The translations under genes and the position numbers were made by a program. The notes beneath the pieces were generated by a model, which worked only from the letters and a program-made list of their open reading frames with translations, searched no databases and was not told the origin of the DNA. DNA of 64,000 bases. It comes from Thermoplasmatota archaeon. Lineage in GTDB: Archaea; Thermoplasmatota; Thermoplasmata; Thermoplasmatales; Thermoplasmataceae. Shown piece after piece: positions 1 through 64,000 of the stretch. The stretch lies in contig JAMCUL010000004.1 in NCBI GenBank assembly GCA_023381355.1, positions 1 to 64,000 of the forward strand, in the 5' to 3' direction. The number at the start of each line of letters is the position of its first letter. Positions within the stretch are counted from its first letter, which is position 1.

Positions 1-115
1 AACCATCGGTTAATTTCTTTATCATCCAGCATTCCTTTGTATTTTGGTTCAAAAGTCATGAGTGTAGAATGTAATCTGTCTTATTAAGAGTTTGGTATTC
101 GCTTATGGACATTCA

Positions 116-188
116 TGGGTCTGCCCGGATTTGGACCGGAGTCTCCAACTCCCGAAGCTGGAAGGATACCAGGCTACCCCACAGACCC
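116..188 (-). tRNA. tRNA-Pro (anticodon CGG)
   Basis: Read on the minus strand this 73-base segment folds as a tRNA. The acceptor stem GGGTCTG pairs exactly with CAGACCC, followed by discriminator A. The anticodon stem CCAGC/GTTGG encloses the seven-base loop TTCGGGA, giving anticodon CGG (proline, CCG codons). The T arm contains GGTCCAAATCC. There is no intron and CCA is not encoded. The hypothetical membrane-protein gene on the same strand ends 18 bases upstream, and a TTAGATAAAA sequence at 205-214 could be a TATA box, though it is slightly too close to be sure. Confidence 0.95.
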
Positions 189-206
189 GCAAGACTGTAA
201 TGCGTT

Positions 207-1331
207 TTATCTAATTTTCTTTTCGGTAAGATGAAGGACTATTGAGCGCACGGGAAATGACAGAGTAGAATCAAAGGAATTGATATAGAATATTAGGACA
301 AGCAATAGGCCTGAATTAAAATCAGTAGCTGGATTTTGATAAATTCCTAAATTTTGAAATAAGATCCAGAAGATGGAAACAGTTACCATGCCTATTAGAT
401 CGCCTGTCTTGTTTCCTGACAGCAGGAGGAAGAAAAGAGAGACCAGTATTAGGGAAAATAATATATTGATATAGGCTGTGTGAAAGATCAGTAATGGCCA
501 CACTGATTCGAGAATTATATACATCCACAGCGATTCCCCCTGACTGAAAGTATTATTATAAATGATTTGTGAAAAAATTCCACTTGTCCAGTATGAGTTG
601 AATGGGAGTAACTGGAGAATAATGGAAATACCAACCAATACCAGTAATGAGTTCCTAAAATATTCATGAAGGACACTTTTATGTTCAAATTTGTCCTGCA
701 AATACGGTACCGCCATTAAAATATATAGCAGTGCTGAACCTGGAAAACCGGTTAATAGAGATACACCGTATACTGGTATACCTCCAAGGCCTTCCCCGAA
801 TATCCATATGATGAGTGCCCAAAATATTGAAATGATCGATATAAGCTTCAGTCCGGATCTTGATCTATATGTCAGAAATGAAAAACCTATGAAAACCTGC
901 AAGGCACCAGAAAGTGCATCAAACTGAAAAGGGTGTAAGGCCCACGTGCTGTAGCCAATGTACAGGAAATTCTGGATACCTGTTTCCGAGATTGCCATTA
1001 TTGAGGGTTGAATGACAAAAGTAAGAAATCCGTATGGCATTTGTGGCTGAAACTGGAGTACGCCATCAAGAATCCAGAGGCAACCCAGAATCAGATTTAA
1101 CGAGTATGGAATCTGTGAAATGACAGAATTTTTAGAATACAACCTGCCAATAATTAATGAAATGAATATGCCAAGGATTGTGTAACCGAAAGAGTACAGG
1201 TAGAATGACCTTATTTCTACAGATGGAACTCCATAATAATTCAAGTCGTATGCAAATATCTGGAAGATCATGTACGATAGCACAAAGAATAAAGATAATA
1301 TTAATATATAATTTGTCTTTATTTTAATCAT
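207..1331 (-). CDS. Polytopic membrane protein of unknown function
   Basis: A 374-residue protein with about ten hydrophobic segments and short polar loops, so it is almost certainly an inner-membrane protein. The middle carries a glycine-rich motif, GEGLGG (about residues 175-180), followed by a TGFPGSALLY-like stretch. I associate this pattern with uncharacterised membrane proteins of archaea and actinobacteria, but I cannot give it a function. There is no signal peptide beyond the first transmembrane helix, and no soluble domain. It is divergent from aIF5A across a 106-base AT-rich gap, and tRNA-Pro follows on the same strand. The ATG start is the only good one near the promoter region. 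Confidence 0.75.
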   Translation of the reverse strand: MIKIKTNYILILSLFFVLSYMIFQIFAYDLNYYGVPSVEIRSFYLYSFGYTILGIFISLIIGRLYSKNSVISQIPYSLNLILGCLWILDGVLQFQPQMPYGFLTFVIQPSIMAISETGIQNFLYIGYSTWALHPFQFDALSGALQVFIGFSFLTYRSRSGLKLISIISIFWALIIWIFGEGLGGIPVYGVSLLTGFPGSALLYILMAVPYLQDKFEHKSVLHEYFRNSLLVLVGISIILQLLPFNSYWTSGIFSQIIYNNTFSQGESLWMYIILESVWPLLIFHTAYINILFSLILVSLFFLLLSGNKTGDLIGMVTVSIFWILFQNLGIYQNPATDFNSGLLLVLIFYINSFDSTLSFPVRSIVLHLTEKKIR

Positions 1332-1437
1332 GTTATTGACCTTTCAAATTAATTATATAGTTACTTGATATATTAGGATAGCACACAACATTAATAGACA
1401 AAATTATAAAACAAAAATAAATAGGGCAGTGATGTAA

Positions 1438-1821
1438 ATGAGTTGGCAAGAGGCAGAAGTTAGAGAACTGAAAGTAGGAAGGTATATGCTTATAGATGAT
1501 GCTCCATGCAAAATAATGGAAATCAACATGTCTAAACCTGGAAAACACGGCGAGGCAAAAGGAAGGATAGTTGCCATTGGGATCTTTGATAACCAGAAGA
1601 GAAGCGTGGTTTATCCTGTTAAGCACAAGGTGAAAGTGCCAATCATTGAAAAGAAGAACGCCCAGGTTCTCAGCGTAAGCAATAAAGAGGCTCAGCTCAT
1701 GGATAGTGAAACGTTCGAAACATTTGTAATGTCCCTAAGCGACGAGGAAGTAGAAAAAGTTAAGGCTGGAACGGAGGTATCCTATTGGGAAGCAATGGGA
1801 ATCAGAAAGATCATGCTATAG
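1438..1821 (+). CDS. eif5a: Translation factor aIF5A (hypusine-containing)
   Basis: Archaeal homologue of eIF5A, a ribosome-binding factor that rescues stalled peptide-bond formation. The 127-residue length is typical. The N-terminal SH3-like domain carries the loop [10 protein letters not shown] (residues 32-41). Lys36 in PGKHG is the residue turned into hypusine or deoxyhypusine in this family. The C-terminal half is the OB-fold domain. A TATA-like TTATAAAA lies at 1404-1411 and a GTGAT-type ribosome site sits just before the ATG. The agmatinase gene begins inside its last codons, which links polyamine supply to hypusine formation. Confidence 0.97.
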
Positions 1822-2690
1822 AACTTTCGACCTACTGCTCTCTTAAAAAAATTGCAGATGCAAACTTTGATTATGAGGATTCGAAGTACATTATTTTCGG
1901 AGTTCCGTTTGATTATACGTCATCATTCAGGAGGGGTTCCTCGAGGGGACCAGCAGAGGTGAGAAGATCTTATGATAATCTTGAGTCTTATGACGTCGCC
2001 TATGATATTGATTTCACCGAGGTACCCATCTGTGATATTGGAGATATATTTGTAAACGAAGATCCTGATGAAACTGTAGATTCTGTTTCAGAGGTGGTTT
2101 CAATTATCAGGAAAGATAATAAGATTCCTGTAATGATCGGAGGGGAGCATTCTATAACCGGTGGATCGATTAGAAATTTCAGGGATTACGGAATGATAAT
2201 CATTGACGCACATTCTGATTTCAGGTTTTCTTATATGGGCCATAAGAATAATCACGCATGTGCCACACGCCGTTCCCTGGAAGTGCTTGGTGAGGGAAAG
2301 ATATTTTCCTTCGGAACACGATCTACCTCAAGGGAAGAATTTGAAGACCCAGAATTCAGGAAAGTGAAATTTGTGAGAGCGGAAGAGATAAAGAAACATG
2401 GTATTGAGAAGGAATTTGAGCAGTACTTCCCCAAGATTTCTCACCACATTTATTTTTCAATAGATATGGATGGGATAGATCCTTCCTATGCTCCTGGAGT
2501 TGGAACTCCTGAACCTTATGGACTCACGGATACAGATGTGAGATATCTGATTAGAAAAACTGCAAAGATTACTGATGGATTTGATGTCGTGGAATTTACT
2601 CCTGACTTCGATAATGGAAATACATCTATGCTTGCTGCCAAATTAATCCAGGATTTCATTGGCGCTAGAGAAACTAAAAGGATATTTTAA
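1785..2690 (+). CDS. speB: Agmatinase / ureohydrolase family
   Basis: Member of the arginase-agmatinase superfamily, which hydrolyses agmatine to putrescine and urea with two Mn ions. The ligand motifs are all present: GGEHS (119-123), DAHSD (141-145) and SIDMDGIDP (225-233), followed by the GVGTPEP substrate loop. Length 301 residues is normal. The only start that keeps the N-terminus is TTG at 1785, inside the aIF5A gene (37-base overlap); a GGAGGT sequence at 1772-1777 is ideally placed for it. Agmatine-derived polyamine is the donor for deoxyhypusine, so this pairing with aIF5A makes biochemical sense. Substrate (agmatine versus another guanidino compound) is inferred from family and context only. 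Confidence 0.9.
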
Positions 2691-2787
2691 AATTTATTAC
2701 CATCTGGCTTAGCGGCCAGTGCAGGGCATATGGTATTCTCTTCAACAAATTTGCCTGGAAATTCTGGACGATGCTTTCCTTTTAGGC

Positions 2788-2794
2788 TTTTTTT
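2788..2794 (+). terminator. T-tract terminator after agmatinase
   Basis: A run of seven T about 95 bases after the agmatinase stop codon, with no strong hairpin in front. Oligo-T tracts are the usual archaeal termination signal. The region from 2691 to here has no supported gene. Confidence 0.35.
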
Positions 2795-2883
2795 CTGCTT
2801 ATGAATAAGGTATTCAGGGTACTTTGTAGTGCCCTAGCAATGACCGTATTGAAAAAGGGTGATTTGGCTAATTTAAGTTTGAT

Positions 2884-2891
2884 AAAAAAAA
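2884..2891 (-). terminator. T8 terminator after rpl10e
   Basis: On the minus strand a run of eight T begins two bases after the stop codon of the L10e gene, the typical form of an archaeal intrinsic terminator. Confidence 0.5.
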
Positions 2892-2893
2892 TA

Positions 2894-3424
2894 TCAGATT
2901 CCTATTTTTCCTGCAATTTCCTTACCCTTGCTGATTTCTATGTCACAGGGCGTGGGAAGCTTGATAGACGCTTTATGCAAGGCTTCTTTCATCTGCTTGG
3001 CACCTTCTGCAGTTACTCTTGCCAGTATGACAATATCACCTGCATGGACTCTGGCTGCTGTACCAACCGGTCTCCCGAAAGCTGCCCTCATTCCACTTGA
3101 TATCCTATCTGCACCTGCTCCTGTTGCCATCTTGTGTTCCCTGATAACATGATGGGGATATGGCCTGATCTGGAAATAGAAATTTTCTATACCAAGTGAT
3201 TCAGTTAGTTTCCTGTTGATCGAGATTCTTGCAGCTTCAAGTGCTGAATGTCTTACCTGGCAGCTTTCCCGTGCAATCATCTTCAGCTCAATTGGAAAAT
3301 CCTTCTTCTGATTGCCATGCGTGAAGGTTGTAATTTTAGGATATGGAACACCCCCCATAAACTCTCTTCTAGTGTATGCTGGACCTGTAATCTTTGTGTA
3401 CATTCTGGCTGGTTTCGTTACCAT
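2894..3424 (-). CDS. rpl10e: 50S ribosomal protein L10e (uL16)
   Basis: Archaeal/eukaryotic L10e, the counterpart of bacterial L16, which binds near the A-site and peptidyl-transferase centre of the large subunit. The 176-residue length is standard. Recognisable features are the N-terminal KPARMYTKITGPAYTR segment, the IRPYPHHVIREHKM region and GADRISSGMRAAFGRPVGTAARV, the conserved loop that reaches towards the catalytic centre. It is a single-gene unit divergent from the MFS transporter gene, ending in a T8 tract. No anomalies seen. Confidence 0.97.
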   Translation of the reverse strand: MVTKPARMYTKITGPAYTRREFMGGVPYPKITTFTHGNQKKDFPIELKMIARESCQVRHSALEAARISINRKLTESLGIENFYFQIRPYPHHVIREHKMATGAGADRISSGMRAAFGRPVGTAARVHAGDIVILARVTAEGAKQMKEALHKASIKLPTPCDIEISKGKEIAGKIGI

Positions 3425-3611
3425 CTCTATCCCATGGTGAATACTAAGATATATAAAAACTCAACTACGATGGACACTTCCATCATTTTCCGGGAAAATG
3501 TCATCCCTTAAAATGACATATTTTAAACTGCTACAAACATTCCGTATTGGCGCTATCCATATCTATTCTTCCAGGGTTTTTACCCGGTAACTATTCTTTT
3601 AATAGCTTGCA

Positions 3612-4745
3612 TTGATTTGTCGTCTGTTGAATCCGTGGAACAGGGACATTGAAAACATAAGATATCTATCTGCAGCAACGGTATTGTTCTCCATAAGCTG
3701 GCTGTGGCTCAGTTTTACTTTTCCACTCAGGCTTGCCATATTTGGCCTGCCATATATTGAAATTGGGCTTATTGGAACCCTTACGTCATTTCCATTTATC
3801 ATAGTTTCATTTTCATTCAGGTTTCTTGGCAAGAGATCGCTTAATTTTGGGATGAAATTCCCATTTCTCATCATATCTATATTTTCATTGGTCCTTATCT
3901 TCCTCAAACTTGATCTGTTCACATATGTAATGATAATTGCAGTAACAGGATTCTTTCAGAGCATGTGGTGGATTTCGGTAGAAATTGAAACCGGATTGAT
4001 CGGGAAAACCGGAAATGCAGAGAAGTATTCTGCAGCCTGGGCCATTCCCTCCGGGCTGTTCCCCATATTTTCTGGTGCACTTCTCCAGTATGTTGGATAC
4101 AGGGCAATTTATGCAATTGTAGCTGCCGTCTCCCTGATAGGTTTCCAGATTCAGCCTGTGGAAACCATAGAAAGGAGGAATAACATAAAAATGCCACTGA
4201 ACAAGGTTCTTGTTTTACCCATGACATTTGTTGGAATATACCTGGGGTATTCTACTTATGTTCTTGTTCCTCTTTTGAAGAATTCACATTATTCCTATTT
4301 CGAGATTGGAGCGTTACTGGCAATATCAGGACTCGCCTTTGCACTTGGCGCCGTCTTCGCTGGAAGAAGTATGGGTCGAGACTCGAGGGAATACTCTGCC
4401 TTTGCCTCCATTCTTGCATCGTCCTTCCTCATGCTGTCAGTGGACTCAAATATTTTATCACTTTCAATTGCCCTTTTTCTTGGCGGGTTCGGTGGAAGCT
4501 TTGGTTTTTCTAAGATCCTCTCCTACATTGGAAAATCAGAAGGTCCAAGGAGAGGTGTTTTTTATTACGAAACTCTATTTTCTATTGGATATGTGACAGG
4601 ATCTTTCGCTGGAGGAGCCCTTCTGTCATATCTTGGATTTGATTATAGCCTCTTACTTTTTCTCCCCTCAGCAGTCTATGCGATAGGGCTTTTCGCCAGT
4701 TTATTAAAATCACATTCTTCTCCTCCCCTGCATGACATTGAATGA
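3612..4745 (+). CDS. MFS-type membrane transporter
   Basis: A 377-residue protein with about twelve hydrophobic helices and the paired-repeat pattern of the major facilitator superfamily. A charged cytoplasmic loop (SFRFLGKRSLNFGMK, around residues 67-81) sits where the MFS motif A lies between helices 2 and 3. Substrate cannot be predicted. The start is uncertain: TTG at 3612 or the TTG at 3627, no ATG being available upstream of helix 1. A TATA-like TTTTAATAG sits near 3597, which favours the second. The 3' end overlaps the 3' end of the convergent zinc-ribbon membrane-protein gene by 36 bases. Confidence 0.8.
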   Translation: MICRLLNPWNRDIENIRYLSAATVLFSISWLWLSFTFPLRLAIFGLPYIEIGLIGTLTSFPFIIVSFSFRFLGKRSLNFGMKFPFLIISIFSLVLIFLKLDLFTYVMIIAVTGFFQSMWWISVEIETGLIGKTGNAEKYSAAWAIPSGLFPIFSGALLQYVGYRAIYAIVAAVSLIGFQIQPVETIERRNNIKMPLNKVLVLPMTFVGIYLGYSTYVLVPLLKNSHYSYFEIGALLAISGLAFALGAVFAGRSMGRDSREYSAFASILASSFLMLSVDSNILSLSIALFLGGFGGSFGFSKILSYIGKSEGPRRGVFYYETLFSIGYVTGSFAGGALLSYLGFDYSLLLFLPSAVYAIGLFASLLKSHSSPPLHDIE

Positions 4746-5849
4746 ATTGAAATTTGTCTCGTGACCTGTAAGAACTGACTTACATTTCTTGCACGTGAGG
4801 GTATTATCCTGATTATAATAGAATTCAATAGAATCACAATACGGGCAAACACCTCTGATAAAGAGTTCCTCAGCTAAAGAACGAGAATCAACGGTTCTTG
4901 GAGCATGGGCATTACCCGGAACCATGGGTGTGGTGGCATCCTCCTTGATCCCATCTAGGGGAGGAGTACCGGGGCTGAGTTCGCTGGAACTTTCTTCTGT
5001 GATTGCCTTCTTCTTCCATAGTTCAGAATTCCTGTATGGGACCAGAAGAGATATAAAACCAATTATAACAAGGGCAAAAATAAGAATTTCATATGCTGGT
5101 CCAGTATATGCCTTGGCATAGTTTGGTATTATCTCGCTTCCAAATATTACGCCTATGGTGGCGAGACCCCTTATTATACCGTATCTCTGTACAAACAGCA
5201 TTATTGAAAGGAATAAGAGGAAGAAAATAGCAGTATAAATCAATGGCATCTGATTCTGGATCAGGAATAATCCCGTACTGACAAGTGCTGGAACAATCGA
5301 GAATGAATAATAATGTAGCCTGTATTTATTGCCATTAAGGAGCGCACCCCTTACATTGACTCCAAGCTGCAAATTCAAGGCAGTGAAAGAAAGAATTGCT
5401 GATATGAAGACCAGGATTGAGAAATAAATTGCAGTCTCCTCGTAATATGTCGTTAAACCAAGTTCCCCGAAAAGGAATGTTATATGATTCACGGGTGGTG
5501 TTATGGAGGATATTGCTGTAAGCCACAGAAACATAAAGAAAAATAATTCCGAAATATTGCCGCTATCCTCTTTCACACTTTTCTTCCTGTCCTCAACCAG
5601 GAAATAGTAAAGATAAAAGATCAGAATGGCAATAAATATGACTCCGGAGACTACTACATTTAAGAAAATCCCATTCAGCCCCAGGACAAAATTGATTAGT
5701 GCATCTGTTTTCACGGTTCCCTTCCCGAATAAGCCATATTCCATGAATGCATAGATTCCGGTCAGAAGCGTGGCACCGAGAATAAAAATTACAAGTGCCC
5801 TATCTACCTGATTGATCATCTCCCTTATATTTCTTGAAATATCAAGCAC
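4710..5849 (-). CDS. Membrane protein with C-terminal zinc ribbon
   Basis: A 379-residue protein of unknown function. Residues 1-280 form about eight hydrophobic helices. A polar, acidic linker of about 45 residues rich in Ser, Thr and Pro follows, and the C-terminus is a small zinc ribbon with two CxxC knuckles (CPYC and CKKC, about residues 336-357). The zinc ribbon should face the cytoplasm if helices are even in number. No enzyme motif is visible. The annotated start is GTG at 5849; an ATG eleven codons in is an alternative. It is divergent from the 6098 gene across a 248-base region rich in palindromes. Confidence 0.7.
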   Translation of the reverse strand: MLDISRNIREMINQVDRALVIFILGATLLTGIYAFMEYGLFGKGTVKTDALINFVLGLNGIFLNVVVSGVIFIAILIFYLYYFLVEDRKKSVKEDSGNISELFFFMFLWLTAISSITPPVNHITFLFGELGLTTYYEETAIYFSILVFISAILSFTALNLQLGVNVRGALLNGNKYRLHYYSFSIVPALVSTGLFLIQNQMPLIYTAIFFLLFLSIMLFVQRYGIIRGLATIGVIFGSEIIPNYAKAYTGPAYEILIFALVIIGFISLLVPYRNSELWKKKAITEESSSELSPGTPPLDGIKEDATTPMVPGNAHAPRTVDSRSLAEELFIRGVCPYCDSIEFYYNQDNTLTCKKCKSVLTGHETNFNSFNVMQGRRRM

Positions 5850-5902
5850 CTCTTAACTTAATCATATCATCATGACCCCAATTGCCAGGATTTCATTTCG
5901 TT

Positions 5903-5930
5903 GATTCGTGAATGATCTCATTCACGAGTC
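5903..5930. promoter_or_regulatory. Long inverted repeat in divergent promoter region
   Basis: TCGTGAATGA and its exact reverse complement TCATTCACGA are separated by only two bases; the match extends outward to thirteen bases per arm with one mismatch. It lies 54 bases upstream of the minus-strand zinc-ribbon membrane-protein gene and 168 bases upstream of the gene at 6098. The position suits an operator for either gene. The same gap also holds TTCCC/GGGAA flanking CAATAT at 5931-5946 and the perfect palindrome AACCCGGGTT near 6047-6056. A hairpin in a transcript is the alternative. Confidence 0.45.
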
Positions 5931-6097
5931 TTCCCCAATATGGGAAACTTTGACGTTAAACATTGCGTCGAGAGCAGTGTTCCGGATTACTGAATAAGGA
6001 TATTACATCATTAGTTAAGATTTTCCATGGGGTAAGTTTTATATCGAACCCGGGTTTCAACCCAATATATATATTATACCAGTTGTGATTTCAAATA

Positions 6098-6733
6098 GTG
6101 AAACAGATTCCGGTGATCCAGAAAGATCGCTCACTGTCCAGAAAAATTCAGAGTTTCTTCAAAAAAAAGAACAACAGGATAATTGTGGCAGGGGTCGCTA
6201 TGATCATCATCGCAGTGGCATTTTCATCAATCGCCTACGATTTCAGGAAGACTGAACTTGTTCAGGATGAGAAACTTGTATCTCCTCTTGAATCGATCTC
6301 GAAGGGTGGGGAGCTAAACACATCGTATTTTGACTTTTCCTATGGATATCTTACATTTCTGACAATAAAATCTGAATATTCAGGAATCTCCTGGAGTCTC
6401 CATTCAGAAGGTTCCTATTTAAATCTGAATGATAAAACGATCTATTACAACAACGTAAAAATCTCAGGAGTTACAAATTCGACAAATTATGAACTGTTCA
6501 TAAATGATAGCAGGTTCCGTATTGACCCATTCTCTTCATATTATATCAGTGTAGTTAACGATCAGAACAGGACCCAGAATATAGGCGTCATAGTCATGGT
6601 TCTCTCCCCAATGGATGTTGAGATTTATGGGTATCTCAACTATGTTGGGATTCCCCTCATAATTCTAGGTATCCTGATAGTTGCAGTTCAGATTACCAGA
6701 ATTTCTAACTGGATCAGTCCAGATAAACATTAA
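6098..6733 (+). CDS. Two-helix membrane protein, unknown function
   Basis: A 211-residue protein that I do not recognise. A basic N-terminus (about 27 residues) is followed by one hydrophobic helix (about 28-45), then about 130 polar residues rich in Ser, Tyr and Asn, with several N-x-S/T sites expected to be extracytoplasmic, then a second helix (about 183-200) and a short basic tail. The start is GTG at 6098, about 26 bases after a strong TATA-like element (6065-6078), so the mRNA may be leaderless. Its 3' end overlaps that of the convergent AlaX-like gene by 20 bases. Confidence 0.65.
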   Translation: MKQIPVIQKDRSLSRKIQSFFKKKNNRIIVAGVAMIIIAVAFSSIAYDFRKTELVQDEKLVSPLESISKGGELNTSYFDFSYGYLTFLTIKSEYSGISWSLHSEGSYLNLNDKTIYYNNVKISGVTNSTNYELFINDSRFRIDPFSSYYISVVNDQNRTQNIGVIVMVLSPMDVEIYGYLNYVGIPLIILGILIVAVQITRISNWISPDKH

Positions 6734-7427
6734 CCCTGCTTCCAACCTTTCCTTTAACAAGATTTGTTTTTAGACGGATCTTACCTACTTCTTTTGTATC
6801 ATTCACGAGAGTTCCCATTTCGAGCTGATCAGGAAGGTTACCGATCTTCACAATTCTCAGTGACGGGATATCCGGAACCTTTGATTTAACTATATTCATC
6901 AGATCCTGCCTACCCATGAAATCTGCCTTTGAAAGATAATAGTATTCAGGCTTCAATCCCGATGCTAGAAGATCGTTTGTCTCACTTTCAAGCTCCTTTA
7001 CTTTTTCTTCTGTGATGTCATTGAATTCAAGATCTATCCAGGCATAGTCCTCATACGTCTGATTTATCCTATGTGTGGCCCCAAATTTACTATAAGCAAG
7101 ACCAGCCATTATACGCATTGCTGTCCTGAACTTCATGTGATTGTATCTGATATCCCAGTCTACATATTCCAGAATCTCCTTCCCCTTGCAGTCCTGTGGG
7201 TATGTGTCATGCGAAATGAGGTGTATGCCATCGCCATCATCCCATACATCAACTATCTCAAAGTCCTTCCCATCTATCGATATCTTTCCCTTATCATTTG
7301 GCTGGCCATATGATGTGGGATAGAGGATGCTGTCATCAACGATTATGTCGGTAAATTCAACAAATGTTACTTTACCCTTGCCTTCCTTCCTATAGTGATC
7401 ATCCAGATAACTGTGTTTTGTTCCCAT
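6714..7427 (-). CDS. AlaX-like protein lacking the zinc ligands
   Basis: A 237-residue member of the AlaX / alanyl-tRNA synthetase editing-domain family, which normally hydrolyses mischarged Ser-tRNA(Ala) or Gly-tRNA(Ala). Family landmarks are clear: the YGQPNDKGKI segment (40-49), VDWDIRYNHM (89-98) before motif 1, and NDTKEVGKI (209-217) after motif 2. The metal site is gone: motif HxxxH reads RTAMR (101-105), and motif CxxxH reads EMGTL (203-207), so the four usual ligands are Arg, Arg, Glu and Leu. The reading frame is otherwise intact, which argues for a kept but altered function rather than decay. Ordinary deacylase activity is therefore doubtful. Confidence 0.8.
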   Translation of the reverse strand: MGTKHSYLDDHYRKEGKGKVTFVEFTDIIVDDSILYPTSYGQPNDKGKISIDGKDFEIVDVWDDGDGIHLISHDTYPQDCKGKEILEYVDWDIRYNHMKFRTAMRIMAGLAYSKFGATHRINQTYEDYAWIDLEFNDITEEKVKELESETNDLLASGLKPEYYYLSKADFMGRQDLMNIVKSKVPDIPSLRIVKIGNLPDQLEMGTLVNDTKEVGKIRLKTNLVKGKVGSRVNVYLD

Positions 7428-8113
7428 TTAAGGGTTAATTGTAAATTACATTTATCTTTTGTCATGTAAATAGAACGCAGCAATCTTCATTCCAACAGAG
7501 TGCTACGATGATTTGACCCGGGAATTCACCGGCCATGCAATATAGAAGAAATGTGGTCTGTCAAGGCGCCACAGGGAACTTTCCAACAACGGAATGAAAT
7601 ACCATGATTGGCGCATTTTTGACCGGATAAATATCAATGTAGCAAGACATATTAAGATCTTTTGGAGGCAAGGTGAGAACACAGGAAATCCAAATTATTT
7701 ACATCAGATCGAATTTCATCTCCCGGAATCCCATTTAAGCGATCCAGATCCATGGCAAATGATTTATCAAGTTTCGGGGAATAAGCTGTGAATGACTTCT
7801 GTTACAGGATGCCATATTCACGCCTGAAAGATGCTGGAAGGAGAGTTATCAATGTAATTATTCATACCGGATATCGACCCATAAGCTATCGTTTCTATGG
7901 GAATTCCGCAATAGTATGGTGCCGCGTTCCTTTATTCCGATCGTTTAAGAATGATTTTCTATAGTCAGTCGTGGGACCGCTTTTATCATTATTAAAATAT
8001 GCATATTCTTAACGCCTTGACGTTTCAGTATATGGGAGTCTTGCAGGATATTGCCAGCTTGGTATTCATGAAATATGCCAGAGAAGGAAGGATAAATCTT
8101 TAAAAAAATAAAT
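7428..8113. other. 686-base stretch without a recognisable gene
   Basis: No open frame here has convincing coding character; a 65-codon frame at 7594-7791 on the plus strand resembles nothing known. The base composition is mixed rather than strongly AT-rich. Two TTCCAACA words (about 7491 and 7579) are present but there are no clear origin-recognition boxes. The last 30 bases before folC contain a TTTAAAAAAATA promoter-like sequence. It may be a decayed gene or a regulatory/origin region; I cannot decide. Confidence 0.4.
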
Positions 8114-9418
8114 ATGCGATTAACCTTCCCTTCTTGCTTGAATAACGAAATTCTCAACTTCATATACAACCTGAAAAGGGAGGGCATTAAGTATGATCTA
8201 TCAGTAATGAAGGACTTTGATCAGGATTATGGACTCCCCCACAGGAGCTTCAAGTCAATCCACGTAACCGGATCAAATGGAAAGGGATCAGTGGCCAATA
8301 TGGCATTCAACATACTGAGAAAAGGCAATACCTGCGGATTATATACCTCGCCACATCTTGTTAGATTCAATGAGAGAATTTTTGCCCAGGATAGGGAAAT
8401 AAGTGATTCAGAAATAGAAAATTATATGGACCTGTACAGGAAATTCATATCGGGCAATCTTAAATTAAACAGGAATCCTACATTTTTCGAGGTTACAACT
8501 GAGATGGCATTCCAGTTTTTTAAAGATATGAAGATGGAATGGGGATCGATCGAAGTCGGCCTCGGAGGAAGGCTAGATGCAACAAATATAATCATTCCAG
8601 AGATTTCTATAATTACCAGAATCAGTTATGAACACACAGACAAACTGGGGACCACCCTTCTGGAAATTGCCAGGGAAAAAGGGGGAATAATCAAGAGTGA
8701 AATTCCAGTCGTAACTGGCGAGACAAAAGGTGAACCAGTAAGGGAACTGAGAAGGATTGCATCTCTCAAAAAGTCAAGGATAATCGAGTCGCAGAAATAT
8801 ACTCGCCTGAAGTCATTTATTCCAACGGTAAGTGGATCGGAAATGGAGGTAGAGACAGAACACGAACAATATCATATAAACCTGAGAATGGCGGGTACAT
8901 TCCAGGTGGAAAACGTCAGGACCGTGATAAGTGCAATGGAGAATCTACCTGACCCCCCCGACAGGAAAAGAATCGAGAGGGGGCTGGAAAATTCCAGGTG
9001 GCCAGGGAGGATGGAAATAATCAATGAGAGCCCGCTTGTCATGATTGACTCCAGCCATAATCCCTCCGCTGCACTTACTCTGGCAAATTCAGTGATTCAG
9101 ATATTCAAAAGGAAGCCAGTTCTTGTTGTGGGAATGCTATCAGACAAGGATCATTACTCATACTTGCATAACATTTCAAAATGCGCTGATTCAATAATAC
9201 TCACAACACCTGTGGAACCACAGAGAAGTGTTGATCCGTTCAAACTCAAGTCCATTGCTGAGGATGTATTCAAGGAAGTCAAGGTACTGCCAGACCCGAT
9301 GGAAGCCTATGAATACGCCTTAAAAAATTATGACTTCATTCTGGTGACTGGATCCATGTATCTGATAGGAGAAATCGCATCCCGGCTGGGAATAAAGATG
9401 AAGCCGTACTGGGACTGA
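8114..9418 (+). CDS. folC: Folylpolyglutamate/dihydrofolate synthase (Mur-ligase family)
   Basis: ATP-dependent ligase that adds glutamate to folates, or forms dihydrofolate from dihydropteroate. Residues 51-63 contain the Mur-ligase P-loop VTGSNGKGSVAN, followed by the characteristic TSPHLVRFNERI segment, the VGLGGRLDATNI motif and, in the C-terminal domain, MIDSSHNPSA (domain 3 substrate loop). Length 434 is normal for FolC. The gene follows the long gap and precedes orc1/cdc6 by 87 bases on the same strand. The formate-tetrahydrofolate ligase gene elsewhere in this window implies that a folate-type C1 carrier is used. The ATG appears leaderless. Confidence 0.93.
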   Translation: MRLTFPSCLNNEILNFIYNLKREGIKYDLSVMKDFDQDYGLPHRSFKSIHVTGSNGKGSVANMAFNILRKGNTCGLYTSPHLVRFNERIFAQDREISDSEIENYMDLYRKFISGNLKLNRNPTFFEVTTEMAFQFFKDMKMEWGSIEVGLGGRLDATNIIIPEISIITRISYEHTDKLGTTLLEIAREKGGIIKSEIPVVTGETKGEPVRELRRIASLKKSRIIESQKYTRLKSFIPTVSGSEMEVETEHEQYHINLRMAGTFQVENVRTVISAMENLPDPPDRKRIERGLENSRWPGRMEIINESPLVMIDSSHNPSAALTLANSVIQIFKRKPVLVVGMLSDKDHYSYLHNISKCADSIILTTPVEPQRSVDPFKLKSIAEDVFKEVKVLPDPMEAYEYALKNYDFILVTGSMYLIGEIASRLGIKMKPYWD

Positions 9419-9505
9419 ACCATGTCTGATCACCATACCTGATCAATTCGTTATTAAAAATGCTTTTTACCCTTCTGAGATTACTAACCATTAACGGTGA
9501 ATAAT

Positions 9506-10732
9506 GTGAATCCATTTGACAGATACCAGTTTGAATCTTTGTCTCTTAAAGGCGATCTTTCCATATTGAGCGCAACACACGAGCCGGATAATTTTCCTCA
9601 CAGGGAGGAACAGATTTCAAGAATGGCGGATGCGATGAGTTCACTTCTTATGGGAATGAAGTCAACCCATCTCATTTTATATGGTAAAACTGGCACTGGA
9701 AAGACATCAGTAACGAAATTCGTAACGTCCAAGCTTAGTGAAAAAATCCCTGACAGGATCAGGGTCTGCTACATAAATTGCCAGAATTACGATTCTCCAT
9801 ATTCCATCATGGTCAATATCGCAAGGACTGTATTAGGACCTGAAAGGATTCCGCAGATGGGATGGACACTTGACAGGATATATGAATACCTTGTAGATGG
9901 GCTCAAAGGATGCCAGAAGAATATAATCATAGTACTTGACGAAGTGGACAAGCTTGTGGAGAAGAATGGAGGAGATTCCCTTTACCTCCTCCTGAAGATT
10001 ACAGATGAAAGCCAGGGGATTTCGGGCAGCATAATAGGGATAACGAACGACACGTCCTTCTATGAAAAACTTGATCCAAGAGTGAGGAGCAGGCTAAATA
10101 AGGAATCAATAGTATTCCCGCCATACAATTCTGAACAGCTCAGGGATATTTTACTCCCAAGAATCAAGGCCATACTACCTGAAGACTATTATGATGAATC
10201 GGCAGTGAATCTCTGTGCTGCCATAGGTGCCCAGGAGCATGGGGATGCAAGGAAGGCCATTGATCTGATGAGAGTGGCTATTGAGCTAACAATGAGGGAT
10301 TCTGCAAAGAAAATCACAAATGATTATGTTTACAAAGCAAGAGACAACCTCGAGATTGATATTATGAGGGAAACCATAAAAACCCTGCCCACACATTCAA
10401 AAATAGTTCTTCTCTCTGTAATTTTGTGTGGAGAGATTCATCCTAACTCTGCAACGACGGGTGAAGTTTCAGCGATATATAACAAACTCTGTAAGCAGGT
10501 TGGGATCACTCCCCTGACCCAGAGGAGAATAAGCGATTACCTGAGTGATCTCGAGGATTTTGGCCTCATATCAACAACACTCAAGAGTCTTGGGAGATAC
10601 GGGAGAACAAGGCTTATAAGAATAACAGGAAGGGAAAATGACATGAAAAGATATGCACTGGAAGATCAGGATCTGAAGACCCTTTCAGAAATAAAACAGA
10701 ATAGACAATACAAACTTGACGAAAATCTGTGA
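9506..10732 (+). CDS. cdc6: Orc1/Cdc6 replication initiator
   Basis: Archaeal origin-recognition and helicase-loading AAA+ ATPase. It contains a Walker A motif (YGKTGTGKTS, about residues 53-62), Walker B (IIIVLDEVDKL, about 144-154), sensor-1 region IIGITND, an AAA+ lid and a C-terminal winged helix ending near residue 390. I start it at GTG 9506 because the GGTGA ribosome site (9496-9500) sits exactly five bases before it, the same spacing as in the EF1A-S10 operon; GTG at 9497 would overlap that site. Length about 408 residues is typical. Archaeal origins often lie beside such genes, but no origin repeat is obvious here. Confidence 0.95.
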   Translation: MNPFDRYQFESLSLKGDLSILSATHEPDNFPHREEQISRMADAMSSLLMGMKSTHLILYGKTGTGKTSVTKFVTSKLSEKIPDRIRVCYINCQNYDSPYSIMVNIARTVLGPERIPQMGWTLDRIYEYLVDGLKGCQKNIIIVLDEVDKLVEKNGGDSLYLLLKITDESQGISGSIIGITNDTSFYEKLDPRVRSRLNKESIVFPPYNSEQLRDILLPRIKAILPEDYYDESAVNLCAAIGAQEHGDARKAIDLMRVAIELTMRDSAKKITNDYVYKARDNLEIDIMRETIKTLPTHSKIVLLSVILCGEIHPNSATTGEVSAIYNKLCKQVGITPLTQRRISDYLSDLEDFGLISTTLKSLGRYGRTRLIRITGRENDMKRYALEDQDLKTLSEIKQNRQYKLDENL

Positions 10733-10784
10733 AATTGCAGAATATCCCGTTGGTTACAGGATGGCACTTTAGGTGGAAGTTGGA

Positions 10785-11483
10785 TTATTCTATGTTCACC
10801 CTGAATTTCTCACCTATTTTCGGAATGATTACCCTGGTCTTTGTCTCATTCTCCACTAGTTTCCTGAACCTTTCTGGATCCTGCTTAATCAGGGGAAACG
10901 TGTTGTAATGCATGGGAATTGCAACCTTTGGCCTGATCATTTTTACCGCTTCCACCGCCTCATCAGGTGACATCGTGTAATGCCCACCAATTGGAAGAAG
11001 GGCTATGTCTGGCTTATACATTTCTCCAATAAGCTCCATATCCCTGAACACCCCTGTATCACCTGCGTGGTACACGGAGACCTTTCCGAAATCGACTATC
11101 ATGCCGCCTGGATTTCCTGCATATTTTCCTTCATAACTGGAAGAATGGAGAGCGGGAACGGCGGTTATTTTTATTCCACTGATTTCTACATTTCCACTGA
11201 AGTTGATATCGTGTATTTCCAGTGAACTTTCCTTCTCGGAAAGAAGCCATGCAAGTTCAACCATAGTTACGATGGGTGCGTTATTTCTCCTGGCGATGAA
11301 AAGGGAATCTCCCACATGATCCGAATGACCATGGGTGACAACCACGATATCCGTCTTAATATCTTCTTTTTTTATCTTTGCGGAAGGATTTCCATCAATG
11401 AAGGGATCTAAAATTACGTTCTTCCCATTTTCTATCTGAAAGCAGGCATGTCCATTCCATATCATTTCCACATTTCCTGTCAT
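10785..11483 (-). CDS. UPF0173 metal-dependent hydrolase
   Basis: A 232-residue metallo-beta-lactamase-fold protein of the UPF0173 group. The metal-binding HGHSDH motif is at residues 51-56; further ligands are in VPALHSS, HAGDTG and PMHYNTF near the C-terminus, all in the family order. Members are predicted metal hydrolases of unknown natural substrate, so no more specific reaction is assigned. It is a single gene, divergent from the LysE-type exporter gene across 68 bases that must hold both promoters. Confidence 0.92.
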   Translation of the reverse strand: MTGNVEMIWNGHACFQIENGKNVILDPFIDGNPSAKIKKEDIKTDIVVVTHGHSDHVGDSLFIARRNNAPIVTMVELAWLLSEKESSLEIHDINFSGNVEISGIKITAVPALHSSSYEGKYAGNPGGMIVDFGKVSVYHAGDTGVFRDMELIGEMYKPDIALLPIGGHYTMSPDEAVEAVKMIRPKVAIPMHYNTFPLIKQDPERFRKLVENETKTRVIIPKIGEKFRVNIE

Positions 11484-11551
11484 TATTGAACATGGATAAT
11501 TAGTACTAAAAGTTTGTAATATTTTAACTATAAAAAGCCTATATAGCGATA

Positions 11552-12160
11552 TTGATAACTACCTTCGACATTGTGTTCGGGGCGGCACTTGGAATATCTA
11601 TGGCCGCACCGCCTGGACCTGTGATGGCTATGATGTTCGCCAGATCCAAGGTCAGTCTGAGATCAGGTTTTTTGGTGGCCATGGGTGCTATGACTGCCGA
11701 TATAACCCTGATGATCATTGTGTTTGTTTTCAGGGACCTCGTTGACCTCAAGAGGTTTGAGACTCCAATTTTCCTTCTTGGCGGAATTTATTTTGTATAT
11801 CTCAGCATAAAAATGATGAAATCAATCAGGTCAGGAGGAAGCTTAATAGATGAAGATGATGAAAATATAACCGGTAGTTATGCTCGTGGACTTACGACAG
11901 GGCTCGTGAATCCCATGCAGATTTCGTGGTGGCTCACAGCAGGGTTGAGTGTAATGGAGGGATTTGGGACATCACCATTCTATTTCTTCTATGCCGGTAT
12001 AGTCGTATATACATACTCTATCTGCTACATAATAAACCGGTCCTTCCTGAAGTTTGGACAGAAACTTTCAATTGCAATTGATTCGGTGAGTGCTGGCGTC
12101 CTGATGGGATTTGGTGTATATTTTATCTGGGATTTCCTGGTGGGAATATCAGTATTTTAG
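11552..12160 (+). CDS. LysE/RhtB-family exporter
   Basis: A 202-residue membrane protein with about six helices. The N-terminal GAALGISMAAPPGPVMAMM segment (residues 10-28) is the LysE-family signature with the conserved PPGP, and NPMQISWW (about 117-124) matches the second conserved region. Members export amino acids or related small molecules; the substrate is unknown here. The start is TTG 11552, about 22-26 bases after ACTATAAAAAG, which fits leaderless expression. PdxS follows after 82 bases, with its own promoter-like TTTAATATATTG. Confidence 0.85.
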   Translation: MITTFDIVFGAALGISMAAPPGPVMAMMFARSKVSLRSGFLVAMGAMTADITLMIIVFVFRDLVDLKRFETPIFLLGGIYFVYLSIKMMKSIRSGGSLIDEDDENITGSYARGLTTGLVNPMQISWWLTAGLSVMEGFGTSPFYFFYAGIVVYTYSICYIINRSFLKFGQKLSIAIDSVSAGVLMGFGVYFIWDFLVGISVF

Positions 12161-12242
12161 TAAATATATATAAGAATAATCCAATGTCCAGATCTACGCA
12201 ATAAACCTTTAATATATTGTACCAATAGCATAAGGACTAGTC

Positions 12243-13253
12243 ATGGCTCTTAATATTTCAGATTTAAGATTTGGGGATGAACTCCTTAAAACAGGTTTTG
12301 CTAAGATGACAAAGGGTGGCGTGATAATGGATGTCACGAATGGGGAACAGGCAAGGATTGCAGAGACATCCGGGGCAGTTGCAGTCATGGCGCTTGAAAA
12401 GGTGCCTGCTGATATAAGGGCCCAGGGAGGTGTCGCAAGGATGGCTGATCCTGCCAAAATTAGGGAAATTATTGACTCCGTTACAATACCGGTAATGGCA
12501 AAGGTCAGGATCGGACATATAACTGAGGCTATGACACTTGAGGCAGTTGGCGTGGATATGATTGATGAAAGTGAAGTCCTCACACCTGCAGATCCTTTTT
12601 TCCATCTGAACAAAAAACAGCTTAAAATTCCAACCGTTTGTGGTGCAAGAAATCTTCCTGAGGCTCTGAGAAGGATATTTGAGGGGGCGGCAATGATAAG
12701 AACCAAGGGAGAAGCAGGTACTGGCAACGTGATTGAGGCGGTCAGACATATCAGGAATGTCTCCGAAGGCATAAAGATGGTTAAGGGAATGAGCAACAGT
12801 GATCTTTCGAAGGTTGCTGTTGCAATCACCGACTCATATCTAAGGCTAAAAAGGGAAACTATTATGGGGATGACACAGAAAGAAATGGCCCCAGACACGA
12901 ATGACGTCTATTACGGGATGGATATGTCTAAGATCAACGATGAAATACTGGCATTGCTTAAGGATGTAAAGAGAATGGGTAGATTGCCTGTGGTGAACTT
13001 TGCCGCAGGAGGCGTTGCGACACCTGCTGATGGTGCACTTATGATGAAGATGGGAATGGACGGAGTGTTTGTAGGTAGCGGTATATTCAAGTCACCAGAT
13101 CCAATTAAAATGGCAAAGGCCATTGTAGATGCGGTTGAGAACTTTGAGGATTACAGGTTGATCGGGAATGTTTCAATTGGCCTTGCCTCAATGGACGGAA
13201 AAAACATAGAGGAAATACCAAAGGAACAGAGACTTTCAGAAAGGGGAATTTAG
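12243..13253 (+). CDS. pdxS: Pyridoxal 5'-phosphate synthase subunit PdxS
   Basis: Synthase subunit of the two-protein vitamin B6 enzyme: makes PLP from ribose 5-phosphate, glyceraldehyde 3-phosphate and ammonia on a (beta/alpha)8 barrel. Catalytic lysines are visible as K87 in MAKVRIGH and K155 in [13 protein letters not shown]30 (IMDV) is the expected acid. Compared with bacterial enzymes of about 294 residues this 336-residue form has an insertion around residues 205-245, known in archaeal members. The glutaminase partner PdxT is not in this window; the PurQ at 54.5 kb is a different amidotransferase. Confidence 0.97.
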
Positions 13254-13265
13254 ACCGGATCTTAA

Positions 13266-14000
13266 ATGCTATATGTCTTCTCATTACAATATATTTTAGT
13301 TGTTGCAGTGGTTCTTGTCTTCCTTTTCATATTTTCCCAGGCGCTTCATATGTTCGATTTCAAGGGCGCACTTGCAGCTGTGGCAATGGGTGCGGTTGTG
13401 TCCTTTCTGGGATACATAACATGGCTCATCCTGCTGATAATATTTGCGTCAGCCTCACACATCGTAACAAGATATCGTTTTAGTTACAAGAAGGAGCACA
13501 GGTATCAGGAGGGTGAGCAGGGAGAGCGCAAGATAAGCAATGTGATTTATGCAGGAAGCATAGGGATTATAGTTGCAATTGCGAACTTTGTTTCGCCACT
13601 GCATCTGCCATATTTTCTTCTCTTCGCTGCGGCGTTTGCAGCCATAACTGCTGACACATTTGGGTCTGAAATTGGCACCCTTGATTCGAATACCTACTTA
13701 ATCACCACAATGAAAAGGACAGTGACAGGAATAAATGGAGGTATTTCCTTTCTTGGAGAGGTTGCTGCACTTCTCGGATCAGTCATCATCGCCTTATGTT
13801 ATTCCCTGATGTCCATCAACGGACGTATCTTAGATGACTTTTTAGCAATTGCCCTTGCAGGATTCATAAGCTGCCAGATTGATTCCATACTCGGGGCGGT
13901 ATTTGAGAATAGAAATAAATTGAGCAAAGGCCAGGTTAATTTTCTTGCATCACTATCTTCAGTACTTATTGCACTTCCATTCTTCATATACATACATTAA
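13266..14000 (+). CDS. DUF92 family membrane protein
   Basis: A 244-residue integral membrane protein with six to seven helices. The signature ADTFGSEIGTLDSNTYLITT (about 138-157) and the later TGINGGISFLGE segment are diagnostic of the DUF92 family, which includes the plant phytyl-phosphate kinase VTE6. In archaea a role in isoprenoid (phytyl or geranylgeranyl) phosphate phosphorylation is plausible, but this is inferred by family only. It starts 12 bases after the pdxS stop, so the two are probably co-transcribed. A 190-base convergent gap follows. Confidence 0.9.
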   Translation: MLYVFSLQYILVVAVVLVFLFIFSQALHMFDFKGALAAVAMGAVVSFLGYITWLILLIIFASASHIVTRYRFSYKKEHRYQEGEQGERKISNVIYAGSIGIIVAIANFVSPLHLPYFLLFAAAFAAITADTFGSEIGTLDSNTYLITTMKRTVTGINGGISFLGEVAALLGSVIIALCYSLMSINGRILDDFLAIALAGFISCQIDSILGAVFENRNKLSKGQVNFLASLSSVLIALPFFIYIH

Positions 14001-14191
14001 TCTGGCTCTCAGATATCCATCTTAGTCGAATATCACTAGTTATGTGATTGCGGTGTTGAAAAAAGAAATTCCTCTATTCTATATCCAGGGTAAATGGTAA
14101 GATTGTAGTAAATCTTAAAGAAAGACTTCTGATACTACTCGATGAAAGCGGGGATTTACATAATTCAATACCCAATCCAGGGAGAAAATGC

Positions 14192-14848
14192 CTACTGCCT
14201 TGAAATAGCCTTCATTAGGAAATATTCTCTCTCAGTCGATATAACACTTCGCATGTCCTTAAAGCGATTCTTCCTGATCAGCGTTAAACCGGGATTACCA
14301 GTTCTTGTTATGAACGATGAAGATTCTTCAAGGAATTTCTCGGAATCAAGAATCACGTCACAGTTGAAACCTTCTTTGGGTGCTCCTGACCTGAAAAATG
14401 GATATTTTGACGCACTTAAAGAGAACCCCATAACAGGTTCAAAATTATTATCCAGTATGAATTCAGAATCCGGTCTTGCGATTATAACGTCAGATAACAG
14501 GGCAAATTCAACCCCTAAATTTCGTGTTTTTCCATTTATCATGGAGAATATTGGCTTCTCAATTGAAGTCATGAATGATACAGTTGCAGATGTTAAATCA
14601 AGATAATCCCGGGTATTTTCGAGTCCAATATTCCGGATTCCATTAAGGAAGTTCTTGTCAGTACCCGTTATAGCCAGCGATCGAACCTTATCATCTGTTA
14701 TTGCAAGAGTCATTACCTTAAGAAATTCATTGAAAAAATTCATTGAGACCATACCCTCATCGTCTGAGAGTATGACCACGACCCCTATGCCATCTTCCTG
14801 CCAGAAACTTATCTCCTTGTAACCAACGACCTTTGGTGCCTTACTCAT
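14192..14848 (-). CDS. Degenerate crotonase-fold protein
   Basis: A 218-residue protein with enoyl-CoA hydratase/isomerase fold signatures: KPIFSMINGK (99-108) and LGVEFALLSDVIIARPDSEF (111-130) align with the oxyanion-hole and core strands of crotonases. The glycine triplet of the oxyanion hole is replaced (RNLG instead of GGG), one Glu (E114) is kept, and the C-terminal trimerisation part is short compared with the usual 255 residues. Start chosen at ATG 14848, which overlaps the cytochrome b stop by eight bases; a longer frame to 14872 exists. Catalytic activity is uncertain. Its coupling to the respiratory genes is unexplained. Confidence 0.75.
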   Translation of the reverse strand: MSKAPKVVGYKEISFWQEDGIGVVVILSDDEGMVSMNFFNEFLKVMTLAITDDKVRSLAITGTDKNFLNGIRNIGLENTRDYLDLTSATVSFMTSIEKPIFSMINGKTRNLGVEFALLSDVIIARPDSEFILDNNFEPVMGFSLSASKYPFFRSGAPKEGFNCDVILDSEKFLEESSSFITRTGNPGLTLIRKNRFKDMRSVISTEREYFLMKAISRQ

Positions 14849-16532
14849 TGTAATATACCAGCCTGTAAACACGTAATCCTATACCGAATATTATAAGTAA
14901 CGCTCCAAGACCGATGCCGAAGGCTGCCTCCTGTTCCAGGTTGAGAGGGTTTGCCTGTATCATTAACCAGAGTATTTCTGCTGAGATGATGAAGAGAATT
15001 GATATTATAGCCTGGGCAACCCTTATGCTGATGTTGAGACCCTTAACTTCCTTGGGCTGCATCATACTCAGGTGAGTATACTCTGAAGATTTCACAGTTC
15101 CAAAGGCAGCAAAGGCGGTTGCAGCTCCAAAGGCACCAAGATTGAGCGCATTGGATGTGTTTATTCCCTGAAGGACTGACCCTATCTGCATGGCAAATTC
15201 AAAGATCGCAACAGAAAGAAGTATGAGGAAAATGACGAATGATGCTGTAAGCTTACTCAGTGATGGCTTGAATGCCCCCTTCTTATAAAGCCGGTTAAGC
15301 AGGAAGAAGGAGCCCATTACAAGAATGAATGGCGGTATAAGAACAATCATGACATCAGATGTGCTTATAGGAATACCGGGGGCCATAATTCCCCAGGCTG
15401 ATAGCAGGACCAGATAAATTATGGCCAGTACTCCGAATGATGTGAAGAATGGCCTTGAAAGTGGATGAAGATTATTTGATCTGTCTATGAAAGGTACTAT
15501 GAGGAAATAGATGAGTGGAATTCCCCCAAAAACGACCGATGCCATAAGTGCAGAGTATGCGCCGAAGGCGTTGAACATCTTGAAATCAACTGCCTTGTAA
15601 ACGAAAAGAAGGAACCATGGAGGATAAGGCGGGACAAATGCAGCCTCAGGAGATGATGGAGAAACCTGTGGGAATGGATCGAAGATTGGAGGAATCCCCA
15701 TATGAATCACCCTCATTGCATCGATTATACTCGGAAGTAATATCATTATTCCAAACGTGAATGCTGCAAGCTGAATCATGAAGAGCATATTATACGGGTA
15801 CCAGGGCTTGTGCTCTGGTTTTGATTTTTCAACTGCTGGTGCCTTATAGTTAACCTTTCTCTGGCTGGGCATCATTCCATTTGCCTCTGCAAGGTAGAAA
15901 TGAAAACCGAACAGGGCACCAACAAGTGCCGCCAGAATGATGTGGAAACCAAGCATCCTGATGAACAGCGAAGTATTAGTACCATTTCCAAAGACTATTG
16001 CTTCAGACATCTTTCCAAGAACCGGTACCGAGAGAGCAATTCCCCTTCCAACATCTGTTGCATCCGCAGAGAGGACGTCACCGGTCATGGAATAGCCAAA
16101 ATAGCCAACACCAATTGTCAGGGCGAGAAGAATGACACCTGTGACCCACTGAAGTTCTCTTGGCCTCTTGTATGCACCATTGAAGTAGTTCCGGAACATA
16201 TGCAGGTAAATCAGTACGATCATGGCATATGCCCCATACAGGTGAGTTGTCAGTATCAGTTCTCCATAGGGAACATCCCTCAGAATGTATTCAGTAGAAT
16301 TGTAAGCACTTGCCGGATTATAATATAAAAGCAGGATTAGACCGGTTACGACCTGGTAGATAAACGCCATGGAAATTAATGCGCCTGTCCAGTACCAGAA
16401 TCCCCCTTTCTTCCTCATGTAATCCGGTACTGTGGTTAAAGGTAATTCGCCAATCTTTAACGGGTCTTCTCCCAGGATGTTTTTAATGCTGATAGTTTTT
16501 CTCATATTGTCAATTGTATCTTTTATGCTCAA
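14841..16532 (-). CDS. Cytochrome b of a bc-type complex
   Basis: Di-haem cytochrome b of a quinol-oxidising bc complex in the cytoplasmic membrane. The haem ligands stand as two pairs with the required spacing: H97/H111 and H197/H211 in adjacent helices. At 563 residues it is longer than the mitochondrial type (about 380), with additional C-terminal helices, about 12-13 in all. The quinol-site motif PEWY appears as PPWF (in YPPYPPWFLLFVYK), losing the catalytic Glu of that position. It follows the Rieske gene by nine bases and is coupled to the crotonase-like gene downstream. No cytochrome c1 is present nearby. Confidence 0.93.
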   Translation of the reverse strand: MSIKDTIDNMRKTISIKNILGEDPLKIGELPLTTVPDYMRKKGGFWYWTGALISMAFIYQVVTGLILLLYYNPASAYNSTEYILRDVPYGELILTTHLYGAYAMIVLIYLHMFRNYFNGAYKRPRELQWVTGVILLALTIGVGYFGYSMTGDVLSADATDVGRGIALSVPVLGKMSEAIVFGNGTNTSLFIRMLGFHIILAALVGALFGFHFYLAEANGMMPSQRKVNYKAPAVEKSKPEHKPWYPYNMLFMIQLAAFTFGIMILLPSIIDAMRVIHMGIPPIFDPFPQVSPSSPEAAFVPPYPPWFLLFVYKAVDFKMFNAFGAYSALMASVVFGGIPLIYFLIVPFIDRSNNLHPLSRPFFTSFGVLAIIYLVLLSAWGIMAPGIPISTSDVMIVLIPPFILVMGSFFLLNRLYKKGAFKPSLSKLTASFVIFLILLSVAIFEFAMQIGSVLQGINTSNALNLGAFGAATAFAAFGTVKSSEYTHLSMMQPKEVKGLNISIRVAQAIISILFIISAEILWLMIQANPLNLEQEAAFGIGLGALLIIFGIGLRVYRLVYYNE

Positions 16533-16541
16533 AGATTCACC

Positions 16542-17330
16542 TCAACTAGAACTCATTTTTATTACTGTGGACTTCTTGAGATTTGAAATTGCGTTGCCGC
16601 CGGTCAAATCTGACGGATGCCCGAAAACCACAGGACCGATCAATTTCTTTGCGTAGAGATAATCAGTTATTGGATCCCATTTCAGTATAACATTTGGCAG
16701 TGGCCTATAAGTGGGATGAGTAACGATGCCTGCGCCCATGAATGGATTATATGTACTACCATGACAATTGCAATGTATTACTCCATAATCGAGTTCCCCA
16801 TTAGTATTCTGAGCTGCTATAGCAGCCTTTACATTTGCGGGAAGAGAATCGATCTCCGATGGTGGATAGTAATGAATTACCGGGGGAATACAGCCCAAGT
16901 GCTGGCATATTGCACTGAATGACACTATGTTTGAGTCCTTGCCTACTCCACCAGGAGAAAGAAATGTTGTACCAGTAGCATCAATGGTTACTGTCACAGG
17001 ATCAACCTTTACTGGGATTTCCTTGCCATTCGTCTCTATTTTGCCCAACTTTATAATGAAATTCGGTTCGTCAGATAAAGGATAGTAATATATCCAAATA
17101 GATGGACTGTTCATTTGGAATTCCTCAGATTTCAATGGTACAGGTGCAGAATTCCCTGAGTTCGGGTTCACCCAGTAAAGCTGAGTTTCAGGAAAGCTCG
17201 TCAAACCTACAGATGGAGTTACGAGATTTTGTACCACGCCTTTTCCAAGACCACCTGCTGCAACGACTGCAGAAAGACCGACGAGAACCTTGAGAAAACC
17301 CCTTCTTGATGGATCTTGTTCTCCTGTCAT
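16542..17330 (-). CDS. Rieske iron-sulfur protein
   Basis: Rieske [2Fe-2S] subunit of the bc complex, acting on the outer face of the membrane. The first 40 residues form a Tat-type signal/anchor (SRRGFLKVL followed by a hydrophobic helix). Cluster box I is CQHLGC (C142, H144, with C147 for the disulfide) and box II is CNCHGS (C187, H190, with C189). Between them lies a 39-residue loop, longer than usual, as in archaeal thermoacidophile forms. Length 262. It is the first gene of a three-gene unit with cytochrome b and the crotonase-like protein; 245 bases upstream have no gene. Confidence 0.96.
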   Translation of the reverse strand: MTGEQDPSRRGFLKVLVGLSAVVAAGGLGKGVVQNLVTPSVGLTSFPETQLYWVNPNSGNSAPVPLKSEEFQMNSPSIWIYYYPLSDEPNFIIKLGKIETNGKEIPVKVDPVTVTIDATGTTFLSPGGVGKDSNIVSFSAICQHLGCIPPVIHYYPPSEIDSLPANVKAAIAAQNTNGELDYGVIHCNCHGSTYNPFMGAGIVTHPTYRPLPNVILKWDPITDYLYAKKLIGPVVFGHPSDLTGGNAISNLKKSTVIKMSSS

Positions 17331-17576
17331 TGATGTGGTATAGAATTAATGTTTAAAATTGTTTTCTATTTGATTTCAAATTTCATGTGATATTCTCTCA
17401 AATATATGACCCTAATATGGTTCATCATTCCGGTCAAATGTTTTCAATAGATTGAGTTTTAATCACGACATAAGATCCACGTGAGATATAGAGAATCTCA
17501 TGTTCGATTTTCAAACTTGATGATTTTAAGTTCTGACTGCAATAATTCGTGAGGGGATTAATCAGTTTCTTTTTGC

Positions 17577-18734
17577 CTAGTTCCATCGATCTTCCCTGAG
17601 TGAGACGACCTCATCTGGCTGCTTGAAGTCCTGCTCAACACCCTTCATGCTTCCCATGTTTTCAAGTTTGCGAATTGTGGGCATGATACGTGATTCGATA
17701 CTAGAAAGCATGCTGTTATAACTTTTCGCTGCTGTATCTATGCTCTTCCCAAGATCCCCGATCTTTTCAGTCATAATCTTTAACCTATCGTGAAGTTCCC
17801 TGGCGAGTGACAGTATATTCTTGCTGTTTTCCATTATAGTTCTTTCCTGCCATCCTGAATTTACAACACGCAAAAGCCCTATTAATGTCATTGGAGTGCA
17901 TATTATTACATTCTGTGAAACTCCATACTCAAATATTTCAGGGTCTCCAGCAAATGCCGCAGAAATCATCGATTCCTCAGGAAGAAATAGAACAACGAAA
18001 TCAGCGGAACTTGTAAGATAACTGCTGTAATTCTTGCCTCCCAAAGCCCTTATATGATCCCTTAGATCATTTGAAAATTCCCTGAGTAATTTGCCTGCTG
18101 TGGACTCATCATCTGTCTCAGTATACTCGAGATATTTCTTATATGGTGCCTTTGAGTCTATTATGATTTCCCTGTTTCCTGGCAGGTGAACTACCATGTC
18201 TGGACGAACAGCTTTCTCCATAGTCACCTGTTCGTCAAAATCTACTCTCGGTCTCATCCCAGTAATCTCAACCACACGGCGCAGGGTCATTTCCCCCCAT
18301 TTCCCACGATTCATGGAGTTCCTAAGTATGCTGTTTAAATGCTGCGCCTCGCTAGAAACCCTCTGATTCATCTCTGACATCTCCTCTATCATTTTCCTGA
18401 TCCCTGTTGTGTCTTCTATCCTTGACCTTTCCATTTCCTCCACCTTTCTCTGGAATGTTGAAATCGAATCAGAGAGTGGTTTGATCATGGATCCTATTTC
18501 AGCTTCCTTTCTTTCCATTATCGTTTCGGTTGTTGCCGATACATTCTGCGCCAGGAGTCTTGAAACAGATTCACTTTCCGCTCCTGTTTCTCTGATAATT
18601 TCTAGAGCTATGCTCTTGGCAGAATTTGAATTCTTTTCATGTGATTTTTCAAGCAATTTTTGAGATATGAGAAAAGAGAGAGGTACAAATACAACACCTC
18701 CAAGGATGAACCCGTAGAAGAAGGTTAGCAACAT
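17577..18734 (-). CDS. rmuC: RmuC-family DNA recombination protein
   Basis: A 385-residue RmuC-type protein: an N-terminal membrane anchor (residues 1-25), a long coiled coil (about 30-140), and a PD-(D/E)xK-like nuclease domain. The nuclease signature is GKWGEMTLRRVVE (about 144-156), RPDMVVHLPG, and IIIDSKAP (about 191-198), then a C-terminal helical part with SGWQERTIMENS. RmuC in bacteria limits inversions and recombination at short repeats; the exact activity is unknown. It is common in bacteria and patchy in archaea, so lateral origin is possible. It diverges from the radical SAM gene. Confidence 0.88.
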   Translation of the reverse strand: MLLTFFYGFILGGVVFVPLSFLISQKLLEKSHEKNSNSAKSIALEIIRETGAESESVSRLLAQNVSATTETIMERKEAEIGSMIKPLSDSISTFQRKVEEMERSRIEDTTGIRKMIEEMSEMNQRVSSEAQHLNSILRNSMNRGKWGEMTLRRVVEITGMRPRVDFDEQVTMEKAVRPDMVVHLPGNREIIIDSKAPYKKYLEYTETDDESTAGKLLREFSNDLRDHIRALGGKNYSSYLTSSADFVVLFLPEESMISAAFAGDPEIFEYGVSQNVIICTPMTLIGLLRVVNSGWQERTIMENSKNILSLARELHDRLKIMTEKIGDLGKSIDTAAKSYNSMLSSIESRIMPTIRKLENMGSMKGVEQDFKQPDEVVSLREDRWN

Positions 18735-18837
18735 AAGTATGCTATATGTCGGACAGATAAATTTTTTTCTAATTCAATAACCCGAAAACCAAACATATAA
18801 GCTTCATAAATTAATTGTTCGATTCCGATATACAGAA

Positions 18838-19923
18838 ATGGCATATGTTCCGGACTTATTGTTTATAGAAATGACTCGAGCATGCGAATATTCATGTGCC
18901 CATTGCAGAGCTGATTCGATAGCACTTCCAGAAGATGGAGAAATTGAATTGAATGAGATGGAAAGAGCCATAGATGAAGTCATGAAAGTTAATGAGAAAT
19001 GTGTGGTTATACTCACAGGGGGTGACCCCCTTCTCAGTCCTTCATCCCCATTTCTTATAAAATACCTCAACAGCAGAAGGATAAGATTTTCAGTTAGCCC
19101 TCCAGCAAGTCCTATACTGAATTTTGAATACCTTGATTACCTGAAGGAGAGCGGGGTTAACTCGATCTCCATGTCCATTGACGGTTCACCGTCAACTCAT
19201 GATGCCATAAGAATGAAGAAAGGATCGTTTAAAGATACCCTTGATATAATAGGGATGGCAAGGGATATTGGAATATCGGTTCAGGTAAACTCAACAGTTA
19301 TGAAGAAGAACATTAATGATTTCCCTGTTATCCTGAAAACGCTTAATGAGATCGGAGTCAGGGTATGGGAGGTTTTTTTCCTCATTAATGTTGGAAGAGG
19401 GATATCTGAGAAATCAATAAGCAGGGATGAATTCGAGGACTTCCTGAAATTTCTGTATGGCGTCGAGGCAAATTTCAACATAAATATAAGGACAGTGGAG
19501 GCCCCTGAATACAGAAGGATTAAGGCATCCCTAACTGCCGAGGAGAGGATATCTGGAGGAAGATGTTTTAATGATCTTTCCGCAGGGGCACGGGAACTCA
19601 CAGGGATTGACATTACCAGAAAGATGAAGGAACCCGGAAATGGAAGAAGAATGAAAACTCTTTTCATATCATCCCGTGGTGAGGTAATGGTTTCCGGGCT
19701 ATTTCCTCTTTCTCTTGGAAACATTAAAGAAAAAAGCGTCCGGGATATATTGAACAATGAGGCTCTTGTGGAGATTTCAGATTCGAGAAAGTTCAGCGGC
19801 AAGTGTTCCATCTGCGAATATTTTGAACTGTGTGGTGGATCAAGGGCAAGGGCATATGCAGAAACAGGAGATTATCTTGAAAGTGATCCACTATGCACCT
19901 ACGTTCCCATCGTAGGAAGATGA
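18838..19923 (+). CDS. Radical SAM/SPASM protein (TIGR04053-like)
   Basis: A 361-residue radical SAM enzyme. The [4Fe-4S] motif CEYSCAHC puts the cluster ligands at C16, C20 and C23; GGDPLLSPS follows (61-69). The C-terminal SPASM region has C323, C326, C332 and C353 (KCSICEYFELCGG, then DPLC), and a VMVSGLFPLSLGN segment. These features match the TIGR04053 group, related to AhbD/NirJ and peptide-maturation enzymes, whose substrate is unknown. The next gene, an MFS transporter on the same strand, starts 102 bases later. A role in haem or peptide modification is possible, not shown. Confidence 0.85.
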   Translation: MAYVPDLLFIEMTRACEYSCAHCRADSIALPEDGEIELNEMERAIDEVMKVNEKCVVILTGGDPLLSPSSPFLIKYLNSRRIRFSVSPPASPILNFEYLDYLKESGVNSISMSIDGSPSTHDAIRMKKGSFKDTLDIIGMARDIGISVQVNSTVMKKNINDFPVILKTLNEIGVRVWEVFFLINVGRGISEKSISRDEFEDFLKFLYGVEANFNINIRTVEAPEYRRIKASLTAEERISGGRCFNDLSAGARELTGIDITRKMKEPGNGRRMKTLFISSRGEVMVSGLFPLSLGNIKEKSVRDILNNEALVEISDSRKFSGKCSICEYFELCGGSRARAYAETGDYLESDPLCTYVPIVGR

Positions 19924-20025
19924 AAATTTTTCAATGAAATGGGCAAGAATGACATTTTCGGGATCTGTACGACTGACCTGCATTCCATTATATTCATAAA
20001 TAACATACGCTGACGGGTAAGATTT

Positions 20026-21243
20026 TTGGAAAGTGTTTCTGCGCTTGGACTGCTAAAAAGAAAGGGGATATTCGTTGTATCCCTGAATCAGCTTATTAGG
20101 GTCCTTGCCAGATCACAGATGTGGATTTTTCTTCCTCTCTATCTTCTTGAGATAAGAGGTGTACCTTATCTTACCATAGGAATAGTAATATTCCTGATGG
20201 CCATCATTTCCCTTCCACTTACTCTTGTATCCGGAGTATTGATAGACAGGAAAGGCGTGAGAAGAGTCATCTTCTATAGCAATATACTGTTATCCCTCCT
20301 TTTCGTTTTTCTCACAGTAAGCGTGTTCATTAACTCTTCTGTATATGTTATCTATGTTCTCCTCATTGCAAGTGAGCCCCTCATGAATATAATAGGAGCC
20401 TCAGACAACGTAATAATTTCTAACGCAACTTCCTTCCAGGATAGAGATTCCGCCTTCAGCATAGTCAGGATTTTCCAGAACCTCGGATTTTCCATTGGAC
20501 CGTCCATAGGAGGATTCGTTGCAGGTATTGGATTCGGGTATATCTTCCTCATAACAACAGTTTCCTCCTTTGCTGAACTGATCGTATACCTGAAATTCCT
20601 CCCGAGGGATATTGTGAGGAATGATACAGGTGATTCGACATCGAAAAGTGATTTCTTCAGTGCTTTCAGGTACAGGCCTTTCTTTATTGCAGCAATCCTC
20701 ATCTCCCTTTTCTACCTTATTATGGGACAGTGGGGCACTACCCTGAGCCTGTTCTGGAAAATGTATGACGGAATGACAAATTTTCAGATAGGCCTTCTTT
20801 ATTCTGTTAATGGCATAGTTGTCACTCTTGGACAGCTGCCCATCAACAGGCTGATGAAATCTCAGAGTGAAATCATGAAGGTAAATATCGGATACCTTCT
20901 TTATCTCGGGGCATTTTCCATTCTTCCCTTTTTTGAAGGATTCAAATTTCTCGTTATTGACACCATTATCATCACACTTGGTGAGAACATAGTTTCTCCA
21001 TCCATAAATACAATAATAAGCAGGATTTCACCTCCAGGCAAGAGGGGCCAGTACTTCACCTCCTTCCAGGTTTTAACTGGCATGATATACCCGATAGCCC
21101 CGGTGATAGGTACCCTTTTCCTTACTATTTTTTCAAATGACCTGAGACTCATATGGTTTCCATTCACAATTGTTGGAAGTGCATTTTTCATTTCCTTTAT
21201 TCCTTTCTGGAAGAGGATAAGACTTGCCGAACACACAAATTAG
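20026..21243 (+). CDS. MFS transporter
   Basis: A 405-residue, twelve-helix major facilitator. Motif A is well preserved in the loop between helices 2 and 3 (SGVLIDRKGVRRVIFYS, residues 67-83), with a weaker repeat at helix 8-9. It resembles multidrug/efflux-type MFS proteins; the substrate is unknown. The start is TTG 20026, about 27 bases after a TATA-like CATAAATAAC, so the message is probably leaderless and separate from the radical SAM gene. Its stop overlaps the stop of the convergent MFS gene by four bases. Confidence 0.85.
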   Translation: MESVSALGLLKRKGIFVVSLNQLIRVLARSQMWIFLPLYLLEIRGVPYLTIGIVIFLMAIISLPLTLVSGVLIDRKGVRRVIFYSNILLSLLFVFLTVSVFINSSVYVIYVLLIASEPLMNIIGASDNVIISNATSFQDRDSAFSIVRIFQNLGFSIGPSIGGFVAGIGFGYIFLITTVSSFAELIVYLKFLPRDIVRNDTGDSTSKSDFFSAFRYRPFFIAAILISLFYLIMGQWGTTLSLFWKMYDGMTNFQIGLLYSVNGIVVTLGQLPINRLMKSQSEIMKVNIGYLLYLGAFSILPFFEGFKFLVIDTIIITLGENIVSPSINTIISRISPPGKRGQYFTSFQVLTGMIYPIAPVIGTLFLTIFSNDLRLIWFPFTIVGSAFFISFIPFWKRIRLAEHTN

Positions 21244-22388
21244 GAGAGCCTCCTGATGGTTGTTAACCCCAGTGGATAAAACAACAGGCTTATCATCCCA
21301 AGCATCACCCAGGAAAGATACGGATTTGACGAGAAGAAATAGCCAAACACAAATGTTATCCCTGATCCAACTGCTATCTGAATCGCATTCATAATGGATA
21401 TGCCGAGTGGAACGAACCTCTGTTCAAGTTCCAGCTTTACCACATATGAATACTCCAGAGAAAATAGGATAACGCTCAATGCGCCCCCCATAATTGATGT
21501 GTAGAAGAGATAATCTGGAATTCCGGATACCTGGAAGGCAATTGAAGCGGAAACAACAAGAAGAAGCAGGGGGAGGATCAGGGATGGTTTCCTGAAAGAG
21601 AGCCTCTTGAAAATAAGCAAACCGAGAATTCCTGCAAACAGGGTAAGGCTTCCTATTATTCCAGCAGTCGAGGGGAGAAAATTCAAGACGCCAGCAAAGG
21701 GCTTTTCATACTCCTCAAAGGTGAAATTAAGTCCCCAGTAGCCAGCAAGGGAAAGAGATAATAATATTAGGGGTTTTGATGTTAATCTTCCTTTGACATT
21801 CTTCATGAAATCCCTCTTCTCACTCTGTGCTGGAGAGGAAGGAAGGAAGAAAAAAGCAACTACAGTGAAAATGAGAGTCACGATTCCCCCCAGAAAGAGG
21901 AGAACCTGCCACGGAACATATAGAACACCAATGGAATATGAGATGACTCCAGCTCCTCCGCCAACTGAAAAGGCAGTATTGAATGACGCTATATTCCTGG
22001 AGGAATTTGAATTATCCAGATCATTCAGGACACCTATGCCGGATGAAAAGAAGAATGCTGAACCCAGCCCAACAAAAAATCGTGAGAACAGGAATACAAG
22101 AAAATCCGGCGAGAATATGGAAAGAATTACAGATACAGACATTATGAGCATGCCACTGAGAGCAGTGTTCCTTGATCCGATTCTTGCAGCCAGGATTCCT
22201 GATGGAACCTGGAATATTGCCGTTCCAATAAGAAATGCTGAAAGTATTATTCCAGAGAATGATCCAGTGACGTTGTAAAAATCAGTGATTCTGAAGAGAA
22301 GGGGAGATACATTATACCAGTTCATTGAATACAGCGCACGAAGGATCAGCATGAGAGCCAGGCTCCCGCCAACTCCAAGCCTCTTCAA
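21240..22388 (-). CDS. MFS transporter coupled to AsnB-like gene
   Basis: A 382-residue, twelve-helix major facilitator with a clear helix 2-3 motif (SGILAARIGSRNTALSG, about 62-78). The start codon overlaps the stop of the upstream asparagine-synthase-like gene in an ATGA arrangement (22385-22388), so the two are translationally coupled. Transport of the amide product or its substrate is an attractive but unproven idea. It is only distantly similar to the MFS protein encoded convergently next to it. Confidence 0.85.
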   Translation of the reverse strand: MKRLGVGGSLALMLILRALYSMNWYNVSPLLFRITDFYNVTGSFSGIILSAFLIGTAIFQVPSGILAARIGSRNTALSGMLIMSVSVILSIFSPDFLVFLFSRFFVGLGSAFFFSSGIGVLNDLDNSNSSRNIASFNTAFSVGGGAGVISYSIGVLYVPWQVLLFLGGIVTLIFTVVAFFFLPSSPAQSEKRDFMKNVKGRLTSKPLILLSLSLAGYWGLNFTFEEYEKPFAGVLNFLPSTAGIIGSLTLFAGILGLLIFKRLSFRKPSLILPLLLLVVSASIAFQVSGIPDYLFYTSIMGGALSVILFSLEYSYVVKLELEQRFVPLGISIMNAIQIAVGSGITFVFGYFFSSNPYLSWVMLGMISLLFYPLGLTTIRRLS

Positions 22389-23128
22389 GTGTTGATCTCA
22401 CCCCTAAACTCCCTGAGCACCTTCATTATACCGGAACCGTATTGAGCCGCCTTTTTTGGCCTGTTGTAGATTCTTTCTGGAATTCCCATGATTTCACAGG
22501 CTTTTCTGACGATTATCTTGTTGTATTCCTGATTCATATGCTCTACCCTTGGAATTGATGAAAATTCCCTGATAATTTCTTCATCCATATATGGCATCAG
22601 AGGGACTTTTCCAAAAGCTGATGAAATCATGATCTCCCTCGGCAACGTTTTATTCCTCAATGTTTCAAGGCTTATCCGGTTAGAATCTTCCCTGCCATCA
22701 CGGAATTTTCCATACCCATAAAAAATTTCATCCGCCCCCTGCCCTGTCATTATTCGTTCCTGTGGGATTCTGTTGCATGCTACATAAAATGGAATTTCAA
22801 ATGATATTTCAATAATCGAGGCAGATGGATCAATATGCTTGATTGCAGCAGCTGCTTCCATGATCTCATCCTTTGTTATTTCAATTTCTACGAGGTCCCG
22901 GTCGAGATATGAACATAGGAATCTAGCTTCTTCAAGATCAGCAGATTTCCCGTGAAACAGTGTAAATGGTACAACCTTCCTGCCGTATATCGAGAAGAGG
23001 AGGGAACTGTCAACCCCGCCCGATAGCATAATTGCCGTACCCATTTCCTGAAGGGCGGAAGCTTTCCCTTCCAGGATATTTATAAGCATTTCTGCCGCAC
23101 TCCTGATCTCCACACTGGCTAATTTCAT
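22385..23128 (-). CDS. Stand-alone asparagine-synthase domain
   Basis: A 247-residue protein holding only the synthetase half of AsnB. It has the PP-loop SGGVDSS (36-42) that binds ATP, GQGADEIFYGY (129-139), and the C-terminal RPKKAAQYGSG segment. The N-terminal glutaminase domain, with its Cys2 nucleophile, is absent, so any amidation would use free ammonia or another amine. Related stand-alone forms adenylate carboxylates in peptide or amide biosynthesis. The product here is unknown. First gene of a two-gene unit with an MFS transporter; it diverges from PINA over 35 bases. Confidence 0.85.
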   Translation of the reverse strand: MKLASVEIRSAAEMLINILEGKASALQEMGTAIMLSGGVDSSLLFSIYGRKVVPFTLFHGKSADLEEARFLCSYLDRDLVEIEITKDEIMEAAAAIKHIDPSASIIEISFEIPFYVACNRIPQERIMTGQGADEIFYGYGKFRDGREDSNRISLETLRNKTLPREIMISSAFGKVPLMPYMDEEIIREFSSIPRVEHMNQEYNKIIVRKACEIMGIPERIYNRPKKAAQYGSGIMKVLREFRGEINT

Positions 23129-23163
23129 GGGAATTAATAAATAATGTTAAAGGCTATTCCTCT

Positions 23164-24945
23164 GTGGATTACATACCAGATACATCGGTGATTGTTGATG
23201 GTCGCTTCACGAAGTTTATACGGACACTGAAAGAAGGTAGAGTTGTATTTTCAGAGGCCATGTTATCAGAGGTTGAGCATCAGGCCAATGAGAACAGGGC
23301 TACTGGATTTGCGGCACTTGATGAGCTGAAGAAGATAAGGAATATTGCAGTGGAGAAGAACATTGAGATACTTTTTGCTGGAAAGAGACCAACAGACTGG
23401 CAGATGAGAAATGGAAAAAGTGGAGAAATTGATGAAATCATCAGAAACCTGGCCTGGGAAAGTGAATCTACCCTGGTAACAGGAGATGTTATCCAGAAAG
23501 ATATAGCGGAGATCAAGGGAATCAAAAACATCTATCTTCCTGCACAAACTGAGAAAGCTTCAAATATTGAAGATTTCTTCGAGGAGAATACCATTTCTGT
23601 CCACTTGAAGGCTGGAACACATGTGAGAAGAAAGGATGGTTTTCCAGGTTCAGTAAATGTTGTAACAACGGACAGGGTTATAGGACCTCTGGAAGCTGAT
23701 GCAATAGCCAATAATATTATCAGGAGGGCAGGGAATGAACCGGGCTCATTCATAGAGATGGATTCGTCAGGTGCGACAGTCGTACAGCTGAAAACATACA
23801 GAATTGTCATAACAAGGACTCCATTCTCAACAGCGACTGAGATAACTGCGGTAAGGCCAATCAAGAAGACCACCCTTGCTGATTACAGCCTGGATCCGTC
23901 CATTATAGATCATGTTAGGAGCGGCTCAGCAGGAATACTCGTCGCAGGCTCGCCAGGAGCTGGCAAGAGTACATTTGTTCAGGCGATGGCAAATTTTCTT
24001 AGCCGGGAAGGCATGATTGTAAAAACAATGGAAAGGCCAAGGGATTTACAGGTTGATCCGGAAATCACCCAGTATACGGGACTGGAAGGATCAATGGAAA
24101 GGACTGGAAATATCCTCCTTCTTGTGAGAAATGATTATACAATTTTTGACGAGATGAGAGTTACTGCAGATTTTAAGGTTTATGCTGACCTGAGGCTGGC
24201 TGGTGTTGGGATGATTGGAGTCGTTCATGCTACAAAGGCTATAGACGCTCTGCAGAGATTCATTGGAAGAATCGAACTGGGAATGATACCACAGGTCGTT
24301 GATACGATACTTTTCATCAGGGATGGCAATATAGGATCTATACTTAAGATTGAGCAGAAAGTAAAGGTTCCAGAAGGAATGACGCAGGACGATCTGGCAA
24401 GGCCTGTAATTGTCGTTACAGACTGGATAGGGTCAAGGCCTCTGTATGAAGTTTATTCCTTCGGGGAACAGATTGTTGTTGTTCCTATAGAAGAAGAGGA
24501 TTCATCATCTGCAGAACTTGCCAGGGAAAAGGTTAAAAATTATCTTTCAGAGCATCTCAAGACAGATGACATCGAGGTTAAAATGCACGGCAAGAGAAGG
24601 GCAAAAGTGACCGTTCCAGAAAGCATGAGACCAAAACTGATAGGAAGAAGGGGCAGCAATATCTCCGAAATCGAAAAGAACCTTGGAATTTCAATAGACG
24701 TTGATACCCAGGATGATAACAGAAAACGGGAGGTATATATTGAGGCAAAGAACAAAATCCTGTATCTGTACTGCGGTGTTGATAACCAGCTGGTAAATAT
24801 ATATGTAGACGATATGATGATTCTTCAGGGAAGAACTTCAAGCAAGGGAATTATAAGGATCAAGATAGACAGCGATAATGGCCAGAACATTCAAAAGGCA
24901 GTGAAATCCGGTAAAAAAATAAGTTTCAGTGGAGTTTCAGAGTGA
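23164..24945 (+). CDS. PINA: PIN domain, secretion-type ATPase and KH domain
   Basis: A 593-residue archaeal PINA-type protein. An N-terminal PIN domain (1-130) carries candidate acidic residues D6, E36 and D108. A PilT/VirB11-like hexameric ATPase follows with Walker A GSPGAGKST (262-270) and a His-box-like segment VVHAT. A KH domain near the C-terminus contains KLIGRRGSNI. In Sulfolobus PINA is reported to drive Holliday-junction branch migration and to work with Hjc resolvase; the same role is inferred here. Start is GTG 23164. It diverges from the AsnB-like gene. Confidence 0.93.
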   Translation: MDYIPDTSVIVDGRFTKFIRTLKEGRVVFSEAMLSEVEHQANENRATGFAALDELKKIRNIAVEKNIEILFAGKRPTDWQMRNGKSGEIDEIIRNLAWESESTLVTGDVIQKDIAEIKGIKNIYLPAQTEKASNIEDFFEENTISVHLKAGTHVRRKDGFPGSVNVVTTDRVIGPLEADAIANNIIRRAGNEPGSFIEMDSSGATVVQLKTYRIVITRTPFSTATEITAVRPIKKTTLADYSLDPSIIDHVRSGSAGILVAGSPGAGKSTFVQAMANFLSREGMIVKTMERPRDLQVDPEITQYTGLEGSMERTGNILLLVRNDYTIFDEMRVTADFKVYADLRLAGVGMIGVVHATKAIDALQRFIGRIELGMIPQVVDTILFIRDGNIGSILKIEQKVKVPEGMTQDDLARPVIVVTDWIGSRPLYEVYSFGEQIVVVPIEEEDSSSAELAREKVKNYLSEHLKTDDIEVKMHGKRRAKVTVPESMRPKLIGRRGSNISEIEKNLGISIDVDTQDDNRKREVYIEAKNKILYLYCGVDNQLVNIYVDDMMILQGRTSSKGIIRIKIDSDNGQNIQKAVKSGKKISFSGVSE

Positions 24946-24962
24946 ATGATGATTGCAAATAC

Positions 24963-26585
24963 TTAAATGAGTCCTGAAATCCTTCCATTTTCATCAATAT
25001 CTATGTTTTCAGATGCAGGGTGGGATGATAACCCTGGCATGGTCATAATCTGACCCAGATAAGCCACAATGAATCCTGCACCTGAGGACAGCTTTACATC
25101 CGTAATCGTTACATTGAAATTATCAGGAATTCTCAATATCTCTGGATTGTCAGTTATTGAGTACTGCGTCTTAGCCATGCAAACAGGAAGGTCCCCGTAT
25201 CCTTCCTTCTCAAATTCGCGTATCTTCCTGCTTACTGTCTTTGGTATTATTACACCGCCTGCACCATACACCTTTATTGCAATATTATTCATCTTTTCCT
25301 CGAGAGAATCCTTCAGGTCATAGGCATATCTTGGCTCCTTTGGGACATCGTTGCATGTCTCTATAACCTGCTTTGCGAGGTCAATCCCACCATCTGAACC
25401 ATCCCGGTATATTGTTGACATTGCATATCTAACGCCTTCCCTTCCAAGCAGATTTACCAGCGTTTTTATTTCTTCATCGGAATCGTTTGAAAATCTATTG
25501 ATCGCAATGATTGGATCGTACCCGAACCCCTTGACAATCGCTATGTGTCTTTTAAGGTTCTCAAAACCGTTTGTCAAGGCTTCTATATCCTCGTGATCAT
25601 AATCAGATTTGCCTCCGTGATACTTCAAGCTACGTATTGTGGCAACTATGACTACTGCAGAAATTTTCAGATCATTATTTCTGGAGACGATATCAAAGAA
25701 TTTCTCAGCACCAAGATCCGAACCAAATCCAGCTTCCGTGACAACATAGTCTGCCGCTGACAGTGCCACCCTTGCCGCGATCATGCTGGATGTCCCGTGT
25801 GCAATGTTTCCAAAAGGTCCCGTATGAACGATAGCTGGAGTTGATTCACTTGTCTGAACAAGATTTGGTTTCAGTGCATCTGACAGTATTGCTGCCATTG
25901 CTCCCTGCGCATTCAAATCTCTTGCGAAGAGGCTTTTTCCATTAATGTCCTTTCCAATATATATCCTTCCAAGTCTCTCCTTCAAATCCATGTAATCCTT
26001 TGCCAGACCCAATATCGCCATTATTTCCGATGCAGGAACGATGACGAATGAGTCTTTCGCTAGAATCCCACTCTCCCTGCCTTCTACACCAACGATTATC
26101 TTTCTCAGTGACCTGTCGTTCATATCAATTGTCCGGGTGAACTGAAGGCTGTTGACATCAATCTTTAAATGATTACCGTGATAGAGGTGGTTGTTGATTA
26201 GGGCGCTGAGAAGATTGTGTGCCTGGGATACCGCATAAAAATCACCGGTGAAGGAGAGATTTATCTTGTCAGAGGGCTCAACCGTTGACTTGCCCCCTCC
26301 GGTGGCTCCTCCTTTTATGCCAAATACAGGACCCATTGAGGGTTGCCTTATGGATACCACATTCTTCTTTCCCAGTTTCCATAATGACATTGAAAGGCCA
26401 ATAGAGGTGGTGGTCTTCCCCTCGCCGGCAGGAGTGGGGCTTATGGCTGTTACAAGGATCAGTTTTCCATCCTGTCTTTGCTTCATTGAAAATCTCATGA
26501 AGTCTATCTTAGCCATATAATTCCCATATGTTTCAATATAATCCTGGAGATCAATCTTTTTAGCAATTTCCATTATGTTTTCCAT
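24963..26585 (-). CDS. fhs: Formate-tetrahydrofolate ligase
   Basis: ATP-dependent synthesis of 10-formyl-tetrahydrofolate from formate. The P-loop TPAGEGKTT lies at about residues 50-58, followed by VSIRQPSMGPVFGIKGGATGGG, the substrate-binding RQPS region, and the C-terminal PGLSSHPASENI segment. Length 540 is typical. Present in a limited set of archaea including Thermoplasmatales, where it supplies C1 units for purine and other syntheses together with FolC-made folates. Start ATG 26585; a GGTTGAT ribosome-site-like sequence precedes it. It is divergent from the DtxR-type regulator. Confidence 0.97.
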   Translation of the reverse strand: MENIMEIAKKIDLQDYIETYGNYMAKIDFMRFSMKQRQDGKLILVTAISPTPAGEGKTTTSIGLSMSLWKLGKKNVVSIRQPSMGPVFGIKGGATGGGKSTVEPSDKINLSFTGDFYAVSQAHNLLSALINNHLYHGNHLKIDVNSLQFTRTIDMNDRSLRKIIVGVEGRESGILAKDSFVIVPASEIMAILGLAKDYMDLKERLGRIYIGKDINGKSLFARDLNAQGAMAAILSDALKPNLVQTSESTPAIVHTGPFGNIAHGTSSMIAARVALSAADYVVTEAGFGSDLGAEKFFDIVSRNNDLKISAVVIVATIRSLKYHGGKSDYDHEDIEALTNGFENLKRHIAIVKGFGYDPIIAINRFSNDSDEEIKTLVNLLGREGVRYAMSTIYRDGSDGGIDLAKQVIETCNDVPKEPRYAYDLKDSLEEKMNNIAIKVYGAGGVIIPKTVSRKIREFEKEGYGDLPVCMAKTQYSITDNPEILRIPDNFNVTITDVKLSSGAGFIVAYLGQIMTMPGLSSHPASENIDIDENGRISGLI

Positions 26586-26687
26586 GATATCAACCTGTGA
26601 ATTACAATAAGATATATGGTTATAATTTTTGAGCCTAAGATATTCGACAAATTTAATATATGATAACTGGATTAGTATTTGGCTAAT

Positions 26688-27104
26688 ATGTCTAATGAAA
26701 CACGAATCACCAAGAAAGAAAGAGATACATTGATAATATTAGGTCAACACTTAAATGAGGAGTTTCCAATGAGGCTTGTGGACATAGCCCTTGAGATGTC
26801 GCTTAAACCTCCTACTGCCCTTAATCTTGTAAAGAGGCTTGAAAAAAAGGGTTACCTGGAAAGAGAAAAGGGCATGATAGTGCTTACCGCAACAGGAATT
26901 TCCAGATTTAGAGAGGTGGTGGAGAATCACAGAATTATTGAAACACTCATGGTCAACAATGGAATGGATCTTGAAAAGGCATGTCTGATGAGCGAGAATA
27001 TCGATTTTCTCATAGATCACAAGAGCATAGACAAGATATTCGAAAAACTTGGAAAGCCAACCAAATGCCCACATGGAAGAAGAATTGAGCAATTCCACAA
27101 ATAA
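26688..27104 (+). CDS. DtxR/MntR-family metal-dependent regulator
   Basis: A 138-residue regulator with an N-terminal winged helix (about residues 1-70, with the recognition helix near SLKPPTALNLVKRLEKKGYL) and a C-terminal dimerisation domain containing the family's NHRIIETLM and CPHGRRI segments. C-x-H residues in the second half are likely metal ligands. The protein lacks the SH3-like third domain, as MntR does. I chose ATG 26688; TTG at 26679 would add three residues. It may sense Fe or Mn. It diverges from fhs, but its targets are unknown. Confidence 0.85.
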   Translation: MSNETRITKKERDTLIILGQHLNEEFPMRLVDIALEMSLKPPTALNLVKRLEKKGYLEREKGMIVLTATGISRFREVVENHRIIETLMVNNGMDLEKACLMSENIDFLIDHKSIDKIFEKLGKPTKCPHGRRIEQFHK

Positions 27105-27493
27105 TGCCACTTCGATTCAACAAGTTTTGAGGTCCCGCACCTGGTCAGGGTTCGTTATAAATATCCTTCCGGGATCTTGTTTTTCAGGATCATGAGATTT
27201 ATTCCTCAAATTAAAATGCTTCAAACCATCATCTATGCGTTTTCGACCTTATACGTGCCGGCTATCCCTGATCCCGGGAATGTGCTTCCACACTGGAACG
27301 GATTGAGGGCATACCTTAATAGCAAATTGCGTTCCGTATTGAAATATAACCAAACTTTAAGCCTTTTACAATTTAGTCATGATTCAAAATATACTTGAAG
27401 GAACTGTGGAGTCATTTACGAATGCAGGCACATTAATCCTTTTTCCAAAAAATTGTAAATGTGTTGCGTTTAGCCATAAAGCATGAGATACGT
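27105..27493. other. 389-base gap, no supported gene
   Basis: A 73-codon frame (27177-27398, plus) has no recognisable features, and a 35-codon frame starting at ATG 27379 is equally anonymous. T-rich stretches after 27104 may end the DtxR transcript. No tRNA or repeat was found here. Confidence 0.35.
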
Positions 27494-28426
27494 CTATAGT
27501 GATAACCTTCCAGGCACCTTCGGAAACGGATGTACGTCCTCAATTCTGCTAAACCCGCAGATATAGCGTACCAGTCTCTCTATCCCTATCCCAAATCCTG
27601 TCGATAACTCCATTCCCTCCTCGGCAATTTCCAGGAACCAGTGAAATTGATCAAATGTCTGCCCTTTCTTTAATATCCTTTCCCTGATTCTCTCGATCTT
27701 GAACTCCCTTTCGCCACCGCTGAGTGCTTCGCCAAACCCTTCTGGGTAAATCAGATCCATGTCCCTCAGAATTCCAGGTTCGTCGTCCTTTTCTCGATCA
27801 TAAAACTCCCTGCTTTCGAGTGGGATGTCGATTATCCAGAAAGGTTCCCTGGCTTCACGTGACATTCTAGCTTCAAAGTCTTCTCCATACTTTTCCAGAA
27901 GGTCGAGATACCTGTATGACTTGAATGGTTTACCTGGTATGTTTAATCTCCTTCCCATCTTACTAAGTGTCGCATGGTTCTCCCGGGTTACATACCTGAA
28001 TGTTTCAATGATCAAATCTTCTGCAAGATCCATGAGTTCCTCACGGTGAGCCCCCTTGACCTCAAGATCAAGCTGCGTAAACTCCAGAAGGTGCCTGCCC
28101 GATGATGCTTTATCCGGTGTTTCAAGTCTTATGTTCGGCGAGAAGATGAAGAATTTTGGGATTTCCTGAACAAGGATCTGCTTGTGAAAGATCATGCTCT
28201 TGGTTAAGGAGTACCTGAAATCTTCATACAAAAAGGAAGGATCATAAACCGGATGGTTTAATGGATCAGTGACAATCGAAAAAATTACTGGTGGGGCCTC
28301 AAGAAACCCTCTTTTTATCAATGTTTCTGCCAGGATTCTTCTTACTGATGTGTTAATTTCGAGAGCACTTTTCAGGCTATCCTTTTTCAATCTTTCCAAT
28401 GTTGATGTTACAACCTCTGAATTCAT
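27494..28426 (-). CDS. aaRS-like asparagine synthetase (AS-AR type)
   Basis: A 310-residue protein made of the class II catalytic core of asparaginyl/aspartyl-tRNA synthetase without the N-terminal anticodon-binding domain. Motif 2 region (SPNIRLETP, then HLLEFTQLDLEV, about 115-134) and motif 3 (GFGIGIERLVRYI, about 281-293) are visible. Archaeal proteins of this build (AS-AR, described in Pyrococcus abyssi) make asparagine from aspartate, ATP and ammonia rather than charging tRNA. It is divergent from an Lrp/AsnC regulator, echoing bacterial asnA-asnC. Function is inferred from domain build and context. Confidence 0.85.
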   Translation of the reverse strand: MNSEVVTSTLERLKKDSLKSALEINTSVRRILAETLIKRGFLEAPPVIFSIVTDPLNHPVYDPSFLYEDFRYSLTKSMIFHKQILVQEIPKFFIFSPNIRLETPDKASSGRHLLEFTQLDLEVKGAHREELMDLAEDLIIETFRYVTRENHATLSKMGRRLNIPGKPFKSYRYLDLLEKYGEDFEARMSREAREPFWIIDIPLESREFYDREKDDEPGILRDMDLIYPEGFGEALSGGEREFKIERIRERILKKGQTFDQFHWFLEIAEEGMELSTGFGIGIERLVRYICGFSRIEDVHPFPKVPGRLSL

Positions 28427-28450
28427 GCTATTAGATTGACATGGAATATA

Positions 28451-28535
28451 TTACAATTAGTCTAATTTTTTAGACATTTTGTTAAAAAACGATGTGTGAA
28501 ATTGTAATTATAGACATAATACAAAAGATATATAA
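28451..28535. promoter_or_regulatory. Shared asparagine-synthetase/Lrp control region with TAGACAT repeats
   Basis: TAGACAT occurs at 28471-28477 and 28511-28517, exactly 40 bases apart (near four helical turns), and an inverted version lies in ATTAGTCTAAT (28456-28466). A TATA-like GATATATAATG at about 28527-28535 stands 26 bases before the ATG of the regulator, implying a leaderless transcript. Such in-phase half-sites suit an Lrp-type octamer controlling both divergent genes. Binding is inferred. Confidence 0.5.
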
Positions 28536-28556
28536 TGTATATTGACATTAACTGTC

Positions 28557-28988
28557 ATGGATGAGAAAGACAGGAGGATTTTAACTTATCTGATGGATAG
28601 GGGAAGGGATAAGATCGCCGACATATCAAGGAATCTTGATATCCCGAGAATAACCGTTCATGAGAGAATTCAGGGAATGATTGCACGTGGAACCATTAAA
28701 AAGTTCACTGTTGTACCTGACTATTCAGAAGTGGGAATCCCGGTCGTCGCATTCATTTTTGTATCCTTCAGGCCCGCTGGCAAGATCACCCAGAGAGATG
28801 TGGCAAAATCCATATCCCTCTTCAGGGAAGTTGAGGAAGTTTATATCATAGCCGGTCAATGGGACATTCTGGTAAAGATAAGGGCTGCGAGCAATGAGGA
28901 CGTGGGAAAATTTGTACTTGATAAACTGAGAGGCGTTGAGGGTGTTGAAAGAAGCGAGACCATAAGCGTGTTTTCAGTGGTGAAATAA
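28557..28988 (+). CDS. Lrp/AsnC-family transcription regulator
   Basis: A 143-residue feast/famine regulator. Residues 1-50 are the helix-turn-helix (DEKDRRILTYLMDRGRD, then ISRNLDIPRITVHERI); residues 65-143 form the RAM ligand-binding/oligomerisation domain, with the usual VYIIAGQWDILVKI strand. ATG 28557 gives the canonical Lrp start MDEKDRRIL and fits a leaderless message; TTG at 28542 would add five residues. It likely controls itself and the divergent asparagine synthetase, perhaps with an amino acid ligand. Confidence 0.92.
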   Translation: MDEKDRRILTYLMDRGRDKIADISRNLDIPRITVHERIQGMIARGTIKKFTVVPDYSEVGIPVVAFIFVSFRPAGKITQRDVAKSISLFREVEEVYIIAGQWDILVKIRAASNEDVGKFVLDKLRGVEGVERSETISVFSVVK

Positions 28989-29123
28989 GCATGGTAAGAT
29001 CTGGACTGAATAATCAGCGTGAATTATTCACCTGAATTCATTCAGGTCATTAAAAAAAATTAGGATTTGCGGTCTTTCAGATTTAAAAAGTATTAATTAT
29101 CGCGAGACCATCGACTATTGTAA

Positions 29124-30305
29124 ATGGACAACGTCAGGGTTGTAACAATTTCAGCTATTTTCAGATCACTTTCCTATTCCACGATATGGATTTTCAGCTC
29201 AATTTACGTTACAACCTTCCTTGGTATGCCAGTTATTTTCGCGTCCGTGTTATTTTTTGCGGGTGGCCTGGTATCGTCAGTAAGTCAGGTCGCAGGTGGA
29301 AAGATTGGAGACAGGGTAGGTCACAGAAACACCTATGTTTTTTCGCTTGGGGCTATAAGCATTATGATGCTAATGCTTTCATCCCTTAGATTTATTAGCG
29401 AGTCCTTCGAAAATTACTTCATTTTCATTGTCCTGCTTATGGCCTTAAATTCCTTCCTGTCCCCATCCTCCAACTCACTGGTTTCGAATTCAAGTGCTGT
29501 ACAACTCAAGGGATTTTCCATAATCAGGGTTGGAAACAATGTTGGATGGGGGCTTGGTCCTGCCATCGGCGGATATATCATCAATGCGTCTGGATTTGAG
29601 TCCCTGTTCGTCTATTGTTTCTATATGAGCTTTTTGTCATTTATTATTTCTTTGTTTGTCACTGGTGTCCAGATTAAGGAAGAGCGGAAGATAATATTCA
29701 AGACGAGCAACCTTTCACTGATTTTACTCTCGTTTGGAGCCCTTCTTCTTTTCATGGTCCAGGCTCAGGAAACAGTTACCCTTTCAATTTTTTCTGACAG
29801 GATTTTGAGCGGCAATTACGGGAATATAGGACTTATTTACATGACAAATGGCATCTTTGTAATCATTCTCCAGCCATTCATGTATAAGGTTTCGACCAGG
29901 ATAGGGTCATACTTTTCACTTCTTATAGGGTCTTTTATATATACCACCGGATATCTTTCATATGGTTTTGATTCGAGTTTGATAAATCTCATCCTATCAA
30001 CAATCCTCCTTACATTTGGAGAGGATCTTGCGTTTCCAGCGGGATACGCGATTGTTGCCGAGATATCACGAAAAGACAGGATTGGAACCAATATGGGAAT
30101 ATATAATGCCTTCATGTCTGCTGGAAGGGCATTCGGACCACTTCTGGGTGGATATGCACTCACCAATTTTACCTCCCCTGTGATCATCTGGATATTCGCA
30201 ACGGTGCCAGGTTTCATTTCATGTATCCTTCTAATTTTTTCTCTGGGAACAATTGAAACATATAGAAAGAGGTTTGGGGGTAATCTAAATGGCGGGGATT
30301 CATAA
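29124..30305 (+). CDS. MFS transporter
   Basis: A 393-residue, twelve-helix major facilitator with a good helix 2-3 motif A (GGKIGDRVGHRNTYVFS, about 58-74) and a DRIGTNMGIYNA segment in the second half. Most similar in pattern to the transporter at 20026-21243, suggesting paralogues. Substrate unknown. ATG 29124 lies about 25 bases after TTAAAAAGTATTA, consistent with leaderless expression. The insertion sequence begins 124 bases downstream. Confidence 0.85.
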   Translation: MDNVRVVTISAIFRSLSYSTIWIFSSIYVTTFLGMPVIFASVLFFAGGLVSSVSQVAGGKIGDRVGHRNTYVFSLGAISIMMLMLSSLRFISESFENYFIFIVLLMALNSFLSPSSNSLVSNSSAVQLKGFSIIRVGNNVGWGLGPAIGGYIINASGFESLFVYCFYMSFLSFIISLFVTGVQIKEERKIIFKTSNLSLILLSFGALLLFMVQAQETVTLSIFSDRILSGNYGNIGLIYMTNGIFVIILQPFMYKVSTRIGSYFSLLIGSFIYTTGYLSYGFDSSLINLILSTILLTFGEDLAFPAGYAIVAEISRKDRIGTNMGIYNAFMSAGRAFGPLLGGYALTNFTSPVIIWIFATVPGFISCILLIFSLGTIETYRKRFGGNLNGGDS

Positions 30306-30429
30306 TGTACCTCTAAAATTCAGTGGCAGGATGCCTGTTCAAAGGCGTAGCAATTCAGATAATTTGAATGTAATATACTTCTTAAATGAATGCGTAATGA
30401 AATGAATTCCTTGTAATGGTCACTTACCC

Positions 30430-30452
30430 ATAGTGTCCCAAATGTTGTGTAA
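30430..30452 (+). repeat. Left terminal inverted repeat of the IS
   Basis: Begins ATAGTGTCCCAAATG and ends TTGTGTAA; pairs with the right end at 31680-31702 with four mismatches. It begins immediately after the transposase stop codon side of the element. Confidence 0.75.
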
Positions 30453-31589
30453 TCATGAAGGATACCTCTCCTGGAACATTTCCCTGATCTCATCAATGCA
30501 TTTATAATATCCCCTCAATGATCTCATTGACCATTTATCATTTATCTCTGCAGCTCTCAGATAAATGATCTTCATTGCACTCTCTTCTGACGGCATTGAA
30601 TCAATGATCTTGATCCTTCTTCTTATCTCCTTGTTCATTCTTTCTATTAGATTTGTTGAATGTATTGATCTCCTTATGGATTCAGGATAGTCATGATACT
30701 TCAACAGAACATTCAGATTTTTTTCCATGTTGTATAATGGCCTTGGATATTTATTTGACCATTTATTCTTGAATTCATTGAATCGATCAATGGATTCATT
30801 TCTCGTTCTTGAAAGGAATATATTTTTCAGATCATTATCTATTTCATTTCTATCCTGCACTCTCACATGTGTTTCAAAATTCCTTGATGCATGTACTGTG
30901 CATAGCTGGAAATCAGCTCTTGGATATATCTGCCTTACCTCTTCCTCAATTCCAGGCAATCCATCTGCTATGAATAACAATGGTTCCTCAACACCTCTTT
31001 CATGCAGATCCATGAGAACATTCCTGTATGCAATATGATTCTCAACAGGATTCATGTAGAATCCCAGTATTTCATAATTACCAGTTTCCCTTATACCCAT
31101 TGCAAATATTACACATTCCTTCTGTACTGTATCCCTTCTGAGAGAGAAGAACATTGCATCCATGAATATGGCGATATATCTTCTTTCCAATGGCCTTGAT
31201 CTCCATGTGTTGATCTCTGTAACTGTTATTTCTGTTATTCTTGATATTGTTGACTTGCTGTACTTGTTGTGGAATAATTCTTCAAGTATTTCGGCCATCT
31301 TCCTTGTTGAAATCCCCTTTGAATACATGGATACAACAAGATCATCAATACCAACATTGCGTTGATATTTCTCAAAGAGAGCTGTCTGGAATTCATTATT
31401 TCGATCCCTTGGTATTTTCAGATCATTGATCTTTCCGTATCTTGTTCCCAGGTCTCTTTCATAATATCCATTTCTCGATCCGTTATTCTCTTCAAGGTAT
31501 GCCTGTATCTCTCCTTTCATGAGAGATTCCATGAACTCCTTCACTGTCTTCCTTACAATTTCCGATATCTTTTTATCAAACTCTTCCAT
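30453..31589 (-). CDS. IS256-family (mutator-type) transposase
   Basis: A 378-residue DDE transposase. Catalytic residues are recognisable as D144 in FMDAMFF, D209 in IADGLPG and E316 in STNLIERMNKEIRRR; the C-x2-H (CTVH, 230-233) typical of the family lies between. The N-terminal region (1-130) is the DNA-binding part with the NGYYER/GTRYG pattern shared by IS256 relatives. The frame is unbroken and full length, so the element may still be mobile. Its stop codon lies directly at the left terminal repeat, and about 90 bases separate its start from the right repeat. Confidence 0.95.
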   Translation of the reverse strand: MEEFDKKISEIVRKTVKEFMESLMKGEIQAYLEENNGSRNGYYERDLGTRYGKINDLKIPRDRNNEFQTALFEKYQRNVGIDDLVVSMYSKGISTRKMAEILEELFHNKYSKSTISRITEITVTEINTWRSRPLERRYIAIFMDAMFFSLRRDTVQKECVIFAMGIRETGNYEILGFYMNPVENHIAYRNVLMDLHERGVEEPLLFIADGLPGIEEEVRQIYPRADFQLCTVHASRNFETHVRVQDRNEIDNDLKNIFLSRTRNESIDRFNEFKNKWSNKYPRPLYNMEKNLNVLLKYHDYPESIRRSIHSTNLIERMNKEIRRRIKIIDSMPSEESAMKIIYLRAAEINDKWSMRSLRGYYKCIDEIREMFQERYPS

Positions 31590-31679
31590 TATTCATTGCC
31601 TCCTGTGGTTGTTCTAAGGAGGCATCCTTTTATGTTTCATGAAATTTATCCATTGTAGATGGATTCATTTCATTTTTTC

Positions 31680-31702
31680 TTACACAAAATTCGGGATACT
31701 AT
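31680..31702 (-). repeat. Right terminal inverted repeat of the IS
   Basis: Its reverse complement begins ATAGTATCCCGAATT and ends TTGTGTAA, matching the left terminal repeat. The promoter of the transposase must lie between this repeat and 31589. Confidence 0.75.
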
Positions 31703-31908
31703 CCTTACCTGATTCCAGACATCATAAATTTGAATTTTTAATGTATACATTAAGAGCCTTGAATTAAAATAAATATTCGGGCCTCCCCAACCTTAATAAA
31801 AATCAAGTGCGGGAATAAGACCAAAAACATAGCACGTAGATCCTACAAAATTATTACTAAACAGGCAAATTAGATCGATACATGGAAACATATGCATATC
31901 AAGAACTA

Positions 31909-31998
31909 TGCCGGGATCGGGGATCGAACCCGAGACCTCCGGATTTCTCAGAATTTAATCTTATGAGTCCGGCGCTCCACCTACTAAGCCACCCCGGC
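31909..31998 (-). tRNA. Elongator tRNA-Met (CAT) with a 17-base intron
   Basis: On the minus strand, GCCGGGG...TCCCGGC form the acceptor stem with discriminator A. The anticodon stem CCGGA/TCCGG encloses 24 bases: a seven-base loop CTCATA+A plus an intron at 31945-31961, in the canonical 37/38 position. CTCA of the loop pairs with TGAG inside the intron, and bulges TAA and AAA flank it, a typical bulge-helix-bulge substrate for archaeal splicing endonuclease. The anticodon stem lacks the three G:C pairs of initiators, so this is the elongator. CCA is not encoded. S3Ae lies just upstream on the same strand. Confidence 0.93.
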
Positions 31999-32007
31999 CC
32001 AAAAAAT

Positions 32008-32652
32008 TTACTGATGTACCGGTTCTTCCTCTGGAGGTGTTTCCGGCACGGTGAAATTATACTTCTCTCCTGTATCGACAAGCTCTGACTTCCTGAATTC
32101 AAGCTTTTTAAGGGGATAAATATCCTTAACACCATTGAGAATCTCTGAGACAGACTCATCTGCCATTACATATCTGGCAAATTCGAAGTAGTCCATATTC
32201 TTTGTGCGCTCCTTCACAATGCTAGTTATTGCATTCCTGAGTTCAACCCTTTTTGTGGATGTAAGCTTACCGTCTATTATTGCCACAATTTTCAATGCAA
32301 ATGTATAGTTATCAGTTGTTTTTAGATCAATGACAATATCTATCTTTTCCTTTCTTCTCCTGACCATCCTCCTAATATAATCATCATTTACTGAGTGCCC
32401 TGTGAACAATGTGCTGCACTTCATACCGGTACAGTCAACCACCTTAAAGTTAATCTTAGCATTGGATCTCTTGAAATTTCCAGTGAAATCAGAAATGGGA
32501 ATCTCAATTGTACGTCCCTTAATCTCTTCTGGTCCATTCCCTGGGGTCATACCGATCTCCTTTCCCCCAAGTTGGTTTGGAGCCATAATTGTGTACCACT
32601 TTTTTTCCTTCCACTTGTCTTTTACTCTTTTTTGACCTCTTTCACCAGCCAT
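32008..32652 (-). CDS. rps3ae: 30S ribosomal protein S3Ae (eS1)
   Basis: Archaeal/eukaryotic S3Ae, a small-subunit protein near the mRNA exit. The 214-residue length and the KDKWKEKKWYTIMAP N-terminal segment, GRTIEIPISDFTG and the MKCSTLFTGHSVNDDYIRRMVRRR block are characteristic. The C-terminus is a proline/glutamate-rich tail. The tRNA-Met gene starts ten bases after its stop on the same strand, so both may be in one transcript. Upstream is a 452-base AT-rich gap. Confidence 0.97.
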   Translation of the reverse strand: MAGERGQKRVKDKWKEKKWYTIMAPNQLGGKEIGMTPGNGPEEIKGRTIEIPISDFTGNFKRSNAKINFKVVDCTGMKCSTLFTGHSVNDDYIRRMVRRRKEKIDIVIDLKTTDNYTFALKIVAIIDGKLTSTKRVELRNAITSIVKERTKNMDYFEFARYVMADESVSEILNGVKDIYPLKKLEFRKSELVDTGEKYNFTVPETPPEEEPVHQ

Positions 32653-33104
32653 TTAATCCCTCTAAACGTAAATTAGTAACCTACCGGTTATAAAACCTCA
32701 GGAATTAAATGTTTCGCTTCAAGATAATTAATATTCATTGTGCCATAACTCAAAAAATCGAGGAACGATTCCACAATATTTGTATCTCTGCTAATAAATT
32801 ATAATGTGGTGTTTATTTGGATGACACAAACACGAAATTACTTTTGATTAGGGAATATTTCAATTAGCATCCATCTTTTAAAACTATTAGAATAATGGAA
32901 AAGTTAAATACAAACAATCCGTTATTGTGTAACATAGTCAGGTATCAATATAACTGAACAAATTAAGGTTAAATTGAATGACAATAAAACTTCGATGTAC
33001 TTAGAAAAAATACAACCGATAGTGGTACAAAATGGAAAGGCACAATAGCGGAATTAATTCGATTAAGAGTCGAATGATAAACATGTGATGGTGATTTATA
33101 GACG
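32653..33104. other. 452-base AT-rich gap between S3Ae and the sugar ABC operon
   Basis: Strongly AT-rich compared with its neighbours. No open frame of note. It must contain the S3Ae promoter on its left and the promoter for the permease gene on its right; GGTGAT at 33090-33095 is the likely ribosome site for the TTG start at 33105. No clear operator repeat was found. Confidence 0.4.
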
Positions 33105-35021
33105 TTGAGGAATGGAATAATTAACGATAAAGAGGAGTCGCGGAAAATAAAAATTGGGGCTCAATTCAAAAAGGAGATCATATATTTTCTATTTGCAGTG
33201 CCTGCTCTTGTTTATGTCATAGGTTTATCAATAGTCCCGGCAATAACTGTAGTTTATGACAGTTTTATCGGAAAGAATGGTTTTACACTTCAGAATTATG
33301 CCGTCCTTCCACACTATAGCCTGTATAGCGCAATTGAAAACACGCTTATTGTCAGTCTGGGTGCCTTACTTATCCAGATCACGATAGCTCTTGCTATTGC
33401 AATGATACTGGTAAAGCCAATCAAAGGAAAAAAAGTTTTTTCCTCGATAATTATTATACCGCTTGGAATCTCTACCATTGTAAGTGCATATGTATTTTCA
33501 ATAATATTCCAGGCCGTAGGTGGCTATGCAAACTCTGCCCTTGTCGGCCTTGGTTTACACCCAGTGAACTGGTTCTCATCAGGCATTTCCTCGCTGGGCG
33601 TTGTAATGTTTTCAGATTTCTGGAAAAACACGCCACTTGTTGCACTTATACTTTTCGGAGGCCTTTCTTCAATTTCCCCCAGTCTTTACGAGGCTGCCGC
33701 CGTTGATGGGGCTGGTGCAATTAGAAGATTTATCCATATAACTCTTCCAAATCTCGCGCCCATTATTTCGATCGCACTCCTTGTCAGAGGGGTAAGTGAG
33801 TTCAATATATTTGCGCTTCCCCTAGTAATAATCGGATACCATCCAACAATACTGAATACACTGATATATGAAAATTATTTGTCTATAACAACAAGGAATA
33901 TATCTTATGCGGCCGCAACGGTTCTTCTGGCCATCATCATGATTTACTCAATCATAGTAGTTAAACTTGGAGGTGCGAAAGATCAAATCACCTCTGACAA
34001 TGCTTATAAAAAGAGAAGAACCATTCGAGGATATTGGAATAAAAATTTAGACCATGGGAAAACCGTTACTTGTGAACCAAAGAGTTTTGTGAAAATCAAC
34101 AGGACTCGTAAACCTGACACACACAATAAATTGTTCGTGAAAGCATTAAGCCAGAAAGTTAACAGTTTCTTCGCAAACAATAAGGTCAAAAAAGGTCTTA
34201 CCTATCTTTCCGTTGCAGTTATCGCCCTGATTTTCATATATCCATTATGGGTATTGATCATCTATGTGTTTCAACCATCATACTTAACATATGGCTCGGT
34301 CTATCCCAGCCAAATCCCACTAGGTTTTACACTGAGGCATCTGCTAGATGCATTCACCAAAGTTGATCTGATTGGCCCACTAATAAGAAGTGTGGAGGCT
34401 GCGTTTCTTGTAGGTGGAATAGCTCTTGTCATAGGAATACCAGCAGGTTATGGTCTCTCAAAATTAACCTCAAGATTATCGAATAAATTAATAATTTTCC
34501 TATTCATAGTAAATATGATGCCGGGGCTTGTCATTGCAATTCCCATCTCTGCGTACTTCTTCGACATACAAAATTTCATCAATAGTTACCACATACACCT
34601 ATCTTTAGATAATACCTTCCTCGGAGTGGCGCTGGCACAGGAACTGGTCGTACTCCCGTTAACTACTTTCATTACCCTGAGTGCGTTCAGGAGCCTGCCA
34701 AGAGATTTGGAATTCCAGGCCAGAGTCGATGGAGCCTCTCTTGGAAAAACCTTTACAAAGGTACTCATCCCACTTTCAAGAGTTCCCATAATGGTAGCAT
34801 TCCTGCTGGCTTGGATGACATCCTGGGATGAGTTTACTTATGCAGTTATAATTGCCCCAATAAAATCAACTTTTCCTGTTGCTTTATATAACTATGTTTC
34901 CAGGAATCTTCCACAATCTGCCACATTTGCGCTTGTCGCAACGATTCCGGTTATAATTTTGGCAGTCATTCTTGAAAAATATCTAAAGGGACAGTACTTA
35001 TCTGGAGGTCTTGTAGGATGA
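33105..35021 (+). CDS. Fused ABC sugar-transporter permease (MalF-MalG-like)
   Basis: A 638-residue protein carrying two complete binding-protein-dependent permease domains. Domain 1 (about 25-290) has the coupling-helix motif EAAAVDGAGAIRRF...LP at 196-215; domain 2 (about 365-635) has the corresponding FQARVDGASLGKTF...IPLSR at 537-559. A polar, basic linker of about 75 residues joins them. In most systems these are separate MalF and MalG subunits. About six helices per domain are visible. The fused chain would pair with two copies of the ATPase encoded next, overlapping by four bases. Substrate is probably an oligosaccharide, judged from the glycosidase downstream. Start is TTG with a GGTGAT site. 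Confidence 0.9.
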   Translation: MRNGIINDKEESRKIKIGAQFKKEIIYFLFAVPALVYVIGLSIVPAITVVYDSFIGKNGFTLQNYAVLPHYSLYSAIENTLIVSLGALLIQITIALAIAMILVKPIKGKKVFSSIIIIPLGISTIVSAYVFSIIFQAVGGYANSALVGLGLHPVNWFSSGISSLGVVMFSDFWKNTPLVALILFGGLSSISPSLYEAAAVDGAGAIRRFIHITLPNLAPIISIALLVRGVSEFNIFALPLVIIGYHPTILNTLIYENYLSITTRNISYAAATVLLAIIMIYSIIVVKLGGAKDQITSDNAYKKRRTIRGYWNKNLDHGKTVTCEPKSFVKINRTRKPDTHNKLFVKALSQKVNSFFANNKVKKGLTYLSVAVIALIFIYPLWVLIIYVFQPSYLTYGSVYPSQIPLGFTLRHLLDAFTKVDLIGPLIRSVEAAFLVGGIALVIGIPAGYGLSKLTSRLSNKLIIFLFIVNMMPGLVIAIPISAYFFDIQNFINSYHIHLSLDNTFLGVALAQELVVLPLTTFITLSAFRSLPRDLEFQARVDGASLGKTFTKVLIPLSRVPIMVAFLLAWMTSWDEFTYAVIIAPIKSTFPVALYNYVSRNLPQSATFALVATIPVIILAVILEKYLKGQYLSGGLVG

Positions 35022-36052
35022 ATGTGAAAATGGAATATCAAAACGTTAACAAGTATTATGGAAAAAAGAGAGTTCTAAATGATTTTAACCTTGAAATCTA
35101 TGAAGGTGAATTTCTGGTCATTCTCGGACCCTCTGGGATGGGAAAGAGCACATTACTCAGGACAACTGTTGGGATCGAGGAAATGAGTTCAGGAAAGATA
35201 ATCCTTGATGGAGAGGATATAAGCCGAAAGCCACCAAATAAGAGAAACATAGCAATGGTATTCCAGAACTATGCTTTATATCCAAATATGACAGTTTATA
35301 AAAACATAGAATTCCCCCTTAAGATGGCTAAAATAGATCAGAGAACAATCAGGGAAAAGATTGAAACCATTTCTGAAACTTTGAAGATTTCAGAAGTTCT
35401 TGGAAGAAATGTAAACCTACTTAGTGGCGGTCAAAAACAGAGAGTTGCCCTTGCAAGAGCACTCGTCAGAGACCCAAAAATATTTCTGCTTGATGAGCCT
35501 CTTAGCAACCTGGACGCAAGGGTCAGATACACTGCAAGGGGAGAACTAAAGAAAATCCAGAAAGAACTGGGTCATACCTTTGCCTACGTAACCCACGATC
35601 AGACGGAAGCGGCTACCCTTTCAGATCGCGTGGCAATACTGAGAGATGGAAAGATAGAACAACTTGGAAACTTTGATGAGATATTGAATGAGCCTAAAAC
35701 TAAGTGGGTAGGTGATTTTGTTGGAGAATATCCGATGAATTTCATAGATGGTAACCTATTGAACATGAAGGACAGGATTATTGGGTTCAGATCTCACTGG
35801 ATAAAAGAAGGGAAACAGATAAATGCACGCGTTGACTGGTGTAACCATGAAGAAGACAGGTACATTGTAAGATGTTTTTTGAATTCAAACGACAATCTAG
35901 ACCCCGATAATAGACCTGCAGTTGTTGTAAAGTCAGATAAGCCCTTCCAGTACAATGATCCAATTTCTTTCTCTCTTGCAAGGTACGACATATACAGCAA
36001 AGATGGAGACTTAATAGGAACTAGCAATGGCAATGAAAAGGAGAAAAACTGA
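35018..36052 (+). CDS. ABC sugar-transporter ATPase (MalK/UgpC-like)
   Basis: A 344-residue nucleotide-binding subunit. Walker A GPSGMGKST (about 38-46), Q-loop VFQNYALYPNMTV, signature LSGGQKQRVALARAL (about 134-148), Walker B IFLLDEPLSNLDA and the H-loop THDQTEA are all present. The C-terminal part (about 240-344) is a shortened, weakly conserved regulatory domain compared with MalK of about 370 residues. The start ATG overlaps the permease stop, and its end overlaps the glycosidase start by 26 bases, a tight operon. Confidence 0.95.
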   Translation: MNVKMEYQNVNKYYGKKRVLNDFNLEIYEGEFLVILGPSGMGKSTLLRTTVGIEEMSSGKIILDGEDISRKPPNKRNIAMVFQNYALYPNMTVYKNIEFPLKMAKIDQRTIREKIETISETLKISEVLGRNVNLLSGGQKQRVALARALVRDPKIFLLDEPLSNLDARVRYTARGELKKIQKELGHTFAYVTHDQTEAATLSDRVAILRDGKIEQLGNFDEILNEPKTKWVGDFVGEYPMNFIDGNLLNMKDRIIGFRSHWIKEGKQINARVDWCNHEEDRYIVRCFLNSNDNLDPDNRPAVVVKSDKPFQYNDPISFSLARYDIYSKDGDLIGTSNGNEKEKN

Positions 36053-37199
36053 GGACATTTACGGTGAAATAAAGGAATTGAAGTCTGATGCTGGATGGCT
36101 CTATGCAGGACTTCCTAAATTCAGGTCACTCTTTGGGAGGGATTCAATAATATCCTCGCTTCAGCTTCTTGACTTTGATGATTCGATTGCAATCGAAACT
36201 TTGAAGATTTTGTCAGAGACTCAGGGAATTGTAAATGATAGGAAAACGTTTGAGGAGCCTGGAAAGATAATACATGAAATCCATGAACAATCAGAGGATT
36301 TGAATTTCAGGCAAAAGGAAGTAGAGTGGCTTGCCAGAGGGAGAAATTACTTCTCGATTGACAGCACTCCATTATATGTTATTCTACTGGTAGAAGAGAT
36401 GAAGAGAAGAAAGGAACTTATTCCCATCTTCAAGGAAAGTTTACTGGGAGCCATGAGATGGATTATCGACTATGGTTTGATTGGAAAATATATTTCTTAC
36501 AATAAGCCCCCCGATGGAAGTGGCCCTCAATCCATGAGCTGGAGAGATGGTATTGGGGATGTATTGAACAGGGTAACATCCCCTGTTTCGGTTATAGGTG
36601 TACAATCCTATACGTACGAGGCACTTAGTGAGGGATCAAGATTTATGGGTGGCACAGATCCTGAACAAAACCTGACCTACAGGATTAAGGGTATACTTTC
36701 TGCGCTGAAAGGACATATTTATGATGATTTTACCGATGAAGATGGAGATTTTCCCGGTATAGCTATAGGCGGAGATGGCGTTTTAAGCAAATCTATAACA
36801 AGTGAACCAGGACATTTAATATTTTCAGGAATTCTGGATCGAGAACATGAAAAAATCATCATAGATAGATTGTTTGAAGAGGATATGCTGACACAATATG
36901 GAATAAGAACCATGTCAAACAAGGATCCGTACTTTGATCAAAAAGCATACCAGAGAGGATCAATATGGCCTAATGATAACTGGATAATTGCATATGGACT
37001 CATGAAGAGAGGCTATAAAAATGAGTTTACAGACATCCGGAACCGAATGCTTGAATGCTCAGAGAAAATGGGCGGTTTACAGGAATTTATTGGGGTGGAC
37101 AGGGATGGCAATATCATCAACCCAGACAGGATGAGGATAAGACCGTGTTATCCCCAGGCTTGGGCAACTGGTTCAGAATATTATTTCAGAACACATTGA
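36027..37199 (+). CDS. Glycogen-debranching-type glycoside hydrolase
   Basis: A 390-residue protein that matches the catalytic (alpha/alpha)6 barrel of amylo-alpha-1,6-glucosidase-type enzymes. It opens with AGLPKFRSLFGRDSIISSLQLL (residues about 27-48), then EEPGKIIHE, SIDSTPLY (about 112-119), MSWRDG, and near the end the RGSIWPNDNW segment, which normally holds part of the active site. The N-terminal beta domain found in many family members is missing. No signal peptide, so it acts in the cytosol on sugars imported by the linked ABC transporter. Precise linkage cannot be predicted. Its start overlaps the ATPase gene; ATG 36033 is an alternative. Confidence 0.82.
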   Translation: MAMKRRKTEDIYGEIKELKSDAGWLYAGLPKFRSLFGRDSIISSLQLLDFDDSIAIETLKILSETQGIVNDRKTFEEPGKIIHEIHEQSEDLNFRQKEVEWLARGRNYFSIDSTPLYVILLVEEMKRRKELIPIFKESLLGAMRWIIDYGLIGKYISYNKPPDGSGPQSMSWRDGIGDVLNRVTSPVSVIGVQSYTYEALSEGSRFMGGTDPEQNLTYRIKGILSALKGHIYDDFTDEDGDFPGIAIGGDGVLSKSITSEPGHLIFSGILDREHEKIIIDRLFEEDMLTQYGIRTMSNKDPYFDQKAYQRGSIWPNDNWIIAYGLMKRGYKNEFTDIRNRMLECSEKMGGLQEFIGVDRDGNIINPDRMRIRPCYPQAWATGSEYYFRTH

Positions 37200-37314
37200 C
37201 AGAATGAAAATGATTAAGAAAATTTATCCTGTTGTACATAAGTGCCAATACAATTTAATGTTATAATTACCTGCTGCAAAGAATCTTATATAAAGTGGTT
37301 AAAAATTTTAGGGA

Positions 37315-38736
37315 TTATGATCCCTCTACAGGTGCGTACATCCCTGCTTCATAATTGTTCGCTACTGACTGACTATAGAATTCAACTAGATAGTTGTACA
37401 TGTCAGTATTGTAGTGAGTCATTAGCGCAGGTATCTGGGTATAACTTGTAACAGATCCACTTTCAATGATCTTCACCCAGGCTTTGTCCATAATTGTATT
37501 CCACTCACTTATCCACGAGACCGGACTTCTTAGGAATACTCCTCCATTGATAGCTGCGAGAGAAGTGTTGGCTACAGTATCATTGCTGGAGTACATCTTC
37601 ATTCCCAGTTTGGTTAGATTTACAGATCCGGGCCACTGATAATACATCATTGAATATGTATTGGAAGCAAGGCCGGTATAAGTTGCCCAGTATGATGTCT
37701 TGTAATCAGGTGAGAAATACGCACTTAAATTATATATATATTCCATAGCCTGAATATCTCCTGTATCATTGAACAGCATTGGATTTCCACCGAACTGCAC
37801 CATCCACTGATACATTTCAGTAGGTGTGCTTGCGCCACCGTGGCCCTGGAAATTAATCATTCCCTGACCATACTTCTTGTCAAGTGTCTTGGCGTCTGTC
37901 ATAAGTTGGGTATAGGTTGTTGGAACTTGTGATATTCCAGCGTTTTTGAGTGCTGTATAATCTACCCAGACAAGTGGTATATTAACCAATTGAGTAAGGA
38001 AGTAAACACCACCGAAAACCTGTGTTTCGTAATTGTTCAGGTTCGTTATGGTGCTGATGGTGCCTTCCCCTGCAGTAATTGTTGTTGGGTTAATTCTTGC
38101 AAGGTAGCCATCGTAAAACAAAACTCCCACATCAAGATTATCTATTGTCATAACCACATTGGCACGAGAATTGCTTGTAACTAATGAAGATACTTCTTCC
38201 ACGATTGAAGATGCTGTTATGAAACTGACCTGCACATTTATGTTCGGGTACGTCTTCTCAAAATTACTTATTACCCCACTAACATATGACTGATCTGCAG
38301 CACTCATACTTGTATAGTAGGAGACAGTTACAGTTGCGTTAGATGGACTGTATATGCTGGGTACACTGGAACTGGGTGTGCTTGTGTATGAACCCTTATC
38401 CACCGGTATGAAGCCTGTTGCTGCTTCGCAATTCTTCTGCACCAGAGGATTCATAAGATATGCCATCAACTGGGCTGATGCAGGAGGTGCAGATCCACCC
38501 TTCATCTCAGCAATGACGCATCCACCAAGAAGGTGCTCCGAATTCGCTGGGCCACTCACTCCCGTATATACATAAAGCTGCTGGTTAGATGTTGATGTAG
38601 ATGGTGCTACTAGATTCTTATAATCCAGCCCTACAAAAGTACCAACCAAGACTACAACAATAGCCACAGCAATTATGCCGATCAGGAGATTCTTATTTCC
38701 TTTTTTCGGTTCTACTGGTTTTTCCATTTCGATCAA
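37315..38736 (-). CDS. ABC solute-binding protein with relocated C-lobe segment
   Basis: A 473-residue membrane-anchored sugar-binding protein: a short basic N-terminus, one helix (17-37), then the extracellular part. Residues 52-119 look like the C-lobe stretch that family 1 binding proteins have near the end (LLGGCVIAEMK, then LMAYLMNPLVQ, then TGFIPV). The usual N-lobe beginning (ATVTVSYYTSMSAADQ, 134-149) follows only after a Ser/Pro/Thr linker. At residues 380-381 (LTKLGMK to MYSSND) the expected C-lobe stretch is missing. It therefore reads as a segment moved from inside the C-lobe to the N-terminus. Start TTG 38736, or ATG 38727. It faces the permease operon tail to tail. Confidence 0.85.
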   Translation of the reverse strand: MIEMEKPVEPKKGNKNLLIGIIAVAIVVVLVGTFVGLDYKNLVAPSTSTSNQQLYVYTGVSGPANSEHLLGGCVIAEMKGGSAPPASAQLMAYLMNPLVQKNCEAATGFIPVDKGSYTSTPSSSVPSIYSPSNATVTVSYYTSMSAADQSYVSGVISNFEKTYPNINVQVSFITASSIVEEVSSLVTSNSRANVVMTIDNLDVGVLFYDGYLARINPTTITAGEGTISTITNLNNYETQVFGGVYFLTQLVNIPLVWVDYTALKNAGISQVPTTYTQLMTDAKTLDKKYGQGMINFQGHGGASTPTEMYQWMVQFGGNPMLFNDTGDIQAMEYIYNLSAYFSPDYKTSYWATYTGLASNTYSMMYYQWPGSVNLTKLGMKMYSSNDTVANTSLAAINGGVFLRSPVSWISEWNTIMDKAWVKIIESGSVTSYTQIPALMTHYNTDMYNYLVEFYSQSVANNYEAGMYAPVEGS

Positions 38737-38738
38737 AT

Positions 38739-38817
38739 ATCAATACTAAATCATAATATTATAACCTTTTGATTAGTTATAAATATTTGGTTTTTTTATA
38801 ATACTAATTGTAGTATT
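38739..38817 (-). promoter_or_regulatory. Promoter of the solute-binding gene with AATACTA operator repeats
   Basis: AATACTA-ATTG-TAGTATT is a perfect inverted repeat at 38800-38817. A further copy, ATCAATACTAAA, lies at 38739-38750 near the predicted start of transcription. TATA-like sequences read on the minus strand at about 38757-38766 and 38776-38784 lie between them. The layout suits a sugar-responsive regulator acting from both sides of the promoter; which protein binds is unknown. Confidence 0.45.
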
Positions 38818-39207
38818 GATTTATTTATAAAAGTTAACTGAAATCTTCCCAGCATCCATTCTTAATGAATTCTATACATGTTCCTAATGAAAGAGTACCC
38901 GAAAAAAAATACATGAAAACTGAGACAGAGTAGCAATATCCACATGCAACTTGATTCTCAATAGAAACCCTCTACTATAGAGTTAATAGCTCGATCCCTT
39001 GCATATTTAGAAATGTTTGAAATTAAGTTGAACTTCATTAGGAAGAGAATAGAAACCACTATAGGATTTTCATCCGGATTAACCAAACACTTAGATTCTC
39101 AACTGCTTAAATTGGAAAACCTATTATAACCAATACAAATTACCTACCAAAGACTTTAATAAATTAAAACCTTTAACGGTTTGATTTAATAGTCGAAAGG
39201 TGAAAAA
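38818..39207. other. AT-rich gap upstream of the EF1A operon
   Basis: About 390 bases without a supported gene. The EF1A promoter is probably TTTAATAAATT near 39156-39167, and the AAAGGTGAAAAA ribosome site leads into the ATG at 39208. AACC-TTTAAC-GGTT at about 39169-39182 is a small inverted repeat. Confidence 0.4.
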
Positions 39208-40482
39208 ATGGCAGCACAGAAACCACATATAAATTTGGTTACAATAGGTCACGTTGACCATGGTAAGTCTACGTTGGTAGGAAGATTGCTCTATGAACAC
39301 GGTGAGATACCTCAGCACATCATAGATGATTATAAAAAACAGGCAGAGGAGAAAGGTAAAGCTACCTTTGAATTTGCGTGGGTGATGGATAGATACAAAG
39401 AGGAGAGAGAAAGAGGAGTAACTATTGACCTCTCACACAGAAAGTTTGAGACAGATAAGTTCTATTTCACCATAATTGATGCGCCCGGGCACAGGGATTT
39501 CGTCAAGAATATGATTACAGGAACAAGCCAGGCAGATGCAGCAATGCTTGTAGTTTCTGCAAGAGATGGTGAAGGAATAATGGCCCAGACTAGGGAGCAT
39601 GCTTTTCTTGCTAAAACTCTTGGTGTTCAGCAGCTTATTGTCCTTGTTAACAAGATGGATGCAACCCAGCCTCCATACAGTGAAAAGAGGTTCAATGAGG
39701 TAAAAGAGCAGGTTGAGAAATTCCTTCTATCCGTTGGATACAAGACCTACCCCATTATCCCGATCAGCGGATATAAGGGAGATAACATTGTTAAGAAGTC
39801 AGAAAACATGCCCTGGTACAAAGGCACTACCCTGCTTGAGGCCCTTGAATCGCTTAAGGTTCCAGAGAAACCAACATCAAAACCACTCAGACTTCCAATA
39901 CAGGACGTCTATTCAATCACAGGAATAGGAACTGTTCCTGTGGGAAGGGTTGAGACTGGAATCATTAAGCCAGGAGATAAAGTAATATTCATGCCTGCAA
40001 ACAAGCAGGGTGAAGTGAAAAGTGTTGAAATGCACCACGAGAATATGGCCCAGGCCGAGCCTGGAGATAACATAGGATTCAATGTCAGGGGAATCGCTAA
40101 AAACGATGTCAAGAGAGGTGACGTTTGCGGACCTTTGAATTCCCCACCAACAGTTGCAAAATCCTTCACTGCGCAGATCGTTGTCCTAAATCACCCGAGT
40201 GTTATCGCTGCTGGATATAAACCAGTATTCCACGTGCATACTACACAGGTAGCCTGCAGATTTGAAGAAATAATAAAAACAATAAATCCAAAAGATGGAA
40301 CAACCAAGGAGGCAAATCCACAGTTCATCAAGACCGGTGATATAGCTGTAGTCAAGGTTGTGCCTGACAAACCCATGGTAATCGAGAAGGTATCTGAGTT
40401 TCCCCAGCTGGGAAGGTTTGCAATAAGAGATATGGGTCAAACCGTTGCAGCTGGCCTCTGTCAGGATGTAGAGTCAAAGTAA
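39208..40482 (+). CDS. tuf: Translation elongation factor 1-alpha
   Basis: GTPase that delivers aminoacyl-tRNA to the ribosome. G1 GHVDHGKST (14-22), G3 DAPGH, G4 NKMD and the following EF-Tu beta-barrel domains are all present; length 424 is usual for archaea. The ribosome site AGGTGA is five bases before ATG. It heads a tight operon with S10 (nine-base gap to the chosen start) and EF2. Confidence 0.98.
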
Positions 40483-40492
40483 GGTGAATCTG

Positions 40493-40807
40493 ATGGTTTC
40501 ATACAGGGCTAGGATATCTCTGAGCGGAACGGATCATAAAGTAGTTGATGACGTGTGCAAGGAGATAAAGGGAATAGCAGAAAGAACGGGAGTAGAAATT
40601 CACGGCCCTGTACCTCTACCAACCAAGAGGCTGGTTGTTCCGGTAAGGAAGAGCCCTGATGGTGAAGGTTCTCCGACCTGGGACAGATGGGAAATGAGGG
40701 TACACAAAAGGTTGATCGATATCGATGGTGATGAGAGAACCCTTAAGCAGGTTATGAAGATATCGATACCTGATGGTGTCCAGATAGAGATACAGATGAA
40801 AAATTAA
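40493..40807 (+). CDS. rps10: 30S ribosomal protein S10
   Basis: uS10 of the small subunit, 104 residues from ATG 40493. [17 protein letters not shown]-type N-terminus and the loop [33 protein letters not shown] are diagnostic. I prefer ATG 40493 to the GTG at 40484 because GGTGA (40483-40487) is then exactly five bases upstream. EF1A-S10 linkage is a standard archaeal arrangement. Confidence 0.97.
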
Positions 40808-40839
40808 TTTTTATTTTTACATTTAAGAGAGTGAGTTTT

Positions 40840-43041
40840 ATGGGTCGAAAGGAAGATAATATTGCAAAGGCAAGTTTGCTTGTCAACAAATCAGAAAGTA
40901 TAAGGAATATAGGTATTGCAGCACATATTGATCACGGGAAAACAACTCTTAGCGATAACCTGATCGCTGGGGCTGGAATGATGAGCGAGGATCTGGCAGG
41001 AAAGCAGCTTATGCTGGATTATGATGAGCAAGAACAGGCAAGGGGTATTACAATAAATGCTGCTAATGCATCAATGGTACATTCGGTTGATGGAAGAGAT
41101 TACCTGATTAATCTTATCGATACTCCAGGTCACGTCGATTTCGGTGGAGACGTAACCAGGGCTATGAGGGCTGTGGATGGGTGCATAATAGTCGTTGATT
41201 CTGTTGAGGGCGTAATGCCTCAGACAGAGACCGTTATCAGACAGGCACTTAAGGAATATGTTAAACCAGTTCTCTTTATCAACAAGGTTGACAGGCTGAT
41301 AAATGAACTTAAACTGAATGGGGATGAGATGCAGAAGAAGTTTATCAAGATAATAAATGATGTAAACAGGCTTCTGAACAAATACGCCCCTGAGGTATTC
41401 AGAAAGGACTGGCAGCTCAACGTTGCTGATGGAAAAGTTGCTTTCGGTTCAGCTTATCACAACTGGGCAATTTCAGTTCCTGCAATGAAAACTTATGGAG
41501 TTAATTTCAACGATATTGTCAATTTGGTAAGAGGAGAAAAACAGAAAGAACTCGCAAAGAAGGCTCCTCTGCATAAGATTATCCTCAATATGGTGGTACA
41601 TCATCTTCCAGATCCAAAACAGGCGCAGGCATACAGGATACCAAATATATGGAAAGGTGATCTTGAGAGTCCAGTTGGGAAGGCAATGACCTCATGTGAT
41701 GGTCAGGGACCACTCTCGATGATGATAGTCAAAATAATTGTAGATCCGCATGCTGGTGAGATTGCCGTAGGAAGGGTTTTCAGTGGAACACTCTCGAAGG
41801 GGCAGGAACTCTATATTAACGCAGCTGCCGGAAAATTCAAGATTCAAACACTTGCAATGATGGTTGGTCCGGACAGAATCCAGGTCGATTCAATTGCAGC
41901 AGGCAATATAGCTGCAGTTATAGGTCTTAAAAGTGCTATTGCAGGATCTACCGTGTCAGTAGCTTCAGACATGGAGCCATTTGAACCTATGACACACTAC
42001 ACTGATCCGGTTGTAACGCTTGCTATTGAGGCAAAACATACATCTGATCTTCCAAAACTTATTGAGGTCCTAAAAACAGTTTCAAAGGCTGATCCATCCA
42101 TACAGATCAACATAAATCAGGAAACCGGAGAACACCTAATATCTGGTATGGGAGAACTGCATCTGGAAGTCACATTATACAGGATCAAAAACGACTATAA
42201 GATAGATGTCTCAACCTCAGACCCTATAGTTGTATACAGGGAAACTGTGGAAAGAGTCGGAGGACCCTTTGAGGGTAAATCCCCAAATAAACATAACAGG
42301 TTTTATTTCAAAGTGGAGCCACTTAATGAGGAAGTCGTTGACCTGATAAAGGAAGGCACACTACCTCAGGGAGAAAAATTCAAGGATAAGAAAACGATAA
42401 TTGAGGTTCTGCAAAAGAACGGCATCGACAGAGATACTGCAAAGGGGATCGTTAGCGTTACAGGAGAAAATATATTCTTTGATGTTACAAAAGGAATCCA
42501 GTACCTTGATGAGACCATGGAATTACTCATTGAATCATTCAAGGAAGTTATATCGAAGGGCCCACTTGCAAACGAGGGAGTTACCCACGTGAAAGCATCA
42601 CTGGTTGATGCAAAGCTCCATGAGGATAGTATTCACAGGGGTCCAGCTCAGGTCATTCCAGCCGGGAGGAATTCGCTTTATGGCGCCATGTGCCAGGGAA
42701 AGAGGATTTTAATGGAACCGGTACAGAAGGTTTTCATTAACGTTCCGCAAGAAATAATGGGCTCTGTCACAAATGAGATTCAGCAGAGAAGAGGTGTTGT
42801 TGAAGAAATGAACCTTGAAGGTGACGATATGGTAATTGTGGCCAAAGTCCCTGTTTCCGGTATGTTTGGATTTGCTTCGGCAATAAGAAGTGCCACAGGG
42901 GGAAAGGTATTGTGGAGTTCAGAAAACTCAGGGTACCAGAAAGTTCCGCCAGAGTTACAGAAAGACGTGGTGGCCAAGATCAGGACCAGGAAGGGGCTTA
43001 AACCAGAACCATACGATGAGGCTTACTACTCATCTCTATAA
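40840..43041 (+). CDS. fusA: Translation elongation factor 2
   Basis: GTPase that drives translocation. G1 AHIDHGKTT, G3 DTPGH and G4 NKVDR are in the N-terminal domain. Domain IV carries LHEDSIHRGPAQ; the second His (H599 counted from ATG 40840) is the residue converted to diphthamide in archaea and eukaryotes. Length 733 is typical. A GTG nine bases earlier is in frame but overlaps the likely ribosome site. It follows S10 by 32 bases, with its own weak AT-rich promoter possible. Confidence 0.98.
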   Translation: MGRKEDNIAKASLLVNKSESIRNIGIAAHIDHGKTTLSDNLIAGAGMMSEDLAGKQLMLDYDEQEQARGITINAANASMVHSVDGRDYLINLIDTPGHVDFGGDVTRAMRAVDGCIIVVDSVEGVMPQTETVIRQALKEYVKPVLFINKVDRLINELKLNGDEMQKKFIKIINDVNRLLNKYAPEVFRKDWQLNVADGKVAFGSAYHNWAISVPAMKTYGVNFNDIVNLVRGEKQKELAKKAPLHKIILNMVVHHLPDPKQAQAYRIPNIWKGDLESPVGKAMTSCDGQGPLSMMIVKIIVDPHAGEIAVGRVFSGTLSKGQELYINAAAGKFKIQTLAMMVGPDRIQVDSIAAGNIAAVIGLKSAIAGSTVSVASDMEPFEPMTHYTDPVVTLAIEAKHTSDLPKLIEVLKTVSKADPSIQININQETGEHLISGMGELHLEVTLYRIKNDYKIDVSTSDPIVVYRETVERVGGPFEGKSPNKHNRFYFKVEPLNEEVVDLIKEGTLPQGEKFKDKKTIIEVLQKNGIDRDTAKGIVSVTGENIFFDVTKGIQYLDETMELLIESFKEVISKGPLANEGVTHVKASLVDAKLHEDSIHRGPAQVIPAGRNSLYGAMCQGKRILMEPVQKVFINVPQEIMGSVTNEIQQRRGVVEEMNLEGDDMVIVAKVPVSGMFGFASAIRSATGGKVLWSSENSGYQKVPPELQKDVVAKIRTRKGLKPEPYDEAYYSSL

Positions 43042-43070
43042 TTTTTTATTTTACGAAACAATTCCACTAA

Positions 43071-44117
43071 ATGGTTTTAACTGAAGTTGTTTGTTCAAAT
43101 TGTGGGTCACTGAGGGAAAATGGTGAGATAACCTGCAATGCTTGTGGATCTCCTTTCATCATCAGGGTGAACTTTGAGTACAGGGAGAAGTTGATTGAAA
43201 ATTTTCCATATATTTCAAGATATCTGGTAGGCCTGAATTCAGATTCTCCAGTTGAAAATGTCGGGGAAACGCTTATCAAGAGTGTGTTTTACACTCCAAC
43301 ACTTTCTTATAAAGATATAGGAATGAATAATTTATTCTCATATCTTGTGGGAAAGAAAGTGGTTGAGAAGGGCGACCATGTGTCAGAAGATTCGTCAGGT
43401 AATGCAGGGGCTTCGTTCGCATTGTTTTGTAAGATGGCTTCCCTGAATTCTGAAGTTTTCGTTTCGAAGACTGCAAATCCCGTCAAGATCAATCAGATAA
43501 GATCATATGGAGCTAGGATACACACTGTCGAAGGAAGCAGGGAGGAAGTAGAGATTATGGCAAGGAACTCAGGTTTCTTGTATCTCGGTCATCAGTACTG
43601 GCCAGAGTTTTATGACGGTTTCAGAAACATTTCATATGGCATATTCCAGAATATGAGAAATCTTCCAAGCAGGATTTATATCCCATTTTCGACGGGAACC
43701 CTCTATCTCGGTATATATATGGGATTCAAGCACCTACTGGACTCTGGAAGGATAATGGAGATTCCAAGACTTATTGCAGTACAGCCCAAGAAGGCCTGTG
43801 GTATGTACAACCTGATAAAGGGAACAAACTATCTGAGGGAGAATTCAATTGCGGATGCCCTCACCGGGGTAATCCCATTAAGATCCAGACTGTTGAGAGA
43901 AGTTATTTCGAACCACGGTGATGTTGTTATTGTTGAGGAAGGTGACATTATAAAGGCTAGAAATGATCTTCTTCATAGTGGGATCGATACGGAATACAGT
44001 TCTGCCATAGCATTTTCTGCTGCAAAGTATGATAAACCTGATCAGGAAAAACTTGTTATCCTAACAGGTCATGGCATTAAGAATAATTTTACATCTTCTC
44101 AGGCTTCTGCCTTATGA
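43071..44117 (+). CDS. thrC: Threonine-synthase-like PLP enzyme
   Basis: A 348-residue fold-type II PLP enzyme. An N-terminal zinc ribbon (C8, C11, C22, C25) precedes the PLP lysine K81 in TLSYKDIG and the phosphate-contact segment EDSSGNAGAS (about 105-114); a glycine-rich FSTGTLY loop follows in place of the usual SGTG-type sequence. The build matches archaeal threonine synthases, but it is some 40 residues shorter and the last loop is altered, so activity on a different phospho-amino acid is possible. It follows EF2 by 29 bases and overlaps the convergent OsmC gene by 19 bases. Confidence 0.8.
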   Translation: MVLTEVVCSNCGSLRENGEITCNACGSPFIIRVNFEYREKLIENFPYISRYLVGLNSDSPVENVGETLIKSVFYTPTLSYKDIGMNNLFSYLVGKKVVEKGDHVSEDSSGNAGASFALFCKMASLNSEVFVSKTANPVKINQIRSYGARIHTVEGSREEVEIMARNSGFLYLGHQYWPEFYDGFRNISYGIFQNMRNLPSRIYIPFSTGTLYLGIYMGFKHLLDSGRIMEIPRLIAVQPKKACGMYNLIKGTNYLRENSIADALTGVIPLRSRLLREVISNHGDVVIVEEGDIIKARNDLLHSGIDTEYSSAIAFSAAKYDKPDQEKLVILTGHGIKNNFTSSQASAL

Positions 44118-44533
44118 ACAAGTTTTTCCCCATTAAGGGTAATAGAATACGTCAGATGTGTGCCCCCTCTTTTTGCGAGTATCGACACACTGCAGTAGCG
44201 TTCAAGGGATAGAGTAACAGCCCTCTTCGCATTTTCGTCTGAAAAATCGCCTTCCATGATGTAATGGATGTTCACATCCTTCAAAGTCTTCGGTTCTAGC
44301 TCTTCACGCTCTGCCTCAACCTCGACCTTGTATGATTTTATATTTTTTCGCATTCTTGTAAGGATAAGAACTACATCTGCTGAGGAACATCCTCCCATTG
44401 CGTATACAAGAAGTTCAGTTGGAGAGATTCGCGTTGTTCTTTCCAGCAAAGGATCTTTCATTATGAGCGTATCCATGCCCTTCTCATCGCTTACAAAACC
44501 GTTTCCGGGCTCATAATGAAAAGATACCTTCAT
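44099..44533 (-). CDS. OsmC/Ohr-family thiol peroxidase-like protein
   Basis: A 144-residue OsmC-fold protein. The two redox cysteines are at C49 (GGCSSADV) and C113 (ERYCSVS), and the helix with ISPTELLVYAMGGC is characteristic. Members reduce organic hydroperoxides. It is the last gene of an operon with DUF1641 and a sulfide-quinone-reductase-like protein; the start ATG overlaps the DUF1641 stop by four bases. Related OsmC proteins occur beside sulfur-handling genes, which fits a role with persulfides, though this is inference. Confidence 0.9.
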   Translation of the reverse strand: MKVSFHYEPGNGFVSDEKGMDTLIMKDPLLERTTRISPTELLVYAMGGCSSADVVLILTRMRKNIKSYKVEVEAEREELEPKTLKDVNIHYIMEGDFSDENAKRAVTLSLERYCSVSILAKRGGTHLTYSITLNGEKLVHKAEA

Positions 44534-45018
44534 TCTCCTTCGCCCCTGTCAACTCTTTTCAACATGGCGCCAAGCACCTTTAGGGCGTTAAGTATTGCGG
44601 TTAGCCCTGCCGCAATTTCCGGATCCTTGAGAACACCCATGAGTCTCAGAAGTGAGAAATTCTCAGGTTTTTTTGCTCCATCAACCATAGATTCCCATAG
44701 TTCATCGCTGTTGTACAGAATTGTAGATATACTTTCCTGAGAAGTCTTGCTCGAAACCGATGCCATCAGAGCCACTATCAGATTAATAAGGTTTATTCCT
44801 CCTTTGTGGAATTCTGGTTGGTCCGCTGTCTGAATAATCATTGCAGGATTTCCCGGTATAAACTGTTCCGCAAGCTTTTGTATTGCTTCCAGGTCGGCTG
44901 AATCCTTCAGCATCTTTACCAGGTTCAGCAGGGCAAGCATACTCTTGTCGTCCTCCATAAGTTCCCTTATTGCCAGTTCAATCTGATCATTTTCACCATT
45001 TTCCTTGTTTTCTACCAT
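44530..45018 (-). CDS. DUF1641 protein
   Basis: A 162-residue, mostly helical protein of the DUF1641 group, with an acidic N-terminus, a central hydrophobic helix (GGINLINLIVALMASVSS, about 73-90) and a GLTAILNALKVLGAM helix at the C-terminus. DUF1641 genes commonly sit beside sulfide-quinone reductases in archaea and bacteria, and the protein is thought to help membrane attachment or interaction; its activity is not known. Same arrangement here, ten bases after the oxidoreductase gene. Confidence 0.8.
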   Translation of the reverse strand: MVENKENGENDQIELAIRELMEDDKSMLALLNLVKMLKDSADLEAIQKLAEQFIPGNPAMIIQTADQPEFHKGGINLINLIVALMASVSSKTSQESISTILYNSDELWESMVDGAKKPENFSLLRLMGVLKDPEIAAGLTAILNALKVLGAMLKRVDRGEGE

Positions 45019-45027
45019 TTTTTCACC

Positions 45028-46170
45028 TCAGATAAACCCCATAGCATATGTCCCAAAGAATGACTCATAAGAATACAAAGCCACGAGGTAATCAGTTCTG
45101 CTCGGCCTTCCCTCACTAACCTTACCGCTCATATCTATCATTACATCCGAAGCTGACTCCTTTCCCTTCATTATTACTATATCATAGACATAGGAATAAA
45201 CGTCAGGATCCGGATATCCAGAAACAAGATGAGCTATGCGCGCCGAAATAAAATCAGTCTGGGTTCTGCTAAATTTCCAGTAATTGCTGAAGGTCTTTCC
45301 TGCCAGTCCAGTTACGAATACATTATCGAAACCCTTCAGTGTAAGGTCCTTCAGATTGACCTCAATGTTCCCACTGTCAGCCTTCGGCATTGAAGACTTA
45401 TCGACGAATGATGAATAAGATGATGGTGAAAAGATGATCGGTATATCATATTTTACAGTCTTTCCATCCTGCGCCTGGAGTTCCTTGTTCTTGACATTTA
45501 TGGAGGTTAGCTTAAAATTCTTGACCACTTCAACTCCATTTTCCTTAAGGGTTTGTTCAATGATATTGTCGAATTCTCCATTTTCCGTTATCGATTCGCC
45601 ACTGAATAAACATGAAATTTTTATGTCATTTAATGATCCATTCGAGCTGAAATAGCTGATTAGATTCACCGCAAGATTTGCCGAATTCACTGGAGTGAAA
45701 GGGGAGCTTTCATCGTGGTAAATAACAACATCACCCTTCTTGAAATTGATGATGTCCTCCTTGAGTGATAATGCACCCTGAAGGGTTTCAATACTTCTGG
45801 CATCCTCGTTATAACCCTGAATTTTTGAGGTATCCACATCGAGGTAATCTGCGAGAACAAGAAAATCATATCTTATTAATTTTCCATTTTTTGTGTTGAT
45901 GGTATTATCCCTCAGATTTAATGTAACCGGTTCGTCATAAATGAACTGAACGCTCATCCTTAACAGGGAGTCGATATTCCTTACTGAACTTCCCTGATCA
46001 ATTAACGAAACGGGAATGAAGGAATTAGAGTCGGTGAATTCCAATCTTTTATTCTTTCCCATCACGATAACCTCAACGTCTCCCTTCTTTGCCCTCTGAA
46101 CAATCTTGTTTGCGACCATTACGGCCGATTCCCCATCACCAAGTACGACAACTCTATCAGCAATTTTCAA
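45028..46170 (-). CDS. SQR-like flavoprotein without the catalytic cysteines
   Basis: A 380-residue FAD-dependent oxidoreductase of the sulfide:quinone reductase type by fold and context. The dinucleotide-binding strand VVVLGDGESAVM (7-18) starts the protein, and a second nucleotide-type strand GDVVIYHDE follows at 146-154. Only one cysteine exists (C187, KISCLFSG); the usual cysteines (around the C-x-x-x-P-Y-E region, here SSPFTPVN) are replaced. So the classical persulfide mechanism is unlikely. C-terminal ESFFGTYAMGFI is hydrophobic and probably contacts the membrane. Possible alternative: a quinone-reducing NADH-type or redox partner for DUF1641/OsmC. Confidence 0.7.
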   Translation of the reverse strand: MKIADRVVVLGDGESAVMVANKIVQRAKKGDVEVIVMGKNKRLEFTDSNSFIPVSLIDQGSSVRNIDSLLRMSVQFIYDEPVTLNLRDNTINTKNGKLIRYDFLVLADYLDVDTSKIQGYNEDARSIETLQGALSLKEDIINFKKGDVVIYHDESSPFTPVNSANLAVNLISYFSSNGSLNDIKISCLFSGESITENGEFDNIIEQTLKENGVEVVKNFKLTSINVKNKELQAQDGKTVKYDIPIIFSPSSYSSFVDKSSMPKADSGNIEVNLKDLTLKGFDNVFVTGLAGKTFSNYWKFSRTQTDFISARIAHLVSGYPDPDVYSYVYDIVIMKGKESASDVMIDMSGKVSEGRPSRTDYLVALYSYESFFGTYAMGFI

Positions 46171-46347
46171 TCTAACACCTCTTTACTCCCTATGTAATTC
46201 CCTTTGGAAATTATTTCTTTGTATTATAATTTTTACAAATATCATGAAGTATTTTTGGGTTGCAAAGTTCCTTTCTGATTTTGCCATTATACTAATTCTT
46301 GATTTCCTTTGCCCAAAGTTAAATAGATACAATTTAGATTTCTCATC

Positions 46348-47043
46348 ATGATTTATGGAATAAAGGTTCATGGTACTATTAACGCCACCATGCAGGATTT
46401 TCTAATTCAGAAAATAAATATGTGCGAGGAAAGCAAACGCGTTAAGGCCATTTTGCTTGATGTTAACTCCAGCGGTGGGAGCGCCTCTGCTTCTGAGATG
46501 ATATACAACAGGGTGCGTGAATTTTCAGTCAGGAAACCGGTATTTACCATTGTGACGGGAATGGCTACCTCTGGAGCGTATATGATAATAAGTCCCTCTA
46601 AAAAAATATTCTCCATAAAAACTGCGGTAATAGGTTCAATAGGAGTCTATTCCATAATGCCGGACATAAGCGGGTTACTTGAAAAGATTGGTGTTCGGAT
46701 CAGGCAGGAAAGAATGGGAAAATACAAGAATGCCAGCAATCCATTTGAAGCTCCGGATGAGGAAGCGGAAAAATCTCAGAAACAAATTGTGAAGGGGATA
46801 TATGAAATGTTTCTGAACATGGTAACTGAGAACAGAAAACTGGAAAAGGATCAGGTAAACATCATAAGGGAGAGCGATATATTTTTGGCTGAAAGGGCAG
46901 TTGAAATTGGGTTGGTAGACAGGGTAGCTACATTTGAGGAGTCAGTTTCAGAAATAATGAAGACTTTGGGTGAAAAACGGAGGCCCGTCTTTGAAATCCC
47001 GAAATCGCCCCTTTTTTATAGAGTTCTGGATAGATTTGTTTGA
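46348..47043 (+). CDS. sppA: S49-family (SppA-type) protease
   Basis: A 231-residue ClpP-fold serine protease. The nucleophile is S75 in GMATSGAYMI, and the general base is K127 in MGKYKNAS; the SSGGSASAS loop (41-49) forms the oxyanion site. There is no N-terminal membrane helix, unlike many signal-peptide peptidases, so it is predicted to act at the cytosolic face or in the cytosol, probably as a tetramer of dimers. The ATG is about 26 bases after AAATAGATACAATT, consistent with a leaderless message. Single-gene unit, divergent from the SQR-like operon. Confidence 0.88.
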   Translation: MIYGIKVHGTINATMQDFLIQKINMCEESKRVKAILLDVNSSGGSASASEMIYNRVREFSVRKPVFTIVTGMATSGAYMIISPSKKIFSIKTAVIGSIGVYSIMPDISGLLEKIGVRIRQERMGKYKNASNPFEAPDEEAEKSQKQIVKGIYEMFLNMVTENRKLEKDQVNIIRESDIFLAERAVEIGLVDRVATFEESVSEIMKTLGEKRRPVFEIPKSPLFYRVLDRFV

Positions 47044-47444
47044 AAGGGAGATTTTAGACGTGGATTTTTCTACTTGAATTTGCTTGTGTCACCGCAGAAT
47101 ACGTCCCCGAGGATCGACGCGATACCGACAGGATGCTTAACGGATTAGCGGAATCCTGAGATTTAAAAGCCTTGCCTGGATATAACAGTAGATCTTATGT
47201 GCCAATGCCATCTATCATGGAAACAAATAGATCATATTCACAGAAAAGTGCTTAACATCAGGTAATCTCTAATTCCCATATGTTCATTCTATACTTGGAG
47301 AATGAAAGATAGTACCCCTGGCTAAATTCCCAGAGAAATATCTTCCATGAATAATTATAATGCTTTATCCACGACGGATTTTAATATTCGTAAATTCCGT
47401 TTAACTTCGATGCTAATTTTTAATAAATGGTTTTCAATTACTAT
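47044..47444. other. 401-base gap with a GC-richer hairpin region
   Basis: No open frame is supported. The part at about 47085-47160 is GC-richer than its surroundings and contains GGATT-AGCGG-AATCC, a five-base stem that could form in either transcript. TTTAATAAAT near 47420 is the likely TATA box for rpoL. A small RNA cannot be excluded, but no known family is recognised. Confidence 0.35.
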
Positions 47445-47771
47445 ATGATGGATAGCAAGATCAACATAGTAGATAAACAGAAAGATTCAATCACGTTTGA
47501 GATCATGAATTATGATAATACACTTCTTAGGCCACTTGTGGAGGAGATTCTTAAGGATGAGCAGGTTACTGAGTCGAGGTATTTCATAAAGCATCCAGTG
47601 ATAGATAATCCCCGGGTATATGTCAGGGTAAAATCTGGAAAACCTCAGGCTGCAGTCAAAAGATCTATCAAGAGGCTCAGCAGGGTTTTTGAAACACTTT
47701 CTAGTGAACTTAACAAGGAACTCAAGAAGATAGACGATGATGAAACAGCGCTGGAAGCTAAACAGAATTGA
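47445..47771 (+). CDS. rpoL: RNA polymerase subunit L
   Basis: Archaeal Rpb11 homologue, part of the D-L platform that nucleates RNA polymerase assembly. The core NTLLRPLVEEILKDEQV, HPVIDNPRVYVRVKSGKP and the amphipathic C-terminal helix are typical. I start it at ATG 47445 (ATG 47448 is equal), because both lie the right distance (about 24 bases) after TTTAATAAAT, implying leaderless expression; ATG 47427 lies inside the TATA region. About 108 residues. The tRNA methyltransferase gene follows 15 bases downstream. Confidence 0.93.
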   Translation: MMDSKINIVDKQKDSITFEIMNYDNTLLRPLVEEILKDEQVTESRYFIKHPVIDNPRVYVRVKSGKPQAAVKRSIKRLSRVFETLSSELNKELKKIDDDETALEAKQN

Positions 47772-47786
47772 AGGCAAAAGATAAAT

Positions 47787-48752
47787 TTGGTTCAGGATTT
47801 TTTAGTTGAACAGTTCAGGGATATTTCTGATTTCACTGAGGAAGATGTAAGGTCCACCATTTGCCTCAGTGAACAGGGCTTTGCAGACAGTCTTGATGAT
47901 TATCTATATCTTGTGAAATCTGATGAGGCACAGATCAGGAAACTTGCATTCCTGAAAAGGTACGCAAGGTTTCTTTGTGAGATCGAGACTATTGATCAGT
48001 TGGCCGGCGTAACTTTACCAGATGGCCGGTTCTATGTCAGAATCGTGGATCATAATGGGTGCCACGGAACAGAAGATGAGAAACTGGCAGGGCAGCTTTT
48101 GAAAGGAAAAGGGAGAATCTCCTTCAGCGAACCTGATTTTGTCGTACTCCTGTATCATGCAGATAAATGGTATGTTGGAATTCACAAAGAAAACATGACA
48201 CACGATGATTCTAATGACAGGAGAGCTCCCATGAGACCTTACTTCACGCCAGTTTCCATGGATCCGAGGTATGCATCATTTCTGGTCAATATGGGATATT
48301 TCAAGGCGGGGTCCAGGCTTCTTGACCCTTTTTGCGGAAGCTCGGGAATCCTTATAGAAGCTGCAATGAAAGGCTATTCAGTCACCGGATTCGACATTGT
48401 GAATGAAATGGTAGTGGGATCGAGAGTGAACCTGAAATTCTTTGGCGTGAAGGAATTTGACATAAGACGGCAGGATTTCTTGACATATGAACCCGATGGA
48501 ACATTCGATGGAATTGTTACCGATTTCCCCTATGGTAGGAGTTCAAAAATGACTCACGATTTTGAGCACCTTTATCGTGAAGGTGCAAAGAAAATGGCCG
48601 AGATCCTTTTACCGGGATACAGGGCCTGCATTGTAACAGACAGAGAGGAAAACATAACATATTTCGATGAATACTTCAGGATTGACAAAATCGTGAGGCA
48701 GCGCATACACAGATCACTTACCAGGCACTTTATAAGACTCATAAGAAAATGA
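47787..48752 (+). CDS. trmG10: tRNA (guanine-N2-)-methyltransferase, Trm-G10 type
   Basis: A 321-residue enzyme of the archaeal Trm-G10/Trm11 group, which forms m2G or m2,2G at position 10 of tRNA. The N-terminal THUMP-like domain (1-150) precedes a Rossmann methyltransferase with SAM motif LLDPFCGSSGILIEA (about 172-186), GFDIVNEM (about 196-203) and the catalytic loop TDFPYG (a D-x-P-Y variant, about 247-252). Start TTG 47787, shortly after rpoL; the two form one operon. Its last base is four bases from the end of the convergent ArsR-type gene. Confidence 0.88.
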   Translation: MVQDFLVEQFRDISDFTEEDVRSTICLSEQGFADSLDDYLYLVKSDEAQIRKLAFLKRYARFLCEIETIDQLAGVTLPDGRFYVRIVDHNGCHGTEDEKLAGQLLKGKGRISFSEPDFVVLLYHADKWYVGIHKENMTHDDSNDRRAPMRPYFTPVSMDPRYASFLVNMGYFKAGSRLLDPFCGSSGILIEAAMKGYSVTGFDIVNEMVVGSRVNLKFFGVKEFDIRRQDFLTYEPDGTFDGIVTDFPYGRSSKMTHDFEHLYREGAKKMAEILLPGYRACIVTDREENITYFDEYFRIDKIVRQRIHRSLTRHFIRLIRK

Positions 48753-48755
48753 GAT

Positions 48756-49346
48756 TTATAGATTGAAAAACCGTTCTATAATATTCAGGACTGTTTCACT
48801 GTCCAGTCCATGATCAGCTGCAACTTTCTCAGGATCAAGCCCCTCAATATAATCCATGAGAATGTCACGAATTATACTGTCCCTTGTTCGCGTTATTATT
48901 TCTCTTTTGAGTGAGTTTATTATGCTGTTTTTCTTCTCCAATAGTTCCTTTCTGGCACGCATGAGATCGTCAAGTTTTTTTTCAACCTCAAACAGGGAAT
49001 TTATGGTGCCTTTTTCCCCGATTTCTGTGTTAGACGGCAATGGGAGATCATATTTCTTGATGTCGATAAAGGATGGAGCATAATCTATGACTATGCTTGA
49101 AAATCCAGTGGGCATGTAGATTTTTCGTGGAGGACCAAAGCTGTTCTGATTCTGCTCTGCAAGGAAAATCAGATTTGCCTTTTGCAGAACATCAAGCTGC
49201 TTATTTATTGCCTGCTGTGAAACACCAAGACTTTTGCTTATTTCAAGTGCGTATGAAGATTCCAGAAGAAGCCTCCTGAGGATGGCCCTTCTGGTACTGT
49301 TCTCGAGAACCCCCAGGATATCATCTATATCTGTCATCTTATTCAA
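48756..49346 (-). CDS. ArsR-type winged-helix regulator linked to hsp20
   Basis: A 196-residue regulator. Residues 8-75 form an ArsR winged helix (LENSTRRAILRRLLLESSYALEISKSLGVSQQAINKQLDVL), followed by a long helical region with coiled-coil character (about 115-160) and a small C-terminal HTH-like part (about 170-195). It lacks metal-sensing cysteines. The gene follows hsp20 in the same operon with an eight-base overlap, the organisation of a self-limiting heat-shock repressor such as the Phr system of Pyrococcus, although the proteins are not obviously orthologous. The palindrome upstream of hsp20 is a candidate target. Confidence 0.8.
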   Translation of the reverse strand: MNKMTDIDDILGVLENSTRRAILRRLLLESSYALEISKSLGVSQQAINKQLDVLQKANLIFLAEQNQNSFGPPRKIYMPTGFSSIVIDYAPSFIDIKKYDLPLPSNTEIGEKGTINSLFEVEKKLDDLMRARKELLEKKNSIINSLKREIITRTRDSIIRDILMDYIEGLDPEKVAADHGLDSETVLNIIERFFNL

Positions 49347-49893
49347 TCTTCACTGATTTTCCGCCTTCTTTCCTGTCCTTTGCCAGATCTACTGTCAGAT
49401 CCAGAATCCCATTGGAGAATTTGGCTTTTGCAGTCTCAGGCTTAATCTGTTCAGTCATGTCAATGCTCTTGTAATATTTTCTCTGTGAATTCTGAACGTT
49501 TATGGTGACATTCTCCTCGGAAACCTTCAGGTCTATGTCATCCCTGGACACACCAGGTAGCTCGAAAGTTACATAAGCATGCTGATCATCGTAGTTAATG
49601 TCTGTAAGCGGTTCTCTTGCAGATGACTCCTGCTGATTGCCTATGGCAGGTCTTGTGGGTACGTTTCCAAACTCCTGGAAATTGGGTTTACCGTCTGGAC
49701 CAACTTTGTAGCTGAAGCCATATATGAAAGGCCCATACTGACTGACCTGGTTTGACTCGCTTTCCTTCATCATTCTCTCCATTATTTTTCTGAAACGCTC
49801 ATTTATCCTTTCGAAATCGAACCCAAAATCATCAAACATCGATTCGAACAGATCATCGTCCCAGTCATCGTCCTTCCTTCTTTTCATTACCAT
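49339..49893 (-). CDS. hsp20: Small heat-shock protein (Hsp20)
   Basis: Alpha-crystallin-type chaperone of about 184 residues. The N-terminal arm is acidic and contains WDDDLFESMFDDFGF; the alpha-crystallin domain spans about 90-175, with the signature GILDLTVDL and a C-terminal V-K-I motif (VKIE) used in oligomer formation. ATG 49893 is chosen because GAGGTG is six bases upstream; an ATG at 49902 would overlap that site. The next gene encodes an ArsR-type regulator. Expression is probably heat-controlled through the palindrome and TATA box upstream. Confidence 0.93.
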   Translation of the reverse strand: MVMKRRKDDDWDDDLFESMFDDFGFDFERINERFRKIMERMMKESESNQVSQYGPFIYGFSYKVGPDGKPNFQEFGNVPTRPAIGNQQESSAREPLTDINYDDQHAYVTFELPGVSRDDIDLKVSEENVTINVQNSQRKYYKSIDMTEQIKPETAKAKFSNGILDLTVDLAKDRKEGGKSVKIE

Positions 49894-49905
49894 TTCATAC
49901 ACCTC

Positions 49906-49926
49906 TTGTCAACCAATTGTTGACAA
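49906..49926. promoter_or_regulatory. Perfect palindrome operator of hsp20
   Basis: TTGTCAAC and GTTGACAA are exact reverse complements separated by CAATT. On the minus strand a TATA box (CTTTTTATAG, about 49944-49953) lies upstream and the palindrome covers the predicted transcription start and ribosome site region, so binding would block transcription. The ArsR-type regulator in the same operon is the best candidate ligand. Confidence 0.7.
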
Positions 49927-49980
49927 CTACATATTGCTATTTCCTATAAAAAGATTTTTATCAGATATTCAGGTATCTAG

Positions 49981-50015
49981 AATCCTGTTCCGGGCGAATC
50001 CCCTGGAGCAGGATT
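49981..50015. other. Strong 14-base-pair hairpin between S2P and hsp20 genes
   Basis: AATCCTGTTCC at the left pairs with GGAGCAGGATT on the right (one G:U), and GGG/CCC extend it, making about fourteen pairs with a seven-base loop. It lies between the S2P gene end and the hsp20 promoter, so it may insulate hsp20 from read-through, form part of a transcript end or be a binding site. Confidence 0.55.
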
Positions 50016-50033
50016 AATTCAGTTCACGTTAAG

Positions 50034-50061
50034 AAAAAATCTATTCTGGAGGGGACCTCCA
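50034..50061 (-). terminator. Hairpin plus T6 tract after S2P gene
   Basis: Reading the minus strand, TGGAGG-TCC-CCTCCA (50061 to 50047) forms a six-base stem, followed six bases later by a run of six T (50039 to 50034). The S2P stop codon is about 65 bases upstream. Resembles a bacterial-style terminator; archaea usually rely on the T tract. Confidence 0.5.
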
Positions 50062-50128
50062 TCTATCCCGAGTCACATGAGCATAAATTATCTGAATAAA
50101 CCTGCCCCACATTTTAGGGCAATTACGC

Positions 50129-51691
50129 TTAGATTATCCGGGGAACGATTATCTCCACCATGAGCATGAAGAAAACGAGAACCGACATAAACGATAGTAC
50201 CTTTGCAATATTTTCTTCCTTACTAAGGTAGGATAAGCGCTTGTGCCTTCCAGCAATCATCAGGGTATCCCTGAAAAACTGAGCACCGTCGAATATCGCA
50301 AGCGGGAGTGCGTTAGTTATTGCAAGAAGGATGTTCACCCAGTAAAACCAGTACACCAGATTTACTGTTGGCCAGAATACAGAGGCTCCAAATGGGACAG
50401 TAAATAGAGCTGTGAATGATGCAGGTATAGGGCTCAAACCTTCAAGCGGAAGGGCTATTGTCTGGAGTATCCCTGTGAATCCTCCGGTGTAGGCTGAATC
50501 GCCAAAAACTATGGACTTCAGGTAATAAATTGGTATTAACCCCAGACCAGAATATACTGTGGTTACTCCAACAAAGCTCTCGTTCTTCTGTGTCGAGTTA
50601 GCAAGAGTTGGGTAATACTGATGGTAGAAGGTATAGGTTGATACTGTTTCGAGATGATAAGTAGTATTGGTTCCCACAAAGTTCCCAGACACGTAACTGA
50701 AGGTTTCCATGGCAATGGTGATGTTCGTTCCAGGCTTTATGCCATTCAGGATGGTTTCAATTGTCATTTCATTGTACGCCGTCTCATTATTTATTGAAAT
50801 TATGAAGCCACCTGATGGTATTCCTGCCTTCTGGGCAGGGTATCCGTTGATTAATGAGGCAACTTCAACCCCAGCAGGGGCCGTATACGTATGGAATCCT
50901 TTACCGTCATAAACAGTCATGTTGTAGAGATGCCCGGGTTCAAGATATGATGATGTCGTAAGATTGTTGAGAGAATTCCCGGTCACGTTTCCAAACCCAG
51001 TTATCTCCTGACCGGTTATTTTAAGGTTTTTCAATGTTGAGTTTTCCATTATCTCATCAATATATGACCCGGGAACTGCCTGAACTGCTGCATGCGAAAG
51101 TACCAGGCTCGCAATTATGAAGGCAAAAATAGCAATTACAAGATTAACGGCGATACCGGCAGCCACAATCCGTCTTCTCACAACTGGATCAGCTTCGGTT
51201 ATTTCCTTTTCATCAGGCTCAACAAATGCACCTATTGGTACAACGAAGAACATCACGCCTACGGAAGTGACCTTGATTCCGTGCTTTCTGGCCACTATTC
51301 CATGGAACATCTCATGGATAACTATTGAAACGGCAAATGCAACAAGACCGTAGGTTATGGGGATATCCGGGTTTATACCCGGAAGGGCAAGATACTCGTT
51401 AAGCGGCAAGGCAGCGTGTACGGTAAACGAGATCACTGTTCCAAAAACAAGAAGAATAAGCCCCGAAATTAGAAGGAAATATACAAGTACGATGGAAAAT
51501 CTTGAAAATGTCTTGGACTGTGAAAGATTTGCGATCCGATCTAGAATTCGTCTATTTTTTGTTACTTTGACAAGTAGTATAACTCCGCCCAAAGTTTGAA
51601 AATGTTTACTTTTATTGATGTATGGACGAGCCAGAATCATACCTGTTATCCATACAAATATGACCAGAATTGCTATTTCGAGATACGACAT
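50129..51691 (-). CDS. Site-2-type membrane metalloprotease with PDZ domain
   Basis: A 520-residue M50 metalloprotease. The zinc motif is HEMFH (H126, E127, H130) inside a transmembrane helix; the third ligand is in NALPLAIFDGAQFF (about 459-472). A periplasmic-type domain of about 200 residues with PDZ features (LINGYPAQKAGIPSGGFIISINNETA) lies between the two catalytic helices. Enzymes of this group cut membrane-anchored regulators. The target is unknown. Start ATG 51691, divergent from the FBP aldolase/phosphatase gene. Confidence 0.92.
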   Translation of the reverse strand: MSYLEIAILVIFVWITGMILARPYINKSKHFQTLGGVILLVKVTKNRRILDRIANLSQSKTFSRFSIVLVYFLLISGLILLVFGTVISFTVHAALPLNEYLALPGINPDIPITYGLVAFAVSIVIHEMFHGIVARKHGIKVTSVGVMFFVVPIGAFVEPDEKEITEADPVVRRRIVAAGIAVNLVIAIFAFIIASLVLSHAAVQAVPGSYIDEIMENSTLKNLKITGQEITGFGNVTGNSLNNLTTSSYLEPGHLYNMTVYDGKGFHTYTAPAGVEVASLINGYPAQKAGIPSGGFIISINNETAYNEMTIETILNGIKPGTNITIAMETFSYVSGNFVGTNTTYHLETVSTYTFYHQYYPTLANSTQKNESFVGVTTVYSGLGLIPIYYLKSIVFGDSAYTGGFTGILQTIALPLEGLSPIPASFTALFTVPFGASVFWPTVNLVYWFYWVNILLAITNALPLAIFDGAQFFRDTLMIAGRHKRLSYLSKEENIAKVLSFMSVLVFFMLMVEIIVPRII

Positions 51692-51818
51692 GGTTTACCT
51701 ATTCCGGTTATGGCATGAGAATCTGCATTAAATTACTTTTCATAAAAAAGTTGAGAAGTTGATTCTGATTTACGTGACTTTTGTTTCCGAACCATTTTAA
51801 TATGTCTTCTGCATTGAT

Positions 51819-52982
51819 ATGCTGATGAAGACAACACTTAGCCATATAAAGGCGGATATAGGAAGTTTACCTGGTCATACAACTGTACACGAGGATGTGG
51901 AAAAAACAGTAAGGAAGCATATTATCGAAAATGGAAAAGGAATAATCTGGGATAGTTTTATTGGCCATATTGGGGACGATATTCAGATAACCATGGTGCA
52001 TGGGAATGGCATAAACGCTTCAGAGGTACATAAGCTCGCGTGGGATGCTTTCAAGGCAGGAACCGAGGTTGCAAAAGATCTTGGTCTTTACGGTGCAGGT
52101 CAGGATCTCCTTAAAGATTCATTTTCAGGTAATATAAAAGGGATGGGGCCTGGGGTCGCGGAAATGGAGATAACACCAAGAAAAAGCGAGCCATTCATAG
52201 TGTTTATGATGGACAAGACCGAGCCCGGAGCATTTAATTACCCTATATTCAGGATGTTTGCGGACCCATTCAACACACCCGGACTGGTAATAGACAACAA
52301 CATGCATTCCGGGTTCAGGTTTGAGATATGGGATATTGTTAAGGCAAAATCAATCTTCCTTGACGCTCCTGAGGAGATGTATGATATTATATCACTTATA
52401 GGAACGAAGGGAAGATATGTTATCAAGAGAGTATTCACAAAGGAAAACCATGAGAAACTACCAAATGAGAATGTGGCCGTCATCACTACGGACAAGCTGT
52501 CGTTCATTGCGGGAGAATATGTTGGAAAGGACGATCCTGCAGGCATAGTCAGGATTCAGTCAGGCCTTCCAGCATCCGGGGAGGTTATGGAAGCGTTTAC
52601 CCATCCATATCTTGTTTCGGGATGGATGAGGGGATCATTCAACGGGCCTTTGATGCCAGTTGCAATGAATCAGTCCAAGATGGTAAGATTTGACGGTCCT
52701 CCTAAGGTTGTGGGACTTGGATTTGTCTATAAGGACAAGAGACTGGTTGGCCCTGTCGACATGTTTGATGATCCCGCTTATGACAATGCAAGAGCAAAGG
52801 CGAACGATATTGCAGATTATATAAGGAGGATGGGCCCATTTGAGCCGCACCGTCTCCCAGAGGAGGACATGGAATACACCACGCTGCCAAAAGTCCTTGA
52901 AAAGCTTGGTGGAAGGTTCAAGTCAATCGAAGGCCAGGAAAAAAAGGGGAAAGTCCATGAGTCAACTCTTGACATGGATTAG
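51819..52982 (+). CDS. fbp: Fructose-1,6-bisphosphate aldolase/phosphatase (type V)
   Basis: Bifunctional gluconeogenic enzyme that makes fructose 6-phosphate directly from triose phosphates. The Mg ligands begin with D13 and H20 (KADIGSLPGH); Schiff-base lysine K237 and tyrosine Y234 are in AGEYVGKDDP. Length 387 is characteristic of the archaeal type. Start ATG 51819 or 51825; a TTTTAATATG TATA-like sequence about 22 bases upstream suggests leaderless expression. First gene of an operon with dCMP deaminase and DedA. The sugar module upstream would feed the opposite (glycolytic) direction. Confidence 0.97.
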   Translation: MLMKTTLSHIKADIGSLPGHTTVHEDVEKTVRKHIIENGKGIIWDSFIGHIGDDIQITMVHGNGINASEVHKLAWDAFKAGTEVAKDLGLYGAGQDLLKDSFSGNIKGMGPGVAEMEITPRKSEPFIVFMMDKTEPGAFNYPIFRMFADPFNTPGLVIDNNMHSGFRFEIWDIVKAKSIFLDAPEEMYDIISLIGTKGRYVIKRVFTKENHEKLPNENVAVITTDKLSFIAGEYVGKDDPAGIVRIQSGLPASGEVMEAFTHPYLVSGWMRGSFNGPLMPVAMNQSKMVRFDGPPKVVGLGFVYKDKRLVGPVDMFDDPAYDNARAKANDIADYIRRMGPFEPHRLPEEDMEYTTLPKVLEKLGGRFKSIEGQEKKGKVHESTLDMD

Positions 52983-52997
52983 GAACAAGAATTCAGC

Positions 52998-53498
52998 ATG
53001 AGCACACAACCAACATGGGATCAGTACTTCATGGGAATGGCACATCTTGCGTCCCTGAGGTCCAACTGCGTGAGAAGGAGTGTGGGAGCTGTCATCGTAA
53101 AGGACAAGAACGTCCTTGCCACTGGTTATAATGGTCCTCCCAGTGGAGCACAGCACTGTGATGTTGTGAGCTGTATACGAATTGATATGAATATTCCTTC
53201 TGGTGAAAGGCATGAGCTGTGCAGGGGGTTGCACGCTGAGCAAAACGCGATAATTCAAGCTGCTGTTCACGGTGTGAGCATAAAGGATTCGGTTATTTAT
53301 ACAACCACACATCCCTGTGTTGTTTGTGCCAAGATGATCCTAAATGCTCAAATACATGAAATCATATACGCTGACGGTTACCCTGACGAGCTATCTCAAC
53401 TGATGTTGCTGGAAAGTAATGTCAAGACCAGAGAATTCAAGATGACAAGAGATGATCTGATTGAGCTGCTTAAGGTCAGGACTGACCTGAAGCTGTGA
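52998..53498 (+). CDS. Deoxycytidylate deaminase family protein
   Basis: A 166-residue zinc-dependent deaminase. The catalytic HAEQNAI motif (about 77-83) and PCVVCAKM (about 110-117) form the zinc centre, and the N-terminal [13 protein letters not shown] segment is the dCMP-deaminase-type substrate loop. It likely supplies dUMP for dTMP synthesis. ComEB-like competence proteins share this fold, but no other competence genes are near. It follows fbp by 15 bases. Confidence 0.93.
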
Positions 53499-53504
53499 TC
53501 TAAA

Positions 53505-54170
53505 ATGAGTTCAGTCATATCCGGTTTGATTGCGTATGTAGTTAATGTTATCATTTATGTGATTCGTGTCTCAAATTACCCTGGCATTTTCTTCCTGATG
53601 TTCCTGGAAGGTGTCCTCCTCCCTATCCCTTCCGAAGTTGTCATGGCATTTGCAGGTTATCTTTCCCTTACAGGCCAGCTTCCTGCCTTTCTCGGGATTC
53701 CTCCGGTCATTCTTGCCCTCATTGCAGGAAGTACAGGGAATGCAGTTGGTGCAGCAGCTGCGTATGCTATCGGTTATTATGGAGGAAGGCCGGCAATACT
53801 CAGATTTGGAAAATATGTGAGGCTTGATCAGGATACACTTGCCAAGACTGAGAAGTGGTTCAATAAATATGGTGAAGTCTCGGTATTCTTCACGAGACTG
53901 GTACCTGTGTTCAGAACATTTATTTCAATTCCAGCAGGTCTTGCAGAAATGAATTTTAAGAAATTCATAATTCTTACCTTTGTTGGGACAGTTATCTGGG
54001 ATTCTGTCCTCATTTACCTTGGCTACATCCTTGGAAGCAAATGGCAGAATATCCTTGGGGCGTTCAATGATTATTCCTATATTGCAATAGCAGCAGCGTT
54101 TGCCGTATTGATATATGTTTATTACAAACTTTCCCGAAGGAGCAGTACAAAAAATACGACCGGAAATTGA
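53505..54170 (+). CDS. DedA-family membrane protein
   Basis: A 221-residue polytopic membrane protein of the DedA/SNARE-associated group, with the EGVLLPIPSEVVMAFAGYL segment (about 30-48), GNAVGAAAAYAIGYYGGRP (about 78-96) and FFTRLVPVFRTFISIPAGLAEM (about 127-148), the conserved reentrant-loop region with R and P residues. Members move lipids across membranes; the substrate is unknown. GTGATC (53495-53500) before ATG 53505 doubles as the stop of the deaminase gene, so translation is coupled. Confidence 0.92.
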   Translation: MSSVISGLIAYVVNVIIYVIRVSNYPGIFFLMFLEGVLLPIPSEVVMAFAGYLSLTGQLPAFLGIPPVILALIAGSTGNAVGAAAAYAIGYYGGRPAILRFGKYVRLDQDTLAKTEKWFNKYGEVSVFFTRLVPVFRTFISIPAGLAEMNFKKFIILTFVGTVIWDSVLIYLGYILGSKWQNILGAFNDYSYIAIAAAFAVLIYVYYKLSRRSSTKNTTGN

Positions 54171-54303
54171 ATCGATGAACAATTTAAACATGTGATTCCT
54201 CATTTTCTGATATCAGGCCAGGCAAAATTTTAGGCTTCTTGATCAAGGCATGCATTGGAAAGAATTTATAACTAAAAATCAATAGGGTGTCTGGGTAGAA
54301 GAA

Positions 54304-54453
54304 ATGCCATTTGCTGAATCAATAGAAAGAAGACTGAACAAGAAAATATGCATGAGATGTGATGCCAGGAATTCCGTGAAGGCCACGAGATGCAGAAAAT
54401 GTGGATATACTGGATTGAGGATGAAGGCTAAGGAAAGGCGCGGTGGCCAGTGA
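54304..54453 (+). CDS. rpl40e: 50S ribosomal protein L40e
   Basis: A 49-residue basic zinc protein encoded here, easy to miss by length. The sequence starts [14 protein letters not shown] and has two cysteine knuckles (CMRC and CRKC), ending in KERRGGQ: these are the landmarks of eL40. A TATA-like TTTATAAC near 54266-54275 precedes it by about 28 bases. The TTG start of purQ lies six bases after its stop, with GTGAT overlapping the stop codon as ribosome site, so the two form an operon. Confidence 0.96.
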
Positions 54454-54459
54454 TATCTG

Positions 54460-55248
54460 TTGGATAGTAAACCACTAAGGGCCGGAATACTGAGAATGGA
54501 AGGCACGAACAATGATTCCGAGGCCTTTCGCTCATTTCAGGAATCAGGGTTTGAACCAAGATACATTCATATCTGGGAGATAGAACATTCCAGAACTAGC
54601 CTTGAGGATTACAGCGTCCTGTTTATTCCCGGTGGTTTTTCGGCCGGAGATTATGTAAGGGCCGGTGCAATTTTTGCTTTAAGGTTGAAGAACTCGTCGG
54701 AGCACATCCTCAGGAGAATGGTTGAAGATGGAGTTCCGGTTATAGGGGCATGCAATGGATTCCAGGTTCTTACCGAAACAGGCATGATAGGATCCAGTTA
54801 CGGCAGGAGAGATATCGCACTGGGAGTGAATCAAAGTGGAAAGTTTGAATGCAGGACTGTGTATATCAAGTATACGGGCAGGAACAGGATATTTGATGGG
54901 ATTATCAGCAGGAATTCGATCTTTGAGATACCTGTAGCACATAAGGAAGGGAACATCAGGTTCATTAATGACACGATAATGAACGACCTGGTGGATGAGG
55001 GCAGGAACCTTTTCACATACTTCGATCCGACTGGCTCTGGAAGTTCATATCCATGGAACCCGAATGGTTCTGTTCATGATATTGCAGGAATTTCAGGCGA
55101 ATTTGGTAATATAATTGGACTCATGCCTCATCCCGAGAGAATTTTTTACAGATATCAACTCTCCACGAACGGTAAAATTAAGGAAATGCAGCCGTTTGGC
55201 CAGCTTTTCTTCTCTGCACTTAGAAAATATGCCGAAAGGCGAAACTAA
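54460..55248 (+). CDS. purQ: Phosphoribosylformylglycinamidine synthase glutaminase subunit
   Basis: Class I amidotransferase subunit that feeds ammonia to PurL in purine synthesis. Nucleophile C98 is in GACNGFQ, and the His-Glu pair is H224 and E226 in MPHPERIF. The FIPGGFSAGDYVRAGA segment is PurQ-specific. Length 262 is typical. Start TTG 54460 with a GTGAT ribosome site in the upstream gene's stop codon. PurS and PurL are not in this window. It ends four bases into the convergent UPF0200 gene. Confidence 0.95.
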   Translation: MDSKPLRAGILRMEGTNNDSEAFRSFQESGFEPRYIHIWEIEHSRTSLEDYSVLFIPGGFSAGDYVRAGAIFALRLKNSSEHILRRMVEDGVPVIGACNGFQVLTETGMIGSSYGRRDIALGVNQSGKFECRTVYIKYTGRNRIFDGIISRNSIFEIPVAHKEGNIRFINDTIMNDLVDEGRNLFTYFDPTGSGSSYPWNPNGSVHDIAGISGEFGNIIGLMPHPERIFYRYQLSTNGKIKEMQPFGQLFFSALRKYAERRN

Positions 55249-55790
55249 ACTTCCGGATGCTCCTTTTCAATTCGTTCCAGGAGGCTTTCGACATTCGCCT
55301 TGAATTCTTCAAGCGTTGAATCATTGACAATCATGTAATCAGAAAGTGAGATTGCCTTTCCAATCCCCCATGACAGCTCTCTCTCGTCTCTCTTTACCAG
55401 TTCATCCATTATCTTTATGTCGTCAGGCCTGCTTCTCTTGACGATTCGTTTCAGTCTCTCATCCCTGTCTGTATGGATTGCAACCAGAACAAGATTTGGA
55501 TTAACCTTCTGAAAATAATTAAATTCTTCCATGTTACGGAGACCATCTACAATTACGTGGTTCTTTTCCTTTATGTCTTCGACCAGCCTCCTTGCCCATA
55601 TATCCATGCCATAAAGTTCCCTTTCCCTGTTGGAAAACGCCCCTATACTTCCATCATTCTCATTAATTCCATTCAATTTGGCGTATTTTCTGACTGTGTC
55701 CCCCATGTGGTAATCTATCCATCCATGCGTCCTAGCGACCTTAATAAATTCATCTTTCCCTGATCCAGGCATCCCGGTAATAATAAGCAT
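55245..55790 (-). CDS. UPF0200 P-loop kinase-like protein
   Basis: A 181-residue P-loop protein of the archaeal UPF0200 group. The Walker A motif GMPGSGKD lies at 6-13; HMGDTVRKYA and VIVDGLRN follow, then an RSRPDD and KRDERE lid region. It is like a nucleoside/nucleotide or dephospho-CoA-kinase-type enzyme in build, but the archaeal substrate is not settled. No partner genes are evident. Single gene on the minus strand. Confidence 0.85.
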   Translation of the reverse strand: MLIITGMPGSGKDEFIKVARTHGWIDYHMGDTVRKYAKLNGINENDGSIGAFSNRERELYGMDIWARRLVEDIKEKNHVIVDGLRNMEEFNYFQKVNPNLVLVAIHTDRDERLKRIVKRSRPDDIKIMDELVKRDERELSWGIGKAISLSDYMIVNDSTLEEFKANVESLLERIEKEHPEV

Positions 55791-55937
55791 CGGCTACGTT
55801 TATGACTTGAAAGTTAATAACATGTTCTCATCAGGTGATTTTCTGATTCTGACGAATTGCCATCGCACAGGAACATGCAGGCCGATGTGTGTAACATTTC
55901 GAAAAATAGATATGTATTCAGTAATATGGTTTTCCAC

Positions 55938-56009
55938 GGACAGGTGGCAGAGAGGCGATGCGTGGGACTGCAGATCCCATCTACTAGGGTTCAAATCCCT
56001 ACCTGTCCT
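55938..56009 (+). tRNA. tRNA-Cys (anticodon GCA)
   Basis: The 72-base segment has acceptor stem GGACAGG/CCTGTCC with discriminator T (U73, the tRNA-Cys identity base). The anticodon stem TGGGA/TCCCA encloses CTGCAGA, giving anticodon GCA. The T arm TAGGG-TTCAAAT-CCCTA is perfect. No intron and no encoded CCA. It is a lone gene, upstream of a 500-base region that lacks a clear gene. Confidence 0.96.
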
Positions 56010-56515
56010 TAATTAAATGCTTCATAGAGCCTTCTCTTCTTTTTGGACGCTATTAAGCGGATATCTGAACTCACGAACTCAGAAGGTATATGATAATGTG
56101 CTATTTCCATATAAGATGAAATTTTTTTCTCGTGGAACTTATGCTGGCACCGCTTCAAGGATACATTACAGTTCAGCAGCCGTACGTCTTCCTCAAACAT
56201 CATTTTACTAACGCCAGAATGTGATTCCTTGAGATTTCCCCTCTTTCATCTATATTATTAATTGTTGATGGCATCAATAACCTTGAATCGCAGAATTATC
56301 CATCCATAATCAAATCATGCAGAACTCAAAGTTAAAAAGGCATATAAAGTGGTAACAGGTAGCATTGCAAGGATTATGCATTCAAGACAGGATGGGAAAT
56401 TCATAGAAACGTCCCTCAGGAATGAATCACTAGTTGGTGAGGGGGGTAGTGCCTTACTTTCCACATGGTAAGCGTGGAATAATTTTCTATATTAAATGAG
56501 AATACATACCATGTT
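56010..56515. other. 506-base gap after tRNA-Cys
   Basis: Two overlapping small frames exist (56017-56211 plus, 56009-56203 minus), neither with recognisable features. TTCCAC and GTGGAA form an inverted repeat at about 56459-56479 with a nine-base centre, just upstream of the flavin reductase gene and possibly an operator. A CATATAAAG TATA-like sequence at about 56340-56348 could start a small RNA, but none is recognised. Confidence 0.35.
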
Positions 56516-57070
56516 GTGAATATGAAGATAATAGGATTTGGCGGGAGTCTCAGGAAAGGATCATACAACTTAATGCTTCTAAATGAATTCAAGAGGATAA
56601 ATCAGGACCTGTTTGATGTGGAAATTGCAGATATTTCAGGTATACCTGTTTATAACCAGGATCTTGATAGTAATCAGCCCGAAAGCGTGACACTTCTCAG
56701 GGAGAGAGTGAAGAGTTCTGATGGGTTTGTGATTTCAACGCCAGAATATGACTTTTCTATTCCTGGCTTCCTGAAGAATACACTTGATTATCTCTCGCGA
56801 CCTGTTGGCATGAACCCTTTTTCAGGAAAAGCCGGAGCAATAATGAGTACATCAATCAGCATGCTTGGCGGCTCGAGAGCACAGTATCACCTCAGGCAGG
56901 TATTAACCTATCTGGACACGAGAATAGTCAACAAGCCAGAGATATTCGTAACGTTTGCAAACCAGAAATTTGACGAAAATGGTAGGCTGAAAGATGAAAT
57001 GACTACAAAATTCATAAGGGAACTGGGTGAAAAACTAAGAAGTGAAATCAACAAATCCTCATTAACCTGA
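56516..57070 (+). CDS. NADPH-dependent FMN reductase family protein
   Basis: A 184-residue flavodoxin-fold flavin reductase. The FMN-phosphate loop GSLRKGSYN is at about 10-18, and the TPEYDFSIPGFLKNTLDYLSRP segment (about 75-96) forms the dimer and flavin site. Such proteins reduce FMN, quinones or azo compounds. The start is GTG 56516 or ATG 56522. Single gene followed by a long gap; no linked redox genes reveal its partner. Confidence 0.88.
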   Translation: MNMKIIGFGGSLRKGSYNLMLLNEFKRINQDLFDVEIADISGIPVYNQDLDSNQPESVTLLRERVKSSDGFVISTPEYDFSIPGFLKNTLDYLSRPVGMNPFSGKAGAIMSTSISMLGGSRAQYHLRQVLTYLDTRIVNKPEIFVTFANQKFDENGRLKDEMTTKFIRELGEKLRSEINKSSLT

Positions 57071-57806
57071 ATTTACATCGTTGAGATTTTTTTGGGTCTA
57101 TTCTAAGGATCATAATCAGCATGAAAAACTGGATTCATATGGAAGTTGGGAGATATCCTTCATGAATGTGAAATCATGAATGACGACACTTATAGAATAA
57201 AGGTTAAACAATCCATTCAAATGACGCTAATTTCAACAGGAATCTGATTCAGATAGACCTGCAATGAAAGAGCGCCCAAGAGGAGTAACGATTCTTGTAA
57301 CACTGCCAGGAGCCGCGGGATGGATCCACCCTCCAAAAATTCATTATTCAATAAAGAGAAGAGTTACGGATGTATATTAGACACCTCTATTATCCAGCAT
57401 GTCCTGGGGACATTCCTTATTTTTCTGAGATCAGAGAAGCAACGGCTAATGAAGCACCTGAATTAATTAAATTTATCCGGGAAGTAAGTCCGGATAAAAC
57501 TCAAGTTTATGAAAATCCAGAGTTAATACTATATCCCATGTAATATATCCCCCTGATATAGGATTTCCAAATGCAGGAAAAATTCACATAATATTAAATT
57601 AATGATGATGTTCAATTACTATTAGGAGTCAGGGGTTACCTGATTTGGTGATCTAATATGATAGCACCCTGACTTCATAAATTTGTGTAGAAACGCTAAC
57701 GTATATCACGGTAATAGCCTGATTTTCTGGATAGGTTTAGAGCCTTTAAATTTCAGGGTTTTAAAAGTTTGAAAACTATTTTAATAACGAATCAATACCT
57801 TAAAGG
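57071..57806. other. 736-base gap with small frames and hairpin
   Basis: Two small frames stand out, in different phases and almost abutting: 57264-57380 (38 codons, beginning MKERPRGVTILV) and 57370-57543 (57 codons). The first resembles the start of some membrane proteins, so they may be fragments of one decayed gene. AGTCAGGG (57627-57634) and CCCTGACT (57667-57674) form an eight-base stem 32 bases apart. CTGA-GTGAT-type elements inside it weakly recall a box C/D RNA. The korA promoter CTATTTTAATAAC is near 57777-57789. Confidence 0.35.
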
Positions 57807-59711
57807 ATGAAAAAAATAGACATCAACATTACAGTTGGTGGCCCTCAGGGTGGAGGCATTGATACATCCTCCAATATGATTAGCAGGGCCTTTGCACAGT
57901 CTGGTTATTATGTTTTTGGCGTGAGAGAATATCACTCTAATATTAAGGGGAGACACAGTTACACTCATGTAAGGATTAAATCTGAACGTCCGCGCTCTCT
58001 GAGATATCCAGTTGATTTTCTGGTTGCTCTTGATCCGGACAGTATTTTCGAACATCTTGAAGACATAGGGGCGGGGACGAGGATAATTTATGACAGTAGC
58101 ATAGAAAAGGCAGAACTTTCCCAGGCAAGGATGATAATGAGGGATACTGCAAAGAAGATCAAGGAAACACTTGATGAAGATAAATTCCCCAACACTATTG
58201 CAGGAGCAGTCCAGTGGATGAAGTCAAAAGGCGCAATGCCCCTTTCAATCCCATTCACAAATGTAGTTCAGGATGCAATAAAAGAAGGAGTTCCCAGCAG
58301 GTATTTCAATACTCTTGGAGCCGCCCTAACCCTTGCAATAGCCGGGGTTGACAGGAAATACATGGAGGAGAGCATAAGACTTGTTTTTGCAGGAAAGGAC
58401 AAGATTATAGAGGAAAATGTTAGGGTTGTTGATGCTGCCTATTCTTACTGCAGAAACAACGGACTCCTTGGAGAGACTCTTCCATATATTGAGCATTCAA
58501 AGAGGTTCATGATTACAGGAAATGACGGAGCAGCCATCGGGAAGGTTATGGGTGGACTCAGGCTCCAGACTTATTATCCGATTACCCCTGCAAGCGATGA
58601 AAGTACCATCATGGACGAGCATAATTACATAAAGTGGGTAGATACTGAGGCAAGCAAGATGAAGGACGCTGGTGTCGTGATCGTGCAGACAGAGGATGAA
58701 ATATCTGCAGCAACAATGGCAACTGGCGCTGCAGTCACAGGAACAAGGACCGCGACTGCTACCAGTGGACCTGGATTCTCGCTCATGGCCGAAGCAATTG
58801 GCTTTGCAGGAATAGATGAAGTTCCATTAGTTATAACGCTGTATCAGAGAGGAGGTCCATCAACTGGTCTCCCAACAAGGAATGGACAATCAGACCTCCT
58901 GTTCGCAATGAATACGGGGCACGGTGAATTCCCGCGAATAGTTATCTCGTCAGGAGATGTTGAGGAATGCATATATGATTCAATGAGAGCATTGAATTAT
59001 GCCCAGAGATACCAGATGCCTGTCCTTCATCTCATAGACAAGAATCTGGCAAATACAACTGATTTCATTTCCCTGATAGACTCGAAGAAGGTTCCTGTAA
59101 TGGCCCACAAATTTGAGAGCCACGGGCTGAATTTCAAGAGATACAACCTTGACACAAAGAACGGCATATCAAACCTGGGGGCATTCGGAAAAGATATATT
59201 CTGGATGACAGGTGATGAGCACGACGAACTTGGTCATGTTACTGAAGATAGCGATGTGAGGGACCAAATGATGGAGAAGAGGTTCAGGAAACTTGAGACT
59301 GCAGATCTTGAAATTCCGCAGGATGACAAGGCTATCCTGTATGGAGATCCAAAGGCGGAGATCACTTTTGTAACATGGGGAAGCCAGAAGGGCCCAATTC
59401 TTGATGTCATAGACATACTCAAGGAAGAAGGAATAAACGCAAACCTGCTTTACCTCAGAATGTTCATCCCATTCCCTACAAAGTTCGTGAAGGAAGTTCT
59501 TTCTAAGGCGAAGATAATTATCGATGTGGAGAGTAATTTCCTGGGGCAGGCCGCCTCCGTGGTAATGGCAAATACAGGAATAAATATAGAGAACAGGATA
59601 CTGAAATACAACGGAAGGCACATGACTGAGGATGAGATACTGGAATCTGCGAGGGATATAATTAAGAATAAGGGGAATAAAATAGAAAAGGTGTTGAAAC
59701 ATGGCGCATAA
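57807..59711 (+). CDS. korA: 2-oxoacid:ferredoxin oxidoreductase, alpha subunit
   Basis: A 634-residue fused gamma-alpha subunit that oxidises 2-oxoacids to acyl-CoA and reduces ferredoxin. The N-terminal gamma domain (1-190) begins with VGGPQGGGIDTSS; the alpha domain contains YPITPASDEST (about 254-264), TATSGPGFSLM, and the middle region TLYQRGGPSTGLPTRNGQSDL, and the C-terminal domain ends near residue 630. Two-subunit OFORs of this type occur in Thermoplasmatales and Sulfolobales. Leaderless ATG about 25 bases after TTTTAATA. Beta subunit overlaps its end by 11 bases. Confidence 0.96.
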   Translation: MKKIDINITVGGPQGGGIDTSSNMISRAFAQSGYYVFGVREYHSNIKGRHSYTHVRIKSERPRSLRYPVDFLVALDPDSIFEHLEDIGAGTRIIYDSSIEKAELSQARMIMRDTAKKIKETLDEDKFPNTIAGAVQWMKSKGAMPLSIPFTNVVQDAIKEGVPSRYFNTLGAALTLAIAGVDRKYMEESIRLVFAGKDKIIEENVRVVDAAYSYCRNNGLLGETLPYIEHSKRFMITGNDGAAIGKVMGGLRLQTYYPITPASDESTIMDEHNYIKWVDTEASKMKDAGVVIVQTEDEISAATMATGAAVTGTRTATATSGPGFSLMAEAIGFAGIDEVPLVITLYQRGGPSTGLPTRNGQSDLLFAMNTGHGEFPRIVISSGDVEECIYDSMRALNYAQRYQMPVLHLIDKNLANTTDFISLIDSKKVPVMAHKFESHGLNFKRYNLDTKNGISNLGAFGKDIFWMTGDEHDELGHVTEDSDVRDQMMEKRFRKLETADLEIPQDDKAILYGDPKAEITFVTWGSQKGPILDVIDILKEEGINANLLYLRMFIPFPTKFVKEVLSKAKIIIDVESNFLGQAASVVMANTGINIENRILKYNGRHMTEDEILESARDIIKNKGNKIEKVLKHGA

Positions 59712-60627
59712 TTTTAAGACTGACCTGACTGTAGACTGGTGTCCTGGATGTGGTGATTTTGGTATAGTCACATCAATTACATCAGCAATGACTGAACTGA
59801 ATCTGGACCCACTTGGTGTGGTTATGGTTTCTGGTATTGGTTGCTCTGGAAAAACACCACATTATATCAATGTGGCAGGTATGCACACTCTTCACGGAAG
59901 AGCCATACCTTATGCAACTGGAGTTAAACTGGCAAATCCCAAATTAAAGGTTCTTGTGACTGGAGGTGACGGAGATCTTATGGGAATAGGAGCGGGACAT
60001 CTCGTTGCCGAAGGAAGGAGGAACACAGGGATTACAGTAATGATTTATGACAATGAGGTTTATGGCCTGACAAAGGGACAGGCTGCACCTACAATGCCAC
60101 TTGGTGAGCAGACGAAGAGCCTTACAAAACCCAACATATTCACGAGACTTAACCCAATTGCCCTGGCACTTTCTTCTGGGTACAGTTTTGTTGCAAGGGG
60201 ATTTTCGTTTGATATGAAGCAACTGAAAGATATAATCAAGAAGGCCATAAATCATCCAGGCTCTGCTGTGATTGATATTCTCCAGCCATGCCCCACATAC
60301 AACAACATCAATACAATGGAGTGGTACAAGGAGAGAGTCTACAAGCTTGAAGATGATAAGGAATGGGATCCAGTTGTGAGCACGGAGAACATTTCCCACG
60401 CAGACGAGAAGTTTTCAAGGGCAATGCTGAAGGCACAGGAATGGGGAGAGAAGATCCCAACAGGAATATTCTACCAGAACACTGCCATAGAACCGTTTAC
60501 AAAGAGGATCAACAGGAATGTACCCAACTATCTGGATATTACACCTTCAGAACAGGTAATATCAACGGATGCGGGCTTCACAATTGTGGATCCAGAAAAA
60601 ACTTTTGCTGACAAAATAATAGGTTAA
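59701..60627 (+). CDS. korB: 2-oxoacid:ferredoxin oxidoreductase, beta subunit
   Basis: A 308-residue TPP- and [4Fe-4S]-binding subunit. C14 and C17 in WCPGCGDF and the GCSGKTPHYI segment supply cluster ligands; GGDGDLMGIGAGHLVAEGRRN is the TPP/Mg motif, and CPTYNNINT carries another expected ligand. Works with KorA at the cytosol-ferredoxin interface. Its stop overlaps the convergent pyrH stop by four bases. Confidence 0.96.
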   Translation: MAHNFKTDLTVDWCPGCGDFGIVTSITSAMTELNLDPLGVVMVSGIGCSGKTPHYINVAGMHTLHGRAIPYATGVKLANPKLKVLVTGGDGDLMGIGAGHLVAEGRRNTGITVMIYDNEVYGLTKGQAAPTMPLGEQTKSLTKPNIFTRLNPIALALSSGYSFVARGFSFDMKQLKDIIKKAINHPGSAVIDILQPCPTYNNINTMEWYKERVYKLEDDKEWDPVVSTENISHADEKFSRAMLKAQEWGEKIPTGIFYQNTAIEPFTKRINRNVPNYLDITPSEQVISTDAGFTIVDPEKTFADKIIG

Positions 60628-61304
60628 TCCCCGGTTACGAGGGTTCCAACATATTTTTTTCCTGAGATGCATTTTTCCATGTTGTCGAAATCCTTTCCAG
60701 ATATTATGTGGAGGTTTATTCCTGCTCGCTTTCCAATCAGGAGTGAGACTGAATCCATGAACTGGTTGCTCCCTGCACCTGTATAACTTGCAAGTGAGAT
60801 ACGGAAGGCCTCGTCGTAGTCCAGGCGATCAAATCGAATTGCATTTGGATTCTTTCTCGGATCCTCGCTATATACCGCATCCACTGATGTAATATTGATC
60901 ACGTCCTTAATTCCCGCGGATTCTGCCAGAAGCATTGAAACTGTATCTGTTGTGTGTCCCGGGACGGTACCACCCATGACCACGGTTCCACGTCTGTTCA
61001 GTTCAGTGAGTCCCTCAACAACAGACTCCGGTATCCACTCCTGCTTATTTCCCATGGCAGAGGCGAGAAGCATGGCATTCATCCTTGTTGCCCTGATGCC
61101 GATCTCATCCATAAAGAAATCATTGGAAGTGTACTTCTTCATTGCATTTACATAGTTCCTTGCGGTAATCCCCCCACCTACAACAACACCATAACGATCT
61201 TTCTGGACCTGCCGCATTATTCCGACGAACCTGTTAATGAATTCAAAGTCTATATGTTCCGGGTTCACCATGGAACCTCCTAGAGATATTATAAATTCCC
61301 TCAT
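60624..61304 (-). CDS. pyrH: UMP kinase
   Basis: Archaeal uridylate kinase of the amino-acid-kinase fold, phosphorylating UMP to UDP. ISLGGSMVN (5-13), VVVGGGITARNYV (about 40-52), GTVVMGGTVPGHTTDTVS (about 105-122) and TSVDAVYSEDPRKNPNA (about 138-154) are its motifs. Length 226 is standard. Single gene divergent from aRF1; 46 bases between the starts hold both promoters, so expression of both may be linked. Confidence 0.95.
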   Translation of the reverse strand: MREFIISLGGSMVNPEHIDFEFINRFVGIMRQVQKDRYGVVVGGGITARNYVNAMKKYTSNDFFMDEIGIRATRMNAMLLASAMGNKQEWIPESVVEGLTELNRRGTVVMGGTVPGHTTDTVSMLLAESAGIKDVINITSVDAVYSEDPRKNPNAIRFDRLDYDEAFRISLASYTGAGSNQFMDSVSLLIGKRAGINLHIISGKDFDNMEKCISGKKYVGTLVTGD

Positions 61305-61350
61305 GAAATCGATTCATCAAAGTTATATAGTATTATAAATTTTCTAAGTT

Positions 61351-62595
61351 ATGACAAATGACGAGAAACAGCTCAGGAGATATGAGTTCAAGAAAGCGAT
61401 GGAGGAGCTTTCAAATTTGAAGGGACGTGGTACAGAGCTGATTTCTTTATATATTCCTCCGGACAAGCAGATATGGGATGTTGTTCAATACCTGAGGGAA
61501 GAATACTCCACTTCTGCCAACATTAAGTCGAAATCCACCAGGAAGAATGTGCTTTCTGCAATTGAGTCTATCATGTCAAAGCTTAAATATTATAAGTCAC
61601 CGCCAGAAACAGGACTGGTCTTCTTTGTGGGGCATGTTCAAAAGCGAGGGGATCAGACTGAAATGTTCAGTGAAATCATTGAGCCACCCGAGCCAATCCA
61701 GACATTCATATACAAATGCGATTCACAGTTTTACACAGAGCCTCTTCTTGTGCAGTTGAAGGCGAAAGATGTATATGGACTCATAGTCATTGACAGGAAG
61801 GAAGCAACCATAGGCTTCCTGAATGGAACTAACATCGTTGCCGTAACGAATGAACAGTCTCTTGTGCCTAGCAAGCATCACCAGGGGGGACAGTCTTCCA
61901 GAAGGTACGAACGACTTATCGAGATAGCGGCAAATGATTATTTCAAGAAGATGGGGGAAATTGTGAACAATACCTTCATGCCAATAATCAGGGACATGAA
62001 GGGAATATTCATAGGTGGCCCGGGATCAACAAAGAACTTCTTCTTTGAGAATGGGTATATGTTCAATGATATTACGAGGAAGGTGATTGATCTTTATGAT
62101 GTCGGTTATACAGATGAATCTGGATTAAGGGAACTTGTGGAGAAGGCTGCCGAATCGATGAAGGATCTTGAAATTGCGAGGGAAAAGGACCTGGTCAACA
62201 GATTCATGAGGGAAGTAAGGAAGGGTGATGAGGGGCTCGCAGTTTATGGTGAGGCTGAGGTTAATCATGCCCTTCAGATGAAGGCTGTCGATATCCTCCT
62301 GATATCGGATGGGATACGACGAACAAAATACTACTATAAATGTCCAGCATGTGGCCATGAAGAGGTCTTCAACTCAAGGCCGGAGGATAACACATGCCCG
62401 GCCTGTGGTTCTGCGATGGAACTGGATCATGAGGATGACTTTGTCAAGACTCTTTATAAAATGGCGGAGGATTCTGGCGCAACTGTGGAAATGATAGGAG
62501 AGGAGAGCGATGAGGGAAAACTCCTCAAGAAGGCCTTTGGTGGTGTTGTTGGAATACTCAGGTATGTGCCGCAGAAAGAAGCAAGATCATCGTAA
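61351..62595 (+). CDS. prf1: Peptide chain release factor aRF1
   Basis: Single archaeal release factor reading all three stop codons. NIKS (57-60) recognises the stop codon, and GGQ (179-181) triggers peptide release. The C-terminal region has a zinc ribbon with CPACGHEE and CPACG (about 330-352). Length 414. The ATG follows a TATATAGT element by about 25 bases, so the message is probably leaderless. Its 3' end overlaps that of the convergent PRC-barrel gene by nine bases. Confidence 0.97.
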
Positions 62596-62841
62596 CATTT
62601 TTAATTTTGTCACGTCAAGCACGAGATAATCCTTTCCTGCAACTATCAGGTCGAACGGTATTATATACCTGCCACTCTCATCCTTCTTCAGTGAGACAAA
62701 TCTCTGATCGCGTGGAATTGCCAGGATACTCTGGATCTTGCCTGTTCGCTGATCAAATATAAAATCGTCAATCGTCCCGACAATAGTGCCGTCACTGGTC
62801 CCGATCTGAGTGCCCACAACCTTCCTGAGTCTCAATTTCAT
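62587..62841 (-). CDS. PRC-barrel domain protein
   Basis: An 84-residue protein consisting of one PRC-barrel: [34 protein letters not shown] gives the typical small beta-barrel pattern. Stand-alone archaeal PRC-barrels are linked to RNA metabolism and recently to cell division (CdpB-type proteins), but this one's function is unknown. It starts 31 bases after the VAT stop on the same strand, so it may be co-transcribed. Confidence 0.85.
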
Positions 62842-62871
62842 ATTTCAATCAGTGCATATTACAATAAAAAT

Positions 62872-64000
62872 TTAATTGTAGAGGCCAGTTTCCTCTACCT
62901 GTTTTCTCCTCTCCCTGACACTTTTTCCCATGTTCTTGGAGAGATTTTCGTAGAATTTGATGACCTCGTCATCCACTGATGGCTTGATTGTTTTCATGGC
63001 GTCACTGAAGTTTGCCTGTGTTACGTTGGTCGCGTCAGGGTCAGCGCGGTATGCCATCATCCCTGCCTCCCTGCAGAGATTCTCAAGATCTGCACCAACA
63101 TACCCGTCTGTCTGATCAGCGATCTTTTCAAGATTGACATCCGGGCCAAGAGGCATGTTCTTTGTATGAACCTTGAGGATGAGAAGCCTGGCATCCCTGT
63201 CAGGCGGGGGAATGTATATCATCTTGTCAAACCTTCCCGCCCTAATAAGGGCAGTGTCAAGTATGTCCGGCCTGTTTGTTGCACCTATCACAACAACACC
63301 CTGTAGAACCTCAACTCCGTCCATGGAGGTAAGCAGCTGGTTAACTATTCTCTCTGTAACCCCTGAATCGCTGCCGCCACCACGTCTAGGTGCAATAGAA
63401 TCAATTTCGTCAAGAAAAACTATGGACGGGGCGACCTGTTTTGCCTTCTTGAAAATCTCCCTCACGGCCTTCTCACTTTCCCCAACCCATTTGCTCAGTA
63501 CTTCTGGTCCTTTGACCGAGATGAAGTTGGCATTGCTCTCGTTTGCCACAGCCTTGGCAAGAAGTGTTTTCCCGACACCCGGAGGACCGTATAACAGGAA
63601 TCCTTTTGGCGCACGAATTCCAAGCTTCTTGAATACCTCCGGCTTCAGGAGAGGGAGCTCAACGCTTTCCCTCAGTTCACTCTTGACATTTTCCATGCCG
63701 CCTATGTCGTTCCAGTGAATGTCGGGTATCTCGGCCATGACTTCCCGCAGGGAGCTGGGTTCAATTGTCTTCAGCGCCTCGCGGAAATCATCGGCGTTAA
63801 CCTCCATCCTCTCAAGTATTTCAGTGGGGATTGGCTTGTCGAGATCGATGTCGGGGAGATATCTCCTCAGGGCATTCATGGCTGACTCCCTGGCCAATGC
63901 CGCCAGGTCAGCCCCTACAAAACCATATGTCAGGTCTGCGATTTCATCTATGAATTTGGCCCTTTCTTCCTCCTCCATGCTGAATGGCATGGCCCTTGTA
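62872..64000 (-). CDS. VAT/Cdc48-type AAA ATPase (partial, 3' end)
   Basis: C-terminal part of a valosin-containing-protein-like AAA+ unfoldase; the frame continues past 64000, so the N-domain and most of the D1 ring are missing. Visible are the end of D1 (ADLTYGFVGADLAALARESAMNALRR), and the entire D2 with YGPPGVGKTLLAKA (Walker A), IVFLDEIDSIAPRR (Walker B), ATNRPD (sensor 1) and the DIHWNDIGG lead-in. In Thermoplasma VAT unfolds substrates for the 20S proteasome. The last 40 residues lack an obvious proteasome-type HbYX tail, ending in ETGLYN. Confidence 0.95.
   Translation of the reverse strand, partial: TRAMPFSMEEEERAKFIDEIADLTYGFVGADLAALARESAMNALRRYLPDIDLDKPIPTEILERMEVNADDFREALKTIEPSSLREVMAEIPDIHWNDIGGMENVKSELRESVELPLLKPEVFKKLGIRAPKGFLLYGPPGVGKTLLAKAVANESNANFISVKGPEVLSKWVGESEKAVREIFKKAKQVAPSIVFLDEIDSIAPRRGGGSDSGVTERIVNQLLTSMDGVEVLQGVVVIGATNRPDILDTALIRAGRFDKMIYIPPPDRDARLLILKVHTKNMPLGPDVNLEKIADQTDGYVGADLENLCREAGMMAYRADPDATNVTQANFSDAMKTIKPSVDDEVIKFYENLSKNMGKSVRERRKQVEETGLYN

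Follow-up and report, generated by a model that had tools for sequence, protein, structure and literature searches.

Can a solute-binding protein retain its fold and its transport role after one of its segments has moved along the chain? The question is raised by a gene in the window, which is the whole stretch of 64,000 nucleotides of a Thermoplasmatota archaeon that we analyzed. A first-pass annotation of this gene had proposed that the segment normally following the YYQWPG region lies at the N-terminus, as a relocated block of 68 residues (about 200 bases) that would fit back at residue 380/381. The open reading frame encodes 473 amino acids when counted from a TTG codon, and the ATG at residue 4 (position 38727) is the likelier start. 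The parts of the receptor, referred to below as the anchor, B, A (divided into A1 and A2) and C, and the neighboring genes are as follows.

33105 to 35021, plus strand: two importer permease domains fused in one protein of 638 amino acids (two BPD_transp_1 stretches).
35018 to 36052, plus strand: importer ATPase, CUT1/MalK-UgpC-like (ABC_tran, 125 bits; weaker than the named equivalogs).
36027 to 37199, plus strand: MGH1-like glycoside hydrolase, a probable partner enzyme (PF22422, 47.3 bits against a cut-off of 27).
37315 to 38736, minus strand: permuted solute-binding protein gene, order anchor-B-A-C (open reading frame, Pfam SBP_bac_1 match, profile order).
38629 to 38685, minus strand: predicted N-terminal membrane anchor helix, approximately residues 18-36 (hydropathy maximum).
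38347 to 38595, minus strand: relocated block B, approximately residues 48-130, with the putative LYVY strand, LLGG hinge 2, and an N-lobe strand and two helices (B profile, reinsertion scan).
37996 to 38337, minus strand: A1, probable first part of the N-lobe, approximately residues 134-247 (SBP_bac_1 and PDB sugar-binding homology; confident model together with B).
37594 to 37983, minus strand: A2, probable first part of the C-lobe, approximately residues 252-381, ending in QWPGSVNLTKLGMK (end of profile A, LGM junction, low-confidence model).
37318 to 37593, minus strand: C, the C-terminal segment, approximately residues 382-473, directly joined to A2 (profile C follows B in canonical relatives).

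The most hydrophobic stretch of 19 residues in the receptor starts at about residue 18 (hydropathy 3.13), and the predicted model places the anchor, with low confidence, in a helix at residues 13-29 of the 470-amino-acid form. In the Pfam search the receptor matches SBP_bac_1 with 37.1 bits (cut-off 26) over residues 150-369 only, and NCBIfam gives it no name. Its sequence and profile matches are those of type II sugar-binding proteins, and it is encoded beside two BPD_transp_1 permeases and an ABC ATPase, as in SBP_bac_1 / cluster D-I systems. By these features the receptor qualifies as a membrane-anchored maltose-type (SBP_bac_1 / cluster D-I) solute-binding protein. Cluster D-I proteins (SBP_bac_1/SBP_bac_8; the Thermococcus litoralis trehalose/maltose-binding protein 1EU8, GacH 3JZJ and NagB1) have homologous A, B and C pieces and, like the window's receptor, an anchor or secretion helix and importer neighbors of the CUT1 kind. 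They differ in the order of the pieces, which is A-B-C in cluster D-I and B-A-C here, so that the anchor enters what is normally the second N-lobe piece.

In a first search covering 60 relatives, the near ones matched the receptor end to end and the distant ones in three pieces, in the order of query residues 134-373, then 39-124, then 394-470, all in a single open frame some 470 amino acids long. When the pieces were searched separately with blastp, their order agreed with that of the whole-protein search. We then built B, A and C profiles from 22 permuted members and searched every open frame of the fetched loci with them. The profiles fall at approximately residues 51-127 (B), 134-375 (A) and 388-469 (C) of the window's receptor. 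The order B-A-C occurs in 26 non-redundant relatives, the window's protein and two near-copies included, and a further partial protein reads B-A; the order A-B-C occurs in 19 non-redundant canonical relatives. In the latter, A scores 138-304 bits and B 11-62 bits (mostly 37-62), and B always lies exactly between A and C. None of these 26 and 19 relatives is of mixed order, and the open frames of the fetched loci contain no second copy of B and no intermediate with a duplicated B. Invariant residues are found in A, B and C alike across the 22 permuted proteins, and the aromatics of YYQWPG are among the conserved ones.

We cut B out of the chain, inserted it at every third position of the remainder and scored each product against a profile of the canonical relatives. 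Reinsertion at residues 379-391 gives a sharp maximum of 384-390 bits in one continuous match, as compared with 263 bits for the partial match obtained with the native order or with B omitted, and with a median of 227 bits over all positions. Putting B back also gains an SBP_bac_8 match in the Pfam search (44.0 bits, spanning 26-320), which is not gained when B is shuffled or removed. The closest canonical relatives have the A/B junction LGM-TNS (LGM-TNSEIGVYPGPSGPVNS in the alignment of L088 and L089); in the window's chain LGMK runs into C, reading KLGMK-MYSSND, and B opens with TSNQQLYVYTGVSGPANS. Together, the shared LGM junction and the reinsertion maximum locate the junction no more than a few residues from 380/381. 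The first-pass annotation was therefore right about the relocation, as profiles and blastp pieces alike indicate, and about the site, and slightly short on the length, since B measures approximately 75-85 amino acids (225-250 bases). The anchor stays N-terminal, C stays C-terminal and B alone has moved. Judged from these alignments and profiles, what happened is the transposition of a block, from A-B-C to B-A-C, rather than a circular permutation.

Full-length colinear matches to the permuted receptor were found in 26 of 117 genomes of the order Thermoplasmatales, all of them in a single family (f1) of acidophilic archaea, and about six further genomes of this family hold permuted fragments. 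Named records with the order B-A-C include Cuniculiplasma sp. KMA_Bin18, Ferroplasmaceae archaeon UBA567 and Thermogymnomonas acidicola JCM 13583, and the order is also found in G010, a closed 1.94-Mb genome of the window's genus. The canonical order occurs in f1 and in three other families (f3, f14 and f15), and two genomes, G026 and G002, carry both kinds of receptor. Wider sampling, with 400 genomes from the class and 390 from the phylum, detected no permuted members outside f1; these two sets share genomes with each other and with the order search. In a tree built from the three pieces after arranging them in a common order, and rooted on three distant canonical proteins, all permuted proteins form one clade (support 100/100), which implies one change on the tree; its stem branch measures 0.52 changes per column. 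That the canonical order is ancestral rests on this choice of root and on the family at large. The cluster D-I order of N-lobe 1, C-lobe 1, N-lobe 2 and C-lobe 2 is violated in every clade member examined, with B before A in 26/26. On this phylogeny, B-A-C is an old and inherited block transposition with a single origin.

To which lobe does B belong? We took the domain limits from NagB1, MsBP and YesO. In NagB1 (cluster D-I), domain I comprises residues 49-162 and 330-395 and domain II residues 167-324 and 399-445, with three hinges (PMC8233162). In MsBP and YesO the N-domain sheet has the order b2-b1-b3-b8-b4, where b8 is contributed by the stretch that follows the second crossing. From family alignments and what is known of MalE, we infer that the conserved GG region of B corresponds to hinge 2. 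With this assignment the last C-lobe strand is LYVY, the hinge lies at LLGG, and what follows in B belongs to the N-lobe. Of B, only the leading strand LYVY should therefore be C-lobe, and the remainder (hinge 2, strand bn and the helices) should complete the N-lobe. The basis of this assignment is homology together with low-to-moderate-depth models, rather than a solved structure.

The models, which were built from alignments of 22 rows only, bear on this division. B and A1 alone (205 residues) give an AlphaFold2 model with pLDDT 79.3 and pTM 0.81, in which the first approximately 24 residues are poor and residues 5-14 and 18-23, around LYVY, are below 50. The strands and helices of the confident part fit an N-lobe, and the model fits the reading that B and A1 form one lobe while LYVY belongs elsewhere. 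The full-length model (pLDDT 60.0, pTM 0.60) is confident at approximately residues 70-100 and 120-200, and its C-lobe is poor, mostly below 50. With Foldseek against the PDB, the matches to sugar-binding proteins were either confined to A1 or extended loosely along the entire chain. TM-scores from this sequential fold aligner, which suits a permuted chain poorly, were low, as would be expected for such a chain but without proving it. Searching solved structures with single sequences gave few matches and did not tell the native and restored orders apart; the canonical-family profile outperformed them. The description of B as a C-lobe segment in the first-pass annotation was thus mostly wrong, since by homology to NagB1, MsBP and YesO and in the model of B with A1 only LYVY would be C-lobe. 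The tethered reach into the C-lobe that it postulated would be needed by this first strand only, and not by the larger part of B. Taken as a whole, the earlier interpretation is upheld for the relocation, its site and the order shared among related Thermoplasmatales (one family, one clade), and fails for the lobe.

These data lead to an explanation whose observed part consists of the homology of the pieces, their order, the single origin, the conservation and the operon. We consider it highly probable that the block moved once in an ancestral canonical receptor, and that fold and transport role were retained. The starting protein would have been a canonical anchored sugar-binding protein of the cluster D type, in which, in the ancestor of the receptor clade within one Thermoplasmatales family, B moved from between A and C to behind the anchor. 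A candidate route is the duplication of A-B followed by the loss of one A and one B. The three-dimensional fold would be kept: B would still give the last C-lobe strand (LYVY), cross hinge 2 at LLGG and complete the sheet and helices of the N-lobe, with a short flexible linker joining it to strand 1 of A. Hinge 1, between A1 and A2, and hinge 2, internal to B, would be retained and B would continue into A1 inside the N-lobe, while the old link from B to C would be lost and a new one made from A2 to C. The anchor would now run into a C-lobe strand, which would shift the tether from the lobe that carries it in canonical relatives to the opposite one. The canonical chain crosses between the lobes three times. 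By inference, the permuted chain would cross twice if the helix before GVFLR is C-lobe, and four times if it is N-lobe, as the NagB1 limits suggest. The receptor would still act as a Venus-flytrap that hands a sugar-like solute to the adjoining ABC importer.

Several other explanations deserve consideration. B could be an N-terminal domain without kinship to the usual segment and similar to it only by chance, with a C-terminal part that lacks any equivalent of it; its pairwise identity to canonical relatives is only about 28-36% (blastp), and the Pfam match ends at residue 369. However, the GG, VQ and G.IPV motifs of B line up with those of canonical relatives, its profile reaches 37-62 bits in most of them, always in the one expected place, and reinsertion adds approximately 120 bits at a single site. 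Unrelatedness or chance resemblance is refuted in the main by the profile order and the reinsertion scan, and we give it hardly any credence. An artefact of assembly or sequencing might be suspected in a draft genome of 24 contigs that is about 90% complete, but the order is found at full length in 26 genomes, closed ones and independent projects included. Since unrelated assemblies such as G010 and Thermogymnomonas acidicola JCM 13583 show it, we rejected this explanation, whose probability is negligible.

It is also conceivable that copies adjacent on the membrane exchange parts, B of one completing the lobe of the next, given that laboratory permutation of binding-protein lobes, as with a T. 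maritima ribose-binding protein half, yields segment-swapped dimers (PMC9815098). The linker from B to A1 is short, though, and in the model the two fold confidently as one chain. Binding proteins of the receptor's type are usually monomeric, and we regard a swap between molecules as quite unlikely. The permuted clade might instead have left transport and now serve as a sensor or a structural surface protein. The long stem branch (0.52 changes per column) would agree with this, as would the receptor gene lying on the strand opposite to the importer in many genomes; in canonical loci it adjoins the importer genes on the same strand. Against such a loss stand the constant neighborhood, with permeases and ATPase orthologous between permuted and canonical loci and often a glycoside hydrolase, and the conserved aromatics such as those of YYQWPG, so that a departure from transport appears improbable. 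The MGH1-like hydrolase that neighbors the receptor in many related loci may hint at the solute. This enzyme weakly resembles glucosylglycerate hydrolase, and our guess for the putative ligand is accordingly glucosylglycerate or a small glycoside.

Chain reordering has precedents among binding proteins. TpMglB-2 (Tp0684) is a natural circular permutant with a reported fourth crossing, for which a Type Ic / Cluster Bc was proposed (PMC4990184). Like the window's receptor, it is a membrane-tethered sugar-binding protein with a natural reordering that is kept in relatives, and in both the number of crossings may have changed. In TpMglB-2, however, N-terminal strands of a type I / cluster B fold moved to the C-terminus, whereas the receptor has kept its C-terminus and had an internal block relocated. 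A circular permutation of this type is ruled out because C remains C-terminal, the anchor remains N-terminal and the termini were not rejoined; a type I / cluster B fold is ruled out by the type II sequence and profile matches. The permutants detected with CPSARST among glycine-betaine- and molybdate-binding proteins and CysB (PMC2395249) are likewise permutations within the binding-protein fold. They are circular and separate distant groups of low identity, while our case is a block transposition with canonical sisters recognizable by sequence. The step by which domain dislocation led from type I to type II binding proteins (Fukami-Kobayashi 1999, cited in PMC9815098) also changes how strands are shared between lobes. 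As described there, it is an ancient and inferred event in which a strand changes lobe, unlike the receptor, where the chain order changes and the strands probably stay in position.

We found no earlier report of a block permutation like this one in the open-access literature searched. We are inclined to regard it as a previously undescribed, natural, clade-wide and non-circular block permutation, in which the fold would be kept and transport retained, while the tether lobe and the inter-lobe links would have changed and the hinge mechanics been altered. Accounts of binding-protein evolution usually invoke permutations and domain dislocations that are inferred from distant folds. In this case sister groups, and even single genomes, preserve both chain orders, and their sequences are similar enough to map the junction to within a few residues. 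The clade may serve as a natural experiment in which the influence of connectivity and tether position on folding and on hinge movement can be compared. A gap in annotation also becomes apparent, as NCBIfam has no name for the protein and Pfam covers it in part.

Minor observations concern the neighboring genes. Receptor and importer genes of the permuted clade (L031-L056) occur in at least three arrangements: facing, on the same strand and divergent. The fused permease is also found in one further locus (L032, 654 amino acids); elsewhere among the related loci in which both permeases could be read, each has its own gene. Frame shifts interrupt both the receptor and the permease genes in the draft genome of Thermogymnomonas acidicola JCM 13583 (L056, 9001-10271), with the order still B-A-C. 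In the window, the hydrolase gene overlaps the end of the ATPase gene, and a Mutator-family transposase (PF00872, 315.7 bits) lies at 30453-31589, close to the transporter genes.
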